From contig JAHBXN010000002.1 in assembly GCA_019636475.1 (NCBI GenBank), positions 62,001-126,000 of the forward strand: 64,000 nucleotides of DNA, given 5' to 3'. Below are positions 1 to 64,000 of this stretch, one piece after another. The notes beneath the pieces were generated by a model, which saw only the letters and a program-made list of their open reading frames with translations, ran no database searches and had not been told where the DNA came from. The DNA comes from Phycisphaerae bacterium (lineage in GTDB: Bacteria; Planctomycetota; Phycisphaerae; UBA1845; UTPLA1). The position numbers and the translations under genes were made by a program. The stretch's first letter is position 1. Each line of letters starts with the position of its first letter.

Positions 1-65
1 TCTGCGAGATAGTCCGACCGCAGATCGTAGGTCAGACCGATCCGCATTCCCTTGTTCATGTTCAT
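1..65 (-). CDS. Start of a D-alanine--D-alanine ligase-like (ATP-grasp) gene, cut by the window edge
   Basis: Only the first 21 codons are present, running off the left edge on the minus strand. They read MNMNKGMRIGLTYDLRSDYL, which matches the N-terminal strand and loop of Ddl-like ATP-grasp ligases found next to KamA-family genes in Planctomycetota (from memory of the family). The start ATG at 65-63 has an AAGGTGG ribosome binding site about 8 bases upstream; a second ATG two codons later is also possible. It lies 36 bases after the stop of the KamA-family gene on the same strand, so the two are probably one operon. ATP-grasp catalytic residues lie outside the window, so the exact substrate cannot be judged. 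Confidence 0.55.
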   Translation of the reverse strand, partial: MNMNKGMRIGLTYDLRSDYLA

Positions 66-101
66 GGCGTGGCCACCTTCGTGCGACAGAAAAGACCGGC
101 A

Positions 102-1436
102 TCACGCCCGCGGATCACACACCGGATCGTGGTAGCGATATTGCTTGCCTTCGTAGTTTCGCAGCACCACGTCATCGCCGTCGCGTCCGATCAGGTAATC
201 CGGCACCAGCGGAATCTTGCCGCCGCCGCCCGGCGCATCGATCACGAAAGTCGGCACGGCATATCCGGTTGTATGCCCGCGGAGCCCTTCGATGATCTCC
301 AATCCCTTTTCAACCGGCGTGCGGAAGTGCTTGCTGCCGCTGATCGGATCGCACTGATAAAGGTAATATGGCCGAACGCGAATCTTCAGCAATCGATGCA
401 CGAGCGACTTCATTGTTTCGACATCGTCATTCACGCCTGCGCTCAGAACGGTCTGGCTGCCGAGGGGAATGCCGGCATCGGCCAATCGACCGCACGCCTG
501 TGCGACTTCCGGCGTGACTTCAACCGGGTGCATGAAGTGAATGCTCATCCAGATTGGGTGAAACTTTCGGAGCATCTTCACCAGCGCGGGCGTGATGCGC
601 TGCGGCAGCACCGCGGGAACCTTGGTGCCGATACGAATAAACTCCAGGTGAGGAATGGCGCGCAATCGGGACAGCAGCCACTCGAGCCGCTCGTCGTTCA
701 TGCTGAGCGGGTCGCCGCCTGACAGCAGAACATCTCGAATTTGCGGATTTGCCGCGATGTAGTCGATGGCAGCCTGATGCTGAGCCTGATTGAAATGGTA
801 TTCGCCGGTCTGACCGACCATTCGGGCGCGCGTGCAGTATCGGCAGTAGGTCGCGCAGAAGTTCGTCACCAGGAACAAAACGCGGTCCGGATAGCGGTGC
901 ACCAGACCGGGGACGGGCATATGGCCATCCTCGGCGAGCGGATCGTCAGCCTCTCCGGGGGATGTCACGAATTCGTCCGTGACGGGAATCATCTGTTTTC
1001 GGGTGGGATCGAGGGGATTGGAAGGGTCGATGAGCGATGCATAGTACGGCGTGATTCCAACGGGCAGGTGCCCGCCAATTCGCTGCATCGATTGGCTTTC
1101 GTCAAAGGAAAGCCGGACGACCCGACCAAGCGATTTCAGATCGCGGATTCGCATGCGGAGTTGCCACCGCCAGTCGTTCCACTCGGCATCGGTCGCGGCC
1201 GGGAATACCCGGCGGCGAAACTCCGCAGCCTGTTCGCCCACGACGAAGTCCGACCGGCGCGATCGCTTGCGCGCCGGTCGAGTGGGCGCGTAGTCGTCCT
1301 TCTCGTGACGACGACGAGTCAGCGGAGGATCGAAGTTGTCGAGGGAATCAATCTGCGGATCGAGAACCTGCAAGGAAAGCGTGCGTCCGCCCGGACCGGG
1401 AGGCTCCGAATCGGAGCCGGTGAGTTGTTCGATCAT
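102..1436 (-). CDS. KamA-family radical SAM protein (lysine 2,3-aminomutase-like)
   Basis: The 444-residue product carries the radical SAM 4Fe-4S motif CATYCRYC with Cys194, Cys198 and Cys201, and the flanking NFCATYCRYCTRARMVG block typical of the lysine 2,3-aminomutase family. LLSGGDPL follows at about 240 and the C-terminal half has the PLP-lid segment PGGGGKIPL expected of KamA. Family members move the alpha-amino group of lysine to the beta position using SAM and PLP, or as EpmB modify elongation factor P; sequence alone does not decide which. The N-terminus of about 100 residues is rich in charged residues and longer than in EpmB. It is followed 36 bases later by a Ddl-like ATP-grasp gene, a pairing that hints at a joint role on an amino acid or peptide substrate rather than simple lysine fermentation. 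No epmA or efp gene is in the window. Confidence 0.85.
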   Translation of the reverse strand: MIEQLTGSDSEPPGPGGRTLSLQVLDPQIDSLDNFDPPLTRRRHEKDDYAPTRPARKRSRRSDFVVGEQAAEFRRRVFPAATDAEWNDWRWQLRMRIRDLKSLGRVVRLSFDESQSMQRIGGHLPVGITPYYASLIDPSNPLDPTRKQMIPVTDEFVTSPGEADDPLAEDGHMPVPGLVHRYPDRVLFLVTNFCATYCRYCTRARMVGQTGEYHFNQAQHQAAIDYIAANPQIRDVLLSGGDPLSMNDERLEWLLSRLRAIPHLEFIRIGTKVPAVLPQRITPALVKMLRKFHPIWMSIHFMHPVEVTPEVAQACGRLADAGIPLGSQTVLSAGVNDDVETMKSLVHRLLKIRVRPYYLYQCDPISGSKHFRTPVEKGLEIIEGLRGHTTGYAVPTFVIDAPGGGGKIPLVPDYLIGRDGDDVVLRNYEGKQYRYHDPVCDPRA

Positions 1437-1547
1437 GTTCCATCAGGAGTATAGGCGAGCCCAAGCCGCGTTGATCCGAATACGCACGGAAACACCGCAC
1501 TGATTATTCACGCAGCCGCTTCACCTTCATCCTCTCATCGAGAGAAA

Positions 1548-1573
1548 AGTATATCACGTTTTAAGAAAGTCAA
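1548..1573 (-). promoter_or_regulatory. Candidate extended -10 promoter for the KamA-like gene
   Basis: On the minus strand TTGACT (1573-1568) is followed after 14 bases by TATACT (1553-1548) preceded by TG at the extended -10 position. The spacing is short for a classic -35/-10 pair, so the extended -10 would have to do the work. It would give a leader of about 105 bases before the KamA start. A short CTCTC/GAGAG hairpin sits right at the expected transcription start. Based on sequence match only. Confidence 0.4.
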
Positions 1574-1653
1574 GAAAATTGCGATCGAATCATCTCAAAT
1601 TTCCGATAGCCATCCGCTGCTTGCCGGGGCGCTTCGTCGTCGAAGCTTCGAGT

Positions 1654-3684
1654 CTATCGATCCGCGACAGCGGACGATGCCCGGCCCCACCCGGACTTGC
1701 CTTCGAGGTGGGACGCAGCCAGCTTGCCCTTGGACTGGGTGACGCCATGTCCCTGGCGAATGACGATCAACTGATCCACCGCGATCTCATCACCAGTCAG
1801 CCCGGTTCCAAATGTCTCCCGGTCGCCACCCGGCCACTGAACCGTCAGCCGATCGATCCGCCTGGTCCCACCCAGCCCGAAAGTCGCCGGCAACTCCACC
1901 TGCGAGGCATAGCTGCGCGTCGGGCCGATCTGCCGTCTCTGAACAAACCCGCCCGCTTCCAATTCAATGACGGCTCCCACCGCGTCGCGGTTTGACCGCT
2001 CGCCAATCAACTTGACCCGGAGCCAATGATGCCCCAAGGCCTGATCATTGCGAACCAGCAACGGCCGACCGCGGGCCTGCGTCAGCAGCACGTCCAAATC
2101 GCCGTCGCCGTCAATATCGGCGTATACGGCCCCTCGGCCGACGATCGGCCTGGCCAGATCTCCCATCGAATCGCCTGGAATCTCAGAGAAACAAGCCTTG
2201 GCCTCCGGCCCGGCGTTCCAGAAAAGCTGCGCGGGTTGCTCGTAGTGCTGGCTGGGCTGGACCTTATTGATCTCTTCTTCAAGATGACCGTTGCATTGCA
2301 GCAGATCCAGGCGACCGTCCAGATCGTAATCAAAGAAGAACAATCCGAATGACAACGCCGCACGTGTCGGTCCGCCGACGCCCTCAGCCACCGCCATGTC
2401 GGTAAACGCCAGCGGATCCTCGCCCGCGACATAAAAAGAGGTCATCTCATTGGCAAAATTCCCGATTCCGACCGCCAGCTTGTTGTCGCACCGGACATCT
2501 GCCGCGTCGATACCCATCGCACCGGTAGAATTTCCCATCGCGTCGAAAGCCAGCCCCGTCTCCGCGCCGATTTCCTGGAATCGATTTCCGCCCAGATTGC
2601 GGAATACGAAATTCTGAACGGTGTCATTCGCGACGATGACATCCATCAAACCATCGTGATCCAGGTCGACGAAACAGAGCCCAAGCGCCTTGCCGACCGG
2701 CACGCCCGTCGCCCGATTCGTAATCTGAAGCCCCCCCGCCTCGGATCGGTCAACAAACGTTCCGTCGCCATTATTCGCATACAGATAGGAATGCGCGCCC
2801 TCGAAGTTCATCGGCACGCCGTAGGCACGTCCAATGCCCGTCAGGCGATAGTCCACTGCAAAATCGATCTCGCGATTCCACTTCACATAGTGACTTACCC
2901 ACAGGTCCAGATCGCCATCGTTATCCGAATCGAAGAACCCGGCGGCGACGCTCCAACCGTCCGCCGGGCCGCCAACACCCGCCGTGGAGGTAATGTCAAT
3001 GAACCTGCCGCCGTCGTTTCGGAAAAGCCGATTTCCACCAACACACGTGACAAAAACGTCGGGATCACCATCGTTGTCGTAATCACCGACAGCGACGCCC
3101 ATCCCCATCATCGCCGCGTCCAGACCCGAGCCGGTCGTGACATTCTCGAAGTGCCCGGTGCCATCGTTTCGATAGAGCCCACTGGTGGTCGCCGGCTTGT
3201 CCGCGGAATCCGCCCACGGCCACTGTGTCCCGTTAACCAGCAGGATGTCCTGATCGCCGTCGCCGTCATAATCGAAGAATGCCGCTCCACCGCCCATCGT
3301 TTCAGGCAGAAGCTTGTCACCGGCCGCGCCATTCTCCCGAATGAAGTCAATTCCGGCGGTCTGTGTGATATCCGTAAAGATGACTCGCGGCGCTTCGGAC
3401 GCCTTCACCACGCGCTGCGGAGCGACAAAGACGTTTTCCTTGGTCGCGGCCGGCGGCGGTTGTCTTCGGATTTGCCAGACGGTCAGCCCGACTGCCGCGC
3501 CGATGGCGATGAAAACCACCAGCGACCAGCGAAACGCCCTTCCGATGATCGCATCATCCTCGGGAACCCACTCTTCCTGATCGACGGGTTGGGCGGAATT
3601 GTTCGACAGCGCGGCCCCTGAGGAATCCGTCTTCATATCATCGACTGTCACGATCGGCTCCCTTGGTTTCCGGCTGGACCCCAT
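1654..3684 (-). CDS. CRTAC1-like protein: N-terminal membrane anchor, FG-GAP/VCBS repeats, ASPIC/UnbV domain
   Basis: The 676-residue protein has a single predicted membrane helix at about residues 50-70, then a series of FG-GAP/VCBS beta-propeller blades with Asp-rich calcium-binding loops (DYDGDGDQDILL, DYDNDGDPDVF, DSDNDGDLDLW, DLDHDGLMDV, DYDLDGRLDLL, DIDGDGDLDVLL). The end is an ASPIC/UnbV domain (HHWLRVKLIGERSNRDAVGA, about 555-625). It is expected to be anchored in the cytoplasmic membrane with the propeller outside. Function of this family is unknown; the calcium-binding propeller suggests binding or adhesion. The start used has GGAAC a few bases upstream but overlaps the upstream cytochrome gene by 47 bases; a second ATG at 3636 lies one base after the cytochrome stop and would drop 16 residues. 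Either way the two genes are tightly coupled. Confidence 0.88.
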   Translation of the reverse strand: MGSSRKPREPIVTVDDMKTDSSGAALSNNSAQPVDQEEWVPEDDAIIGRAFRWSLVVFIAIGAAVGLTVWQIRRQPPPAATKENVFVAPQRVVKASEAPRVIFTDITQTAGIDFIRENGAAGDKLLPETMGGGAAFFDYDGDGDQDILLVNGTQWPWADSADKPATTSGLYRNDGTGHFENVTTGSGLDAAMMGMGVAVGDYDNDGDPDVFVTCVGGNRLFRNDGGRFIDITSTAGVGGPADGWSVAAGFFDSDNDGDLDLWVSHYVKWNREIDFAVDYRLTGIGRAYGVPMNFEGAHSYLYANNGDGTFVDRSEAGGLQITNRATGVPVGKALGLCFVDLDHDGLMDVIVANDTVQNFVFRNLGGNRFQEIGAETGLAFDAMGNSTGAMGIDAADVRCDNKLAVGIGNFANEMTSFYVAGEDPLAFTDMAVAEGVGGPTRAALSFGLFFFDYDLDGRLDLLQCNGHLEEEINKVQPSQHYEQPAQLFWNAGPEAKACFSEIPGDSMGDLARPIVGRGAVYADIDGDGDLDVLLTQARGRPLLVRNDQALGHHWLRVKLIGERSNRDAVGAVIELEAGGFVQRRQIGPTRSYASQVELPATFGLGGTRRIDRLTVQWPGGDRETFGTGLTGDEIAVDQLIVIRQGHGVTQSKGKLAASHLEGKSGWGRASSAVADR

Positions 3685-6595
3685 TTGTTCCGTTCTTCAC
3701 CCGGGAGGCCTCGTCCGGGCTGCGTCGATCTTCACGATGAATCGCCGCGCCGACGACGTCACCCTCGGGCCACGCTGCCGGCAGTTCGTATGCGCCCACC
3801 CGCTGCAAATCGTACAGGACGATGGCTTCGGCGGCGTGATTGGCAGCCGGGTATCGGATTCTCGCGGCGGCGATGGCGCGGTCCATGGCATTATCGTCCG
3901 TCTTGTAGCGTGCGTGCTCGGCCCGATGGTGGCGCGCCTTTTCGGCGTCTCCGAGATCCGCGTAGATCAATCCCAGGTTGTAATGGGCCGTCATGTTTTC
4001 CGGGTCGAACGTCAGCGACTTTTGAAAGAGTGAGCGAGCCTCGTTAAGGAAAGCGAGTTTTGCCTCGCGCCGGGCCGGGCCACGCTCCTGCAAACCTCGT
4101 TCAAAAAGCGTTTGCGCATACTCGTTGAGAACCGTGTAGTCCTGCGAGAAATCAAAACCCCGCTTTCGACATTCCTCGGTGTCCTTCATCTCGACGACGT
4201 TTCGGAAGTTCGCGATCGCATCATCCAGGTGGCCGTTCTGTTTGTTCACAAGCCCGGTGAACCACTCGACCGACCACGGCGGCGCCGGAGGCTGATGAGC
4301 GGCGGCCTCTCGCAGCGCGACGACGGCGTCATCCAGCCGGCCTTCCTTGATGTATACACGGGCCCGATTCAAGGCGCCATCCGGCCGCCCAAGCATCCCG
4401 ACCTGCGCGAACGCACTTTCGGCCTGACGTAGTTCACCCTTGTTGGACCCCACTTCGCCCTTCCGAAAGAGCGCAATGCCGTAGTCATTCCATCGCTGCC
4501 AAGGCTCGATCTTCGATGGCGGGTTCTCGATTTGGGTCATGACGCCCTCGACCGGGAAGATCATCGTGTCCGCCGCGAGGGTGAGGATCGGCAAGTCGTT
4601 CCGGACAAACTTCCTGCCCTGAAACTGCTTCGTATAGAGCGTATCGAACTTGCGGTACTGAAGCTTCACGTCAACCGCGACCGGAGCACTGACGTCCTCC
4701 GGCACTTTCAGCAGGTAGTGCACCACATCGGCCGCACCCGGCGGAATCTGATGGCTGTAGAGCGGCAGGAAGATATCCTCGGCGTTGCGACGGTCGATGC
4801 GATATCCGTTGCGGTCTATCACAAACGCATTCACGAAGTGCGACCACGGATCCACCTCTCCGTCAGCCGCCATGCCGCCACTTCGCCCGATGACAACATC
4901 CCCGCTCTTCACGGTGATATCAAGCCAGACTTCGTTGGAGTCCGCCGTTCCCTGGGTAAAAATGTGGCCCATCTTGACGGTGCGGATGATGGTTTCGATC
5001 AGATAGGACTGGCCGCGCTTCAAAGTCGGCACCTGCGGGCGCAGCGGGGCGTACAATTCGCCGTCGATCGTGCCGCCCTCCTTCACGCCGAAGATGTCCA
5101 CGCGCATCACACCTTCGTTGAACTTCCGGTGCTTTTCGTTGACCCACGGTTCCATGCCGGTGAGGTAGGGAATGGCTGTGTTGGCCGAGGGAAACTGATG
5201 ATCGTGCACCTTCATAACGCCGTCGCGATCAAAGTCCTTCGCGCCGAAATCCGCCGATGCCATGGTGGGCATGTGACATTCGTTGCAATTGTCCACGGCC
5301 TTGGGCGGGTAATAGAAGCTGACGATGCCGTGCCCGGATACGCCGCTGAGGTGATAGGCGTCATAGTGATTCTGCCCGCGCAACCACTTGTAGGCGTTCA
5401 ACTCAGGCGGCAGGTGCACCTTATGACACGAGCCGCAGAACTCCGGCGACTTGTGGAGCGGCTTGAGGAAGGTCTTCTTGTGGAATTCCGGCTTGGCCCG
5501 CACGAGTTGCCGATTGACCCACTGCAGGACGGAATTGTCGCTGAACGCAAACGGGTAGTGCAGCGGTTCTTCGATTGTGTAGTCGCCGTTTCCGCGCGGG
5601 CTGTTGATGTTCGTGATGGCATGGCACACCGTGCAGGTGATGCCGGCCTGCGCCGACGGGTCGTTGGCGAGGTCGTAATTCGGATCGTCGAAATGCGGTT
5701 TGTCGAATTCGCCGCTGAAAAACGGCACGGGGTCGTGACACGTTGCGCAGAAACGGGAACCTTTGACGTTTCCGTCGCGAGCGAACATGGCCTTTCGCGT
5801 GTTCAAAACGGAGAATAGGTATGCCGGATTGTTGAAAGAACTGAGGCGATGGACGCTCGCCGTCCAGGTCTTGTGGATGTCTGCATGGCACTGGAGGCAG
5901 TATTGATCATTGGTCATGGCCTCCTTCGGGATGAATTTGCCGGTTGCGGTTCTGGAGAGCGCCGGCAGGAAGTACTCCGTGCCGGTTTTTGGTCCGACCT
6001 CGTTCCATTTTCGCGGATCCTGTGCGTGGAGAAAGAGCATGACCATCGCGAAGCCGCCGGCGACTCCCGCCCAGCTGATGCCGACTTTCCACTTGATCTT
6101 GCGACCCGCCAGCCGGTGCAGGATAAACAGCCAGACGACAATGAGCGGCGAGATCACATGCAGCCAGTAGGCGGTTGACCGAATGGTCGGATTGCGAACA
6201 TCGATCAGGTTTTCGATTCGCGTCAGGACAATACCCGAACCCAGCAGGAGCAGAGTGACGGCAAAAAGTGCATAGCCTGCGCGGACCGCGCGCCGATTCG
6301 GTCGATTGTGGGCGTTGTAGATATGGGCAATCCCGAAAATCACAACCGGCAGCACGATGAGAAATCCGAGTATGAGATGCCCAAGGAACATGAACTGATA
6401 GAAGTAGTCCTGGTAGGTGACCCCCGTAGCCCACTCGACCAGGGTCACGCTGCCGAGATAGACCGAGTTGACGCCGATCAGCGCAACCAGAGCAAAGATA
6501 CCTGTCAACAGCAGCTTCAACCTCGGACCGACTGCGGGGAGGTATTTCTTCTTTTTCGCAGGTGTGCGGAGCGGCGAGCCGGATTGGGCAGACAT
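3638..6595 (-). CDS. Membrane-bound pentaheme cytochrome c with C-terminal TPR repeats
   Basis: The 985-residue protein begins with an N-terminal membrane block of about four or five helices (about residues 25-190) resembling a diheme b-type membrane unit. Five CXXCH heme c sites follow at Cys233, 283, 321, 387 and 437 (CLQCH, CATCH, CTVCH, CGSCH, CNECH), as in the cytochrome c554/c-prime group. A beta-rich middle region and TPR repeats occupy about residues 680-920 (for example NMTAHYNLGLIYADLGD). It should move electrons between the membrane and the periplasm; donor and acceptor are unknown. The start ATG at 6595 is preferred because GGAG lies 9 bases upstream; an in-frame ATG at 6622 would add 9 residues without a good site. 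The gene runs directly into the CRTAC1-like gene, so the two products probably act together. Confidence 0.87.
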   Translation of the reverse strand: MSAQSGSPLRTPAKKKKYLPAVGPRLKLLLTGIFALVALIGVNSVYLGSVTLVEWATGVTYQDYFYQFMFLGHLILGFLIVLPVVIFGIAHIYNAHNRPNRRAVRAGYALFAVTLLLLGSGIVLTRIENLIDVRNPTIRSTAYWLHVISPLIVVWLFILHRLAGRKIKWKVGISWAGVAGGFAMVMLFLHAQDPRKWNEVGPKTGTEYFLPALSRTATGKFIPKEAMTNDQYCLQCHADIHKTWTASVHRLSSFNNPAYLFSVLNTRKAMFARDGNVKGSRFCATCHDPVPFFSGEFDKPHFDDPNYDLANDPSAQAGITCTVCHAITNINSPRGNGDYTIEEPLHYPFAFSDNSVLQWVNRQLVRAKPEFHKKTFLKPLHKSPEFCGSCHKVHLPPELNAYKWLRGQNHYDAYHLSGVSGHGIVSFYYPPKAVDNCNECHMPTMASADFGAKDFDRDGVMKVHDHQFPSANTAIPYLTGMEPWVNEKHRKFNEGVMRVDIFGVKEGGTIDGELYAPLRPQVPTLKRGQSYLIETIIRTVKMGHIFTQGTADSNEVWLDITVKSGDVVIGRSGGMAADGEVDPWSHFVNAFVIDRNGYRIDRRNAEDIFLPLYSHQIPPGAADVVHYLLKVPEDVSAPVAVDVKLQYRKFDTLYTKQFQGRKFVRNDLPILTLAADTMIFPVEGVMTQIENPPSKIEPWQRWNDYGIALFRKGEVGSNKGELRQAESAFAQVGMLGRPDGALNRARVYIKEGRLDDAVVALREAAAHQPPAPPWSVEWFTGLVNKQNGHLDDAIANFRNVVEMKDTEECRKRGFDFSQDYTVLNEYAQTLFERGLQERGPARREAKLAFLNEARSLFQKSLTFDPENMTAHYNLGLIYADLGDAEKARHHRAEHARYKTDDNAMDRAIAAARIRYPAANHAAEAIVLYDLQRVGAYELPAAWPEGDVVGAAIHREDRRSPDEASRVKNGTNGVQPETKGADRDSR

Positions 6596-6802
6596 GTGAA
6601 AACACTCCATTCCCGTGGGCAATTGACATGGTCAATCACGCCGCCGACAGATGCCGGATGTGGAGAGCGGGTTTGTGACTGACAATCTCAGAACAAAGGC
6701 GCAATAGTGGATTCTACCACAGTGTTCGAATGACTTTCCACCCTTGGTGGCCGTCGGAACCGCTCCTGACATATGAGAAGACGTTGCGCGGCGGCCGACC
6801 GG

Positions 6803-6832
6803 TTGCCGCACTACCAAGATTCACCGTAGAAT
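6803..6832 (+). promoter_or_regulatory. Candidate promoter for the succinate dehydrogenase flavoprotein gene
   Basis: TTGCCG (6803-6808) is followed after 18 bases by TAGAAT (6827-6832), giving a leader of about 37 bases before the start at 6876. The rest of the 280-base gap between this gene and the divergent cytochrome gene holds no gene I can support. The same TAGAAT -10 also appears before tRNA-Arg and just before the RNase P RNA. Confidence 0.35.
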
Positions 6833-6875
6833 CCGGCCAGCGTAAGGACTTAGGCCCTCAAGGAACCTCTCAGTA

Positions 6876-8834
6876 ATGGCAAACCAACGTGTCGCGATGA
6901 TCGGTGGCGGGCTGGCTGGACTGGCCGGCGCGATGAAACTGGCCGAACTCGGAATCGGCGTCGACCTCGTCAGCATGGTACCCGTCAAGCGGTCCCATAG
7001 CGTGTGCGCTCAGGGCGGTATCAACAGCGTAAACGCCACGACCCGCTCACAGGGAGACAGCGAGCAACTCCACCTGGACGATACCGTCTATGGCGGAGAC
7101 TTTCTGAACAATCAGCCGCCGGTCAAGGAAATGGCGGACTGGGGCCCGAAAGTCATCGATCTTCTTGACCGACTCGGCGTGCCGTTCAACCGAACGTCGG
7201 AGGGCCATCTGGACCGACGGCGATTCGGCGGCACGCTCTTCAAGCGAACGGCATTCGCCGGGGCGACAACCGGCCAGCAACTGCTCTACGCACTCGATGA
7301 GCAGTGCCGGCGCTGGGAGGCCGAAGGCCTCATCAACCTGTACGAGTTTCACGAGTTTCTGGGCAGCATTGTCGACGACAACGGAGTTTGTCGCGGCTGT
7401 GTCGTTCAGGACATGTTCTCCATGGAGATCAAGGCGCTGCGTGCGGACGCCGTCGTAATGGCGACGGGCGGCTGCGGACTGATCTTCGGCAAGAGCACGA
7501 TGTCGATGATCTGCACTGGTGGAGCCAACGCCCGCGTCTATCGCGAAGGCGCCAAGTACGCCAACGGTGAATTCATCCAGGTTCACCCCACGGCGATCCC
7601 CGGCGCCGACAAGCTTAGACTGATGAGCGAGAGCGCCCGCGGAGAAGGCGGCCGCGTCTGGGTACCGCGCACCCCTCAGGACCCGCGCGACCCGAATTCG
7701 ATCCCCGAAAATGAGCGGTATTACTTCCTCGAAGAGCGATACCCGACCTACGGCAACCTCGTGCCGCGCGACATCGCCACACGCGAGATCTTCGATGTCT
7801 GCGCCAACCACGGCCTCAGTGTCGAGAAAGGACAGTTCTGCGTATATCTCGACCTCACGATGCTGCCAGCATCAACCCACCATAAGCTCGAGGGCATCCT
7901 CGCCATCTACGAGAAGTTCGGCGGCGGAAACCCGCGCACCACGCCGATGAAGATCTTCCCGGCGGTTCACTATTCCATGGGCGGAATCTGGGTTGACTAC
8001 GAGAAGAACAATCAGACCGGCGGGCTCGTCATCGGTTCTCCGCGGAATCAATCAACCAACATACCCGGCCTCTACGCAATCGGAGAGGCGGACTATCAGT
8101 ATCATGGAGCGAACCGGCTCGGAGCCAATTCGCTCCTGTCGTGCATCTTCGCGGGGCTGATCCTGGGCCCGTCGCTGCAGAATTACCTCAAATCACTGAA
8201 ACAGTCCTCCGCCGACCTGCCGGCCGGTCTCTTCGATCGCGCAGTCCGAAAGCACCAGGACCAGATGGACCAGTTGATCGCCCGCGACGGCAAGGAGAAT
8301 GCATACCGGTTGCATGATGAACTGGGCAACACGATGACTGCGAACTGTACGGTTGTTCGCCACAACGAAAAGATCAGACAGACGATCAGCAGGATCGACG
8401 AGTTGACCGAACGGTATCAGCGGGCGCCACTCGCTGATTCGGGTCGCTGGACCAACCAGAATCTCTCTTTCACCCGGGCGCTGGGAGACATGCTCGTCCT
8501 GGCGAAGGTGATCGCGATGGGCGCGATGCGCCGCGACGAATGCCGCGGCGCGCACTACAAACCGGAATTCGAAATCGCCGGACTCGATCCCAATTCCAAA
8601 GAAGATCTGACCACCCAGGCACGCCGCTGGTGCGAAGTTTTCAGGCAGCGGAACGAAAAGTGGCTCAAGACCACGATCGCATCGCACACTGCCGAGGGTC
8701 CCCGATTGACCGACGAACCCGTCGACACATCCCTGATCCCACCGCGACCACGAACCTACGGACTGAAAGGCGCGGAAGAAATCATGCGCATCTGGAAGAC
8801 GGAATTTTCCGCCCCGGCGGCGGCCCGCGCATAA
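6876..8834 (+). CDS. sdhA: Succinate dehydrogenase / fumarate reductase flavoprotein subunit
   Basis: The 652-residue protein starts with the FAD-binding Rossmann motif IGGGLAGLAG. It has the covalent flavin-attachment histidine in RSHSVCAQGG (His41), the active-site stretch FIQVHPTAIPG, and the late motif YHGANRLGANSLLSC. It oxidises succinate to fumarate (or the reverse) in the TCA cycle and should sit on the cytoplasmic face of the membrane, handing electrons to an iron-sulfur subunit. Its form matches the SdhA of sdhCAB operons with a cytochrome b558 subunit (Bacillus/Bacteroidetes/Planctomycetes type). AAGGA lies about 11 bases before the ATG. Unusually, neither sdhB nor sdhC is next to it: upstream is a divergent cytochrome gene and downstream a convergent ABC permease. 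Confidence 0.93.
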   Translation: MANQRVAMIGGGLAGLAGAMKLAELGIGVDLVSMVPVKRSHSVCAQGGINSVNATTRSQGDSEQLHLDDTVYGGDFLNNQPPVKEMADWGPKVIDLLDRLGVPFNRTSEGHLDRRRFGGTLFKRTAFAGATTGQQLLYALDEQCRRWEAEGLINLYEFHEFLGSIVDDNGVCRGCVVQDMFSMEIKALRADAVVMATGGCGLIFGKSTMSMICTGGANARVYREGAKYANGEFIQVHPTAIPGADKLRLMSESARGEGGRVWVPRTPQDPRDPNSIPENERYYFLEERYPTYGNLVPRDIATREIFDVCANHGLSVEKGQFCVYLDLTMLPASTHHKLEGILAIYEKFGGGNPRTTPMKIFPAVHYSMGGIWVDYEKNNQTGGLVIGSPRNQSTNIPGLYAIGEADYQYHGANRLGANSLLSCIFAGLILGPSLQNYLKSLKQSSADLPAGLFDRAVRKHQDQMDQLIARDGKENAYRLHDELGNTMTANCTVVRHNEKIRQTISRIDELTERYQRAPLADSGRWTNQNLSFTRALGDMLVLAKVIAMGAMRRDECRGAHYKPEFEIAGLDPNSKEDLTTQARRWCEVFRQRNEKWLKTTIASHTAEGPRLTDEPVDTSLIPPRPRTYGLKGAEEIMRIWKTEFSAPAAARA

Positions 8835-8914
8835 GGTACCGGCGATGGATGCTTGTCGGCCGGGGTCGAAGTCGCCGGTCACTCGGCACGAGGGATCGGT
8901 TGCGCGCAGCGCAA

Positions 8915-10141
8915 TCAGACCCCCGGCTTCGCTGCGAGGCGGCGATTGAGGACCATCGACGCCAGTAGCATGAATCCGCTTGAAATGCCGAACAGGACTG
9001 CCAGCGGCAGGGCAATGCCCTGAAAGCCTTCGCCGCGAATAAGTGCCATGATTCCGTCATAGGCCCACCCATTGATCGTCAGAAGGCCCAGCTTCTGCAT
9101 GAAGAGCGGCATGACGAATCGCGGCACCATGCTACCGCCGATCGCGCTCATCGCCAGAATCACGATCGACCCCAGCGCGTCGAGCTGCTCTCCCGTTCGA
9201 CAGACCGACGCCATCAACATTCCCAGCGCGGTCGCGGAAAAACACGTTGCGAGCGTGATCGCGAACAGACCGGCCGTCACGTCCCAGATTGCGACGCCAA
9301 AGACCAGCCATGCGTAGAGATACATCGCATAGCATTGGGCCATTGAAACGACCAGGCAGGTCAGAAGCTGGCCCGAAACGATCTGATAAGGCCGGGCGGG
9401 CGAGGCAAGCAGGCGACGAATCTCGCCACGGCGCAACGACTCCAGCATCCCCCGCGCCGCACCCGCCGCACCGAAGAGAATGAACATCGGAACGATCGCC
9501 GCAAGGAATGAATTCTTCGCGGCATTGGGCATGCTACTCTTCACAACGCCGATGGGGTGAACCGCGATCAACCGCTTCGGCTTCGATCCGCCCCCCGCAT
9601 CGTCGCTGCGGTCCATGCCGCCCAGTCCCATCGCGCCGCCCAGCCGCTCAAACAATGCCCGACCGGCCGCCATTTGCACCATTCCCGCGACGATCTCGGC
9701 CTCCATCGGCTGCGATTCGTCAAAAATCAGATCGACGCCATGATGATTCGCGCCATCAAGGATCGTCGGCGATTCGTGATAATCCCGCGGAATCACCAGC
9801 GCGACGCGGAACAAACCCTCGTGAAGGATCGCATTCCGCGCCGTCGTTTCAGTCAAAAGCGGGCGACTCTCGTCTTCACCTTCGTTCAATATCACCTTCA
9901 CGCTATTCGCCCGCAGCATCTCGATCAGCCGCGTACTGGCCGCTGACTGGTCGAGATCAATCACTGCCACGCGAAACGGCCGGCCCGCCGCGTCGGAGAA
10001 AATCGACGTGAAAATCGTGTAAAGCGTGATGCCGGGAATCAACATGAAAATCGCCGTCGCGCGACTGCGCAGCAGCACGCGAAGCTGTGTTGAACTGAGT
10101 AGATAAATGATCTTCATGCTTTGCATTGCCGTCTCGGCCAT
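8915..10141 (-). CDS. ABC-2 type transporter permease
   Basis: The 408-residue protein has one N-terminal helix (about 27-47), a large extracytoplasmic domain (about 50-205) and five to six helices in the second half, the ABC2_membrane_3 / YhhJ layout. It should form the membrane part of an exporter together with the ATPase encoded just upstream on the same strand (gap of 32 bases). A substrate (drug, lipid or polysaccharide) cannot be named. Start choice is weak: ATGs at 10141, 10126 and 10117 are in frame and none has a strong ribosome binding site. It ends convergently with the succinate dehydrogenase gene. Confidence 0.85.
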   Translation of the reverse strand: MAETAMQSMKIIYLLSSTQLRVLLRSRATAIFMLIPGITLYTIFTSIFSDAAGRPFRVAVIDLDQSAASTRLIEMLRANSVKVILNEGEDESRPLLTETTARNAILHEGLFRVALVIPRDYHESPTILDGANHHGVDLIFDESQPMEAEIVAGMVQMAAGRALFERLGGAMGLGGMDRSDDAGGGSKPKRLIAVHPIGVVKSSMPNAAKNSFLAAIVPMFILFGAAGAARGMLESLRRGEIRRLLASPARPYQIVSGQLLTCLVVSMAQCYAMYLYAWLVFGVAIWDVTAGLFAITLATCFSATALGMLMASVCRTGEQLDALGSIVILAMSAIGGSMVPRFVMPLFMQKLGLLTINGWAYDGIMALIRGEGFQGIALPLAVLFGISSGFMLLASMVLNRRLAAKPGV

Positions 10142-10173
10142 CGGCCCGGGCGGCCGGATCCGCCATCACTCCG

Positions 10174-11106
10174 CTAGTCTCTCAGGGCGTGTCCCGTCAG
10201 CTCAAGAAAAACCGTTTCCAGGTTCGGTTCCTTCACGCCGATGTTTTTAACCCGCAGGCCCAGATCATTCGCCGCATGCACGATGTCGATCAATCCAAAT
10301 CGGCCATCCACCAGCGTCAACCGAACAACCGCATCATGACCATTCCACGAGACAGGCCCCAGCCGATCAGACAGGCGCTTCGCGACATCGGCCGACAGGG
10401 ACTCCACCTCCATCACCACCTCGCGTCTGGCCTTGGCGTGGGAGATCAGTTCAGCCGGCGAACCCACCGCGATGATCTTGCCGCGGTCAATAATGGCCGT
10501 TCGGCGGCAAAGCCGTTGGGCCTCTTCCATGTAGTGTGTGGTGTAGAGAACGGCTCGCCCCTCTTCCGCCAGTCTCTCCACGATATCAAAAATGTAAGCC
10601 CTCGCATGCGGGTCGACGCCGACCGTCGGCTCGTCCATCAACACCACTGCCGGCTTGTGAACCAGCGCGCACGCGATATTAAGCCTCCGCTTCATGCCCC
10701 CCGAGAAACCTGCGACGGGTTCGTCGCTCCGATCACCCAGGCCAACGGCCTCCACCGTCTCAATGACCCGCCGGGAAAGCTCTCCGCCCGACAGGCCATA
10801 CAGCCTGCCGACGAACGCAAGATTCTCAAGGGCGGTCAATTGCTCATTCAGTGCGATCTCCTGCGGGACATACCCGATTCGGTACTTGTACTCCCTGTGA
10901 CGGGAAGCAATGCCGCCCAACAGAATGATCTCGCCCTCATCCGGCTGCAGAATCGTTGCGATCATGTCGATCGTCGTCGACTTGCCGGCGCCATTCGGCC
11001 CGAGCAGGCCGAATATCTCGCCCGCCTCAATCTCAAGACTGATGCCGTCGACGGCCTTCAGCCCGTCATACGATTTGCAGAGACTTCGAAGTTCCAGAAC
11101 GGCCAA
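10174..11106 (-). CDS. ABC transporter ATP-binding protein (DrrA/CcmA type)
   Basis: The 310-residue ATPase has Walker A GPNGAGKST (36-44), the signature FSGGM (134-138) followed by KRR, Walker B VVLMDE (154-159), and the switch region YTTHYMEEAQ. The roughly 80-residue C-terminal extension after about 230 is the DUF4162-like part of DrrA-type exporters. It should hydrolyse ATP to drive the ABC-2 permease encoded 32 bases downstream. Two-gene operon. Confidence 0.93.
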   Translation of the reverse strand: MAVLELRSLCKSYDGLKAVDGISLEIEAGEIFGLLGPNGAGKSTTIDMIATILQPDEGEIILLGGIASRHREYKYRIGYVPQEIALNEQLTALENLAFVGRLYGLSGGELSRRVIETVEAVGLGDRSDEPVAGFSGGMKRRLNIACALVHKPAVVLMDEPTVGVDPHARAYIFDIVERLAEEGRAVLYTTHYMEEAQRLCRRTAIIDRGKIIAVGSPAELISHAKARREVVMEVESLSADVAKRLSDRLGPVSWNGHDAVVRLTLVDGRFGLIDIVHAANDLGLRVKNIGVKEPNLETVFLELTGHALRD

Positions 11107-11320
11107 GCGATCGCTCCTCGCGAATGCGAAAGCGAGGATTCTAACATCAGCCCCCGAAATCGGCAGTCAGGAAATATGGGTCCTCCGCTTCAGTCAGTGC
11201 CGACACGGCCGTACCTGCGCCACCCAGCCCCCACAGCCATATCTCCTTCCGGCGTGTCTTTGCGCGACTGACAGGGCACGGTCTCGGCAATTTCTTCGAC
11301 TGCCGCTAGCATTCCTGTTC

Positions 11321-13051
11321 ATGCCGACCGATGCGATTGCCAGTGAACTGAACAGCGTTCGCACCCGATTTGATGCCGCAGGGCGAGCCCGTCGTCGCGA
11401 GTTGATTCAACACGCAGCCGGAGTGAAATCGGCCGATCCACAGGCCCTGGCGGCCTACCACGACGTGCTGCTCTTCATGGCCGCCCATCCAGACGATCGC
11501 GCCATGCTGAATCACATCGAAGCGGAGTTGGCCCGCATCGGCGCTCAGATCGACGATCTGTCTCCCACAGCGCGGCGCAAATTGAATGACACCGGGATGG
11601 TCGGAACGCTGACCACGCATGCCTTCTCAATGGACCTGGCACGCTGGCTGTGCGACCGCTGCGGCAATGATGTCGATATCGATATGAAGAACGCCGAGGC
11701 CATGGAACGGCTCGAGGCTTTTCTGCAGTTGCTCGCGGCGCCGGCCGAGGCCGACGGAATCCTCTGCAAGCGGCTTGACACGCGCGGCTGGCTCGACGCG
11801 GCCCGCGGCGGGACCGATTCCGACTGTTCCTCGCTGCGGTGGCTGCTCGGAAGATTCGATGCGTTGCGCGCGCCACCGGCGCTGGTGGATCGAGAATTCG
11901 AATCGCTCGACCTCGAACTGACTTGGCGTCATGCCTCGCTGCCCATGTCGCGCACCGGAGCGAGATTCCCGTCTCGCCCGATCCACTTTCAAAAGCGAGC
12001 CCCCGTCCGAAGCGTCAACGCCCGGGAAATCATCCTGTGCCCGCTCAGTCCGGCTCGACCGCTACCGGTCGGCGAGGCAACGCCGCTGCTCGACGCGTGC
12101 AGGGCAGCCCTTTCGTCCCGACGGCGCGAGACCGATCCGCTGACCTACGCTGATCCGCACGATGTGACCCTCCACCGCCTCGAAAATGGCATTGATGTTG
12201 CGGTATTCGGCATGACACCCCAACGCCGACTGCCGGTCGAAAGCTACTTCGGTTACGTCGCCGCAAGGAATCGTGTTCCGTGCGCCTACGGTGGCGGCTG
12301 GGTGCTGGGCCATCGCTGCGAGATCGGCGTCAATATCTTCGACGAGTTCCGCGGTGGCGAATCAGCGTTGCTATTCGCTCAAATCATGCGTGTCTATCGC
12401 ACAATGTTCAGAATCCGCCGATTTCTCGTGGACCCCTACCAGTTCGGCGCGGGTAACGAAGAAGCGATACGCAGCGGCGCCTTCTGGTTTTACTATCGAC
12501 TGGGCTTCCGCCCCGTCTCCGCCCGCGTCCGCCAACTGGCCGACGACGAAGCCCGGCGAGTGCGCGAGCAAACCGGATACCGATCGCCGCCCGCGACGCT
12601 GCGTCGCCTCGCCCGAGATCGAGTCCGGCTCGATCTGGCTGAACAATCCGCTCCGGCCGCATCGGGCCTGCTCAACACGGACGAAGTCCCCGCCCCCCTC
12701 GGCGATTTCGACCTTGCCGAACTGGGGATCGCGGTCACGACGCGGATCGGCCGGCGATTCTCAGGAGACACGACCGTCGCGACCGATTGGTCCCTCAGCC
12801 ACCTTCGCAGGGTGCTTGGCGTTAAACCGTCGAAAAGCTGGTCGGCCAATGAGACATTCGCGTTCTCGAATTGGTCGCCGCTCGTCGCGATGATCGGCGA
12901 TCTGGATCGGTGGACGGCGTCCGAAAAACGGTCCCTCATTGACGTGATGCGGGCGAAGGGCGGCCGCCGCGAGAGCCGATTTGCTCGGCTCCTCCGGCAG
13001 CATCCCCGCCTGATTGAAGCATTCTCCGCTATTTCCCGACGGCAGGAATAA
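11321..13051 (+). CDS. Large conserved protein of unknown function with a GNAT-like segment
   Basis: The 576-residue protein is cytoplasmic by appearance, with no signal peptide or membrane helix. The first 200 residues are helical and leucine-rich. The segment around residues 340-400 has GNEEAIRSGAFWFYYRLGFR, close to motif B of GNAT acyltransferases, preceded by GGESALLFAQIMRVYRTMF. I do not recognise a named family, and the substrate is unknown. The open frame extends further upstream across the divergent ABC gene, so the first ATG clear of that gene (11321) was taken; it has no clear ribosome binding site and the true start is uncertain. Codon use is like its neighbours. Confidence 0.7.
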   Translation: MPTDAIASELNSVRTRFDAAGRARRRELIQHAAGVKSADPQALAAYHDVLLFMAAHPDDRAMLNHIEAELARIGAQIDDLSPTARRKLNDTGMVGTLTTHAFSMDLARWLCDRCGNDVDIDMKNAEAMERLEAFLQLLAAPAEADGILCKRLDTRGWLDAARGGTDSDCSSLRWLLGRFDALRAPPALVDREFESLDLELTWRHASLPMSRTGARFPSRPIHFQKRAPVRSVNAREIILCPLSPARPLPVGEATPLLDACRAALSSRRRETDPLTYADPHDVTLHRLENGIDVAVFGMTPQRRLPVESYFGYVAARNRVPCAYGGGWVLGHRCEIGVNIFDEFRGGESALLFAQIMRVYRTMFRIRRFLVDPYQFGAGNEEAIRSGAFWFYYRLGFRPVSARVRQLADDEARRVREQTGYRSPPATLRRLARDRVRLDLAEQSAPAASGLLNTDEVPAPLGDFDLAELGIAVTTRIGRRFSGDTTVATDWSLSHLRRVLGVKPSKSWSANETFAFSNWSPLVAMIGDLDRWTASEKRSLIDVMRAKGGRRESRFARLLRQHPRLIEAFSAISRRQE

Positions 13052-13276
13052 ACGCCACACCCGATTCTAAACCGGCAATAGCCTCCGCCCGCTTGCGTTA
13101 AGCTTCACGAGACACGCCGTCGGCTGAGAACGGCGATGCCATCGCCGGTGCAGATTCTCAATCAAGGCAGGCGAATTGCATTAGAATAACCAGTAAACAT
13201 TCGTCGAACCCTTCCGTCGACGCAAAGTGGGTCAGATCGCCGATCGATCCTGACGTAAATTCCGGAGGCGAATCCA

Positions 13277-14899
13277 ATGCACATTTCTCTCATCGCCCTC
13301 TTTCAACTGACGCTCGTACTGAGCGCGGTGGCGACGGAGCCGCCCGACGAATCCAGGCCGGAACGTCCAACCGCTTCAACCCGCACAAGCGATCCGCTCA
13401 AGGCCTCCCGTGTCTGGGAGCGAAAGCACGCGTCGCATCTGCTCCGCCGCGCCGGCTTCGGCGGGACGCCTGAACAGGTGCTCTACCTTAAGCAGCTCGG
13501 ACGCGAGCGTGCCGTCGAATATCTCGTTAATTACCGCGAAATCGATGCCGAGTTGCCGGAACCGGACGTCAGCGAATACGAGCCGCGCCGGCCGCGCGAT
13601 GTCATGTCCATGTCCGAAGAAGAGCGGAAGAAGACGTTCGCGGAGCGCCGCCGGGACGACCGCGTCCTGTTTGAAAACGTCGTCGGCTGGTGGGTGGATA
13701 TGATGGTGTCGTCACCGCGTCCCCTTGAGGAAAAGCTGACGCTGTTCTGGCATGGGCATCTCACCAGCGGCTATCGCGAAGTGAAATCGGCTCACGCCAT
13801 GCTCAAGCAGAATCGCCTTCTGCGTCACCATGCATCGGGCAACTTCCGCACACTGCTTCTCGATATCACCGAAGACCCCGCGATGGTGCTCTACCTCAAT
13901 ACCCAGCAGAACCGAAAGGGAATGCCCAACGAAAACTACGCCCGCGAATTGCTGGAACTCTTCACCATGGGTACCGGCAACTACACGGAGCAGGACATCA
14001 AGGAGGCCGCGCGGGCCTTCACCGGCTATACAATCGACCCCCGAACTGGCCAGGTCGTCTTCCGACCGCGCCTGCACGACGACGGCGAAAAAACTTTCCT
14101 CGGCCGCACCGGCGCACACGAACCGGCCGACATCATCGATATCATTCTCGAACAGCCCGCGACCGCGAAGTTCATCGCCCGAAAGATGTGGCGGTTCTTT
14201 GCATACGATGATCCCGAGGACGACATCATCGACGCCCTGGCAAAGATCCTTCGAGAGAATCAGTACGAATTCAAGCCCATGCTGCGGGCCATGTTCAAGA
14301 GCGACGCGTTCTATTCGAAGCGGGCGATGTTCACTCAGATCAAAAGCCCCACCGAACTGCTCGTCGGTTGCATGAGGTCGCTGGAAATCCCCGCGATGGA
14401 TACCGCCACACTGAACATCGGCCTTCGCCTCATGGGACAGTCGCTCATGCAGCCGCCGAACGTCAAGGGCTGGGACGGTCAGGAGGCGTGGATCACCGCC
14501 AGCACTCTCTTTAATCGCTACAACGTCCTTGGCGGCGTGATCGTCGGAAATGACAACGACCGGGCACGCCGGCAGCGGATGCGAATGATCGAAGCCCGCC
14601 GTGCGACCACCGGCCGCGAAGGCAATTCCGCGGACGATGACGAGGGGCCCCGCCTCCAGCCGGCCTATGATCCATTGCCTGCGATCAGAAAATTCAAGCT
14701 GACAAACCCCGAGCGCATCGTCGATCACTATGTTGATCGGCTGCTGCAGCGTCCGTTGCCGCGCGATCGCAAGCAGGTGCTCATCGATGCCATCCGCCCG
14801 TCATACATTACAAAAAATCCCGAAGCGGCCCAGAACGTCGAACTGATTCGAGGCCTTGTGCACATGATCGTAAGCATGCCGGAGTACCAGTTGGAGTAG
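13277..14899 (+). CDS. DUF1800 family secreted protein
   Basis: The 540-residue protein has an N-terminal signal sequence (about residues 1-22) and then the DUF1800 core, with HLLRRAGFGGTPEQV near residue 55, LTLFWHGHLTSG, NENYARELLELFTMG and a final segment close to MIVSMPEYQLE. The family is common in Planctomycetes, nearly always next to a DUF1501 gene, and its function is unknown. GGAGG stands about 9 bases before the ATG. The DUF1501 gene follows after 68 bases, so the two form an operon. Confidence 0.92.
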   Translation: MHISLIALFQLTLVLSAVATEPPDESRPERPTASTRTSDPLKASRVWERKHASHLLRRAGFGGTPEQVLYLKQLGRERAVEYLVNYREIDAELPEPDVSEYEPRRPRDVMSMSEEERKKTFAERRRDDRVLFENVVGWWVDMMVSSPRPLEEKLTLFWHGHLTSGYREVKSAHAMLKQNRLLRHHASGNFRTLLLDITEDPAMVLYLNTQQNRKGMPNENYARELLELFTMGTGNYTEQDIKEAARAFTGYTIDPRTGQVVFRPRLHDDGEKTFLGRTGAHEPADIIDIILEQPATAKFIARKMWRFFAYDDPEDDIIDALAKILRENQYEFKPMLRAMFKSDAFYSKRAMFTQIKSPTELLVGCMRSLEIPAMDTATLNIGLRLMGQSLMQPPNVKGWDGQEAWITASTLFNRYNVLGGVIVGNDNDRARRQRMRMIEARRATTGREGNSADDDEGPRLQPAYDPLPAIRKFKLTNPERIVDHYVDRLLQRPLPRDRKQVLIDAIRPSYITKNPEAAQNVELIRGLVHMIVSMPEYQLE

Positions 14900-14967
14900 G
14901 ACAACCCGGCATGTCGACCTGTGCGATGAGACCACTGTCATGAATCGAATCCGAAAGGCAATGAACC

Positions 14968-16305
14968 ATGTCTGACGAACTTTTCTTCAGCCGGCGCGAA
15001 ATGCTCCGACGCGGCGCGTCCCTTTTGTCCGCCGCCGCGACGGTCCCCCTGTTTCTCGACCGGACCGCCCTGGCCTTGTCCGGGCCATCGGATTCACCCG
15101 GGCCGAAGCGCAAAACCCGGAATGACGCTTCCCGAATTCTCGTCGTCGTCCAACTGGCCGGCGGCAATGACGGCCTGAACACCGTCGTGCCGATCGGCAA
15201 CGATCGCTACTATCAATCGCGCCCGTCGCTCGCCATCAGGAAGGACGACGCGCTGTCAATCAACGCGGACCTCGCATTTCCGAAATCCGCTGAAGGCCTC
15301 AAGAGCCTGTACGACGATGGCCTTCTCGCTGTCGTTCAGGGCGTCGGCTATCCGAACCCGAATCGATCGCACTTCGTTTCGACGGACATCTGGTCCACCG
15401 CCGATCCCGAAGAGCGAATTCATAACGGCTGGCTGGGGCGCTACTTCGATTGCGAATGCAAAGGCAGTGCGCGGCCCGATCCGAAATCAGGCATCGCGCT
15501 GACGCAGGAATCACCGCTTGCGATGCAGGGGGCCCGATTCTCACCCGTGAGCTTCAATAGCCCGGAAGAACTGTCATGGCGCGGCCCGGCGGCGCACGGT
15601 CGTGGCATGGCGGCATTCAACAAGCTCAACCAATCGAAGCGAAAAAACACCAGAAAGACCGAGGCGCCGCTCGATCAAGCCGGCGCGCTGGCCTACCTCG
15701 AACGAATGGCCATGGATGCCCGCGCATCCGCTGAGGAGATTCAGCGTGCCACCGGCATCGACGGCGCCAACAGTCGAAACCAGGGCTTCCGCTTTCGATT
15801 CCAGAATCGTGGACGTGGCGGGGAACTCGGCCAGAAACTTGAAATGGTCAAGCGCATGATCGCCGCGGGACTGGACGCCAGGGTCTACTATGTCTCTATG
15901 GGAGGCTTCGACACGCACGCGCAACAGGCCGGAAGACACCAGACACTCATAACCCAGTTGGGCGAGGCGCTGAAGGATTTCACGCTGAGCCTCAAGGCCG
16001 ATGGCCTGCTCGATCGTGTCACGATCATGACGTTTTCCGAGTTTGGCCGGCGCGTCGCGGAGAATGGCTCGCAGGGAACGGACCACGGCGCAGCCGCCCC
16101 GCTATTCATCGTGGGTTCATCGGTACGACCCGGCTTGCATGGCGAACATCCCAGTCTCGAGCCTGCCGACCTGGACGCCGGCGACTTGAAGTGGCAGGTG
16201 GATTTTCGTTCGATCTACACTGCGGTGTTGTCAGACTGGCTCAAGGCCGACGCAGCGAAGGTCCTGGGCGGGGAATACAGCAAGGCTGCGTTGTTCCGCG
16301 TGTGA
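14968..16305 (+). CDS. DUF1501 family protein with Tat-like signal peptide
   Basis: The 445-residue protein begins with SRREMLRRGASLLSAAATVP, a twin-arginine-type signal. The mature part has the family hallmarks VVVQLAGGNDGLNTVVP, GVGYPNPNRSHF, the MGGFDTHAQQ block and the TFSEFGRRVAENGSQGTDHG block. DUF1501 proteins belong to the alkaline phosphatase/sulfatase superfamily; the enzymatic substrate is unknown. Export as a folded protein through Tat fits with the tatA gene at 47.5 kb. The start is fixed because an ATG 8 bases upstream runs straight into a stop. It is second in an operon with the DUF1800 gene. Confidence 0.93.
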   Translation: MSDELFFSRREMLRRGASLLSAAATVPLFLDRTALALSGPSDSPGPKRKTRNDASRILVVVQLAGGNDGLNTVVPIGNDRYYQSRPSLAIRKDDALSINADLAFPKSAEGLKSLYDDGLLAVVQGVGYPNPNRSHFVSTDIWSTADPEERIHNGWLGRYFDCECKGSARPDPKSGIALTQESPLAMQGARFSPVSFNSPEELSWRGPAAHGRGMAAFNKLNQSKRKNTRKTEAPLDQAGALAYLERMAMDARASAEEIQRATGIDGANSRNQGFRFRFQNRGRGGELGQKLEMVKRMIAAGLDARVYYVSMGGFDTHAQQAGRHQTLITQLGEALKDFTLSLKADGLLDRVTIMTFSEFGRRVAENGSQGTDHGAAAPLFIVGSSVRPGLHGEHPSLEPADLDAGDLKWQVDFRSIYTAVLSDWLKADAAKVLGGEYSKAALFRV

Positions 16306-16331
16306 GCCGGCCACGGGCCTGTGCGACCGGG

Positions 16332-17171
16332 TCATTCCGATTCCGTGTCCAGAGACGCTTCGCTCAGCGAACGCACCAGTTCGGCGTGCATCGTCGGCGT
16401 GCCCGCGACCATCGGCAGATCTTCGCCGCCATACCGCGCGACATCCATCGGCCAGAGCGGACCACCGGCAGGATCGCTCAGGCGCCCGCCGGCCTCACTG
16501 ACCAGCAGCGCCCCGGCCGCAAGGTCCCACAGTTTGCATTCCGGCGCATACGCTCCATCGGAAAAACCGGCCGCCAGCCAGGCGAAATGAATGCAGATCG
16601 AGCCCAGATTCCGAAACAGATAAGTTTGCATCCATCTCGCGATGACCGGTGGCGGCGTTCTTCGACGGAATGACGAGATGAATAAAACGGAATCCGATGA
16701 GTACGCGCGATCCTCAATCCGCAGCGGGTCGCCCTCGCGAAATGCCCCGCCACCGCGCAAAGCTGAATAAAGACGTCCGGTTGATGCGTCGAAAATCGCG
16801 GCGACCAGCGGCTCGCCACGATGCATAAGTGCCACTGATGTGGCATACATCGGAATGCCGCGAGCGAAATTCCGCGTCCCGTCGATGGGGTCGATGACCC
16901 AGCAGAATTCCGACGCCGCAATCGCCGTATGCCGAACCGGGTCAGCCACGGTTTCCTCGACAAGAACCGCATGTCCCGGAAATTGCGCGGCGATTACATC
17001 CAGCATCGCCGCCTGTACGAGATGATCCGCCTCGGTCACGGGCGTGTCGTCGTCCTTCCGGGTGACCGAAACCCGCCCCAGCAGCCCGGAAGCGGTCCGC
17101 GCGCCAAGCCGGGCCAGTTCGCACGCCATTTCCATGTATTCCGCATTCCCGCCAGATCCCCGTCGCATCAT
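16332..17171 (-). CDS. Inositol monophosphatase family phosphatase
   Basis: The 279-residue protein shows the metal-binding motifs of the family: EET near residue 72, WVIDPIDGTRNF near 95 and LWDLAAGALLVSEAGG near 220. These bind the Mg2+ ions used to hydrolyse a phosphomonoester. Candidates are inositol-1-phosphate, histidinol phosphate (HisN type) or 3'-phosphoadenosine 5'-phosphate (CysQ type); the sequence does not settle this. The MMRR start at 17171 was chosen because the frame upstream has no family similarity. It converges with the DUF1501 gene (26-base gap) and lies 120 bases after the TrkA-N gene. Confidence 0.87.
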   Translation of the reverse strand: MMRRGSGGNAEYMEMACELARLGARTASGLLGRVSVTRKDDDTPVTEADHLVQAAMLDVIAAQFPGHAVLVEETVADPVRHTAIAASEFCWVIDPIDGTRNFARGIPMYATSVALMHRGEPLVAAIFDASTGRLYSALRGGGAFREGDPLRIEDRAYSSDSVLFISSFRRRTPPPVIARWMQTYLFRNLGSICIHFAWLAAGFSDGAYAPECKLWDLAAGALLVSEAGGRLSDPAGGPLWPMDVARYGGEDLPMVAGTPTMHAELVRSLSEASLDTESE

Positions 17172-17291
17172 GCCGTGATTCTCACAAGCCGATGCCGATC
17201 GAACAAGCCAAAGTTTTTTTTCGATCAAATCCGGCGGATATCTCAGGACATGGATCCAGACAAACCGATCACCAATCCCGCAACGGACCAA

Positions 17292-17768
17292 TCAACCCCG
17301 GCCAGCGGGTGATATTCTGGAGCGCGGAGCGGTTCGCGAGATGAACCGGTCGATTCGGCGATAGAATTCCTGAGCGACAGCTTGCTCCGCCACGATGACC
17401 TCGTCGGCGCCGCGCTGAAGTGCTTCCAGTCCCGTGGACGTATAACGCGTGCTCGCGATAATGTGAATCTCCGGTCGGATCGCGTTCGCGCGCTCCGTCG
17501 CCTTCAACGCGGCATCCTCGTCGGGAATGGCCAGCGCCAGGACGGCCGCCGTTTCGACTCCAGCGCTGCGTAGCACCTGATCGTCGGCGATACTGCCTTC
17601 GATGACGTGAATGCCGATCGCACGCTGCGAATCGCAGGTGACCGGGTTCAACTCGACGACGACAAACGGCGTCTTCTTTTCGCGAAGGTACTCGGCGATG
17701 AAGCGCCCGCCGACACCGAAGCCGGCGATAATGACATGGTTGTGCAGTTGCCTGACATCGAGCGGCAT
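17292..17768 (-). CDS. TrkA-N (RCK) NAD-binding domain protein, potassium channel/transporter regulator type
   Basis: The 158-residue protein is a single Rossmann domain. HVIIAGFGVGGRFIAEYL gives the GxGxxG dinucleotide loop, followed by VVVELNP with the acidic residue that selects NAD, and then GSIADDQVLRSAGVETA, the usual TrkA-N pattern. Such domains bind NAD(H) or ATP and gate K+ transport. There is no membrane part here and no TrkH/ion channel gene alongside, so its partner is elsewhere. The ATG at 17768 has GAGG only 4 bases upstream; the open frame continues upstream but there overlaps the divergent truB start, so a longer version is unlikely. Confidence 0.8.
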   Translation of the reverse strand: MPLDVRQLHNHVIIAGFGVGGRFIAEYLREKKTPFVVVELNPVTCDSQRAIGIHVIEGSIADDQVLRSAGVETAAVLALAIPDEDAALKATERANAIRPEIHIIASTRYTSTGLEALQRGADEVIVAEQAVAQEFYRRIDRFISRTAPRSRISPAGRG

Positions 17769-18002
17769 GTAGCCTCGCGCGGGTCTTCTTTCAAAGGTTG
17801 CCTGGGAAATAATGTCCGACCATCCTGACCGACTATATGATTTGTGCTCCGTCGTCCACGGGTGGCACACCGGGGCGCGGACCCAGTCCAAGAGTTGCTC
17901 AGCGCTCCGTTTAAGCGATGCCCTGCGCCAACGCGGCCGCAAGGCGAGTCGGCTTCGATCCGACTCGTCAAGGTCAGTATAGCACGACGCGAGAGACTTT
18001 CG

Positions 18003-18734
18003 ATGCAGCCGAAAACAATTCTCGCAATTCCAACCGACGGCTTGGTCAATCTTTACAAACCGATCGGCCGGAGTTCTGCACACTACGTTTATCGTTTGCG
18101 GCGCATTTTCGGCGTACGAAAGGTCGGTCATGCCGGCACGCTCGACCCTTTCGCCGACGGCGTGCTGCTGGGATGTGTCGGCCGTGCTACAAAACTGGTC
18201 GAACGACTCATGTCTTTGCGGAAGCGTTATCGGACAACATTGCGGCTGGGCGTGACCAACGAGACCTTCGACCCCGAACGCCCTTTCGAGCCGGTGCCCC
18301 ATGCGGTGGCGCCGGACGAGCGCGCGATTCGCGAATTTCTGCTCACCTTGATCGGAACGGTTGCTCAGGTTCCGCCCACCTTCAGCGCGGTCCGCGTCGG
18401 CGGCGTGCAGAGCTACGAGCGCGCCAGAAAAGGCCGGCCGCTCGAACTTGCGGCCCGGCCGGTGCGGATTGACCGGTTGGAGCTGGTTTCATACGCATGG
18501 CCGCGCTGTGTGATCGAAATTGACTGCGGTCGCGGAACTTACATCCGGGCAATCGCCCGCGACCTGGGAACGGCGCTGGGCTGCGGCGCGGTTTGTGAAA
18601 CGTTGACGCGGACGGCTGTCGGTCCGTTCGATTCGGACACAGCGGTTCGGCTCGAAGCGGGTGACGATGCTGTGAGAAGGTCGATTCTGACCATCGACGC
18701 GGTCGAATCCGCCATCGCGTCTGAATCGCAGTGA
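18003..18734 (+). CDS. truB: tRNA pseudouridine(55) synthase
   Basis: The 243-residue protein has the TruB opening GLVNLYKPIGRSS, the catalytic motif HAGTLDPFADGVLL with catalytic Asp48, then RKRYRTTLRLGVTNETFD and the GRGTYIRAIARDLG block. It converts U55 of the tRNA T-loop to pseudouridine. At 243 residues it is the short form, with no long PUA tail. The ATG at 18003 has GAGAG about 8 bases upstream; the open frame begins earlier, but that part has no family similarity. Confidence 0.94.
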   Translation: MQPKTILAIPTDGLVNLYKPIGRSSAHYVYRLRRIFGVRKVGHAGTLDPFADGVLLGCVGRATKLVERLMSLRKRYRTTLRLGVTNETFDPERPFEPVPHAVAPDERAIREFLLTLIGTVAQVPPTFSAVRVGGVQSYERARKGRPLELAARPVRIDRLELVSYAWPRCVIEIDCGRGTYIRAIARDLGTALGCGAVCETLTRTAVGPFDSDTAVRLEAGDDAVRRSILTIDAVESAIASESQ

Positions 18735-18754
18735 CGCAACGTGGTCACCGCGCC

Positions 18755-18783
18755 TTGACTTCCCTTTGAGTTCGGTATATGTT
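18755..18783 (+). promoter_or_regulatory. Candidate sigma-70 promoter for the divergent sigma factor gene
   Basis: TTGACT (18755-18760) is followed after 17 bases by TATGTT (18778-18783), with TATATG overlapping at 15 bases. The expected leader is about 67 bases to the start at 18857. It lies just after the truB stop, so the sigma gene probably has its own promoter. Confidence 0.45.
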
Positions 18784-18856
18784 AGGCTTATCGACGCAGC
18801 GAATGCGCCGGGCGGCGTGGCCCATTGGTCGGGTCCGCGACTTCGGAGGGAAGCAC

Positions 18857-19798
18857 ATGATCCATGCGCCTTCGCGCACCGCGCCGCTGGAGGGCTTGAG
18901 CAGGCGGCAGCGGGCGATTGTCGAGCGGCATTTGCCCCTTGTCCGGCTTACGATTCGCCGGCATTCCGGACTTGCGCGGCGAGACCGCGACTGCCGCGAC
19001 CCGGCTGAACTGTTTCAGGAAGGCTGCCTTGCGCTGGTGGAGGCCGTTCGATCGCATGAAGCGGACCGTCACGGCGCGTTCGCGTCATTTGCCATGTCGC
19101 GCATTCATTTCGCGATCAGCCGGTACGCGCACGAACAGTGTCATCCGATTCGAATGCCCTTTATCTCCCAGCGGCGAGAACGAAACCGGGCGAATACATT
19201 GACTTACTGCGCCAGCGACTGCCGGCCGGAAGAAGTGGTCCGCCCGGTGGTCGTGCAGTACAATGACACGACTGTGGCATATCCCGACGAAGCGGGGGCG
19301 GCCGCCGCGGCCGCGAAGGACGCCCGGTCGCACGATGTGCCGATCGCAACCGTCGGCGATCTGGTTCGGGAACGATTGCATGAGGCCGTCCAGTGGAGCG
19401 TGGCGGAGTTGTGCCGCGGATCCCGATCTCGCGCGAAGACCCTTCGACTGGTGCGCCGGTGTCTCGCGGAGCGTTGGATGGTGCCGGAGCCTTCCGCCCG
19501 CGCGTCCCTCCGCGAGTTGGCCGGCGCGCTGTCGTGTTCGGTGGGCCGAATTACGCATACCGAGGCAAGATTTCGCCGGATTGTGTCCAGAAAACTGCTG
19601 CAAGACGACGAGTTTGTCGCGCTGACCCGTCTGGCCAGGGTGCATCCGGCCGGGATGAAACGACCGGTATGGAGGGACGAACTGTTTCAACTGCGAAGCG
19701 AGTTTACACGAAATCGCAAGGCGGATCCGCGAGGCCCGTGGCGTGATGACGGATCGGGGGCGGCCGAGCGACGAACGCCCTCTTCCCCGCTAGAATAA
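18857..19798 (+). CDS. Divergent sigma-70 family RNA polymerase sigma factor
   Basis: The 313-residue protein aligns with sigma-70 region 2: the leading helix ERHLPLVRLTIRRH, then the segment DPAELFQEGCLALVEAVRSH (region 2.2 style) and FASFAMSRIHFAISRYAHEQ followed by CHPIRMP (regions 2.3-2.4). Near residue 225 SLRELAGALSCSVGRITHTE and ARFRRIVSRKL fit the region 4.2 helix-turn-helix. Between them lies an unrelated linker with AGAAAAAAKDA. No region 1.1 is present, so this is an alternative rather than primary factor. GGAGG is 8 bases before the ATG, which decides this start over one 78 bases upstream. It ends 5 bases before the RNase P RNA. Target promoters are unknown. Confidence 0.75.
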   Translation: MIHAPSRTAPLEGLSRRQRAIVERHLPLVRLTIRRHSGLARRDRDCRDPAELFQEGCLALVEAVRSHEADRHGAFASFAMSRIHFAISRYAHEQCHPIRMPFISQRRERNRANTLTYCASDCRPEEVVRPVVVQYNDTTVAYPDEAGAAAAAAKDARSHDVPIATVGDLVRERLHEAVQWSVAELCRGSRSRAKTLRLVRRCLAERWMVPEPSARASLRELAGALSCSVGRITHTEARFRRIVSRKLLQDDEFVALTRLARVHPAGMKRPVWRDELFQLRSEFTRNRKADPRGPWRDDGSGAAERRTPSSPLE

Positions 19799-19803
19799 GG
19801 TTC

Positions 19804-20234
19804 GCAGAGCAGGCCGGACGGTCGCTTGATGCTTCATCGCATCGGGAGGAAAGTCCGAACTGGACAGGGCGCGGTGACGGCTAACGGCCGCCGGCGGCAA
19901 CGCCAGGGAAAGTGCCACAGAAATGACACCGCCGATGGATGGCGCCCACGTGACGCTATCACAGGTAAGGGTGAAATGGTGCGGTAAGAGCGCACCGCGC
20001 GGCCGGTGACGGTCGCGGCAGGGTAAACCCCACCGCCAGCAAGCCCATGTATGCGGCGAACCGGTTCTCGCGGCGCTTCGGCGCGGCGCGGACCGGGCGA
20101 AGCGGCCCGTTTCGCTTGAGTCGCGGGTAGGGTGCTGGAGCCGACGGGCAACCGATCGGCCAAGAGAAATGACCGTCACCGCCGGATCGTGCGCGATTCG
20201 GCGGGACAGAATTCGGCTTACAGGCCTGCTCTGC
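19804..20234 (+). ncRNA. rnpB: RNase P RNA component, bacterial type A
   Basis: The end-to-end helix P1 is perfect over 12 pairs: GCAGAGCAGGCC at 19804-19815 with GGCCTGCTCTGC at 20223-20234. Inside are the conserved universal elements GAGGAAAGTCCGAAC, ACAGAAA, GGTAAGGGTGAAA followed by GTGCGGTAAGAGCGCACC, GGGTAAACCCC, AGAAATGACCGTCAC and the 3' block GACAGAATTCGGCTTACAGG. The RNA cleaves 5' leaders from pre-tRNAs. A TAGAAT hexamer at 19791-19796, inside the last codons of the sigma gene, sits at the right distance for a -10 box, but no matching -35 is visible. Confidence 0.96.
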
Positions 20235-20257
20235 GATTTCTTGGCTTCGCTGACGAT

Positions 20258-20467
20258 TTACTGCAACGAATCTGCATCGCCAGCATCATCCAGCTCGGAC
20301 GGATTCGATTCTTTTGCATTCTGCGGCTCCGGATCCTGCAGCGGCGGCAGGCCCGGAACCAATTGATCCGTACGCGGGCAACCTGCAGCCCCGATGACGT
20401 GCGGCAGCTTCGCCCCACACAAGGGACAACGACCGCCCTCGCCGTCGTCAGGTATTGGAAACGCCAT
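20258..20467 (-). CDS. Small protein with a CxxC zinc-ribbon-like motif
   Basis: A 69-residue reading frame starting MAFPIPDDGEGGRCPLCGAK, with Cys14 and Cys17 in CPLCG and a third Cys at 30; the rest is Pro/Glu/Asp-rich and probably disordered. The ATG has GGAG 8 bases upstream, the best ribosome binding site pattern in this window, which is the main reason to believe it. It points toward the end of the RNase P RNA with a gap of 23 bases. With a single CxxC and one extra Cys it might bind metal as a dimer or not at all. Function unknown; it could be a chance frame. Confidence 0.5.
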   Translation of the reverse strand: MAFPIPDDGEGGRCPLCGAKLPHVIGAAGCPRTDQLVPGLPPLQDPEPQNAKESNPSELDDAGDADSLQ

Positions 20468-21207
20468 GATTCACTCTCCGCGCCCGAAGAACTCTCATGG
20501 TCCAGACCCCACAAGCTCAATGAAGCAATCTTTCCGAACTCTCCAGCCCGATCGTCGGAAACTCTTCTTTCTTAGACATATGCGATTTTTCGGGCGAACG
20601 GGTGCAAAAAATCCTGGCCAAGTCCCAAAGTTTTCCGTCAAATTGCCCGCAAAAAACCAGTCAAATCAGATGATCGGCCACCAAACCACGATCATGATTC
20701 ACCACTTCCCATTGCCAGTGCGATAAAGTCCACTCTCGCAAGGCTTTGAGATTTTTCGCCAAGGGCAACCCTGCCGCCCGGCAGCCACGGGGTCGATCTC
20801 ACGACGCCGTTCGGCGGGAACGGCGCTCTTCCGAGGGCGGCCCCGATGACCGCCCTCGGCCGAACCACGATCCTCAATTCTCACGGCCCTCTCTCGAATG
20901 CTGAAAACCGCCATTCGGCGGATGTGTGACGCCGCCAATGCCTACCTACCCTGTCTACCGAGAATCGTGGCTTTTCCTGCGCGAACATCCTGTAATTTTT
21001 TCAGGATGTTCCGGCGCCACGATTCGGTAAAGGGCGACAGGAAAGCGGAGTGCCAGTACGTGTGGCAGTCGTTGATCGAATGCGGAGGCGTTAGGCCGGC
21101 CGCGATGAACCGATTCGGGAGGCTCGGTGCAACCCATTCCGCCTCCAGTGGTTATCAAGAACTGCCGATTTCAATCGGGAGGGGTTCTGCTCCAGCATTG
21201 CCCACGT
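20468..21207 (+). other. Long non-coding stretch
   Basis: About 740 bases between the small CxxC gene and the promoter of the TolC-like gene. Several short open frames exist on both strands but none has a credible ribosome binding site, family signature or composition. The only clear structure is the large hairpin at 20962-21025, listed separately. AT content is locally higher at 20560-20710. Confidence 0.6.
20962..21025. repeat. Large two-part inverted repeat (hairpin)
   Basis: Outer arms GAATCGTGGC (20962-20971) and GCCACGATTC (21016-21025) are perfect complements over 10 bases. Nested inside, GAACATCCTG (20983-20992) pairs perfectly with CAGGATGTTC (21002-21011). The terminal loop is nine bases, mostly T (20993-21001), and there is an asymmetric internal loop of 11 versus 4 bases. 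No T-run follows either arm, so it is not a standard terminator. It lies about 180 bases before the TolC promoter in a gene-free region. Confidence 0.8.
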
Positions 21208-21235
21208 TTGACACAGGCAGGCTCGCTTTTACAAT
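21208..21235 (+). promoter_or_regulatory. Strong sigma-70 promoter for the TolC-like gene
   Basis: A perfect TTGACA (21208-21213) is followed after 16 bases by TACAAT (21230-21235), the best consensus match I found in the window. Transcription would start near 21242 and give a leader of about 108 bases before the gene at 21350. Confidence 0.65.
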
Positions 21236-21349
21236 GTCGCGGCTTTCATCACGCGTTGAAGGCGGCAGATGGCGGCGCGGCATGTGAAAAAGATGACGCG
21301 ACGACATTAACTCTTTGCGCTCAATACAGTTGCAACCGGACGTCACTAC

Positions 21350-23167
21350 ATGCCGATGAGACTCTCTCGCCGCACTCAATTCTGGATTTTGAACGGATCG
21401 CTTGCAGCATTCGGACTTGCTTGCCAGCTCGGTCAGACGACCGTCGAGGAGATTCGCCCGTCGAACGCAATCCCGATGGCGACGAGTGCAAGCGCAGACA
21501 GGGATTCTCAATCGATTCCTGAGCTTCCGACGATCGAGTCACCGATGCCGTCCGAACTGACGGGACCGGTTGCGCCGACATCTCCCGGAATCGACGCGGC
21601 CATGTGGCTGCATATTCCCGATCCGAGCGTGGCGGCGGAAGTCCTCGATAATCGGCTCCGGCTGACGCGCTTCGGTCAGGAATCGATCCGATCGGAGTAC
21701 GAGGACGTCTATGAGAAAACAAAGCGTCTGGTCGCTGAAATCTCGCGACCTGAGAAGCAATTTCGGCTCACGCTGGCCGACGCGCTGCGGCGCGCGCTCC
21801 TGAACAATTATCAAATCAAGGTCGATGGCTATGCTCCGGCGATCAGCACGGCCCAAATCGTTCAGTCCGAAGCAGCCTTCGACGCGGCATTTTTTGCGAA
21901 CATCAATCGAAACAACACGGACCGTCCGACGCCGTCGCAGTTGCTCGCGTCGCAAACCGACACGACACAGGTCGCGGGAGGCATTCGCAAGCTGCTGGCG
22001 ACGGGCGCGACGATGACCCTGACCCAGGCGATGATTCGCGTGGATAATCCGGGATTTCAGTTCCAGACGATCAACCCTTCGTGGACACAGAATTTCACGG
22101 TTGAACTTCGGCAGCCTGTGCTGAAGAACTTCGGCATCGACTTCAACCGGGCACAGATCAACATCCGTAAAAACGAACGGAAGATCAATGAAGAGCTGTT
22201 CCGGCAGCGCGTCATCGAGGTCCTCAATAACACCGAGCAGGCCTACTGGCAGCTTGTCGCCGCACGGCGCGACGTGGTCATCAGCGCCGAACTTCTGGCC
22301 CAGGCCCGCAAGACGTACGACATGATCGACGCGCGAAAGGACTTCGACGCGTACAAGACCCTGCTCTATCGAAGCGATGCCAACGTCAAGCAGCAGGAGT
22401 TCGCCTATATCGACGTGAAGAACCGCGTGAGAAATGCCGAGGACCAACTACTAAATCTGATGAACGACAGTTCACTCCCCCTGTCGGCCGAGTACGAGAT
22501 CATTCCGGTCGATGGCCCGACCATCCAGGAGATCGTCCGAGATCGATTTGCGACGATCGAGACCGCGATCGAACGGCGTCCGGAGGTCGTACAGGCGCGC
22601 CACTCCGTGGACACCGCCCGCATCGGACTCGGAGTCGCGAAGAACCAGGCGTTGCCCCAACTGGACGTGGTTTATCGCATGACGATGAACGGTCTGGGCG
22701 CCAACAGCGACGAGGCGTTTGATCAGATGACGGGGAACAATTTCTCGGATCACTTCGTCGGCATTGAGTTTCTCTGGTTTTTCGGCGAGCGCGGGGAGCG
22801 GGCAGGCATTCGCGTGGCGTCTCTTCAACAGTCGCAGGCGGTGCTGCGATACAAGCAGGCGATCGATTCGGTCATCACAGACTGCCGCGTTGCGATGCGA
22901 AACATCGAGACGAATTTTGAGCAGCTCGATCCGAGCTATCAGGGGGTGATTGCCGCGTCGGAGAATCTTCGATCCTTGCAGGAACGCCAGGAGAACAAGA
23001 GCCCGCCGCAACTGGACACGATTCTCAACGCGCAGACACAACTGGCGCAAAGCCGCCGCGCGCTTCTGCAATCCGCCGTGAATTACAATATCGCCCTCGT
23101 CGATGTGGAGCGCGCCAAGGGCACGCTCCTGGAGTATAACAACATCGTTATTTCCGAAGCGCCGTGA
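21350..23167 (+). CDS. TolC family outer membrane efflux protein
   Basis: The 605-residue protein has an N-terminal signal (about 1-28; a Cys follows LAAFGLA but the lipobox is poor). Two repeats of long coiled-coil helices of the OEP/TolC family come next: LTLADALRRALLNNYQIKVD (about 138-160) opens the first and VIEVLNNTEQAYWQLVAARR marks the long helix. IETAIERRPEVVQARHSVDT and NAQTQLAQSRRALLQSAVNY belong to the second. It should trimerise into an outer membrane channel. No membrane fusion protein or inner membrane pump gene is adjacent; the only ABC-2 exporter here is 10 kb away on the other strand. It has its own strong promoter. Confidence 0.9.
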   Translation: MPMRLSRRTQFWILNGSLAAFGLACQLGQTTVEEIRPSNAIPMATSASADRDSQSIPELPTIESPMPSELTGPVAPTSPGIDAAMWLHIPDPSVAAEVLDNRLRLTRFGQESIRSEYEDVYEKTKRLVAEISRPEKQFRLTLADALRRALLNNYQIKVDGYAPAISTAQIVQSEAAFDAAFFANINRNNTDRPTPSQLLASQTDTTQVAGGIRKLLATGATMTLTQAMIRVDNPGFQFQTINPSWTQNFTVELRQPVLKNFGIDFNRAQINIRKNERKINEELFRQRVIEVLNNTEQAYWQLVAARRDVVISAELLAQARKTYDMIDARKDFDAYKTLLYRSDANVKQQEFAYIDVKNRVRNAEDQLLNLMNDSSLPLSAEYEIIPVDGPTIQEIVRDRFATIETAIERRPEVVQARHSVDTARIGLGVAKNQALPQLDVVYRMTMNGLGANSDEAFDQMTGNNFSDHFVGIEFLWFFGERGERAGIRVASLQQSQAVLRYKQAIDSVITDCRVAMRNIETNFEQLDPSYQGVIAASENLRSLQERQENKSPPQLDTILNAQTQLAQSRRALLQSAVNYNIALVDVERAKGTLLEYNNIVISEAP

Positions 23168-23222
23168 TGAACGGGCCCGGCTCATCCGCCCAAGCGAATT
23201 CGGAGCCGATCTCGACCGCGAT

Positions 23223-23233
23223 CCCCCCCCCCC
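23223..23233 (+). repeat. Run of 11 C
   Basis: Eleven consecutive C between the TolC-like stop and the start of the polytopic membrane protein gene (57 bases before its ATG). It lies in the probable leader of that gene. It could change spacing if unstable, or be a sequencing artefact. Confidence 0.8.
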
Positions 23234-23289
23234 AGCGAGATCGCGGCTGGCTTCATTCTCATGCCGTCCGCTGTTAGACTCCCGCCACG

Positions 23290-25128
23290 ATGAACCTGCC
23301 CTCCGCGGCTATCGCAGCCGACACATCGATTTCGACGCTTTCGTTTCGCATGCCGACCGGCATCGCGGGCGCTGTCGCGCTGGCCGGCCTGGCGATCGCA
23401 GTTGTCGCAGTACTCTTGAACCGACGATTGCCGAACGGACTCTGGGGAACGCTTCTGTCTTTCGGCGCCAGCGTCGCGCTGGGCATCGTTGTGTACGACA
23501 ATGACTGGGGAATTCAGGACCCCCTTCTGCGCATCATCTTGTGCGGATCCTTCGTGACGCCCCTGTGGCTCCTTCTGGGCGTCGTGGGGCGTCGCGCCGC
23601 GACAAGACGTGCATCGACGGAAAAGGTCGGTGAGCCCATTGCGAATTCAGACGGTTTCTCGGCGATCATGGCATGGGCGCTGCTTACCGGCACCGCAACG
23701 GTCGCCGGACTCGCTTCAATGCTGCTCCAGGCCGGATGGCCTCGGGTTGTTTCACCGAATCTTTCGTTCAGCGCGCTGTCCGCGACCGGACTCACCGCCA
23801 TTGGCGGATTGATCGTGACCGTCGCAATCTGGCGACTGGACCGGTGGAGCCCGCAGCAGCCGACGGTGTTGCTTGCGCTGTCGGCGCTGTTCGTATGCTG
23901 GACCAGCCTGATGATCCCGACAGCCTCCCTGACGGATGAGATTCCTGTTCACCTTCGACTGCCGATGCAACCGGGCTGGTGGACATGGACTTTTCAACTT
24001 CAGGTGGGACTTGCGATGGTGATTGGTGTCGCCGCGGTGACTCAGGACTTGCTGTATCGGCGGAAACGGAGGCAGGCGTGGCCGGACCGGCTTGACGAGT
24101 TGTTGACGCCCTATTCCCGCTGGCCGGGCTATGTCCAATTGGAGGCGCTCATTGCGGCGGGGGTACTGATTCTGGGCGTTTACCAGATTGTCCGTGCAGG
24201 AGGTCGGGGCTGGACAATGCCCATGGTCAGTGCGACCGCGGCGATGAGCACCGGGGTTGCCTGCCTGTACATGACGTATCGGCGATGGAGCGCGAACACG
24301 GCCGGACTGGGAATGGGGCTGGTCTCGCTGGCAATTGTCACGGTGGCTTGCGCGGCCGCATCACTGCTCTTGCCGACAAACGAGTACCGCACATACGCCG
24401 ACCGGATGCCGATCCTGTTTAATGCCATACTCTTTGCACTGTCGATCATGATCTGGCTTTGGGCCTGGCTTTCGCGGGTCTGGGATCAGCAGCTGCTCGA
24501 TGGAATTCCATGGACCACGACCGGCCGCATGATTCCGTATGCGCGGCGTACGTCGTTCTTTCTTGCGGCGATCTCCCTGCTGGTCGCGTATCAGATGACC
24601 CTGTGGAACACCCGTGCGCTCGGCTCGCACACAGATGACGGCGTGTACCGAATGGTGTTCGGTCCGCTTGCGATCGGACTCCTGGGGTGGCAGTTCGCAG
24701 CATCGGCACGGAGGAGAAACTCGGTGGCATGGGCCACATTCTCGGTGGCGATGGCGGTGGGCGGCGTGCTGTTTATTTTTCTGCGAATGGATGCGGGAGA
24801 GGGCCGCGGCTGGTTGATTCAATATCGACCGGTGGTATTGGCGGCGTTGTCGGTCGCGACGCTGCTGGCTGCCGAAGCGCTGCCGAAGACAAGCTGGAAG
24901 ACCTTCGCGCCGCCGTTGTGGTTTCTGGCGCTTCTGTTTCTCCCCCTTAAATCACTCATTGACATTCTCCCGGGAGCTTCGCTTCCGGAAGCCTGGGTGA
25001 GCCCAACGACATTGGCCGTGCTGGCGCTGCTGTACTTCATCGCGGGCAGCCGTGAGCATCGACGCGCCTTTCTGGTGCTGGGCGGGGTGCTGCTGCTGGC
25101 GGCCGGCAGCGGCGCGTATCGCTTGTAA
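23290..25128 (+). CDS. Polytopic membrane protein of unknown function
   Basis: The 612-residue protein consists almost entirely of hydrophobic helices, roughly 15-17, separated by short charged loops such as RRKRRQAWPDRLDELL and RRASTEKVGEP. There is no ATP-binding, protease or transporter motif I recognise. The helices come evenly spaced and the C-terminus ends close to the last helix. It follows the TolC-like gene by 122 bases on the same strand, with the 11-C run between them, and no clear promoter of its own is visible. It might be a transporter or a membrane scaffold; no function is offered. Confidence 0.75.
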   Translation: MNLPSAAIAADTSISTLSFRMPTGIAGAVALAGLAIAVVAVLLNRRLPNGLWGTLLSFGASVALGIVVYDNDWGIQDPLLRIILCGSFVTPLWLLLGVVGRRAATRRASTEKVGEPIANSDGFSAIMAWALLTGTATVAGLASMLLQAGWPRVVSPNLSFSALSATGLTAIGGLIVTVAIWRLDRWSPQQPTVLLALSALFVCWTSLMIPTASLTDEIPVHLRLPMQPGWWTWTFQLQVGLAMVIGVAAVTQDLLYRRKRRQAWPDRLDELLTPYSRWPGYVQLEALIAAGVLILGVYQIVRAGGRGWTMPMVSATAAMSTGVACLYMTYRRWSANTAGLGMGLVSLAIVTVACAAASLLLPTNEYRTYADRMPILFNAILFALSIMIWLWAWLSRVWDQQLLDGIPWTTTGRMIPYARRTSFFLAAISLLVAYQMTLWNTRALGSHTDDGVYRMVFGPLAIGLLGWQFAASARRRNSVAWATFSVAMAVGGVLFIFLRMDAGEGRGWLIQYRPVVLAALSVATLLAAEALPKTSWKTFAPPLWFLALLFLPLKSLIDILPGASLPEAWVSPTTLAVLALLYFIAGSREHRRAFLVLGGVLLLAAGSGAYRL

Positions 25129-25224
25129 TAATCGTGCCACGCTCGTAGCATCTTATTCGAGACTCGGCCGCAGGGGAGAACCGTTCATACTGGAGAGGGT
25201 GCATCGGCCGATCGCGGAGGTGGC

Positions 25225-26235
25225 ATGAAAAGCGGTCGCGTATTTCGACTTCTGAAGATCATTACCCTGATGCAGTCGGGCCGGCTGTACGACGCGGACG
25301 GCATGGCTGCGGAGTTGAGCGTCTCGCGTCGCACCCTGTTTCGGGACCTGAAGCTACTGGAGATGGTGGGCGTCCCGTATCGCTTCGACCACAACGAAGG
25401 CGCTTACAAGATACCGGAAGGCCAGTTCATGCCGCCGGTCCGACTGACCCTTGAGGAATCACTGGCGTTGCTGCTGGTCACGCGCGTCTTTATTGCCCGT
25501 CAGGTTCATCCGGCGTACCAATATGCCGTGGATGCGGCACTAAAAATCGAGAGCACGCTTCCGGCTGCGGTGCTGGAGCATTGCGGCGCGTGGCTGTCCG
25601 GCCTGTCGATCCAGTGGCCCGCATCGTCGTGGGCCGACGCCGTATCGGGCCTGTTTGAGAAACTGCAGCGCGCGCTGGCTGACCGAAGACGAATTCGGAT
25701 GCGTTATGATTCGACCCACGACGATCGCGAGGTTGTATTTCTATGTGATCCGTTGCGGCTGGTTTTCATGACGCGGGGCTGGTATCTCATCGCTCACAGC
25801 CACCTCCACGGCGAAATCCGCACGTTCAAGGTGGATCGCATCGTCGAGGTTTCCATGACGGAGGACCGGTTCAAGCCGGATGCGGATTTCTCGCTGAAGA
25901 AATACTTCGGGAAGGCATGGCGCATGATCCCCGAGGGCCGTCTCTATTCGGTTCGATTGAAATTCACGAGGGAGGTCGCCGCGAGCGTCGAAGAAGTGCT
26001 ATGGCACTCCACGCAATCGACCAGGAAGCATCCTGACGGCAGCTTGATTTTCGAGGCGGAGGTTGACGGACTGCGTGAGATTTCGGCATGGGTCCTGAGC
26101 TATGGCGATCAGGTGGAGGTGCTTTCGCCTCAGCCGCTCCGTGATATCGTTCGCGACCGAGCGAAAAACATGCTTGCGGCGGCGCGGCGACTGGACGCCG
26201 AAGTGGCCGATCTTCCCGGCCGAGTGGAGACGTGA
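25225..26235 (+). CDS. WYL-domain transcriptional regulator (YafY/PafC type)
   Basis: The 336-residue protein begins with an HTH_11/DeoR-like helix-turn-helix (residues about 6-60, AAELSVSRRTLFRDLKLLEM). The middle holds a WYL domain (about 145-205, RIRMRYDS, CDPLRLVFMTRGWYLIAH, FKVDRI) and the end a WCX domain (about 235-320). WYL domains sense ligands, often nucleotides or single-stranded DNA, and such regulators control DNA damage or defence genes in several phyla. GGAGGTGGC directly before the ATG makes the start certain. Its stop overlaps the start of dtd (TGATGATG), so the two are translated together. Confidence 0.92.
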   Translation: MKSGRVFRLLKIITLMQSGRLYDADGMAAELSVSRRTLFRDLKLLEMVGVPYRFDHNEGAYKIPEGQFMPPVRLTLEESLALLLVTRVFIARQVHPAYQYAVDAALKIESTLPAAVLEHCGAWLSGLSIQWPASSWADAVSGLFEKLQRALADRRRIRMRYDSTHDDREVVFLCDPLRLVFMTRGWYLIAHSHLHGEIRTFKVDRIVEVSMTEDRFKPDADFSLKKYFGKAWRMIPEGRLYSVRLKFTREVAASVEEVLWHSTQSTRKHPDGSLIFEAEVDGLREISAWVLSYGDQVEVLSPQPLRDIVRDRAKNMLAAARRLDAEVADLPGRVET

Positions 26236-26237
26236 TG

Positions 26238-26681
26238 ATGCGTGCGATCGTTCAGCGGGTGAGCAAGGCCAGGGTGACGGTGGCAGGCGAACTCACCGGG
26301 CAGATCGAACGAGGGCTTCTGGTGTATGTCGGCGTCGGTCAGGATGATGTCGATGCGGACGCGGAGTTCATTGCGGGGAAGATTCGCTTCCTGCGTGTCT
26401 TCGAAGACCGCGACGGAAAAATGAACATTGATGTCGCGGATATCGGCGGCGCGGTGCTGCTCGTGAGCAATTTCTCGCTTTATGCCGATTGCCGAAAGGG
26501 CCGACGACCGGCGTTCGTTGACGCAGCGCCTCCCGCGAAGGCGAACGAGCTCTATGAGCGCGTTTGCGAAAAGGTCCGGAGCCTGGGTGTTCGCGTGGAA
26601 ACCGGCCGATTCCAGCAGACGATGGCTGTCGAGGCGGTGAACGACGGCCCGATCAATATCTGGCTGGATTCGCGCGCGTGA
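26238..26681 (+). CDS. dtd: D-aminoacyl-tRNA deacylase
   Basis: The 147-residue protein starts MRAIVQRVSKARVTV as expected for Dtd and has the active-site blocks LLVSNFSLYADCRKGRRPAF (canonical SQFTLxA, here SNFSLYA) and VNDGPINIWLDS (canonical NxGPVT). It removes D-amino acids wrongly attached to tRNA. The start codon is one of two tandem ATGs (26235 or 26238) overlapping the WYL regulator stop; the second gives the usual N-terminus. The two substitutions in conserved motifs are mild. Confidence 0.92.
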   Translation: MRAIVQRVSKARVTVAGELTGQIERGLLVYVGVGQDDVDADAEFIAGKIRFLRVFEDRDGKMNIDVADIGGAVLLVSNFSLYADCRKGRRPAFVDAAPPAKANELYERVCEKVRSLGVRVETGRFQQTMAVEAVNDGPINIWLDSRA

Positions 26682-26702
26682 CTGCTGATCCCGTGCTGAA
26701 GA

Positions 26703-27197
26703 TCAGATTCGGCGCAGCGCGCCGGGCTGCATGAGCCATTGCAATACGCCGCGCACGGCAGGCTCGAATTCCACAATTTCCACGCACGCTACCGCACCCT
26801 TCCGAAGGGCGACGACGGACTCCGACCGGCCGGTGATGAGCCGCCCGCATAGCTCGCTGAGATCCGGTTCATGTCCGACAAGTGCCAACGCGCCGACATT
26901 TCCACTGTGGCCGACGTCGGAGATCAATGCATCGGCATCACCTCCGGGTGCAAGTGCCTTGTCGACGGTCATCTTGCCCGTGAAACGCGGAAGTGTCGCG
27001 AGTATTTCGGCGGTTTGGATCGCTCGGACGAGGGGACTGGTCCAGATTGCGTCGAGATGCACGCCCAGTCGGGCGAGTCCGCGAACGACCCGGCACATTC
27101 GTCGAGCACCTTTTTCGGTCAACGGGCGTTCGCCATCCGAATAAGTCGAGTCGCCGCGCTCCACGGCAATGGCGTGCCGCACCAGGTATAGCAGCAT
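26703..27197 (-). CDS. sixA: Phosphohistidine phosphatase SixA / histidine phosphatase family
   Basis: The 164-residue protein has the phosphohistidine motif YLVRHAIAVERG (Arg7, His8) and the second histidine in LVGHEPDLSE, together with WTSPLVRAIQTAEIL. This is the SixA pattern, a small histidine phosphatase that removes phosphate from histidine phosphotransfer proteins. The ATG at 27197 has GGAG 9 bases upstream; the open frame goes further but overlaps the next gene. It converges with dtd. Confidence 0.9.
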   Translation of the reverse strand: MLLYLVRHAIAVERGDSTYSDGERPLTEKGARRMCRVVRGLARLGVHLDAIWTSPLVRAIQTAEILATLPRFTGKMTVDKALAPGGDADALISDVGHSGNVGALALVGHEPDLSELCGRLITGRSESVVALRKGAVACVEIVEFEPAVRGVLQWLMQPGALRRI

Positions 27198-27243
27198 CGA
27201 TTGATACTCCAGATTGTCTGTGAAGAATCGGTCGAAACACTCG

Positions 27244-28080
27244 TCAGGAACCGGGTGGCTGATAGCCCCATTTCCACCAGGGTTCCCTGACGGGTTCAGG
27301 CGACGAGAGCACATGACCGCCAATGAATGCCACATTGATACGATTGCGGTGGCGCAGCGAGGGGAACCAGTGCGCACCGTCTTCATAAGCATCCGCGCAG
27401 GAGTCATCGAGCAGCGGCGGAGCGGAATAATATGGAATCGTTCCGGACTCAACGGCGGCCTTGCCGTCCACATCGAACAGCAGCGGCACATCAGGGAATT
27501 GCAGGATCGCGGGTGTCAATTGGGCGAGACGCAGATAGTTTACGCCGTCGATCGTCTGAGTACGGCGGTGAAGGCGCATGTTGAATCCGACGCTGACGTT
27601 CTTCTGTGGGCCCACTGCGCCCGCACTGCATGGGAAACCCGCTCGTCGATCCAGTCTCGCGGAGGCGAGGCTGGGACACATCATGCTGGTTGCAATGCCG
27701 TCGAGCGGCTGACTCTCAATCTCTTCGGGATCGCCGGACCAGAACTCGTCGATCTGATAGATCGATTCCTGAAAGTCCTCAATGAAGAAGCGCTGGCCGC
27801 CCAGCGACGTGCTGTCGCCGAGATTCCCGTTTGATCCATCGGCGAAGAGCATGAAGCTCAGGGAGACATTGCGAAGATTGGTCTTACACATCAAATCCTG
27901 CGCAGCCTGACGTCCGGCGCTGAGGGCGGGGAGCAAGATTGCAAGCAGCAATGAGATGACCGCGAGCGCTACAAGCAACTCGATTAAGGTGAAACCGGCG
28001 CAAAGGACGTGAGAGCGCGATGACTTTCGCGTGCGACGTCCCCCCCCCGCATGCCCGATCGATCGGATCAAAGCGTCCAT
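27244..28080 (-). CDS. Type II secretion/pseudopilin-like protein with prepilin leader
   Basis: The 278-residue protein has a class III leader ending at Gly29, then FTLIELLVALAVISLLLAIL with Glu at +5, as prepilin peptidase and assembly need. The remainder resembles planctomycete pseudopilins that end in an NVAF..GHV motif (here INVAFIGGHVL). Codons 12-14 are three glycines written as a run of nine G, and every possible start codon lies before this run. It is therefore sensitive to slippage. No other pilus or secretion gene is nearby. A good ribosome binding site is not seen before the ATG at 28080. Confidence 0.85.
   Translation of the reverse strand: MDALIRSIGHAGGGRRTRKSSRSHVLCAGFTLIELLVALAVISLLLAILLPALSAGRQAAQDLMCKTNLRNVSLSFMLFADGSNGNLGDSTSLGGQRFFIEDFQESIYQIDEFWSGDPEEIESQPLDGIATSMMCPSLASARLDRRAGFPCSAGAVGPQKNVSVGFNMRLHRRTQTIDGVNYLRLAQLTPAILQFPDVPLLFDVDGKAAVESGTIPYYSAPPLLDDSCADAYEDGAHWFPSLRHRNRINVAFIGGHVLSSPEPVREPWWKWGYQPPGS
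28040..28048 (-). repeat. Run of nine G (coding strand) inside the pseudopilin leader
   Basis: Nine consecutive C on the plus strand, read as GGG GGG GGA (glycines 12-14) in the pseudopilin gene. A gain or loss of one base would shift the frame before the membrane helix. Confidence 0.85.
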
Positions 28081-28229
28081 GACCCGTCATGATACCGCGC
28101 CACGGCGGGGAAATACAAAGTAACCGCCGAACGGGGCCGATTGGCTTGATCCCGTGCGATATGGACCAATCGCCCCGGTGCGAACCGGACGGTGGATCGA
28201 TGTCGTCCGCCGAGGGTCCAGCCGGAGGA

Positions 28230-31200
28230 CTAGGCGGTTTTGCCGTGGCACTGCTTGTATTTCCTGCCGCTACCGCAAGGGCAGGGTTCGTTTCGGCCGA
28301 CCTTCGGCTGCTCGCGACGAATCTGTTCGACCTTCGTCTCCTGGTTCTGGGCCTGCATGGCGGCGTTGCGGTCGCGTTCGACCTGGCCGCTGAAGCCCTG
28401 ATTCGTGGCTTCGGCGTGTCGGGTGGCGGCGATTTTATAGCGGCTCTGGACCTCGGAATCGTCCATGAGGCGGGCACGGAAAATGATGCCGGTGACCTTG
28501 TCCTCAATGGCAGTCTGCATTTCCTTGAACATCTCGAAGCCCTCACGCTTGTAGGCGATTCGCGGGTCCTGCTCGGCATAGCCGCGAAGTCCGATGGACT
28601 CCTTGAGCAGGTCAATCGCGTGCATGTGCTCCTTCCAAGCCTGATCGTAGATCTGGAGGAGCACATAGCGCTCCAGCACGGTCAGCTCGCGCCGAATCAG
28701 GTCGCGACCGAAGATCAGGAGGGCATCGCGCACGTTTTCGGCGCGTTTGAAGGTTTCGTCGTCGAAGGCGGGGCCGAAGCGTTCCTTTGCCCACGACTCC
28801 AATTGGCCGTTGGAGGACGAACCCGCTCGCGACAGGTTGGCGTCAATTTCCTTCTCGAGGCGGCCGCCGGATGAATACTCAGCGTTCAGCCGGAACAGTT
28901 CATCCGCCAGTTCGTTGGGGGCGCGCTTGCGGACATCGTCCACGGTCCAGCTCATGCCAAACTTGAAATTCGCCCACTGAGCGAGTGCATCGGCGGCGTA
29001 GGCGCTGTCGGTCCGCTCGTTGAGAATCGTCCGGCCGAGAATCCACTCAACGGGATAACGGGCCTCGCGTTCGCGATAGGCCTTGCGAATACCCTCGCGC
29101 AGCTGGGCAATGAGTTCGTCATCCGACATGTTCTCGAAGCCTTCGATCCTGATTTCAACGCCGAACTTCTGCTGTGCCCACGCGAGCAGCGTCTTCTTTC
29201 CGTAAGCGGAATCGAAGAAGCGTTCGATCGGCGCCAGATCGACCGCACTGAACCTGGCTTCCGCCGATTCGAGAAAGGACTGTCGAACTTCGTCGACCGA
29301 CATCTGCTTCAGGTGATTCTGTGAGAGCTTCGAACCGAACCGCGTTTCACCCCAACGAGCGAGGCCGCGGATGTCCCACTGTTCCGGATCGACTTCGGCA
29401 TCCATGTATTCGCTGACAGTCATGGCGATGGCGTTCCGGGCTTCCTCCATCGCGTTGTCGCGAATGAGGCGTTTGGAGGTTTCCACGTCCTCCATGTCGA
29501 GATGCTTCGGCTCGATGGAGCATTCCAATTCAGACTTCGCCCACTCGCTCACGCATTTGGCGCTGTACTGCTTGTCGAGGAACCGACCTGCGGCGTTGGT
29601 AACCGTGGATTCGATCATCCGCCAGATGACCTCGACCAGCCGCCCTGAACGGCCGGGCTTGCCTGCCGCCAGAATCTCCTGCCGCTGGCCGTAGAAGATT
29701 TTTCGCTGATGGTCCATGACTTCGTCGTATTCGAGCAGGTGCTTTCGAATACCGAAGTTCTTTTCCTCGACTTTCTTCTGGGCTCGTTCGATTCCCTTGT
29801 TGATGCTCTTGGCTTCGATGGCCATGCCTTCCTCGAAGCCCATTCGTTCCAGCATCTTGAGCATCCAGTCGCCCATGAACAGGCGAAGCAGGTCATCGCC
29901 CAGCGAGAGGAAGAAACGGCTGGAACCCGGATCGCCCTGACGTCCGGATCGCCCGCGCAACTGATTATCAATTCGTCGGGATTCGTGCCGCTCGGTACCG
30001 ATGATGTGCAGTCCGCACGGCACATTGAGCGCACAGACCTTGCGGCCCAGTTCGGGGAAGCGCGGATCGAGTTTGGGCTTCCAGCAATGGGCGCAGTTGG
30101 TTCGCGGGTCGTAATCAGGGCAACTGATGCAGCACTTGGTGCCGATGACGCCCTTTTCGTGCCAACCGTGCGAACGGCCGTTGGAATTTTCGGGCGGACC
30201 GAGATCACCGATGCACTTCTCGTAAACGACGCCTTTCTGCAACTTGATGTCGGTACCGCGTCCCGCCATGTTCGTTGCGATGGTGACGTTTCCGACGACC
30301 TGCCGGTCTCGATTGCGCACCTTCTCGATGGTTTCGCCGGCCTTTGCGACGATATCGGCTTCGCGTTCGTGGTGCTTCGCATTGAGCACCTCGTGCTCGA
30401 TGCCGTACTTGCGCGTCAGCAGGTTCGAGAGCTTCTCGGAATTCTCAATCGAGATCGTACCAACAAGCACCGGCCGGCCACGTGAAAGATCGCCGACGGC
30501 CTCATCATAGGCCGCGGCCATGTGCTCGCCGGTGCCGTCTCCACCCTTGAATTCGGCCAGCGCGGACTCAATCTTGTCGACCGGGCGGCCTTGCCGCTGG
30601 AGAATGGGCTTCAGGTTTTTCAGAACCGGTTCGAGCACGAACGGATCACTGGTGCGGCCTCTTGTGTGTATGTCATGGATTTCCTCGACGATCGCGTTGT
30701 ACTTGTCGTCGACGGTTTTGTAGATGCGGTCGTGGTGATCAATTCGATTTACAGGGCGGTTGGTGGGAATGGACACGACATCCAGCGCGTAGATCTTCAT
30801 GAACTCATCAGCCTCGGTCATGGCGGTTCCCGTCATGCCGGCGCGACTGGCGTACAACTTGAAGAAATTCTGCAGCGTGATCGTCGCCAGAGTCTGCGTC
30901 TCCTCCTTGACACGAACGCCCTCCTTCGCCTCGATCGCCTGGTGCAGACCGTCCGACCATTGCCGGCCATGCATGAGGCGACCCGTAAAGGGATCGACGA
31001 TGATGATCTCGCCGTCCTTCACGACATAATCCACGTCGCGCTCGTAGACGACATGGCCGCGGACGGAGTTTTCGATGAGATGCGGCCACTCCATGTTGTC
31101 GCCGACGTAGAGCGAGCCGACGCCGAGTTGCTCCTGTGCGACGGTGATGCCGTCATGCGTGATTGAAACGCTCTTGCGCTCCTTTGCGACCACATAGTAA

Positions 31201-32231
31201 AGCTTATGGCCGATCGCCTCGGCTTCTTCCTCAGTGATCCACGTGGGATCCGTCTTGAACCGCGAAACCGTCCCGGGGAACTTCGGATGATCCGCGAATT
31301 CGCGCGGCGGGTTGTCACCCCAATCCTTGATCCGCCGGAGCGTCTCCTGTTGAGCGGCCTGTTGTCTGGAGATGAGCACACGGGACACGGCATCGGCCGT
31401 CCGGTATCGGGTGACGTCATCCTCGGCCGGGCCGCTGATGATCAGGGGTGTGCGGGCCTCGTCGATGAGGATGGAGTCCACTTCGTCTACGATCGCAAAA
31501 TCGAGGGGTCCCTGCACCTGATCCTCGATGCTGGTTTTCATGTTATCGCGGAGGTAGTCGAAGCCGAACTCGTTGTTCGTGCCATAAGTGATGTTGCATG
31601 CGTAGGCCTTGGCGCGAATTCCTTCGCGTCCGCCGGGATCGACCTGTGATTGGATGTATCCGACGGACATGCCGACAAGCTCGAAGATCGGCATCGCGAA
31701 CTCGGCGTCGCGCTTCACGAGGTAGTCGTTCACCGTCACGATGTGAACGTGCTTGTTTTCAAGTGCCTTTAGATAGGCCGCGAGATGGCAGACGATGGTC
31801 TTGCCTTCGCCGGTCTTCATTTCGGCGATGGTTCCGCTGTATAGCACCTGGCCGCCGATGAGCTGGCAGTCGAAATGCCGGTGGTTTCGTGCCCGCCTTG
31901 ATGCCTCGCGCAGCACGGCGAAGGCTTCAGGCAGCAGGACGTCGGGTGATTCGCCGGACGCCAGTCGACCTCGGAGCTCATCGGTTCGCTTCCGCAAGTC
32001 TTCGCTCAGTTCCACCCGGATGCGCTGCAACGCGGCTTCTCGCTCTTCAGGCGGCAAGTCCGCGGCAATTCCCGAACTGGCCGCAGCGAAACGCGCGTCG
32101 TAATCTCCGCGCATTTCGGGTTCGAGTGAGCTGATCCGCTCCGCGATCATGCCGAATCGTTTCACGATTCGTTCGTTGCGCGAGCCAAACACCTTGCGAA
32201 AGACGGTACCGATTGCTTCGAGAACGGCCAT
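28230..32231 (-). CDS. secA: Preprotein translocase ATPase SecA, long planctomycete-type form
   Basis: At 1333 residues this is far longer than E. coli SecA (901). It has Walker A MKTGEGKT, Walker B IVDEVDSILIDEARTPLIIS, TGTAMTEADEF, the NMAGRGTDIKL motif, NQLRGRSGRQGDPGSSRFFL and, at the C-terminus, a SEC-C zinc motif (NEPCPCGSGRKYKQCHG). Extra material includes a Cys-rich insert at Cys700/701/704/713/716 inside NBD2, between GTDIKL and GLHIIGTERH, and a long stretch at about 880-1230 of repeated charged helices within the C-terminal scaffold. It drives Sec-dependent export by ATP hydrolysis. AGGG lies 8 bases before the ATG. Confidence 0.96.
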   Translation of the reverse strand: MAVLEAIGTVFRKVFGSRNERIVKRFGMIAERISSLEPEMRGDYDARFAAASSGIAADLPPEEREAALQRIRVELSEDLRKRTDELRGRLASGESPDVLLPEAFAVLREASRRARNHRHFDCQLIGGQVLYSGTIAEMKTGEGKTIVCHLAAYLKALENKHVHIVTVNDYLVKRDAEFAMPIFELVGMSVGYIQSQVDPGGREGIRAKAYACNITYGTNNEFGFDYLRDNMKTSIEDQVQGPLDFAIVDEVDSILIDEARTPLIISGPAEDDVTRYRTADAVSRVLISRQQAAQQETLRRIKDWGDNPPREFADHPKFPGTVSRFKTDPTWITEEEAEAIGHKLYYVVAKERKSVSITHDGITVAQEQLGVGSLYVGDNMEWPHLIENSVRGHVVYERDVDYVVKDGEIIIVDPFTGRLMHGRQWSDGLHQAIEAKEGVRVKEETQTLATITLQNFFKLYASRAGMTGTAMTEADEFMKIYALDVVSIPTNRPVNRIDHHDRIYKTVDDKYNAIVEEIHDIHTRGRTSDPFVLEPVLKNLKPILQRQGRPVDKIESALAEFKGGDGTGEHMAAAYDEAVGDLSRGRPVLVGTISIENSEKLSNLLTRKYGIEHEVLNAKHHEREADIVAKAGETIEKVRNRDRQVVGNVTIATNMAGRGTDIKLQKGVVYEKCIGDLGPPENSNGRSHGWHEKGVIGTKCCISCPDYDPRTNCAHCWKPKLDPRFPELGRKVCALNVPCGLHIIGTERHESRRIDNQLRGRSGRQGDPGSSRFFLSLGDDLLRLFMGDWMLKMLERMGFEEGMAIEAKSINKGIERAQKKVEEKNFGIRKHLLEYDEVMDHQRKIFYGQRQEILAAGKPGRSGRLVEVIWRMIESTVTNAAGRFLDKQYSAKCVSEWAKSELECSIEPKHLDMEDVETSKRLIRDNAMEEARNAIAMTVSEYMDAEVDPEQWDIRGLARWGETRFGSKLSQNHLKQMSVDEVRQSFLESAEARFSAVDLAPIERFFDSAYGKKTLLAWAQQKFGVEIRIEGFENMSDDELIAQLREGIRKAYREREARYPVEWILGRTILNERTDSAYAADALAQWANFKFGMSWTVDDVRKRAPNELADELFRLNAEYSSGGRLEKEIDANLSRAGSSSNGQLESWAKERFGPAFDDETFKRAENVRDALLIFGRDLIRRELTVLERYVLLQIYDQAWKEHMHAIDLLKESIGLRGYAEQDPRIAYKREGFEMFKEMQTAIEDKVTGIIFRARLMDDSEVQSRYKIAATRHAEATNQGFSGQVERDRNAAMQAQNQETKVEQIRREQPKVGRNEPCPCGSGRKYKQCHGKTA

Positions 32232-32361
32232 GATGAAACCCTGCGTGCTAAGTGAGCTTGACGATTTGGAGCGATACGACCCGATTCAGTTCGGAAGAGA
32301 GTGGATAATTCGCGCGCAGCGGTCAGCCGGCAACGCGCGTTGAGAGAACTTGAAATGCGGT

Positions 32362-32775
32362 TCAGGGGCCGTAAAGCCCGCCCGCGCGATGTGAAATGGC
32401 GATGCGCCGACTCAGCGTGAGCCAAGGTCGAGTCTGCCGGGCCGGGTCTGCCACCACAAATCGGACGGCGTGGCGTGTCAGTCGCCCCAGGGATCGCCCG
32501 CAGATGAGAATCAGCGCGAGGACGGCTGCAGTCCATCCGAGGCCCGTTGCGGAGTCCAAACCACCGGCATTCGACTGCCCCAGGGCGCGCGTGACCACGA
32601 TCAATCGGTCGGACGAGCCGAATCCCCCGAAAGCAGATCGTGCAAAATCGACGCCAACCAGCGCGGTCCCCGCAAGCACCGTCGCGGCAGCCCATCGTCG
32701 GAGCGAATCGGATCGACGGGCGGCCCGATCAAATGCCTCACAGGACCGGGAATCGGTTGTATCGGATGCCGACAT
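32362..32775 (-). CDS. Small predicted membrane protein, unknown
   Basis: A 137-residue frame with two likely membrane helices (WAAATVLAGTALVGVDFA at about 28-45 and WTAAVLALILICGRSLGRL at about 80-98) and basic flanks. It lies 130 bases upstream of secA on the same strand, and nothing better occupies this stretch. There is no clear ribosome binding site and no family I recognise; the opposite strand also has a long open frame, so this could be spurious. Confidence 0.4.
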   Translation of the reverse strand: MSASDTTDSRSCEAFDRAARRSDSLRRWAAATVLAGTALVGVDFARSAFGGFGSSDRLIVVTRALGQSNAGGLDSATGLGWTAAVLALILICGRSLGRLTRHAVRFVVADPARQTRPWLTLSRRIAISHRAGGLYGP

Positions 32776-32964
32776 TGCAGGTATTCTAATCGGCGTTCAG
32801 AAGCCGGACAATGCGATTCGAACAGGCCGTTTGATGCGGTGTCCCGGAACGTGTTCTCGAAGGTTTCGGCCATTTGGCGGCCGGTTCGCGGTCGATGGTG
32901 GCTTACCCCCCACCCTTTTCAAGGATCGGTCATCCAGACCGAACATCCGTCGGAGGAAACCGAC

Positions 32965-33747
32965 ATGAACTCAAGAACGATCCTGATCACTGGCGCGTCG
33001 AGCGGCATTGGCCGCGCACTGGCCCGGCGGTTTGCGCGGAATGGATCGCGACTGATTTTGGTCGCGCGCCGCCGTGAGCGATTGGAAGCGCTGGCCGATG
33101 AACTCGGTTCGTCGGCCATGGCACTTTCGCCGATCATTGAGGACCTGACTTCAGACGGGGCGTGCGAACGAATCGCCGCCCAGCTGGAGCAGCAAGGCGC
33201 GAAGATTGATGTTCTGGTGAACAATGCCGGCGTTGGCGAGTACGGTGAATTCGCATCGCAATCGCTGCCTGCCGTCAAAGCCATGCTGACGCTCAATTTG
33301 ACGTCGCTGGTCGAATTGACACACCGCGTACTGCCGGACATGCTCGCATGCGGCAATGGACACGTCGTCAATATTGCCAGCACCGCGGCCTTTCAGCCGA
33401 CGCCGTACTTTGCGGCATACGGCGCGTCGAAGGCATTTGTCATGAACTTTTCGATGGCGCTTTGGTACGAACTGAAGAATCGCGGAGTGAGTGTTACATG
33501 CATTTGTCCTGGGCCGGTCGCAACCGAGTTTTTTGACCGCGGCGGGCTGGAAGGTCAAAAACAGGCGTTTCTGAAGACCGGCATGACCCCGGAAAGGGTT
33601 GCCGAAGCGGCGTACCGCGCCGTAGCGGGTCGACGCTCACTTGTGATTCCGGGGTGGTTGAATCGGTTGGGCGCTATTGCGCCGCGATTCGCGCCGGTCC
33701 GGCTTGTAACGCGCGCGACAGCGCTGCTCCTGAAGCCGCGGCATTAG
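32965..33747 (+). CDS. Short-chain dehydrogenase/reductase
   Basis: The 260-residue protein has the NAD(P) loop TGASSGIG (9-16), VNNAGVGEYGEF, and the catalytic residues Ser139, Tyr152 and Lys156 (YGASK). RRERLEALADEL after the second strand suggests NADP preference. It resembles the DltE/YqjQ group of SDRs. GGAGG stands 8 bases before the ATG at 32965, which separates the gene from the longer open frame upstream. Substrate unknown. Confidence 0.9.
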   Translation: MNSRTILITGASSGIGRALARRFARNGSRLILVARRRERLEALADELGSSAMALSPIIEDLTSDGACERIAAQLEQQGAKIDVLVNNAGVGEYGEFASQSLPAVKAMLTLNLTSLVELTHRVLPDMLACGNGHVVNIASTAAFQPTPYFAAYGASKAFVMNFSMALWYELKNRGVSVTCICPGPVATEFFDRGGLEGQKQAFLKTGMTPERVAEAAYRAVAGRRSLVIPGWLNRLGAIAPRFAPVRLVTRATALLLKPRH

Positions 33748-33907
33748 CGGCGATCGACGCACTTGACGCCGAACAGCCTTTGCGATTGGAATTTCAATCC
33801 GACCGATCGGCCACTGATCCAGTGTTGCTGGGTCAACGCAGCGACAGGCTTCTTTTGCATAAACCCCGCTATTGTAACGATTCCGGCCGGCGCAATACGG
33901 AGACGGC

Positions 33908-35170
33908 ATGACCATCTGGATCTGGATCGCGTTCATCGTGTTGATCATCGGCTTCCTGGCCCTCGATCTGGGCGTCTTCAACAAGACCGCCCATGTGATC
34001 TCCACGAATGAAGCCTTGATCTGGACAGCCTTGTGGGTGGTCCTCTCCCTTGCATTCAATGTGCTGATCTACGAAATGTACGAGCAGGACTGGCTGGGTA
34101 TCAGCTCGCTGGACGGCACGGTCGAATCGGGGAAGGATGCGGCGCTGGAGTTCTTCACCGGCTATCTTGTCGAGAAATCGCTGAGTCTCGACAACATCTT
34201 CGTCATTGCCGTGATCTTCAGTTTCTTCAAGGTGCCGGCGATCCATCAGCACCGCGTGCTTTTCTGGGGAATTCTGGGTGCATTGGTCTTGCGCGGTTTG
34301 ATGATCGGGCTGGGCACGGCGCTGGTGCAGTCGTTCGCTTGGATCAACTACGTCTTTGGCGGCATTCTGATACTGACCGCCGTAAAGATGCTTCTTGTCG
34401 GCGATGAACAGGTGGAGCCGGAGAAGAACCCCCTCGTTCGCCTGGCGCGAAGGTTGTTTCCGATCAGCCCGGGTTATGAAGGCCACAGGTTTTTCACGCA
34501 CATCGACGGGAAGCGAGCGATCACGCCATTGTTCCTTGTGTTGCTGGTCGTCGAGAGCACCGATCTCCTGTTCGCAGTAGACTCCATTCCGGCGATTTTT
34601 GCGGTCACTAACGACCCGTTCATTGTATTTACATCGAACGTCTTCGCGATTCTGGGGTTGCGCTCATTGTATTTCGCGTTATCCGGCATCATGGACAAAT
34701 TCAAATACCTTAAGGCGAGCCTCGTGTTCATCCTTGCCTTTGTCGGCGTGAAGATGCTCCTTGCCCATCACCATCCGATCCCGATCCCGTTCTCCTTGGG
34801 TGTAATCGTCGCGACACTCTTCGTCGGTGTCGTTGCATCGATGCTTGCGTCGCACCAGGCCACCGCGCCGATCATCCAGCAGGCGGCCGTCGTGGCCGAC
34901 GCAACCAGGAAACAAATTCGGCGCGCGCTCATCTTCCTGCTGGGCGCGACGGTCGTGCTTATCGGGATTGCCATGATTGTCCTGCCCGGTCCGGCTGTGG
35001 TGGTCATCCCGGCGGGGCTCGCGATTCTCGGAACTGAGTTTGTCTGGGCTCGGCGATTGTTTGCCAAACTTAAAGATGCATCCAAGCGTGTCACGGACTC
35101 CGTCGGGCTGACCGGCTCAAACAGTCCAAAAGCGTCGGACGATTCGCGTGAGAAAACCGGCGGATCCTGA
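33908..35170 (+). CDS. TerC/Alx family membrane protein fused to a PGPGW-type transmembrane domain
   Basis: Residues 1-320 are a TerC/Alx integral membrane protein with about eight helices and the conserved acidic positions in FLALDLGVFNK, EFFTGYLVEKSLSLDNIFV and VVESTDLLFAVDSIPAIF. Family members export Mn2+ or are linked to tellurium resistance and metal loading of secreted proteins. The last 100 residues (about 335-400, RRALIFLLGATVVLIGIAMI followed by VLPGPAVVVIPAGLAILGTEF) look like a two-helix PGPGW domain, usually a separate small protein. GGAG is about 6 bases before the ATG. The 160-base gap upstream shows no yybP-ykoY Mn riboswitch core. Confidence 0.88.
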   Translation: MTIWIWIAFIVLIIGFLALDLGVFNKTAHVISTNEALIWTALWVVLSLAFNVLIYEMYEQDWLGISSLDGTVESGKDAALEFFTGYLVEKSLSLDNIFVIAVIFSFFKVPAIHQHRVLFWGILGALVLRGLMIGLGTALVQSFAWINYVFGGILILTAVKMLLVGDEQVEPEKNPLVRLARRLFPISPGYEGHRFFTHIDGKRAITPLFLVLLVVESTDLLFAVDSIPAIFAVTNDPFIVFTSNVFAILGLRSLYFALSGIMDKFKYLKASLVFILAFVGVKMLLAHHHPIPIPFSLGVIVATLFVGVVASMLASHQATAPIIQQAAVVADATRKQIRRALIFLLGATVVLIGIAMIVLPGPAVVVIPAGLAILGTEFVWARRLFAKLKDASKRVTDSVGLTGSNSPKASDDSREKTGGS

Positions 35171-35223
35171 CGCGAAGTTCGCGTCTGCACTGGCGCGGCA
35201 TGACAATTGCTGGACTTTCGATT

Positions 35224-35829
35224 TCACGGAGGCAGCGATCCGGGGGTGTGTTTTTCTGAATCCGCAGTCGGCCGCTTTCGACCGCTGATCGCGCGATAGA
35301 CCCAGAACAACGCACCGACAACAAGAACGACGCATAGCATCCACATTTCGTATCGCTTGGCGTCTCCGATCAGGAGTTCGAACGCATTGCCGAATACATA
35401 ACCAGCCGTACCGACCAATACGGACCACGCGGCGGCGCCAGCCACATTCAGAAGTGCGAACCGGGCTGGATTGTATCCGCTCGCTCCGAGTACCAACGGG
35501 GTGACCGTCCGAAGTCCGTACATGAAACGGAAGCCCAGCACGATTGGAATCTCAAAACGCGTCAACCTGGCCTGCAATTGTTCGGCACGAACTGCCCAGC
35601 GCGGCCGGGAGGTGATGTATGCCCGCCCCCGCCAGCGCCCGACATAGAACCAGAACTGGTCGCCGGCGGTTGAGCCCACGAACGCGACAAGGAAAACCCA
35701 GGGAAGCGCGAGGTATCCGCGGTGCGCCGCAAAACCCGCGGCGACCAACACGGTCTCTCCCTCCAGAAAGGTGCCGATCAGGAGCGCCGTGTACCCGTAG
35801 GTTTCAATCAACGATTCAATGAATGGCAC
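35224..35829 (-). CDS. DedA family membrane protein
   Basis: The 201-residue protein shows the DedA signature: FLEGETVLVAAGF near the start, VGSTAGDQFWFYVGR and the FRFMYGLRTVTPLVLGASG block with the conserved arginine and glycine. DedA proteins are half-transporter-like membrane proteins needed for lipid carrier recycling (undecaprenyl phosphate flipping in some members) and membrane potential. Four to five helices are predicted. It converges with the TerC-like gene. Confidence 0.9.
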   Translation of the reverse strand: MPFIESLIETYGYTALLIGTFLEGETVLVAAGFAAHRGYLALPWVFLVAFVGSTAGDQFWFYVGRWRGRAYITSRPRWAVRAEQLQARLTRFEIPIVLGFRFMYGLRTVTPLVLGASGYNPARFALLNVAGAAAWSVLVGTAGYVFGNAFELLIGDAKRYEMWMLCVVLVVGALFWVYRAISGRKRPTADSEKHTPGSLPP

Positions 35830-36039
35830 GATATGGACTCTCGACCTCCATTCAACTTACAGCCGCCGGTGACAGATGACGCGCCGGCATCCTCACGTTG
35901 TTCGTTGCCGGCGGCCTGACCTTGGAATTGTCCGCCTTTCGAGGCAAATCGCGAGCGGCGTCACGGCCGGCGGCAGTTGTCGCATCGCCATGCTGCGCAA
36001 GATCGGCGAAAATGAGAATAGTTTAGTGGGAACATAAGC

Positions 36040-37917
36040 GTGCCCGACAGTTCAAAATTGCCAATATCTGAGCGAAGGCTCCACACGCTGATTGCACTGT
36101 TTACGGTGGCCGCCATCGTGGGCCATCTCATCCTTCGGTTTGCCGTTCAGGCTCCCCGATCCACGTGCGAAATCCCCCTGCTCGCCGCTTTGCTGCTGGG
36201 TGGCGGCCCGCTCGTGATTGAGCTCACCGTGCGTCTGCTGAGATTCGAGTTCGGCTCGGATCTGCTCGCGGGCATCTCCATCGTCACTTCAATCGTGCTG
36301 GGTGAGTATCTGGCCGGCGCGCTGGTCGTTCTCATGCTTTCGGGTGGTGAGGCATTGGAGGGTTACGCCGTTCGCAGCGCGTCGGACGTGCTTGAAGCAC
36401 TGTCCAATCGCATGCCGGCGAGGGCTCATCGCAAGACCGACGATCATTTCGAGGATGTCGCGATCGAACAGATCCGCGTCGGCGATCTGCTGATCATATT
36501 CCCCCACGAAGTGTGCCCCATTGACGGCACCGTCGTCGAAGGCCACGGCGTAATGGACGAGTCCTACCTCACGGGCGAACCTTATATGATGTCCAAGACG
36601 CCCGGATCAACCGTGCTCTCCGGCGCGATCAACGGCGAATCCGCGCTGACCATCCGTGCCGACAAGCTCGCGGTCGACTCGCGCTACGCGAAGATCATGC
36701 AGGTCATGGAGATTTCCGCGCAGCAGCGGCCGCGGCTACGCCGATTGGGTGACCAGCTCGGCGCCTACTACACGCCGATTGCGATCGCGATCGGATTGAT
36801 TGCCTGGGCACTGAGCGGGCAGAGCATCCGATTTCTGGCGGTCATGGTCATCGCCACGCCATGCCCGCTTCTGATCGCCATTCCCGTCACGATCATCGGT
36901 TCAATTTCGCTCGCCGCGAAGCGGGCAATCGTGATTCGCGATCCGATCGTTCTGGAGAGAATCGATACCTGCCGCACCGTAATGTTTGATAAAACGGGGA
37001 CGCTTACCTATGGCAAGCCGAAGCTGACCGAGCAGGTGATTGACTCGGCATTTCATCCCGGGGAGGTTCTTGCATGGGCGGCGAGCATCGAGCGATATTC
37101 CAAGCATCCGCTCTCGGGAGCCATTCTGGCAGCCGCCGAGCAGGCCGGAATCGTGACCCACGAAGCGAGTGAAATCCACGAACGCGCGGGCAAAGGGTTG
37201 TGGGGCAGGGTCGGAGGCAAGGTGGTCCGCATCACCCATCGCAATCAACTGCTCGCTGAACAGCCCGAACTGTCGTCGCGCCTTCCTGACATCGTCGGTG
37301 GCCTCGAATGCGTCATGCTCATTGACGGCCAATACGCAGCGACTTACCGATTCCGCGACACACCGCGCGCCGAGGGCGCGTTGTTTGTTCGGCATCTGGG
37401 AACCCGGCACAAGATCAATCGCGTCCTGCTCATCACCGGCGACCGCGAATCCGAGGCAAGATACCTCGCGGAACAGGTCGGAATCAGAGACATTCACTTC
37501 AGCCGGTCTCCAGAGGAGAAGCTGGAGATCGTTCGAAAGGAGACGGCACTGGCCCATACGCTCTTCGTCGGTGACGGGATCAACGACGCCCCCGCCCTGA
37601 TGGCCGCCACCGTCGGCATCGCATTCGGCAGCGACAGCGACGTGACGGTCGAAGCCGCCGGCGCGGTTGTAATGGATAGCTCCCTCGAGAAGATCGACGA
37701 ACTCCTGCACATCAGTCGTCGTATGAGAAGCATTGCACTGCAAAGCGCACTCGGCGGCATGGCGTTGAGTGTCCTCGGCATGATTCTCGCCGCAGCGGGC
37801 TACTTACCTCCCGTGGCCGGCGCGATCGCACAGGAAATCATCGATGTCTTCGCGGTGCTGAATGCCTTGCGCGTGGCATTCCCACCGAAAGCACTGATCG
37901 ACTACGACCGGAGTTGA
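36040..37917 (+). CDS. P1B-type heavy-metal-translocating ATPase with a TPC motif
   Basis: The 625-residue pump has the phosphorylation site DKTGTLT (Asp317), the P1B hallmark His-Pro dipeptide in [22 protein letters not shown] and a membrane motif TPC at residues 273-275 in [12 protein letters not shown], where Cu+ pumps have CPC. In the published P1B grouping a TPC motif marks group P1B-5, thought to move Ni or Fe; metal choice here is inferred only. No N-terminal metal-binding CxxC or His-rich domain and no hemerythrin tail is present. The start is a GTG at 36040 because no ATG is near the family start. It converges with the Mg2+ ATPase gene. Confidence 0.88.
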
Positions 37918-37976
37918 TCCGAGCGTCCGGCGGCCGTCATTCCCGTCGCACAGGCCCGCCGCCTTGAAACACGTGA

Positions 37977-40637
37977 CTAAATCCACTGACGCCGCACCAG
38001 CCACGTCTTCACGCTCTGCGTGAGGAGCAGATAGCCCACTGTGATCCCGCTCAGCAACAGCCAGTAGAGCGGCGGCAGGTGTGTGAATCCGAGATGGGGG
38101 CCGATCACCGAGAATGGAATGGCCAGTCCGACAGCCATGATGCAGGTAGTCGTGACCATCAGCGGCCAGGAGGCGCGGCTCTGGAGAAATGGAATCTTTC
38201 GGGTGCGAATTACATAAATAATGAGCGTCTGCGTGAGCAGGCTCTCGACGAACCAGCCGGTTTGAAAAACCGAAGCCCTGTCGAGCGCCCAGCAATGGAA
38301 CACATTCAACATCATGAAAAATGTCAAATAGTCAAAAATCGATGAGCATGGGCCAATCAGAACGATGAAACGCCAGATCGACCCGATATCCCACGGACGA
38401 GGCCTGGCGATTTGTTCGGCATCCACTTCGTCGGTCGGAATGGCGGTCTGAGACAGATCGTAGAGCAGGTTGTTCGTGAGAATCTGAATCGGAGTCATCG
38501 GGAGATACGGTACGAAAAGGCTGGCCCCCAACACGCTGAACATGTTGCCGAAGTTGCTGCTCGCGCCCATCCCGATGTACTTCAGAATATTGGCGAACAC
38601 CCTTCTGCCTTCGAGCACGCCCTCGTCCAGCACCAGCAGACTCTTCTCCAGCAGGATCATGTCTGCGGATTCCCTGGCAATATCCACCGCCGCATCGACG
38701 CTCACCCCGACGTCGGCCGATCGCAATGCCGGCGCGTCGTTGATGCCGTCGCCCAGGAAGCCCACTGTATGATTTCCGGCCTGAAGCGCCTGAATGATCC
38801 GCTTCTTGTGCGCGGGAGAAACCCGCGCGAAGAGCGTGGTGCTTTCGGCTGCAACCGCGAGCTGCTCGTCGGTCATTTCCTCGACCTGACCGCCCACAAG
38901 CGCATGTTCGGTCGGGATTCCAACTTCGTGGCAGATTTTCCTCGCGACGAGCTCGTTGTCCCCCGTCACGACCTTGATTGCGACGCCATGATTCTGCAAA
39001 GCCCTTATCGCCGCGGCCGCAGATTCCTTGGGCGGATCCAGAAAGGCGACGTAGCCTTTAAGAACCATATCTGATTCATCGTCCTTACCGTACGCCTCCC
39101 CGTCCGGCTTTGGATCCCGATCCCGGTAGGCGATGGCCAACACGCGAAAGCCGTCGGCCGAGAGTCGTTCATACTCCTCCTTGAGGTCGTCGAGCAGCAG
39201 ATCGTTCAGCGGGTTCGTCTCTCCATCGAGTTCGAAATAGCGACATCGCGGAAAAATCGCCTCCGGCGCGCCCTTGCCGATGATTCGATCCTTCCCTTCA
39301 GGCGTTCGGATCACCACGGACATCATGCGGCGTTCGAAGTCGAACGGGATCTCATCGACCTTGGCATGATCCGGAATCCGGGCGTGGGCGTGTGTCTCCT
39401 CATGCGCAAGTACGGCCCGATCCAGCACATTCCTCAGGCCCGTCTGAAAATGGCTGTTCATATAAGCAAGTGCCAGGACCTCGTCATTCTCCTCGAGGGC
39501 CGCGTCACAATGCCGCTCCAGGATCACACGATCCATCGTGAGCGTGCCCGTTTTGTCCGTACATAGAATGTCGATCGCGCCGATATTCTGAATTGCATTG
39601 ATGCGCTTGACGATGACCTTCTTCCTCGACATCGCCTGCGCACCCTTGGACAGGCACACACTCACGATCATCGGCAGCATCTCAGGCGTGAGTCCGACCG
39701 CCACCGCCAGCGAGAAAAAAAAGGCCTCGCGCCAGTTTCCCTTGGTCAGTCCGTTGATGACAAAGACCAGCGGTACCATCACGAAGACCAGTCGAAGCAT
39801 CAACCAGGTGAATCGCGAGACGCCCCGATCAAAGGCCGTCGGAGCCGGGGTCGTGTCAAACGACGCGGCCATACTGCCCAGATAGGTCTGCCGTCCCGTC
39901 GCCACGACAACGGCCAGCGCTGAACCGCTGTGAACGCTCGTACCAAGAAATGCGATATTGTCCAACTCAAGAGGCGATCTGCCCGCGCCGCCCTTGTCCG
40001 CATCAAACTTTTCGATCGGGATGGATTCGCCCGTCAATGCCCCCTGAATCACAAACAGGTCCTTGGCCGAAAGAATGCGTACATCCGCGGGAATCATGTC
40101 GCCGGCGGCCAAGCGAATGAGGTCGCCCGGCGCGATGTGCGAAACAGCGCGCTCCTCGCTCCGGCCCTGACGAATCACGGCGGCGGTCGCCGAGAGCATG
40201 CTTTTCAACTTTGCCGCCGCGTAGTCCGCCTTTGCTTCCTGGATGATGCGAAGGCTGACACCCAGCGCAATCATCAGCGACATCACCACACCGGCGGACG
40301 CATCACCCGTCGCGAAGGAGATGATCGCCAGCATTAACAACAGGATGACGAGCGGATTGAATACCGCGTGCCACAAGAGGACCCACGAGCTTTTTCGACC
40401 GTCGCCCTCGACGACATTCAGGCCACATTCGGAAAGCCGGTGCTCCGCCTCGTCGTTTGTCAGCCCGTCGGAACTGGTCTTCAGCCGTTGATAGGCCGCA
40501 TCGACCGACAGCGCAGACACTTCGATCAGCAGCGGTGAGACATGGATCGAATACGTCGGCCTGGGGAATTCGCTGGGAAGGCCCACCGGCCTGGGATGCA
40601 ATGAGACGAACTTGGAGCGATGTTCACCCGTCGCCAT
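37977..40637 (-). CDS. mgtA: Magnesium-translocating P-type ATPase (P3B)
   Basis: The 886-residue protein is a full P-type ATPase with the cation ATPase N-terminal domain (about 35-100), the actuator loop IQGALTGESIPIEKFD, phosphorylation site DKTGTLTMD, the hinge [20 protein letters not shown] and the MgtA/MgtB hallmark IGPCSSIFDYLTFFMM in the last membrane block. It imports Mg2+. The ATG at 40637 was preferred to an in-frame TTG at 40664. No mgtC or regulator lies nearby and I see no Mg2+-sensor leader in the 400 bases upstream. Confidence 0.93.
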   Translation of the reverse strand: MATGEHRSKFVSLHPRPVGLPSEFPRPTYSIHVSPLLIEVSALSVDAAYQRLKTSSDGLTNDEAEHRLSECGLNVVEGDGRKSSWVLLWHAVFNPLVILLLMLAIISFATGDASAGVVMSLMIALGVSLRIIQEAKADYAAAKLKSMLSATAAVIRQGRSEERAVSHIAPGDLIRLAAGDMIPADVRILSAKDLFVIQGALTGESIPIEKFDADKGGAGRSPLELDNIAFLGTSVHSGSALAVVVATGRQTYLGSMAASFDTTPAPTAFDRGVSRFTWLMLRLVFVMVPLVFVINGLTKGNWREAFFFSLAVAVGLTPEMLPMIVSVCLSKGAQAMSRKKVIVKRINAIQNIGAIDILCTDKTGTLTMDRVILERHCDAALEENDEVLALAYMNSHFQTGLRNVLDRAVLAHEETHAHARIPDHAKVDEIPFDFERRMMSVVIRTPEGKDRIIGKGAPEAIFPRCRYFELDGETNPLNDLLLDDLKEEYERLSADGFRVLAIAYRDRDPKPDGEAYGKDDESDMVLKGYVAFLDPPKESAAAAIRALQNHGVAIKVVTGDNELVARKICHEVGIPTEHALVGGQVEEMTDEQLAVAAESTTLFARVSPAHKKRIIQALQAGNHTVGFLGDGINDAPALRSADVGVSVDAAVDIARESADMILLEKSLLVLDEGVLEGRRVFANILKYIGMGASSNFGNMFSVLGASLFVPYLPMTPIQILTNNLLYDLSQTAIPTDEVDAEQIARPRPWDIGSIWRFIVLIGPCSSIFDYLTFFMMLNVFHCWALDRASVFQTGWFVESLLTQTLIIYVIRTRKIPFLQSRASWPLMVTTTCIMAVGLAIPFSVIGPHLGFTHLPPLYWLLLSGITVGYLLLTQSVKTWLVRRQWI

Positions 40638-40975
40638 GGTTTTCGCCCGCTGCCGATTCGGCAACTGAACCCATCGTATCAGGACGGAACATTATCGCCA
40701 TTGGTGATCGAAAAACCGGTAACAGGCGGATACTCCCCGATCATCTCGAAGTGACATCAGGGTCGCAAATCGCGGTGTGTCGCAACGAAGTACGTAGAGT
40801 CGGCACACTGGGAAGGCACTCGCAACAGCAGTGGGCGGAGGACCGATTCACGACCAAAACTGACGACTGAAATATCGCCGATTTCGACGGGAGCGGGTCC
40901 GTGCGTTGTGGACAGGTTGAACCACGGTGACACCAGCAAACCGGATCACGGCGTCGGACGAAACCCATGACGGCG
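40638..40975. other. Intergenic region upstream of mgtA and of tRNA-Arg
   Basis: About 340 bases with no supported gene on either strand. It must hold the mgtA promoter (minus strand), but I could not pick one out with confidence. Confidence 0.5.
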
Positions 40976-41005
40976 TTGGCGTGCAGCCCCCGACACCTTT
41001 AGAAT
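40976..41005 (+). promoter_or_regulatory. Candidate promoter for tRNA-Arg
   Basis: TTGGCG (40976-40981), 18 bases, TAGAAT (41000-41005). Transcription would start near 41012, about 44 bases before the mature tRNA. The pattern matches the one before the succinate dehydrogenase gene. Confidence 0.35.
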
Positions 41006-41055
41006 CGGGATTTGCGTTGAACAGTTAGGACAACCCCTTGCTGATCGACCCAATA

Positions 41056-41129
41056 GCGCCCGTAGCTCAGCAGGATAGAGCAGCGGTTTCCTAAACCGCA
41101 GGTCGGAGGTTCGAATCCTCTCGGGCGCG
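41056..41129 (+). tRNA. tRNA-Arg, anticodon CCT
   Basis: A complete cloverleaf of 74 bases: acceptor GCGCCCG with CGGGCGC, D stem GCTC/GAGC, anticodon stem GCGGT/ACCGC with loop TTCCTAA (anticodon CCT), T arm GGAGG-TTCGAAT-CCTCT and discriminator G at 41129. CCA is not encoded. It reads the AGG arginine codon. Confidence 0.96.
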
Positions 41130-41291
41130 TTCCGTTCTTTGTCCGGTGATCTCGCCATCCGTTCATGATTCCTCGCGGTTTCATGGCCCGGCGGTGCGAT
41201 GGGTTCACGCTCTTGAATCGAAATATCGCCCCGGCTTCCGGCATGTCAAAATGAGAGAGACTCGGTTGCCGCCGGCCTGTTCCCGGTTCGC

Positions 41292-42602
41292 TCACTTCGC
41301 CAGATCAACGCACACCAGTTCCTTGTCGCTCCGTGCGAAGACGCTGCGGTCAGCGAAGGCCGGATGGGACCAGCACACGCCGCCGCGGCGCGAGGGGAGT
41401 TGATCGCGCGTCGGTTTGAGGATGTGGGTCCGGCTGATTTCTTCATAGCCTTTGGGAGTCAGCCGGGCGATGATCAAATCGCCTTCTTCATTGAACATCC
41501 ACATGCGCTGTTGCGGCTCGTTCCAGACGAAATGGATGGTGGACCAGCGCTCGTGCCTGACGGCCTTGTCGCTCTCCCAGATCCGATCGCCGGTCTTTGC
41601 ATCAAGGCAGCGTAGCTCACCATAGCTATCGACGCCGTAGATGTAATCACCTGCGAGCCAAGGCGTGGAGATGATGGCGTGGAGAGCGTCGGTGTGTTGT
41701 TCGTCCTTTCCACCGCGGCGCCAAAGTTCCGTCGCGCTTTTTCCATCCTTTGAGAGCCTGAGCATGAGTGAGCCATCGAAGAAATTCGTTAAGAAGAGGT
41801 AGTCACCCTCCAGGACGGGTGTGGCGATGCCGATGACCACGCGCTTGGCCGGAAACGGAATATTCCATTCAAGCCTTCCGGTTGCTGGATCCGCACCCAC
41901 TACATAACTCGCGGTGTAGCACACGAGAATACGGTTGCCTTCGCGTTCGAAGATGACCGGCGCGGAGTACGATGCGGTGTCATCAAGAGAACGCCAGAGT
42001 TCCTCCCCATTCACCTTGTTGAACGCGACCAGGCACGATTCGCCTTCGCCGCCGATCTGCACGATGACCCGATTGCCTTCGATCAGCGGCGCTCCGGATA
42101 TACCCCACACGGGCATGCGAATTTTGTATTCCGCATTGAGGTCTTTCTTCCACAGCACTTCGCCGGTCCTCGCATCAAGACAATGGAAGTGACCCATCGC
42201 CCCGATTGAAAAGGCCCGACCGCCGTCAATCGTCACGTTGGCCCGCGGACCGGCGTCGTAGTCCACTTTGTACACGGCCTCATACTCATGTGACCAGATT
42301 TTTCGGCCATCGCGAATGTCGAAGCAATGTACGCGTTCAACCTGCCTCGGATCGACGAGCCGATCCATCACATACACGCGACCTTCGGCAACCGTGGGAC
42401 CGCTGTATCCGCCGGCAATGGGGACGGACCATTTGGGATCCGTCTTCGACTTGGCGAACGTCTCGACGATGCCCGTTTCCCGCCAGATTCCGTCACGCGC
42501 CGGCCCGCGCCACTGCGGCCAATCATCCGCGCGAACGTTGGTTGTCGCCGCGGCGGCGATCAGAGCCATGGACTGAATTGCGAACAGCTTGCGATGATTC
42601 AT
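41292..42602 (-). CDS. Secreted PQQ-like beta-propeller repeat protein
   Basis: The 436-residue protein has a signal peptide ending near NVRA (residues 1-25), then the planctomycete-type opening DDWPQWRGPARDGIW. PQQ-like/WD blades follow (VHCFDIRDGRKIWSHEYEA, CLDARTGEVLWKKDL, VAFNKVNGEELWRSL, LRCLDAKTGDRIWES). The fold is like quinoprotein dehydrogenases and BamB, but catalytic PQQ ligands are not evident, so a structural or binding role outside the cytoplasm is more likely. GGAG 9 bases before the ATG at 42602 fixes the start. It converges with tRNA-Arg. Confidence 0.88.
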   Translation of the reverse strand: MNHRKLFAIQSMALIAAAATTNVRADDWPQWRGPARDGIWRETGIVETFAKSKTDPKWSVPIAGGYSGPTVAEGRVYVMDRLVDPRQVERVHCFDIRDGRKIWSHEYEAVYKVDYDAGPRANVTIDGGRAFSIGAMGHFHCLDARTGEVLWKKDLNAEYKIRMPVWGISGAPLIEGNRVIVQIGGEGESCLVAFNKVNGEELWRSLDDTASYSAPVIFEREGNRILVCYTASYVVGADPATGRLEWNIPFPAKRVVIGIATPVLEGDYLFLTNFFDGSLMLRLSKDGKSATELWRRGGKDEQHTDALHAIISTPWLAGDYIYGVDSYGELRCLDAKTGDRIWESDKAVRHERWSTIHFVWNEPQQRMWMFNEEGDLIIARLTPKGYEEISRTHILKPTRDQLPSRRGGVCWSHPAFADRSVFARSDKELVCVDLAK

Positions 42603-42809
42603 GCTGGGCCACTCCGTATCACGAGATTTCGCTGAACCGGCGGCTTCCGTCGTTTCGGACAGACTTCTCGACAAATTCGACGGCCGATCGGATCCAATGC
42701 CGCAATGAGGTGCCATTGTAGTGGGAATGCCCGGGGATTTCCGGATGCAAACACGCGGGATCCGAATTACATTCAGTCCGGTCCACGAGACCGCCATGGG
42801 AGTACAGCC

Positions 42810-43568
42810 ATGAACGATCACGACACCCAGCATCCCGCCTATTCTTCCGCGCAGGAGATCGAGAGGCGCCGGGCTTTTATTGAGCAGTTCCGCGCGTGCC
42901 CGATTCCGGAGCAGGAGTTGCTGGTCAATCTGGGACTGTTTATCAACCGGCAGTCGATGTCCCGCATGCTCTACATTCACGACCTGTTTCGGCGCATCGT
43001 GCCCGTACATGGTGTCATCATGGAGTTCGGTGTGCGATGGGGACAGAACCTCGCGCTGTTCTCATCGTTCAGGGGAATCTACGAACCCTACAACTTCAAT
43101 CGGAAGATCATCGGATTCGACACGTTCGCCGGTTTCCCGGCCGTCGCTGAAGAGGACGGTCGATCGGAACAGGTCCGAATCGGCGGATTCGGCGTCACGG
43201 CGGATTACAAGGAATATCTTCATTCCCTGCTTCAGTATCATGAGTCGGAAAGCCCGCTGCCTCACATCCGCAAATTCGAGTTGGTTGAGGGTGACGCAAC
43301 AAAGACACTTCCGGTTTATCTTGAGCGACACCCGGAGACGATCGTGGCCTTGGCCTACTTCGACTTTGACCTGTATGACCCGACGCGGGCCTGCCTCGAG
43401 CTGATTCGGGAGCGCGTTCCACGCGGCGGCATTATCGCATTTGACGAGTTGAACTGCCGCGAATTTCCGGGTGAAACGCGAGCGGTAATGGATGTCTTCG
43501 GTATTCATCGCTGCCGCCTGGAGCGCACGTCTCATAATCCGACGCCAGGCTTCATGGTCATCGAATAG
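42810..43568 (+). CDS. TylF/MycF-like SAM-dependent O-methyltransferase
   Basis: The 252-residue protein has the SAM site IMEFGVRWGQNLALF, the FDTFAGFP loop and YFDFDLYDPTRACLELI, as in macrocin O-methyltransferase (TylF) relatives, which methylate sugars of macrolides or surface glycans. RGGIIAFDELNCREFPGE supplies the metal-binding acidic residues. GGGAG lies 7 bases before the ATG at 42810. It stands alone on its strand, diverging from the PQQ-like gene. A glycan substrate fits the sugar-related genes further right, but that is inference. Confidence 0.82.
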   Translation: MNDHDTQHPAYSSAQEIERRRAFIEQFRACPIPEQELLVNLGLFINRQSMSRMLYIHDLFRRIVPVHGVIMEFGVRWGQNLALFSSFRGIYEPYNFNRKIIGFDTFAGFPAVAEEDGRSEQVRIGGFGVTADYKEYLHSLLQYHESESPLPHIRKFELVEGDATKTLPVYLERHPETIVALAYFDFDLYDPTRACLELIRERVPRGGIIAFDELNCREFPGETRAVMDVFGIHRCRLERTSHNPTPGFMVIE

Positions 43569-44100
43569 GTCGGTCCACGATCGATTCGAATGCCGGGATG
43601 TGAAAAAGGAGAAACGCCGGGGACCTTTGGGAGCCGCCCGGCGCTTTCCGGAGGGGGGAATAGGCTTATTGAAGCTGTTTCAGGACCCTGTACTCAATGA
43701 ACCTCGGCCCGAGAAGCACATGCTCTGAAACAGGTGCTCATCTGGAATAGATGTTACAGGCCGGCCCATACCCCTGCAAAAGGGTATTCGCCCTAAATTT
43801 GCAATCGAATATCGACCGAAGTGCCTGAAAGCTGACACAGTGTACGGAAAAACACGCATCCCCCCCCCCCCCGGAAAAGGATTGGCCGAGAATCCAACCG
43901 GCGGTTTCATTTCCGCGCAATCGCGTTTTTGCGAACCGGCCTCCGGCAATCGTATCCTTAACTCCAACAGGAACAGTTCGCCGACGTTGCGGTCAAGACG
44001 CTGTACGCGCCGCGATAAAGGAAATGTTGAGGTAGCGGCGTCGCGCGGGCGATCATCAAGGTGCGCGCGGGCATCGATGCCATGGCGGGCCGAGGAACAT
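43569..44100 (+). other. Leader/intergenic region before the GGDEF gene, with inverted repeat and 13-C run
   Basis: About 530 bases without a supported gene. It holds a perfect 9-base inverted repeat, CTGTTTCAG at 43675-43683 and CTGAAACAG at 43725-43733, 41 bases apart, and a run of 13 C at 43860-43872. An open frame in phase with the GGDEF gene starts with GTG at 43840 and passes through the C run, but has no ribosome binding site or family similarity. Confidence 0.55.
43860..43872 (+). repeat. Run of 13 C
   Basis: Longest homopolymer in the window, 228 bases before the GGDEF start. It lies in the same phase as an upstream extension of that gene, so a length change would join or separate the extension if it is ever translated. 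Confidence 0.85.
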
Positions 44101-45555
44101 ATGCCCTTTCAAAGCAACAAGCCCGTCGCAACGCGCAAGTTCATCCGCTTCACAATGATTGCCTTCGCCTTGGCACTCGTCTGCGCGGCGATGGCGGCGC
44201 ACGAGTTCCGTCGCAGTGCAGCGACGAGAGAACTGTTCGCACAGGACGCCGAACGAATCGCACGGGACGTGATTGACGAATTCGGTCGGGCGGTGGATCC
44301 GGATCTTCACAATCTGCAATCTCTTTGCTCACGATCCCTCTCGAAACGACAGGTATTCGTCGCTCGCGTAATGGATTCGACGGGCAAGGTCCTGGCACAT
44401 GCTGAGAAAACGTCCGCCTTCGAAAGCGTTCTCGCCCGATCGTCGAGCCGCGAGGTACCTGACGGCGGCGCCCTCGCTGAAATGATCGACACCGCCCAGC
44501 TGAAGGAACCTGCCGACGGCATCTATGCGATCGTCACGACGAAGCTTCATAGCGCTAGCGCATCAAATCCGCTCACTCTGGCGGTCATCGCCCGCGTGGA
44601 CTTGCGCGGCATCGATGCAAAAGCGGACCTGTGGCAGTTTCATCTGCCATTGGCGTGCATCATGATCGCTGGGTTGTTCGTGGTGGACGCTCGATTGAAT
44701 CGCCGGTTGGTCGATCCGCTGACCACGCTTGCCCGTACAAGCGCCGAATTCGACCCGTGTGCCGAACCGACCGAATCCGAGCCGGAAGCGCCAGTCGATT
44801 CTTTGGCCGCGCGAGGCAGTCTGGCGGAGTTGTTGTCGCTCAACGAGAGCATTTCGGCCGCTCAAATGCACTGTCGGCTTTGGCGGCGAATGACCCAGAT
44901 CACCGAACGACGCGTCGATTCGCAAGTTGCCCGCGAAACAAAACGGATCATTTCGGACCTGAATCGCGTGCGAAAGGAGGCGTGGCAGGACGCATTGACC
45001 GGCGTTAACAACCGGCGCTACCTCGAAGAGCAATTTCCGCCGATTTTTGACGCCCAGTTCAACGCGAACCGCGACCTCAGCGTCATCATGTTTGATCTCG
45101 ACAACTTCAAACAGGTCAATGACACGATCGGACACGGTGCCGGCGATGACGTGCTTCGCTTTACCGGCGAGCTGCTCCGGCAGTGCGTCCGGTCAGATGA
45201 TTGCGCAATCCGCTACGGCGGCGATGAATTCATCGTCATCCTGCCCGGTGCATCGGCCGATTCCGCCGCCCGGCTGGCCAATCGCATTCTGTCCTTGTTC
45301 GCACAGCGACTTCGGGCCATGTTTGACAAAACGCTGCTGCCGACACTGACCGCTGGCGTTGCGAGCATCTTCGGCAACAGGGCCAAGACGCCGGGAGAGC
45401 TACTCGCCTGTGCGGATCACGCCCTCCTGTCGGCAAAACAAGCCGGCAAGGCCCAAGCCGTGACGTCACCAATCGATGCGGCACATTTCCGCCAATCGGG
45501 ACGCACCATGCGTATCCAAGTTCGTTCGTCGACACCACTGCCCGCGAAACTATAA
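44101..45555 (+). CDS. Membrane-bound diguanylate cyclase (GGDEF)
   Basis: The 484-residue protein has two membrane helices (about 17-36 and 180-196) framing an extracytoplasmic sensor of about 140 residues, a cytoplasmic linker, and a C-terminal GGDEF domain. The active site is intact (RYGGDEF, 373-377) and an RxxD inhibitory site lies exactly five residues before it (RSDD, 364-367), so it should make cyclic di-GMP with product inhibition. AGGA is 5 bases before the ATG at 44101. The sensed signal is unknown. Confidence 0.93.
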   Translation: MPFQSNKPVATRKFIRFTMIAFALALVCAAMAAHEFRRSAATRELFAQDAERIARDVIDEFGRAVDPDLHNLQSLCSRSLSKRQVFVARVMDSTGKVLAHAEKTSAFESVLARSSSREVPDGGALAEMIDTAQLKEPADGIYAIVTTKLHSASASNPLTLAVIARVDLRGIDAKADLWQFHLPLACIMIAGLFVVDARLNRRLVDPLTTLARTSAEFDPCAEPTESEPEAPVDSLAARGSLAELLSLNESISAAQMHCRLWRRMTQITERRVDSQVARETKRIISDLNRVRKEAWQDALTGVNNRRYLEEQFPPIFDAQFNANRDLSVIMFDLDNFKQVNDTIGHGAGDDVLRFTGELLRQCVRSDDCAIRYGGDEFIVILPGASADSAARLANRILSLFAQRLRAMFDKTLLPTLTAGVASIFGNRAKTPGELLACADHALLSAKQAGKAQAVTSPIDAAHFRQSGRTMRIQVRSSTPLPAKL

Positions 45556-45677
45556 TACACGCGAGTCGCGTGAGGGGAGTGTCCGCCGTGCGCAGAAGCG
45601 TTCGCGGTAATCGATGCGCGTCGCGCCGCGAGGCTCAGGCCTCGGTTGTCGCGATGCCGAACATCCGCGACACCCGG

Positions 45678-46730
45678 ATGCGGCAAATTATGCGACGAAT
45701 CTTCGCCCTTCTGCTTCTAACGTGCCTGATTTCAACCGGGTCGGGTTGCGCAGGCCGAATATTCGGCGAAATCACGAGTTGGCAACCGTCGGGAAATCCA
45801 CGGCGAGGCATCACCTACTATGTCGGCGGCGCCGGACCGATGGGCCATGTCGGATCGTTTGATGTGCCGGGCGGTCTTCGCGATGGGGGTTATGAAGGGG
45901 ACGTCCGCGTCTTTACATGGCAGAGCTGGTTGCATTCCGGCGATCAGCTCAACATCAGCCGCAATCGAGCAAAAGGCATCGAACTGGCGGATCGGATACG
46001 ACAGGATCGGCGGATGCACCCGGGTGCGAAGATTAACATCATCGCGCTCTCAGCGGGCACAGGCATTACAACATTCGCCCTGGAGGCGCTTCCCGAGAGC
46101 GCGAAGGTGTCCAACGTGCTGTTTCTTGGATGCAGCATGTCGAGCCGGTACGATCTGACCCGCGCGCTTCGGCGGGTGCAGAATCGGCTTTATATCGTGT
46201 ATTCACCGACCGACGGAATTCTTCGCAACGTCGTTTGGTACACCGGCACGGTCGATCGCTCAGACAGCGAAGATGGCATTGCCGGTCTCGAGGGCTTCTA
46301 TGTGCCCGCCACCGCCACATCGGAGACCCGTCAGCTTTATCAGAAGCTTGCAAATATTCGATATCGCCCAGAATTCGCGCTGTCCGATTATCGCGGCGGC
46401 CACGTGGATTCGACCTCCAGATTGTTCGTCCGCCGCTATCTGGCGCCGATCGTCCTTGGAAACGACTCCAGACTGGTCGGGCACTTCGCGGACCGTCGAT
46501 CCGACGACTTTCAACCCACGCGCGCGTCGCAAAATATGCCGGACCCGTTGCGCGGAGGCGGTGAAGTTGACGTGGACCGAGCCGAATCCGAAACCACTGA
46601 AATCCCGGCACACGCCGATCGAATCGACACGCGCGGAGCCGAGCGAGACAGAGGCTCCGGCGATCGCATTCGAAGCGCCGAACAGCGCGATCGGGAACTG
46701 GGCTGGAATCGAGTACCTGATCCGGACTGA
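45678..46730 (+). CDS. Lipoprotein with an alpha/beta-hydrolase-like domain
   Basis: The 350-residue protein has a lipoprotein signal (MRRIFALLLLTCLISTGSGC), so it should be attached to a membrane. The segment INIIALSAGTGITTFALEAL places a serine in an ALSAG nucleophile elbow (normally GxSxG). YSPTDGIL and RGGHVDS supply a plausible acid and histidine. This resembles DUF900-type hydrolases; substrate unknown. The last 70 residues are a highly charged tail rich in Arg, Asp and Glu. An ATG at 45654 would add 8 residues. Confidence 0.7.
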   Translation: MRQIMRRIFALLLLTCLISTGSGCAGRIFGEITSWQPSGNPRRGITYYVGGAGPMGHVGSFDVPGGLRDGGYEGDVRVFTWQSWLHSGDQLNISRNRAKGIELADRIRQDRRMHPGAKINIIALSAGTGITTFALEALPESAKVSNVLFLGCSMSSRYDLTRALRRVQNRLYIVYSPTDGILRNVVWYTGTVDRSDSEDGIAGLEGFYVPATATSETRQLYQKLANIRYRPEFALSDYRGGHVDSTSRLFVRRYLAPIVLGNDSRLVGHFADRRSDDFQPTRASQNMPDPLRGGGEVDVDRAESETTEIPAHADRIDTRGAERDRGSGDRIRSAEQRDRELGWNRVPDPD

Positions 46731-46776
46731 CGGGTGAATTGACTTTCAAAACCTCGAACGAGCTGAATCCGCGTAC

Positions 46777-47451
46777 ATGGATCGAGCGAAGCCACATCAC
46801 AGCGGAGAAGAGAAGGCTCGATCCGTCCGCAAATCGCGATCTCCGCGCATGAAGGCCGACGATCGGCGCAAGCAACTTCTTGAGGCCGCCATCCAGTGTT
46901 TCGCCAGCTACGGGTACAAAGGGGCAACGACGGCGATACTCGCCAGAGCGGCGCATGTATCCGAGCCGGTGCTGTACCAGCACTTCAAGAGCAAGCAGGA
47001 CCTCTTCGTAATGCTGATCCATGAAGTGGGGCGGGAGGTGATTCGGAGCTGGCGCCACGCGATCGCCCCACTGAAATCGCCGATGGACCAGTTGCGCGTA
47101 CTGTTTCGGCTGAACCCCGCAACCACGGACGCCCGTACACGGCAGCTCTATCGCGTCATCTTCATGGCTCAAACTGAAATCAACGACCCGCGCATCCATG
47201 CCGCGCTATGCGATCACTACGAACAGTACGCGCGATTCCTCGCCCATGTGCTGAAGCGCGCCCAGCGCACGCATCAGGTTCGGCGGGATGTCTCCCCCGT
47301 CGGCCTGGCCTGGCAGTTGATCCACGCCGCGATCGGCTTCGCTTTCATCAAGCCGCTCGACATTCCGGGCCATGCGACCCCGGCAAACGTCGAACAGACC
47401 ATCGGACTATTGATTGAGTTGCTTGCGGGTGATGACCTGGGCAAGAGTTGA
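46777..47451 (+). CDS. TetR family transcriptional regulator
   Basis: The 224-residue protein has a basic N-terminal extension, then the TetR helix-turn-helix (about 50-70, TTAILARAAHVSEPVLYQHF followed by KSKQDLF) and a helical ligand domain. It is probably a repressor, but no divergent target gene is next to it; the flanking genes are the lipoprotein hydrolase upstream and tatA convergent. A shorter version starting at 46849 is possible. Confidence 0.9.
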   Translation: MDRAKPHHSGEEKARSVRKSRSPRMKADDRRKQLLEAAIQCFASYGYKGATTAILARAAHVSEPVLYQHFKSKQDLFVMLIHEVGREVIRSWRHAIAPLKSPMDQLRVLFRLNPATTDARTRQLYRVIFMAQTEINDPRIHAALCDHYEQYARFLAHVLKRAQRTHQVRRDVSPVGLAWQLIHAAIGFAFIKPLDIPGHATPANVEQTIGLLIELLAGDDLGKS

Positions 47452-47467
47452 AGAACGCCGCACTGAG

Positions 47468-47758
47468 TCAGTGGGCGGTCTTCGAATCGGAGGATGACTT
47501 ATTCGGATCGTTGAAGTGCACCGGTCGATCGGCCGACTTGTCCTCGCGAATCGAGCGAGACGCATCATCCTTGATCTGTTCAATGTCGTCGCTCGTGTCC
47601 TTAAGCCCCTTCTTGAATTCGACGAAGCTCTTGCCCAGCGATCGGCCCACTTCCGGCAATCGCCGACCGAAGATCAGCAGCGCGATCACGCCGATGACAA
47701 TCATCTCCGGTACGCCGATTGAATTCAAAAACGCCAGAACCTGAGACTGCGCGAGCAT
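47468..47758 (-). CDS. tatA: Sec-independent translocase component TatA/TatE
   Basis: The 96-residue protein has one N-terminal helix (PEMIVIGVIALLIF) then FGRRLPEVGRSLGKSFVEFKK, the Phe-Gly hinge and amphipathic helix of TatA, and a polar tail. It forms the pore of the twin-arginine pathway, which the DUF1501 protein at 15 kb may use. GGAG is 7 bases before the ATG at 47758. tatC is not adjacent. Confidence 0.93.
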   Translation of the reverse strand: MLAQSQVLAFLNSIGVPEMIVIGVIALLIFGRRLPEVGRSLGKSFVEFKKGLKDTSDDIEQIKDDASRSIREDKSADRPVHFNDPNKSSSDSKTAH

Positions 47759-47999
47759 GTTCGTTCTCCGTGGCATACGGCCGCACGCCAGATGATTATA
47801 TCGTACCCTCCGCCAAGGGGCCTTACCATTCAAACGCAATATCTGCGCGATTCCGCCCCGCGAACACCGAATTCCACCTGATTTCGGCAATCGAGAGTAC
47901 GATTCCAATCTGATCGTGCCCCTGGGCCGGTCCGCGGCTGCCGATATTAGCGTAACGGAAGCGGCCCGGATCGGTCGCTCCGCGCGCGGGAATAAGCCA

Positions 48000-50015
48000 A
48001 TGTGCGGAATCGCAGGCATCGTCTCTCAAACGCCCCTCGACCCCAGCCATCGGATGATTCTGCGCGAGATGTCCCGTCGTCTCGAACATCGCGGCCCCGA
48101 CGGCAGCGGTGAGTACGTCGACGACCGCGCCCTGCTCGCTCATCGGCGACTCTCAATCATCGACATCGAAACCGGGCGTCAACCGATCCCGAATGAAGAC
48201 GGAACCATTCATACCGTCGTCAACGGAGAGTTTTACAACTTCCTCGAACTGCGGGAGTCCCTTATCCAGCGCGGCCACACGTTCCGCACGACCGGCGATT
48301 CCGAGTGCATCGTTCATCTTTACGAGGAGTTCGGCGAACGCTGCGTCGAACATCTGAACGGGATGTTTGCGTTCGCGATCTGGGACGCACAGCGTCGCAA
48401 GCTGTTGCTCGGACGCGATCGGCTGGGCGTCAAACCGCTTTACTACGCGGTCGTAGGCGATCTCATCGGTTTCGCATCGGAGCTCAAGTCCTTACTGGCG
48501 CTGCCGGAAATTGATCGCAGCATCGACATGGCCGCGCTGTATGACTATCTCGTTTTTGACTTTGTCCCCTCGCCACGGACGATTCTCTCCAACATCCGTA
48601 AGCTGCCCCCTGCTTCGATGCTCGTGCTCGAGAACGGCCGGGCGGCCATATCATCCTACTGGGATTTGCATGCAGGTTCACCGCATGCCGGCGACGCCGA
48701 TGACATCGCCTGCGGATTGTGGGACGAATTAAAGCGTGCGACGCGCAGCCGTCTCGTGGCTGATGTACCCGTCGGCGCGCTGCTCAGCGGCGGCATCGAC
48801 TCCGGCGCGGTGGCCGGCGCGATGGGACAGTTGTCTCGTGATCGCATCGTCACCGTCACCAGCGGATTCGAAGAAGCTGGATTCGACGAACGCCGGGCCG
48901 CCCGCGACTCGGCTGAGCAGATCGGCACGCGTCACTTCGATCATCTCGTGCAAGCCGACGCCGCGGGAATGATCGACCGGCTCGCATGGCATTTTGATGA
49001 ACCCTTCGCGGACCCATCGGCGATTCCGATGTTTCTTCTTTCGCAGGCCGCGCGCCGGCACGTCACGGTCGCGCTGTCCGGTGATGGCGGCGATGAGGTC
49101 CTGGCAGGCTATCGCAGATACCGCTATGACCTGTACGAGGAAGCGATTCGGCGTCGCATTCCCGGCGCGCTGCGACGCGCGATATTCGGCACACTCTCCG
49201 CCGTATATCCCAGGTCATCGCGATTGCCACGCTTCCTCCGAGCCGGGGCGACCTTGCGGAATCTTGCGACCGACGGCATCTCGGCGCACGGCGAGTCCAT
49301 TGCGGGGCTCTCGCCGCAGGCGGCCCGCGCATTGCTCAACCGGGACGCCGCCGCGTCCATTCGCGATCATGATCCGTTTGATCGGCTTCGGCTGCTCGCC
49401 CGCCGCTGCGACGCGGACAGCCATCTCGCTAAATGCCAGTATATTGACATCAAGCTGGGCCTCGCAGACGGCATACTGACCAAGGTGGATCGCGCCAGCA
49501 TGGCGCACGGTCTCGAAGTCCGATCGCCGATGCTGGATTATCGCTTTGTCGAATTCGCCTGGCGGATCCCACCGGCGATGCGAATTCGCGGGCGAGTCGG
49601 CAAGGCGCTTCTGCGGCGCGCCGTTACCCGCGAACTCGGTTCGTCAATCGCATGTCGTCCGAAGGCGGGATTCGATGTGCCGCTTGACGCTTGGATCCGC
49701 GGACCGCTTCGCGATCGAGTCGAGTCGAAGCTGCTCGATTCGAATTCGGCCGTCCACCAGTGGATCGCGCCCGGCGCGATTCGCTCCGTATGGAAACGAC
49801 ACATGGCCGGCGCAGCGAATCTGGGACCACTCATGTGGAAGCTGCTCATGCTCGATGCATGGACGCGCATCCATTCAGGCACGGCGATGACGCATCCCGC
49901 GACCACCGCGAGCAACCGTCCGAAGCCACCAGAGCGAGGCAGGTTGTCACAAAGTCGAGTCGTGCTTCTTCCGATGGGAGACTCGTGTGGACCGACGGGC
50001 GAGGATTCATTGTGA
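48000..50015 (+). CDS. asnB: Asparagine synthase (glutamine-hydrolysing) family
   Basis: The 671-residue protein starts MCGIAGIVSQTP with the catalytic Cys2 of the class II glutamine amidotransferase domain (to about 200). The synthase domain has the ATP PP-motif LLSGGIDSGAVAG (about 262) and LSGDGGDEVLAGYRRYRYD. It makes asparagine or, as in exopolysaccharide loci, amidates a surface glycan or lipid precursor. Its stop overlaps the next gene (GTGA), which encodes a PaaK/CapK-like ligase, so a polysaccharide-related role is favoured over housekeeping asparagine synthesis. Confidence 0.92.
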   Translation: MCGIAGIVSQTPLDPSHRMILREMSRRLEHRGPDGSGEYVDDRALLAHRRLSIIDIETGRQPIPNEDGTIHTVVNGEFYNFLELRESLIQRGHTFRTTGDSECIVHLYEEFGERCVEHLNGMFAFAIWDAQRRKLLLGRDRLGVKPLYYAVVGDLIGFASELKSLLALPEIDRSIDMAALYDYLVFDFVPSPRTILSNIRKLPPASMLVLENGRAAISSYWDLHAGSPHAGDADDIACGLWDELKRATRSRLVADVPVGALLSGGIDSGAVAGAMGQLSRDRIVTVTSGFEEAGFDERRAARDSAEQIGTRHFDHLVQADAAGMIDRLAWHFDEPFADPSAIPMFLLSQAARRHVTVALSGDGGDEVLAGYRRYRYDLYEEAIRRRIPGALRRAIFGTLSAVYPRSSRLPRFLRAGATLRNLATDGISAHGESIAGLSPQAARALLNRDAAASIRDHDPFDRLRLLARRCDADSHLAKCQYIDIKLGLADGILTKVDRASMAHGLEVRSPMLDYRFVEFAWRIPPAMRIRGRVGKALLRRAVTRELGSSIACRPKAGFDVPLDAWIRGPLRDRVESKLLDSNSAVHQWIAPGAIRSVWKRHMAGAANLGPLMWKLLMLDAWTRIHSGTAMTHPATTASNRPKPPERGRLSQSRVVLLPMGDSCGPTGEDSL

Positions 50016-51355
50016 GCCCCCTGCTGGTGAGAAAGCTGCTGCTGCCCGCGCACGAGCTATTGCTCGGCCGTCGCACGTTGCGCTATCTCAGGGAACTGGA
50101 GGCATCGCAGCGGCTTCCGATCGACCGATTGCGAACGATCCAGGTTGAAAAGCTGCGCGCCCTTCTGACCCACGCCGCCAGAAACTGTCCGTACTATCGC
50201 GACGCGATCCATGCCGCCGGCGTTCAACCACAGAATGCGACGCTCCACGATCTCACTCGGCTTCCCACGCTGACCAAAAACGATATCCGCCGACACGCGC
50301 AGCGCCTGCTGGAATCGCCCCGGCGTCGCCGCCTTGCGCCCTACTGCACGGGCGGCTCTTCAGGCGATCCGCTGCAATTCTGGATTGATCGAGACCGGCA
50401 AGCCGCCGATCAGGCGGCACGGGCCAGATCGCGCCGCTGGTTCGGCATCGATCTGGGCGAGCGCGAGGCCTATCTGTGGGGCGCGCCGGTCGAACTGGCC
50501 GCCCAGGACCGACTCAAACGCGTGCGCGATCGGCTGACGAATCAGTTGCTGCTGGATGCCTTTCGTATGACACTCGACGGCATGACGGACTACCTGCGGC
50601 GCATCCGGCGATTCGATCCGGTTCACCTGTTCGGCTATCCGAGCAGCCTGGCCCGGCTGGCGCGACATGCATGCGACGCCGGCTGGCGCCTTCAGACCCC
50701 CTCGCTCAAGGCCGTCTTTGTCACCGGTGAACTCCTGTTGCCGGAGGACCGCGCGGCGATCGAGGCGGCCGCCCAGGTGCCCGTGGCGGACGGCTACGGA
50801 TCGCGCGAGGCGGGCTTCATTGCGCATCAATGCCGGGCCGGCCGGTATCATGTCACGATGGAGAGCCTGATTGTCGAATTGCTCGGCGACGATCTGAATC
50901 CGGTGTCTGACGGACAATCGGGGGAAGTCACGATCACCCACCTTGATGCGCTCGGCATGCCGTTCATCCGCTATCGCACGGGCGATTTCGCACGACGGGC
51001 ATCGGGAGCTTGTCCCTGCGGCCGCGAGCTGGAGTCCCTTGAGCGAATTGAGGGGCGCCGCACCGACATGCTCCGGACGGCGGACGGCGGCTACGCACAC
51101 GCCCTGTCAGTCATCTATGCCCTGCGAGACGTGCCGGCGATACGGCACTTCCGAGTGGAACAGCGCGAAAATCTCGATCTCGCAGTGCAGATCATCGCGG
51201 ACGATTCACTCGACGAAGCGCGGCGCGCCCTGGTGACACGCCACCTTCGAAACCGAATCGGGGAAGGGCCGAGAATCGAACTGCGGGTCGTGGACGAGAT
51301 TCCGCAATTGCCTTCAGGCAAGCACCGATGCGTCGTCTCGGCGGCGGCTGAATAG
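50012..51355 (+). CDS. PaaK/CapK-like adenylate-forming ligase
   Basis: The 447-residue protein resembles phenylacetate-CoA ligase and the capsule protein CapK: LLTHAARNCPYYRDAI, the ATP loop YCTGGSSGDPLQF, DGYGSREAGFIAHQC, FIRYRTGDFA and CPCGRELESLERIEGRRTDM. It should activate an acid as an adenylate or CoA ester, possibly for decorating an exopolysaccharide. The start is a GTG overlapping the asnB stop by four bases (GTGA), with GAGG about 7 bases upstream, which fixes the start and shows translational coupling. Confidence 0.85.
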   Translation: MSPLLVRKLLLPAHELLLGRRTLRYLRELEASQRLPIDRLRTIQVEKLRALLTHAARNCPYYRDAIHAAGVQPQNATLHDLTRLPTLTKNDIRRHAQRLLESPRRRRLAPYCTGGSSGDPLQFWIDRDRQAADQAARARSRRWFGIDLGEREAYLWGAPVELAAQDRLKRVRDRLTNQLLLDAFRMTLDGMTDYLRRIRRFDPVHLFGYPSSLARLARHACDAGWRLQTPSLKAVFVTGELLLPEDRAAIEAAAQVPVADGYGSREAGFIAHQCRAGRYHVTMESLIVELLGDDLNPVSDGQSGEVTITHLDALGMPFIRYRTGDFARRASGACPCGRELESLERIEGRRTDMLRTADGGYAHALSVIYALRDVPAIRHFRVEQRENLDLAVQIIADDSLDEARRALVTRHLRNRIGEGPRIELRVVDEIPQLPSGKHRCVVSAAAE

Positions 51356-51398
51356 GCTGGCGGACCGCAATCGAACCATTCGTGCAGCGTGGCGGTCG

Positions 51399-52358
51399 TT
51401 AGTCGCCGTCTTCGTCATTGCGGGCGACTGCCGGCTCTCCGCCGGCCGGGGCATTCGAATCAACCTCGTCCGAGGTGCGGCGAGTCTGGTCCTTGGGCTT
51501 GAGGCCGGGCGAATTGTATGGCTCGGGGCGCTCCAATCCGGGAACGCGATATCGATCGAAGAGCGGCGGATAGGCGGGAACGTAGTCTTTCCACGGACTG
51601 ATCTCGCGTGCCGCGTCTGCGACATCATTGCGGGCAATGTCCCAGACCACATCGCGCACGAATCGGCGGAACTCCTGCTCGCTCCGAAAGTCAGCCTCGG
51701 TGATAGCCCGATCGCACGTTGCATCCTCCTTGAGCCGATCCACCACCTCGGGCGGCAGGATCACCGGGGTTCGGATCGTCGCAACCGCCGCCTGTGTGCG
51801 GGTGTTCCAGATCACGCCGACATACTCCGCGTCCGCATCGGATTCCTCCTCGCGAGCATAAATCAGGCACAGACCGCAGTCTCGCGCCAAGGCGACGCGC
51901 AGGATGTCACCGCGCGTGCATCCTCGCGGATCCAATCCAGGCTTGCCAAGAAAAACGACCTCGCGAATCGCCGGAAGCTCATCAAACAATTGATTCCAGT
52001 AGATCGCGTGCTGCGACGGCAATGGCAGCACCGCCAGCGTTCGATGACCATCTGCACCAAGCCGTGCTTCGATGCGGACGACGCAGATGCCGGAGGGGAG
52101 TTGACCCTGGCTCACTTCAGCCAGCAGTGAATGCGCGCCGGCGCGGGTGAACAGTTCCGTGGAAATGCCCAGATCATCCGCCAGCACGGGCACCACCTGA
52201 TCGCCGGACTGAACCTGGTACTTCGGCGCAGTCTCATTCCGAGAGCAGCCGGCGCCGCTGGCGACGAGGAACAGAATAATCAGCAACGGTACACTGCGGT
52301 TACTGCGGCGCTGTCTCCCGATTCCTATTATCCGGTTATTTGCTGCAACTGCATTCAC
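51399..52358 (-). CDS. Lipoprotein of unknown function
   Basis: The 319-residue protein has a lipobox (VASGAGC, Cys38 from this start) and no family I recognise. It contains three or four further Cys and a conserved-looking core (RTLAVLPLPSQHAIYWNQLF). The tail is rich in Pro, Asp and Glu. I chose the GTG at 52358 because GGAG lies 7 bases upstream and the signal length is more normal; an ATG at 52403 with AAGGA would add 15 residues. It converges with the ligase gene and diverges from the sugar transferase gene. Confidence 0.7.
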   Translation of the reverse strand: MNAVAANNRIIGIGRQRRSNRSVPLLIILFLVASGAGCSRNETAPKYQVQSGDQVVPVLADDLGISTELFTRAGAHSLLAEVSQGQLPSGICVVRIEARLGADGHRTLAVLPLPSQHAIYWNQLFDELPAIREVVFLGKPGLDPRGCTRGDILRVALARDCGLCLIYAREEESDADAEYVGVIWNTRTQAAVATIRTPVILPPEVVDRLKEDATCDRAITEADFRSEQEFRRFVRDVVWDIARNDVADAAREISPWKDYVPAYPPLFDRYRVPGLERPEPYNSPGLKPKDQTRRTSDEVDSNAPAGGEPAVARNDEDGD

Positions 52359-52516
52359 CTTGCTGCTCCTCTGCACGAGAACGGGGGCCGGAAATCCCGG
52401 CATCGGTCCTTCGTCGTCTCAGCATTTATCGGAGGATGAGGCACGGGAATGAAGTTCACCGGCGTTCCAATCCAGGCCTGGCCGGGCGTTGACACCTGCA
52501 CAATTTGCGCGGCCTC

Positions 52517-52539
52517 TTCACGACGCGAGAGGTCGTGAA
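52517..52539. repeat. Perfect hairpin in the leader of the sugar transferase gene
   Basis: TTCACGAC (52517-52524) and GTCGTGAA (52532-52539) form an 8-base stem with a 7-base loop, GCGAGAG. It lies about 105 bases before the sugar transferase start. There is no T-run, so it may act as an operator or RNA element. Confidence 0.7.
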
Positions 52540-52644
52540 AGCGGATTGATGCAATTCATGCGCGTCGTTTCGGTCACATTTGCGAACTCACGTCTAATAT
52601 CGACACGACCGATACCAAGATACGTCCGTCCTGGAAGGTGTGGA

Positions 52645-54147
52645 ATGTCCGGAATCACGACAAATTCGCTTCTTACGTTTGAAGCCGCATCGCCGCAGAC
52701 ACTGGCCGAGGTCGTGCGACCTCTCGCCACCGCGACCAAGCCCGAGGCGCCCCATGTCCGGCATTCGATCTTCGGCGGATTCCTCCTTCACCTTCCTCGT
52801 GCTGTCTGGATGGTCTTTGACATTCTCATCGTCTGCAGCGGAACCCTGCTGGGCCACGATTTGTTCGTCTGGTGGCGACCGATCACTGAATCGCTCGGCA
52901 GCTATCATCTCTGGTTTGCCAGCGCCATCCTCGCCACGGCCGTGGTCCTTTCGGGCAGCATGTTCGGGCTTTACGAGCCGGCCACGCTCTGGTCGCGATC
53001 GCGTATTGTCGCGCGGTGCCTTCTCACGGTTTCCATCGCCATGGCGACAACCTGGCTCGTCATGCACCTATTCATGTATTCCCCGCTGAGCCGCCGAGCC
53101 GCGGCCTGTGGCATCGTGATCTTCCTTTTCACCGCTTCGCTCATTCGCCTTCTGGCCCACCACACCGTTCGCGACGTGCGCCGCGGATTGCTCGTCATCG
53201 GGCAGGGCCCGCTCACGGGCAAAATCGTGCGTTCGGTCCGTCGAGGCTCGGTACCGGGGTATCGGTTGGTGGGAGTCGTCGCGGCAGAAGGTCGTACCCG
53301 CGACGACATCGGCGAGAGCGACATTCCGCTCGTGGGTAGTACCTCGAGCGTGGAAGCAATCTGCCGCCGACACGATGTGACCGAAGTCGTCGTCGCCGAC
53401 GGCGCGATGCAAGTGCCCTCGGATGTTCGCGCGGCGCTCGAGTGTCTGAGGCTCGGCTGCCGCGTCACCGACGAAACGACATTCTATGAATCGATGTACC
53501 AGGAAGTGCCTGTCTCGCACATCAGCCCGACGTGGTTCCTGGCCGCCGATCTCAAAGGCCAGCGGCAGGAGCACGCCGTCGGCAAGCGCGTCTTCGACCT
53601 GATTGTCGCCGGCCTCGGCCTCATCGTGGCGGCACCGCTTTTTCCGCTCATTGCGCTTGCGATTCGCCTTTCAGATCGCGGGCCTGCGTTCTACTCGCAA
53701 ACCCGCGTCGGCCAAGGCGGAAGGGTCTTCACGCTCTACAAATTCCGAACGATGCGAAGCGACGCGGAATCGGCCGGATCGAAATGGGCGCAATCCAATG
53801 ACCCGCGCGTGACATCGCTTGGACGCTGGCTGCGGGCTCTGCGGATTGACGAACTGCCGCAGCTCTGGAACATTCTCCGCGGCGATATGTCGGTCGTCGG
53901 GCCGCGACCGGAGCGACCGGAATTTGTCACGCCGCTGTCAGCGCTGATTCCGTTCTATGATCAGCGGCATCTCATCAAGCCGGGCCTCACCGGCTGGGCA
54001 CAGATCAATCTGGGATATGGTGCGACAATCGCCGACGCCCGTCGCAAGCTGCAACTCGATCTCTACTACATCAAGCATACCTCAATCGAACTCGATCTTA
54101 TCATCCTGCTTCGGACCTTCGGGACCTTCTTCCTCGGTTCGCGATAA
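52645..54147 (+). CDS. Polyprenyl-phosphate sugar-1-phosphate transferase (WcaJ/EpsL-like)
   Basis: The 500-residue protein has four N-terminal membrane helices (about 55-170), a CoA_binding_3-like Rossmann middle (about 180-300, RRGLLVIGQGPLTGKIVRSV) and a C-terminal bacterial sugar transferase domain with the membrane helix VFDLIVAGLGLIVAAPLFPL, the motif KFRTMRSDAE, LRIDELPQLWNILRGDMSVV and GPRPERPEF. It starts repeat-unit assembly of an exopolysaccharide by moving a sugar phosphate to undecaprenyl phosphate. AAGG about 8 bases before the ATG at 52645 supports this start. Confidence 0.93.
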   Translation: MSGITTNSLLTFEAASPQTLAEVVRPLATATKPEAPHVRHSIFGGFLLHLPRAVWMVFDILIVCSGTLLGHDLFVWWRPITESLGSYHLWFASAILATAVVLSGSMFGLYEPATLWSRSRIVARCLLTVSIAMATTWLVMHLFMYSPLSRRAAACGIVIFLFTASLIRLLAHHTVRDVRRGLLVIGQGPLTGKIVRSVRRGSVPGYRLVGVVAAEGRTRDDIGESDIPLVGSTSSVEAICRRHDVTEVVVADGAMQVPSDVRAALECLRLGCRVTDETTFYESMYQEVPVSHISPTWFLAADLKGQRQEHAVGKRVFDLIVAGLGLIVAAPLFPLIALAIRLSDRGPAFYSQTRVGQGGRVFTLYKFRTMRSDAESAGSKWAQSNDPRVTSLGRWLRALRIDELPQLWNILRGDMSVVGPRPERPEFVTPLSALIPFYDQRHLIKPGLTGWAQINLGYGATIADARRKLQLDLYYIKHTSIELDLIILLRTFGTFFLGSR

Positions 54148-54165
54148 GCCTTTCCGAGTAGTCGA

Positions 54166-55221
54166 TCATTCCCACGGCGATTGCGGTGGTGACGGCTGGC
54201 CATGCCGCCAGCTCTCCCAGCAGCGCCGATACCATTCCATTTCGCTGATCGTCACTGTTACGGAATCGACCATCACAAAGGCAGGCCGCTGCCGTGTCGG
54301 TTCCTCCGCGAGCCCCGATGCCGCCTGCAATGCGTTGAACACGCACTCATAGAAATCGAACGTCACGATGGCCTGAATCTCGCCGCTGCTCACGCGGTCC
54401 ATGTATTTCGGATTTCCATTGCACAATACCATCCGGCAACCCAGCGGCAGCAATCGCTCCTTCGCCGACGTCGCCCGGAGCGGCCAGTCATCAAAGAGAA
54501 CCCAGCATCCGATTCGCGGATAGCTCCGCGCATCTCGGCGGACAATCTCCACCGCATCGAAAATGTTTCCGCCGCACTCCACTTCCTTGACGATCTCGAT
54601 CGGTCCATACAACGGAATTTCTTCGCGAAAAGAGTGACTACGAACGCGATAGGCGGTGTTCGATTCCGTCGATGTCAATGTCATGACCGTCTGAGGACGG
54701 CCGGACAACGCGACCGCACATGCTTCCGCCGCCTTCCTGCCGATTTCGGTTTCCGACGGCCCGCAATAGACCGAGCGACCGGACTCCGGCACATCACGGG
54801 CGATCGTCACAACGCGGCAACCGCCGGTCGCCAGTCGATTGACACTGGCTCGCACAGACGGCGGATCGGTTGGGATCAGACACGCCACGCTCGCGCCGCG
54901 CCTCGGCAGCGAATCCAGCAGCGCCTGCTGTTCCTGCGGAGAGGAAGATTTCGGGGCGACCGCGATGAATTCGACGCGCCGGCTGTTCTCATGGAATTGT
55001 CCCGCAAGTGCCTTCAGAACGGGCCAGGAGGGCTCGGCTTCGGATTCACCGACGATAAAGACGCGCAGCGACCGTTGGGACGATTCGCCGCTTCGGCCTG
55101 ATTGCTCATCGCATCCGATGATCCAGACGCTGATCCCGATACAGAATATCGCGGCTCGCCACCGCACCCGCGCCCCGGCCGGCGCTCCACGGAGGAACAG
55201 GGGTTGTCTCATCGGCAACAT
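54166..55221 (-). CDS. Sugar-binding periplasmic protein family, predicted lipoprotein
   Basis: The 351-residue protein has a lipobox (SVWIIGC, Cys37) and a Peripla_BP_4/RbsB-like two-lobed fold (RVFIVGESEAEPSWPVLKAL, GRKAAEACAVAL, QAIVTFDFYECVFNALQAAS). Such proteins bind ribose, xylose or other sugars for ABC uptake or sensing. No ABC permease or ATPase is beside it, so a sensor or orphan receptor is likely. It converges with the sugar transferase gene, and VanZ follows upstream on the same strand. Confidence 0.78.
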   Translation of the reverse strand: MLPMRQPLFLRGAPAGARVRWRAAIFCIGISVWIIGCDEQSGRSGESSQRSLRVFIVGESEAEPSWPVLKALAGQFHENSRRVEFIAVAPKSSSPQEQQALLDSLPRRGASVACLIPTDPPSVRASVNRLATGGCRVVTIARDVPESGRSVYCGPSETEIGRKAAEACAVALSGRPQTVMTLTSTESNTAYRVRSHSFREEIPLYGPIEIVKEVECGGNIFDAVEIVRRDARSYPRIGCWVLFDDWPLRATSAKERLLPLGCRMVLCNGNPKYMDRVSSGEIQAIVTFDFYECVFNALQAASGLAEEPTRQRPAFVMVDSVTVTISEMEWYRRCWESWRHGQPSPPQSPWE

Positions 55222-55224
55222 CCG

Positions 55225-55611
55225 CTACCCCCGGGATTTTGGCGACAAGCGTCGCAGGAGGCCCGTCGCCAGTCCAAGCAGCAAACCGATTGCCGCTCCC
55301 CCCAGATCAGCCAGCCAGTCGCCCCATTCGCACGAACGCCCGACCCAAGGCTGCGTCAGTTCATCCACGGCTGCATAAGCCGCCAGCCCCACAAGAACGG
55401 CCGCCATGATCGCAATTCGACTTCGATCGGATTTGCCGAATCGCCAGCATGTGGCCATCGCGAGCATCGCGTAGCCGATCAGGTGCTCAACCTTGTCGTT
55501 CAGCCAGCCGGCGCTCGGGAGTTTCGAAGGCGGCAGATGCGTCACCACAAAGGCGGCGACAAAACAGGCGAGCCAGATGGCGGTCCGAATTAAGCGCGGT
55601 GCGAAGCCCAT
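55225..55611 (-). CDS. VanZ-like membrane protein
   Basis: The 128-residue protein has three to four helices and the VanZ signature: HLPPSKLPSAGWLNDKVEHL, GYAMLAM and DELTQPWVGRSCEWGDWLAD. VanZ-like proteins are common in exopolysaccharide and exosortase loci and may protect or organise envelope components. The ATG at 55611 lies just after the ParA stop. A longer frame overlaps ParA and was rejected. Confidence 0.85.
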   Translation of the reverse strand: MGFAPRLIRTAIWLACFVAAFVVTHLPPSKLPSAGWLNDKVEHLIGYAMLAMATCWRFGKSDRSRIAIMAAVLVGLAAYAAVDELTQPWVGRSCEWGDWLADLGGAAIGLLLGLATGLLRRLSPKSRG

Positions 55612-55616
55612 GTGGC

Positions 55617-56867
55617 TCAGTTCGACGAGGCGACAGCGGCCGTCACCGCCGCCGAGGCGATCGAACCGCCGCACGCCGAATGATTAGCGTCCGTCGCAGC
55701 GGCTCGCTTTTCTCCGCCGGGTGGAATGCGAACCGGAGCGAGCCGATTCGCGACCAGTTCGGAATTCACTTCACCTGCTCCGACTGACTTGGACGCTGCA
55801 TCGCCATCTGATTCCGGTCCCACACCGACTCCAGATGCAGGAGCGGCCTTGTTTCTGCGGGATTCCTTATGCTGCGCGGATGGCTTGCCGTTCGCCGGCG
55901 CGATCTCGACCGTGCCGGCAACATGCATCGACGCCGACTGCGGAACGGAGTCAGTGTCATCACAATGACTCGACCCTGCAACCGCTGCCGCAGCCTCGTC
56001 ATCGGACTCGCCAGGGCTGTCGGCATTCGAGGCCTCGCTCCCGGCCGCCTTCGCCGGAGCCGGCGCGGGCAACCGCCCTTCCAAAAGTGAGAGAAGTTCA
56101 TCGGCGAGTGCGAGATAGTCCATCGCTCCGTTGCTTCGGGCGGCATACTCGAAAATAGACTGGCCGTAACTCGGGCATTCCGCCAGTTTCACGTTTCGGC
56201 GAATCACCGTCGAAAAGATCCGCGCATCACGCCACGGCACGGGTGAACCGCGCGATTGATCCAGAAATGCGGACAGATCGTCCACGACCTCCGCCGAAAG
56301 CCGCGTGCCGGCGTCATACAGGCACATCACCATTCCCGCGACACTCAACGTGCGATTCAAGCGTTGATTCACCAGCGAGATCGTCTCGAACAGTTTGCCC
56401 GCGCCTTGCAATGCCAGGAAATGTGGCTGAACGGGTATCAGCACGCGCGTGGCCGCACTCAGGGCGTTCAACGACAGCACGCCGAGCGACGGTGGGCAGT
56501 CGATCATCACGATATCAAACGGCCGTTCCTTCGCGACGAGCAGATCGCGCAGTATCACCTCGCGACCGACAACCGACACGAGTTCGACTTCAGCCGCGGC
56601 CAAATCGACATTGGCCGGCACGATTGAAATCGTCGGCGAGTACGGATGAATGGCTTCATCGAGCGGCAGGTCCTTGGTGAGAACATCATAAATGCCGCGA
56701 CCGTCGGTTTCGCCGTCGAGGCCGAAATGCGTGGTGAGATGGCCCTGAGGATCAAGATCAATCAGCAACATGCGTTTGCCGCGCTGAGCCAGCCCGGCAC
56801 CAAGATTGACCGCGGTCGAAGTCTTACCGACGCCGCCTTTCTGATTGATGATGGCGATACATTCCAT
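55617..56867 (-). CDS. ParA/Soj family ATPase with a long Ala/Ser-rich C-terminal tail
   Basis: Residues 1-265 are a full ParA ATPase: deviant Walker A KGGVGKTST near residue 10, DLDPQGHLT, VMIDCPPSLGVLSLNAL and NQRLNRTLSVAGMVMCLYD. The remaining 150 residues are low complexity, rich in Ala, Ser, Gly and Pro, and probably disordered. No parB gene or parS-like repeat follows, and the neighbours are VanZ and a sugar transferase, so this may position an envelope machine rather than segregate DNA. ATG at 56867 gives the usual MECIAIINQKGG start; two in-frame ATGs lie upstream. Confidence 0.88.
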   Translation of the reverse strand: MECIAIINQKGGVGKTSTAVNLGAGLAQRGKRMLLIDLDPQGHLTTHFGLDGETDGRGIYDVLTKDLPLDEAIHPYSPTISIVPANVDLAAAEVELVSVVGREVILRDLLVAKERPFDIVMIDCPPSLGVLSLNALSAATRVLIPVQPHFLALQGAGKLFETISLVNQRLNRTLSVAGMVMCLYDAGTRLSAEVVDDLSAFLDQSRGSPVPWRDARIFSTVIRRNVKLAECPSYGQSIFEYAARSNGAMDYLALADELLSLLEGRLPAPAPAKAAGSEASNADSPGESDDEAAAAVAGSSHCDDTDSVPQSASMHVAGTVEIAPANGKPSAQHKESRRNKAAPASGVGVGPESDGDAASKSVGAGEVNSELVANRLAPVRIPPGGEKRAAATDANHSACGGSIASAAVTAAVASSN

Positions 56868-57115
56868 TGCTCGAACTCGCATCCATGCCAAGGGTGACGG
56901 GCACTGCCAACGTGTACCCGAATAGTTTAACCGACGCGCCGCGGCCCGTCAGCCGGAAATGCCAAACCCCTCGCAACCGAAAGGAATCCGCCTTCCGAAC
57001 GAAAAAAAACGGTCGGCCCACGCAAACCGTGAGCCGGCCGGACCGATTAAGGCTGGAGTCGCTCCAGTCAAGTTCGTATTCGTTCAATTTCGGGCCAAAC
57101 GGCCGACGTGGCAGG

Positions 57116-57814
57116 TCAGCGCCGGATATGGCGGCGGCGACGACGTGTCAACGCCGAAATGCCGAACGCCCCCACCATCGCGCACGCGTTGCTCACGGCG
57201 AATCCTGTTCCGCAAAATCCAGCAGCCGGCAACCCGCCGACTCCGTCATAACAGTCCGGGTCGGCCAACGGGCAGAATGTGTCGCATTCACCATCGCCAT
57301 ACCAGCCGTTCTGAGTGCAGATGTCACCTTGACCTCCGCCACCGCCTCCGCCTCCGCCTCCGCCTCCGCCACCGCCGCCTCGAATGAACGTGCGGTCATA
57401 GGTCGCGTTATCCCTGGCGATGTAGTTGCCGCCGCTGTACTCGCCCACCACGAGTTGTATCTCATAGATCCCGTTCGGCACATTCGTACTGACGCTGATG
57501 GCCATGCCAGTAAATGTGAGGCAGTATCCGCCGTTAATTGTATCTGACACGCTCCTTGACCCGATCGAGTAATACGAGTTGCCCTGCGTCAAGCGCAATT
57601 CATAAAGCAGCGAGCCGGAGTGACCACCATTCTCGTTATTGCACACACGCGATGTCACATACCACGTACTCGCGTTGGGATCGAACGAGATGGTCGTCTC
57701 TTCGATCGACAGATTCGTCGCGAACGTCTGGGTCGAGCTTGCCAGCAGCAGGACGGCACCCGCCAGTAAAGGCCTCGAAATTCCGAAAGGACGATCAAGG
57801 ATTCTCAGTTTCAT
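57116..57814 (-). CDS. Secreted protein with poly-Gly linker and MYXO-CTERM-like C-terminal anchor
   Basis: The 232-residue protein has a signal peptide (about residues 1-33), a beta-rich domain (about 35-140, VCNNENGGHSGSLLYELRL), a run of 16 glycines and a small Cys-rich unit GDGECDTFCPLADPDC. It ends with GFCGTG, a hydrophobic helix and TRRRRRHIRR. The end fits three-part C-terminal sorting signals (MYXO-CTERM or GlyGly-CTERM type) that are cut by a membrane protease. The ATG at 57814 has AGGA 8 bases upstream; an ATG two codons earlier lies too close to it. Confidence 0.75.
   Translation of the reverse strand: MKLRILDRPFGISRPLLAGAVLLLASSTQTFATNLSIEETTISFDPNASTWYVTSRVCNNENGGHSGSLLYELRLTQGNSYYSIGSRSVSDTINGGYCLTFTGMAISVSTNVPNGIYEIQLVVGEYSGGNYIARDNATYDRTFIRGGGGGGGGGGGGGGGGQGDICTQNGWYGDGECDTFCPLADPDCYDGVGGLPAAGFCGTGFAVSNACAMVGAFGISALTRRRRRHIRR
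57338..57382 (+). repeat. Trinucleotide repeat coding for the poly-Gly linker
   Basis: About 45 bases of imperfect CCG/CCT/CCA triplets on the plus strand, read as Gly codons in the secreted protein. Repeat number may vary between strains, changing linker length without shifting the frame. Confidence 0.8.
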
Positions 57815-58037
57815 GGCCATTTCCTCATTTAAGATTTTCGTGGGAACGTCTCGTTAAGGCCCATACTGCCCGGTCCCACCTTCAAGGTAAGCCGAGAAAC
57901 GCGCCGGCCATTGCGCAAAAAACCAAGAATGTCACCAGGTTCCTTCCAGATCCCGTCCTGAGCGATCGCCGCTCAACCGATGCGCCGAACCGCGACCTTG
58001 TTGTTCGAATGGCTCACGACAAAGTCGCCGTCCCGCT
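57815..58037. other. Divergent intergenic region
   Basis: About 220 bases between the secreted protein gene (minus) and the dapL promoter (plus). I see no further gene or RNA here. Confidence 0.5.
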
Positions 58038-58065
58038 TTGACGCGGCCGGTCACTCGGCGATAAT
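58038..58065 (+). promoter_or_regulatory. Candidate promoter for the dapL-folK operon
   Basis: TTGACG (58038-58043), 16 bases, GATAAT (58060-58065). Expected leader about 70 bases before the start at 58143. Confidence 0.5.
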
Positions 58066-58142
58066 GCGGCGCGGCTCGCAGCATCCCAGTCACGCGATGT
58101 GGCAGAATCACGGCCGCACCCCGCCGAAACGGAGTTCGCCCC

Positions 58143-59318
58143 ATGTCCTTCAAACGCGCTGTTCGACTTGACCAGCTTCCGCCCTATCTCTTCATTGAAA
58201 TCGACCGGAAGAAACGCGCTGCCATCGAAGCAGGCAAGGACGTGATCAGCTTCGGCGTCGGCGATCCCGATTGCCCCACGCCGGATTTCATTGTCGATAG
58301 CATGGCGACGGCCATTCGCATACCGGCGCACCACCAGTATCCTCTCGGCAGCGGCTCGGCCGAATTTCGAGCCGCCGCAACCGCATTCATGAAGAACCGC
58401 TTCGGCGTCAGCGTCGATCCGGCGACGGAAGTGCTCGCCCTCATCGGCACGAAAGAGGGCATCGGCCATCTGCCGCTGGCGGTACTGAATCCCGGCGACG
58501 TCGCGCTCGTGCCCTCGCCCGGATATCCGGTCTATGAGAGCGGCACGATCTTCGCAGGCGGCGTACCCTACGACCTGCCGCTTCGCGCGGACCGCGGCTT
58601 CCTCCCCGATCTTGAAGCCATCCCCACTGAGGTGTTCGCCAGAACGCGGCTGATGTTCATCAATTACCCCAACAATCCCACCGGCGCCATCTGCGACCTG
58701 GAATTCCTGGAACGAACCGTTGCCCTGGCGCGCAGGCACAATTTCGTCATCTGTGCCGATGCCGCCTACACCGAAACCTATTTTGACGATCGTGATCGGC
58801 CGCACTCGATCCTGGAAGTTCCCGGAGCAAAGGATGTCGCCATTGAAATGCACTCCCTGTCCAAGACCTTCAATATGACCGGATGGCGCATCGGTTTCGC
58901 GGTCGGTCATCCCGGCGTCCTGGAGGCGCTGGCAAAGATCAAAGGCAACGTCGATTCCGGTGTGTTCACGGCGGTACAGGATGCCGCAATCACGGCACTC
59001 CACGGCGTGAACCGGCCGGAGATCGTCCGCATTCGCGAAATGTACCGCGCGCGGCGCGACGCACTGGTCCCCCACCTCCGCGAGATCGGATTCGAGGTCG
59101 ATCAGCCGCGTGCCACGTTCTATGTCTGGGCAAGGTGCCCCCGAGGACACGAGGATTCCATGCGGTGTGCAACCAAGATTCTTGACGAAGCCGCCGTCGT
59201 CGCCATTCCCGGCGTTGGCTTCGGAAAGCACGGCGAGGGTTTCGTCCGATTTGCATTGACGGTCGAAGTCGATCGAATTCGAGAGGCCACCGGCCGACTC
59301 GCGGAGTTGAAGTGGTGA
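58143..59318 (+). CDS. dapL: LL-diaminopimelate aminotransferase
   Basis: The 391-residue fold-type I aminotransferase has LPPYLFIEIDRKKRAA at the start, ISFGVGDPDCPTPDFI, NYPNNPTGAICD and the PLP lysine in HSLSKTFNMTGWR (Lys241). These match DapL, which makes LL-diaminopimelate directly from tetrahydrodipicolinate for lysine and peptidoglycan synthesis and is the usual route in planctomycetes. A close alanine/aspartate aminotransferase role cannot be fully excluded. The gene overlaps folK by four bases. Confidence 0.88.
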   Translation: MSFKRAVRLDQLPPYLFIEIDRKKRAAIEAGKDVISFGVGDPDCPTPDFIVDSMATAIRIPAHHQYPLGSGSAEFRAAATAFMKNRFGVSVDPATEVLALIGTKEGIGHLPLAVLNPGDVALVPSPGYPVYESGTIFAGGVPYDLPLRADRGFLPDLEAIPTEVFARTRLMFINYPNNPTGAICDLEFLERTVALARRHNFVICADAAYTETYFDDRDRPHSILEVPGAKDVAIEMHSLSKTFNMTGWRIGFAVGHPGVLEALAKIKGNVDSGVFTAVQDAAITALHGVNRPEIVRIREMYRARRDALVPHLREIGFEVDQPRATFYVWARCPRGHEDSMRCATKILDEAAVVAIPGVGFGKHGEGFVRFALTVEVDRIREATGRLAELKW

Positions 59319-59851
59319 ATTCCAGCAGAAAGCCCGATAGCAAGGACAATGCCGCCCCGGTGCAGGACGCCTTCATCGGCCTTGGCGCCAATCTTGGGCG
59401 ACGAAAGAAGAATATCGCGTCCGCGCTCGGAGCGCTCGAGAGCACACGGGAAATTGAAATCGTGGCCGTTTCTCCGCTCTACGAAACGCCGGCGGAGGGC
59501 GGTCCCGAATCGCAGCCTGCATTCATCAATGGTGTTGCCCGTATCCGCACTTCATTGAGCCCGGAGCGACTTCTCGCGGTCTGTCAGCGAATCGAAGCGC
59601 TGCTTGGCCGAACGCGAGACGTCCACTGGGGCCCGCGCACGATCGATCTGGATCTGCTCGCCTACGGGGATGTCATTGCCTCCGAGCCTGAATTGACGCT
59701 CCCCCACCCGATGATGCACGAAAGGGCGTTCGTGATGCAGCCATTCGCCGACATCGCCCCGGATTGGATTCACCCAATCCTCCAGCAGTCGGCGGAATCG
59801 CTGCTGGAATCTCTCGGTCGGAGAGATTGGGTCCACGAATCGGACGAGTGA
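59315..59851 (+). CDS. folK: 2-amino-4-hydroxy-6-hydroxymethyldihydropteridine diphosphokinase
   Basis: The 178-residue protein has GLGANLGRRKKNI, YETPAEGGPESQPAFINGV, RDVHWGPRTIDLDLLAYGD and LPHPMMHERAFVMQPFADIA, all conserved HPPK motifs. It transfers pyrophosphate from ATP in folate synthesis. The start is a GTG in a GTGA overlap with the dapL stop, with GGAG 8 bases upstream. folP and folB are not adjacent. Confidence 0.94.
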   Translation: MNSSRKPDSKDNAAPVQDAFIGLGANLGRRKKNIASALGALESTREIEIVAVSPLYETPAEGGPESQPAFINGVARIRTSLSPERLLAVCQRIEALLGRTRDVHWGPRTIDLDLLAYGDVIASEPELTLPHPMMHERAFVMQPFADIAPDWIHPILQQSAESLLESLGRRDWVHESDE

Positions 59852-59985
59852 TCCGCCGATCACCCCCCTCTCTGCGGAAGACTCTCCAATTTCCACGCCG
59901 CGATGCCGGCCGCTTTGTTCAAGCATATACTCTGCCATTCGCATTGACGATTCCTGGTGAACCCTCTGTTTGCGTCGACAAATCC

Positions 59986-61260
59986 ATGAAACCGACCCGA
60001 TATATCACGACGGCCATCACATGTTTCATCATTCAAGCGGCTGCCGCCTGCGGCCCGTTCTACGACATCCTCACGAAGCCCCCGCCGGATCAGGGCGTGT
60101 CGCTGCCCATCAAGTCAGATCTCTTTCTCGGCGTTGAAGGCGCCATCAACGGCAAGCCGGCAAATATCCTGCTTGATACCGGAACTGTCTTGTTCAGTCT
60201 CGTTCCGCCGTCGGCCATTGAAGAATTCGGACTGACGCCGGCCGGAGACAACCCCTACGCCGCGGAGGAACTGGACGGGGTCGGCGTGTGCGGTTCGGTC
60301 GGCGCCGACGCCTCGCTTAGCGCAAAACTCTATACCGCGGCGCGGATGGAAATTGGCGGCGTGGTCGTCGAAAATGCCGCATTCGTCGTCCTGGAAGAGG
60401 AGAATTTCAACACCTTCGACGCCGTTCGAGTGGATTGCATCATGAACGGCTCGCTGCTGGCCCAAGTCGATTGGAGAATCGACCAGTATGGCAGACGTCT
60501 CACGCTCTTCCCTGCCCATTCGCTCCAGCGCCCCGGCGAACCAGCCGAACTCAACCTGCTCGGCCCGCTACCGCCTCTTTTTCTTCTGCTGCAAGGGGCA
60601 CCCAAGATTGGCGGAATTTCTACTCGGCTCAAGTACGCCGACACCAGCGCCGAGCCAGTCGAAACACTCATGGACACCGGCGGAGGCATCGAACTGGCGA
60701 TCGGCGAAAATGTTCTCGCCAACACAGGCTGGAATATCGACGAGTTGCCCAACATCAAGGCCGGACTGTTTGCCGCTGGCGGCAGCTGCGCGGCCACACG
60801 ATTCCGTGCACCGCTCATCGGCCTGGCTGAGCAGACTTACCAGAACGTGCAGACCGTAACCCTACCAGCCGCCGATGTCGGCCTCATCGGATGGCGATTC
60901 TTCGCGAACCACGAGGAGGTCAATGTCTCCCCGAAGGCCGGTTGGATCGAATTCAGGAAAGGCTCTGATACCGATGGGTACTTCGCCGCGCCGCTAATGA
61001 CCTTCGGCGTGGAGCTATCGGTCAAGAGCGACAACACCTATCGCATCGCAAAAGTCTCGGCCGGGTCTGATGCCGAAGCGGCGGGCGTCCGGATCGGCGA
61101 CATCGTTCGCGCCGTGAACGGGGTGAGCGTCGACACGCTGGAAGGCAAGTCACTCCTTTTCGGCCCGCGTGTGATGCGCGATGGCGTCGTCACCTACACA
61201 CTCGAAGACGATCAGGGCGGCATCCGCGACATTGAGCTTACCGGCACGCCCGTGCTCTGA
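59986..61260 (+). CDS. Predicted lipoprotein with two aspartic-protease-like DTG motifs and a PDZ domain
   Basis: The 424-residue protein has a lipobox-like AAAAC (Cys22). A first retropepsin-like lobe follows with NILLDTGTVLFSLVPP (Asp64), a second lobe with TLMDTGGGIELAIG (Asp230), and a C-terminal PDZ domain (about 340-420, VSAGSDAEAAGVRIGDIVRA). Two DTG lobes in one chain resemble a pepsin-type protease rather than the usual single-lobe bacterial retropepsin. PDZ suggests it binds peptides or C-termini. Whether it is active is not known. The ATG at 59986 follows folK by 134 bases. Confidence 0.75.
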   Translation: MKPTRYITTAITCFIIQAAAACGPFYDILTKPPPDQGVSLPIKSDLFLGVEGAINGKPANILLDTGTVLFSLVPPSAIEEFGLTPAGDNPYAAEELDGVGVCGSVGADASLSAKLYTAARMEIGGVVVENAAFVVLEEENFNTFDAVRVDCIMNGSLLAQVDWRIDQYGRRLTLFPAHSLQRPGEPAELNLLGPLPPLFLLLQGAPKIGGISTRLKYADTSAEPVETLMDTGGGIELAIGENVLANTGWNIDELPNIKAGLFAAGGSCAATRFRAPLIGLAEQTYQNVQTVTLPAADVGLIGWRFFANHEEVNVSPKAGWIEFRKGSDTDGYFAAPLMTFGVELSVKSDNTYRIAKVSAGSDAEAAGVRIGDIVRAVNGVSVDTLEGKSLLFGPRVMRDGVVTYTLEDDQGGIRDIELTGTPVL

Positions 61261-61376
61261 TGCCCAACGGAGGCGCACAGGGCATACCGCTCCGCCAAGG
61301 TTCTGTACCCAGCGCCGCGCCGTCCGGAATAGGCCGGGCGACCACCACGCCACCCCCGAAACGACCATATTGCCAA

Positions 61377-62546
61377 TCAATGCCCAGGCCGGACCGGTCC
61401 CACCGCCGAAGACTCGACGCGACCGGCGATGCGCACCCCCTTGGCCTCCAGTTCGCGAATCATGCGGTCGAGCATGCCCGGCTCAGCGCCGATCTTCTCC
61501 GGCGGGAAGACGCCGGCCTTGGAAAACTCTCCTTGCATGATCATGCGTGCCATGATCGTATTCGGAAATCCCGTGGTACGGGCCATCGAGTGAATTCCGG
61601 TCTGCGCGTCGTACTCATCGAACAAATCGTACTGATACCGCGCGTGTCGACCGTCGCTCGGGCCGCTCACCAGAACGCGCAGAATCGTGAACTCCTCCTC
61701 GCGCGGCTCGAGCCGCCATTTCTCGAACAGCAGTTTTGACATGACGTCCAGCGGTCGCACCGCACGGCCGCGCACATCGATCTCATCCTTGCGGAAGAAC
61801 CCCGTTTCACGAAAAACGCGCATCAATTCGCAATGCCCCGGGTAACGCAGCGTTTTTTCCTTCATGTTCCGCGCTTTCACGGTGTGCAGCAGCGTCCGCA
61901 ACCCGTCGGTATTGAAGGCCTCAAGTGTTCCGATTCGCGGAAAATCCATGAGCTCGGGTTCCGACAGCGCCGGTTTCACGACGACGCGCCCGTCCTCAAC
62001 CATCCGGGCGGGCCGCGTGTATTCCTCGATCACATCCGACGGCGCGAACGGCGCCTTGTACTCATAAGGCCAGCTCCGCGTTCGAGGCAGTCCGCCGACA
62101 TAGTACGCCACGTCGTGCGTTTCATTGAGCTGACTCGCGCAGTGACCGATCACCATATTGGCCAGGCCGGGAGCCACACCACAGTCAAAGATGACCGTCA
62201 CGCCGCGCTCTTTTGCCAGCGCGTCCAGTTCTGTCGGGTCTTCGATCATGAAGGAAATGTCGCACAGCGGTTTGCCACACTCGATCGCGGTGCGCAGCGT
62301 CTGAAACCCGAGCGTACTGGGCATTGCGCCGATGACGATATCGAACGGCTCAAGGATTCGGCGGAGATTCTCCACGCCGCTCAAATCGGCGCGGACCGTG
62401 CGCAGGTTGGCCACGCCACCGACGCGCGACAGGTTGATTTCGCTGACATCGGCAACCGTGGTGTCGAAGTTCGCGTCAGCAGCGAGATCGCGGGCCATCG
62501 CTGAACCCACCAATCCGCATCCCAGCACGATGGCCTTCTTTTTCAT
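61377..62546 (-). CDS. Saccharopine dehydrogenase-like (Lys9/LysDH family) oxidoreductase
   Basis: The 389-residue protein starts KKKAIVLGCGLVGSAMARDL with a GxGxxG NAD(P) site, followed by VIGAMPSTLGFQTLRTAIEC, CDISFMIEDPTELDALAKER and DCGVAPGLANMVIGH, typical of saccharopine dehydrogenase C-like proteins including lysine 6-dehydrogenase. Substrate choice is open. GAGGA 7 bases before the ATG at 62546 fixes the start. It diverges from the glycosyltransferase gene. Confidence 0.85.
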   Translation of the reverse strand: MKKKAIVLGCGLVGSAMARDLAADANFDTTVADVSEINLSRVGGVANLRTVRADLSGVENLRRILEPFDIVIGAMPSTLGFQTLRTAIECGKPLCDISFMIEDPTELDALAKERGVTVIFDCGVAPGLANMVIGHCASQLNETHDVAYYVGGLPRTRSWPYEYKAPFAPSDVIEEYTRPARMVEDGRVVVKPALSEPELMDFPRIGTLEAFNTDGLRTLLHTVKARNMKEKTLRYPGHCELMRVFRETGFFRKDEIDVRGRAVRPLDVMSKLLFEKWRLEPREEEFTILRVLVSGPSDGRHARYQYDLFDEYDAQTGIHSMARTTGFPNTIMARMIMQGEFSKAGVFPPEKIGAEPGMLDRMIRELEAKGVRIAGRVESSAVGPVRPGH

Positions 62547-62715
62547 GGAGAATCCTCTATCACAAAGGCGCCTGGTCCATTGCTCGCCCGCGGCCGAGCT
62601 TCCTGCGGCGGTGACTTCGCGGCAACTGCCGGATATAGTAACCCCCGGTTCACCGCGGGCCAGCACGTATGGCCGCACCGCACGCGGTACCCGGCACTCG
62701 AGTTGCCAGACCCTC

Positions 62716-63963
62716 ATGAACCTTGAAATCGCCGTCTATCTCATCGTATTAATCCTCTGGCTGATCGCCGTCGCCCAGGGTGCCATCTCCATCGTCGAGG
62801 GCGTTCGTTTTCACCGTTACTTCCGGGATGCAATCGACGATGCACGCAGCCTCTTCGACGCCAACGGCGACTTCAGGTATCAGCCGCCCGCGACGATCAT
62901 CATGCCATGTAAAGGAGTGGACGAGAAACTGCACCACACCGTCGAGCTGCTCGCGCGCCAGCACTACCGCGATTATGAGTTGCTCTTCGCTTTTGAGTCG
63001 GAATCGGATCCGGCCTACGCGGCCGTGAAAAACTGGACCGCGAACTGGGACCGCCCGTACAAGCTCATCGTCGCGGGCCTCGCATCCAGACGATCCCAGA
63101 AAATACACAATCTGCTCGCAGCGATGGAATGCGTCGGCGCAGAACGCGACGTGATCGTATTCGTCGATTCGGATGCGGAGCCGGACGTTGACTGGCTCGG
63201 CTTTCTTGTCGCCCCGCTGCAGAACGACCGCGTCGGTGCAGCCACGGGCTATCGCTGGTACAGTGCTGCCGGCGGCATGGCATCCGGAATGCGCTGTCTC
63301 TGGAACGCAGCCACCACCGTCTCACTTCACGACGAGCGCCGCGCATTCTGCTGGGGCGGATCCACCGCCATCCGCCGGGAACGCTTCTACTCGATCGGAA
63401 TGCCGCAATACTGGGACACGGCCCTCTCTGACGATCTGCAGATGACCCGAGCGATACGGGCCGCCGGCCTGCTGATCCACTTCGTCCCGCAGGCGCTGGT
63501 CACCAGCAGTGATGCCACCACGCTCGGCAATTTCATCGCATTCGCCCGACGACAGCTCATCATCGTGCGCGTCGGAACACCCCATCACTGGCGCTGGGCC
63601 CTGTCATTTGTTGTCATATTCGTCGTCGGCGGCGCCGCCTGTCTCGCCGTGGCCATCGCCGCGATGGCCGGCTGGACCTCGTCAACGACGATCGGCTGGA
63701 TCGCCTTTGCTGCCGCAATCTCGCTGGCCTTGCTCGGCGTCGCGCGCGCCTTCATGCGGCAGATCAGCATGAAACTGGTGCTCCGTGAACGGCTGACCCG
63801 CGCCGATTTCTGGTGGGACGTCCTTGGAACCCTCACGATTGCCGGCTCATTGCACCTGCAATTGCTGCTCATGTCCGCGATTTCGCGCCGTTTCGTCTGG
63901 CGGAACATCGAATACGAAATGATGACCCCGGACGATACCCGTGTCGTTCGGCGCCTCGTGTGA
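62716..63963 (+). CDS. HpnI/ceramide glucosyltransferase-like GT21 family glycosyltransferase
   Basis: The 415-residue protein has an N-terminal helix (4-28), a GT2-like catalytic domain with ATIIMPCKGVDE, VFVDSDAEPD (DxD-type metal site), CWGGSTAIRRE and DTALSDDLQMTRAIR (Q..R product site), then three C-terminal helices. This arrangement is that of HpnI and ceramide glucosyltransferases, which add a sugar to a hopanoid or sphingolipid. The lipid acceptor is not known here. The frame upstream of 62716 lacks similarity and overlaps the divergent gene. The window ends 37 bases after the stop. Confidence 0.88.
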   Translation: MNLEIAVYLIVLILWLIAVAQGAISIVEGVRFHRYFRDAIDDARSLFDANGDFRYQPPATIIMPCKGVDEKLHHTVELLARQHYRDYELLFAFESESDPAYAAVKNWTANWDRPYKLIVAGLASRRSQKIHNLLAAMECVGAERDVIVFVDSDAEPDVDWLGFLVAPLQNDRVGAATGYRWYSAAGGMASGMRCLWNAATTVSLHDERRAFCWGGSTAIRRERFYSIGMPQYWDTALSDDLQMTRAIRAAGLLIHFVPQALVTSSDATTLGNFIAFARRQLIIVRVGTPHHWRWALSFVVIFVVGGAACLAVAIAAMAGWTSSTTIGWIAFAAAISLALLGVARAFMRQISMKLVLRERLTRADFWWDVLGTLTIAGSLHLQLLLMSAISRRFVWRNIEYEMMTPDDTRVVRRLV

Positions 63964-64000
63964 AAAAACACGCGACCGCTGACCGCGCAGGAATTGCGCG

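Follow-up and report, generated by a model that had tools for sequence, protein, structure and literature searches.

A conserved gene pair encoding a multiheme membrane cytochrome and a CRTAC1-type protein: a predicted quinol-linked electron-transfer module in Planctomycetota and other bacteria

A minus-strand gene pair in the genome of a Phycisphaerae bacterium raises the question of what a multiheme membrane cytochrome and a CRTAC1-type (FG-GAP/ASPIC-UnbV) protein might do together. The pair is located in a 64-kb stretch of DNA, the whole of which is referred to here as the window. A divergent gene for a succinate dehydrogenase flavoprotein (6876-8834, plus strand) is located upstream and a lysine 2,3-aminomutase-like gene (102-1436, minus strand) downstream of the pair; both are outside the unit. 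The features of the cytochrome gene are:

3638..6595, minus strand: membrane-anchored cytochrome gene (985 aa from ATG 6595; five transmembrane helices (TMs), pentaheme c, Ig-like and TPR domains)
6023..6526, minus strand: five-helix membrane domain, residues 24-191 (hydropathy, AF2 helices, conservation)
4526..5950, minus strand: pentaheme and Ig-like module, residues 216-690 (fold of the Thermochromatium tepidum penta-heme cytochrome c552, 5ze8)
5885..5899, minus strand: heme site 1, CLQCH (CXXCH)
5735..5749, minus strand: heme site 2, CATCH (CXXCH)
5621..5635, minus strand: heme site 3, CTVCH (CXXCH)
5423..5437, minus strand: heme site 4, CGSCH (CXXCH)
5318..5416, minus strand: His-rich loop between hemes 4 and 5 (H394, H410, H422; RGQNHYD...SGVSGHG; subfamily-specific conservation)
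5273..5287, minus strand: heme site 5, CNECH (CXXCH)
3776..4525, minus strand: C-terminal TPR domain, residues 691-940 (Pfam TPR_2, 2.8e-11; AF2 model)

The cytochrome ORF spans positions 3638-6622 of the minus strand and ends with the TGA codon at 3640-3638; ATG 6595, preceded by GGAG, is the most likely start, and TTG 6622 is the other possible one. The protein contains exactly five CXXCH motifs, at residues 233, 283, 321, 387 and 437 (numbered from the ATG). Given that every orthologue whose ORF is intact has all five (with the fifth in the form CX4CH in two of these), the pattern is not a chance occurrence. A c552-like Ig domain is located between the hemes and the TPR domain. The first-pass annotation described a TPR-tailed membrane protein with five CXXCH sites, which the reading of the ORF and the Pfam match bear out, but left out the Ig domain and the five-helix, four-histidine membrane domain. 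Hydropathy analysis and the AF2 helices indicate five TMs with positively charged inside loops and the C-terminal 790 residues outside, so that the heme, Ig and TPR domains are predicted to be periplasmic.

The membrane domain contains four histidines, His73 and His91 on TM2 and His146 and His160 on TM4, which are invariant in 40 of 40 cytochrome orthologues and, together with the five heme motifs, are also conserved in 11 of 12 relatives with approximately 30% identity. Two invariant histidine pairs on membrane helices are a feature of diheme membrane cytochromes b, and the four residues could axially ligate two b hemes. Judging from the helix positions, His73 and His146 would face the periplasmic side and His91 and His160 the cytoplasmic side; a similar two-sided placement is found in membrane diheme b cytochromes of the bc1 and FdnI/NarI types. 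Since the four invariant histidines fit two b hemes, the protein probably carries seven hemes, two of the b type and five of the c type. Two observations count against a seven-heme quinol module. The spacing between His73 and His91 is 18 residues, longer than the 13-14 residues of bc1-type helices, and searches of Pfam and PDB with the membrane domain yield no known b-type cytochrome family above the cut-off, leaving heme b binding and a reaction with quinone as predictions. The sub-threshold Pfam matches to DUF7139, obtained for 7 of 21 members, were not trusted as a family assignment.

The periplasmic half could be assigned with greater precision. A VIA comparison of model residues 223-680 with the structure of T. 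tepidum c552 (5ze8) gives a Z-score of 14.9 and an rmsd of 3.9 over 343 aligned residues; this is the top match and the sole cytochrome among the matches listed. A profile of the heme and Ig domains also matches 5ze8, with an E-value of 6e-5. A Foldseek search with the whole cytochrome returned mostly TPR proteins. The ExtKL model (NCBIfam NF040886) picks up 18 of 21 members, but with scores far short of its cut-off: the heme and Ig domains score 23.5 bits compared to the curated 250 bits, so that these proteins do not qualify as ExtKL. According to PMC11976967, ExtKL, Gsu2801 and the cable-bacteria cytochromes (sPHC/lPHC) form a pentaheme (PHC) family, the members of which contain an Ig-like domain, and structural homology to c552 is noted. 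The cytochrome described here shares with this family (the low-potential c552 of T. tepidum, 5ze8; ExtKL and Gsu2801 of Geobacter; and the cable-bacteria proteins) an arrangement of five c heme motifs and then an Ig-like domain, in the c552 fold, with a weak but repeated sequence match, and on the strength of the structural model its periplasmic half belongs to the PHC fold group. It differs from PHC proteins in the addition of the five-TM, four-histidine domain, the TPR tail and the CRTAC1 neighbor, none of which the consulted part of PMC11976967 attributes to PHC members.

Beyond the heme ligands, approximately eight additional histidines (346, 381, 394, 410, 422, 464, 489 and 626) are conserved in the CRTAC1-paired orthologues and nearly all replaced in the relatives with approximately 30% identity, which keep the heme ligands. 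Three of the eight map to the loop between hemes 4 and 5 (RGQNHYD..SGVSGHG), which is near-invariant in the orthologues and consists of other residues in nearly all of these relatives, so that a catalytic site in this loop is possible. The cytochrome could then be a catalytic periplasmic reductase driven by quinol and acting on nitrogen, sulfur or metal species, with the histidines near hemes 4 and 5 forming a metal or substrate site. However, some of the additional histidines may be simply distal heme ligands, and five CXXCH motifs accompanied by ample histidines suggest bis-His relay hemes; we consider such a reductase rather unlikely.

The features of the second gene are:

1654..3684, minus strand: CRTAC1-type gene (676 aa from ATG 3684; membrane anchor, FG-GAP beta-propeller, UnbV/ASPIC domain)
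3523..3576, minus strand: acidic cytosolic juxtamembrane motif, CRTAC1 residues 37-54, EEWVPEDDAIIGRAFRWS (specific to cytochrome-linked CRTAC1s)
3463..3522, minus strand: CRTAC1 membrane helix, predicted inner-membrane anchor that places the propeller in the periplasm (hydropathy, topology)
1804..1983, minus strand: UnbV_ASPIC domain (Pfam, 1.2e-15)

The FG-GAP_3 repeats (Pfam, 4.6e-33) together with the UnbV_ASPIC domain identify the product as a member of the CRTAC1/ASPIC-UnbV family, and its single N-terminal membrane helix is in agreement with the earlier description of a membrane-anchored protein. These proteins are encoded in many copies in the genomes examined; we know of no function for the bacterial ones. 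The protein contains six calcium loops of the DxDxDG type. A Foldseek search detects similarity to murine CRTAC1 (9etn) with an E-value of 8.8e-31; the FG-GAP propeller and the UnbV/ASPIC domain are common to both but, unlike the murine protein, the bacterial subfamily is anchored to the membrane at its N-terminus and carries the DDxxIGxAFRWS motif, and a Pfam search detects no EGF-like domain.

The two genes are closely joined. Relative to the cytochrome stop codon, the CRTAC1 gene could start at ATG 3684 (47-nt overlap), at GTG 3651 (14-nt overlap, with GGGAG ahead) or at ATG 3636 (one base past the stop), and the reading frames thus overlap or are spaced by one base, as originally noted. 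Equal production of the two proteins does not follow from this arrangement: gene overlap suggests translational coupling rather than a 1:1 output. Overlaps of the ATGA type are frequent between cytochrome and CRTAC1 genes. The genes remain separate throughout, with no natural fusion among 110 loci and at most one in-frame stop between them; a CRTAC1 ORF of 1656 aa (G085) was ruled out as a fusion and is devoid of heme motifs.

The first-pass annotation called for a search for conserved adjacency in planctomycete genomes and regarded rare co-occurrence as evidence against the association. Co-occurrence proves not to be rare: an orthologous cytochrome (at least about 49% identical) is present in 46 of 294 Planctomycetota genomes, and an orthologous CRTAC1 is present in all 46 (hypergeometric probability 7e-46, with the kinship of the genomes ignored); the two genes are adjacent by coordinates in 43. 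Among the rest, approximately 3.3 kb of other sequence separates the genes in one genome (G251), and the other two (G024 and G087) retain both genes at unlinked positions. A wider set of 80 named loci comes from Planctomycetota, Acidobacteriota, Verrucomicrobiota and metagenome-assembled genomes (MAGs) labelled as other phyla; CRTAC1 is located downstream of the cytochrome in 67 of these, in two cases at distances of 0.5 and 2 kb, with the qualification that some neighborhoods derive from incomplete MAGs and some taxonomic labels may be wrong. Contig ends cut the locus in 7 or 8 of the remaining cases, and there are five true exceptions, four of which (L047, L075, L077 and L086) hold a CRTAC1 orthologue elsewhere in the genome; none was found in the fifth (L083/G297), a genome that may be incomplete. 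No third conserved gene accompanies the pair at these loci: the neighbors that do recur, namely a carbon-nitrogen hydrolase, a transpeptidase, an arginine repressor and a GH10 enzyme, do so only locally.

The cytochrome is less prevalent in Acidobacteriota (about 11 of 149 genomes) and Verrucomicrobiota (2 of 145), with the centre genomes included in these counts, and it is patchy in the class to which the window belongs, where it is found in 6 of 120 genomes and where four genomes of the window's own family lack it; this patchiness suggests loss or horizontal gain. In the cytochrome tree, the representatives of Verrucomicrobiota, Pirellulaceae, Phycisphaerae and Acidobacteriota fall into largely separate clades.

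Conserved adjacency, co-occurrence in all 46 genomes and the retention of both genes in the majority of genomes with unlinked copies strongly support functional coupling of the cytochrome and CRTAC1. Under the alternative explanation, the two are mere operon neighbors that act separately, CRTAC1 being an adhesion or envelope protein. This would be compatible with the presence of CRTAC1 paralogues without cytochromes in the same genome and of a cytochrome core without an adjacent CRTAC1 in one clade of distant relatives (L130-L133), but runs counter to the perfect co-occurrence in the Planctomycetota sample, the persistence of both genes where they are unlinked, and the presence in CRTAC1 of an orthologue-specific motif; separate action is, in our estimate, quite improbable.

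This motif, with the consensus E-x-V-x-x-D-D-x-x-I-G-x-A-F-R-W-S, directly precedes the CRTAC1 membrane helix. A strict pattern detects it in 49 of 60 orthologues and in the majority of unlinked orthologues, and in 0 of 25 CRTAC1 paralogues. It is more conserved (0.64) than the membrane helix (0.45) or the linker (0.36), beyond what a plain membrane anchor would need. Basic sequences are conserved in the cytochrome loops that face the cytosol (NRPNRRAVR, HRLAGRKIKW), making an electrostatic contact with the acidic CRTAC1 motif plausible. Because the motif is specific to this subfamily, we infer that the cytochrome and CRTAC1 may form a physical complex.

At least 571 relatives are present in genome collections, and the more distant ones put the contribution of CRTAC1 into perspective. 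The cytochromes with approximately 30% identity keep the predicted seven-heme core. In one clade (including L121, L123, L124, L126, L127 and L129), a CRTAC1 gene adjoins the cytochrome, and its product mostly has a lipobox-like N-terminus rather than a plain membrane helix (such starts, e.g., LLVSCGPA or LFFVGCSGDD, are seen in L123, L124, L126, L127 and L129). In the clade L130-L133, the core and TPR are present but no CRTAC1 gene adjoins them, and accordingly CRTAC1 is not required for the core in every lineage; it appears to serve the electron-transfer core as an accessory and not to be part of the heme chain. This clade is a natural comparison group for the CRTAC1-paired cytochromes. A 703-aa relative without TPR (L135, 3564-5672) has four CXXCH motifs and CX4CH at the first site, with CRTAC1 directly downstream.

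Combinations of TPR and CRTAC1 recur elsewhere. At one locus (L039, 5472-17233), the cytochrome-CRTAC1 pair is flanked by a cluster that encodes CRTAC1, a TPR protein and, in one ORF (13739-17233, beside the pair), a fusion of TPR and CRTAC1; a similar TPR/CRTAC1 cluster, without a cytochrome, is present in the genome that contains the window (contig C4, about 83-89 kb; L003, L006 and L009). These recurring combinations make the TPR tail of the cytochrome a plausible docking site.

The first-pass annotation proposed that the pair is an extracellular electron transfer or substrate-docking unit with a multiheme conduit. On this reading, the propeller would serve to dock minerals or substrates on the cell exterior. 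In favor of such a role, T. tepidum c552 is suggested to be a relative of archaeal cytochrome nanowires in PMC11976967, and the lipoprotein-like CRTAC1 of the relatives with approximately 30% identity could reach the outer membrane. In the subfamily of the pair, however, CRTAC1 has a predicted inner-membrane anchor. Furthermore, the MtrB/PioB porin (PF11854) that marks MtrAB-type outer-membrane conduits is absent from this genome and from all 46 genomes with the pair, an absence that has a 25% probability by chance and is weak on its own. The pair loci contain no conserved porin or secreted cytochrome neighbor, and the window contains no other multiheme ORF. With the propeller tied to the inner membrane and the porin absent, extracellular electron transfer is not supported and appears highly doubtful.

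The observations are best compatible with an inner-membrane quinol:periplasm electron-transfer module of two subunits, with CRTAC1 as an anchored partner or docking platform, a reading that we hold to be fairly probable. It builds on the domain content, the invariant heme ligands, the conserved pairing and the specificity of the motif, and from these we infer heme b binding, the quinol reaction and its direction, the physical complex and the role of CRTAC1. In such a module, the five-helix domain would bind one b heme through His73 and His146 near the periplasm and another through His91 and His160 near the cytoplasm, and would react with the quinone pool by electron exchange, most likely through the oxidation of quinol. 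The electrons would then pass through the fused periplasmic PHC-type domain with its five c hemes to a periplasmic acceptor or a catalytic site. CRTAC1 would be anchored beside the cytochrome in the inner membrane, its acidic juxtamembrane motif packing on the basic cytosolic loops, and its calcium-stabilized propeller would be positioned on or near the periplasmic TPR domain, where it may act as a docking or stabilizing platform for the acceptor.

By layout, the cytochrome can be likened to CbcL of Geobacter sulfurreducens, an inner-membrane quinone oxidoreductase with 6 TMs, 2 b and 9 c hemes (PMC9129911), in that a single polypeptide combines a diheme b-type membrane domain (predicted in our case) with a periplasmic multiheme c domain. 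It is not of the CbcL type, however: here there are five TMs, five CXXCH motifs of the PHC type, a TPR domain and a CRTAC1 partner. In anammox relatives, a CRTAC1-family gene is also embedded in a set of genes encoding homologues of hydrazine synthase subunits (PMC12758564); the placement of the CRTAC1 gene is similar but the partner proteins differ. This is the only report in the open-access literature searched in which CRTAC1 appears together with multiheme cytochromes, and the same search retrieved no description of the cytochrome-CRTAC1 pair or its domain combination.

More tentatively, the pair could represent an undescribed respiratory complex of at least three phyla, a possibility to which we lend limited credence: a single-chain, quinol-oxidizing PHC-type cytochrome with two b and five c hemes and a subfamily-specific, His-rich catalytic site between hemes 4 and 5, held by the calcium propeller of CRTAC1, which would grip it through the membrane and the TPR interface.

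Thus, one CRTAC1 subfamily gains a specific, testable partner, the membrane cytochrome, along with a candidate contact motif, and the findings suggest a missing quinone-linked respiratory branch in common environmental bacteria, including cultured Pirellulaceae (Rhodopirellula and Stieleria).
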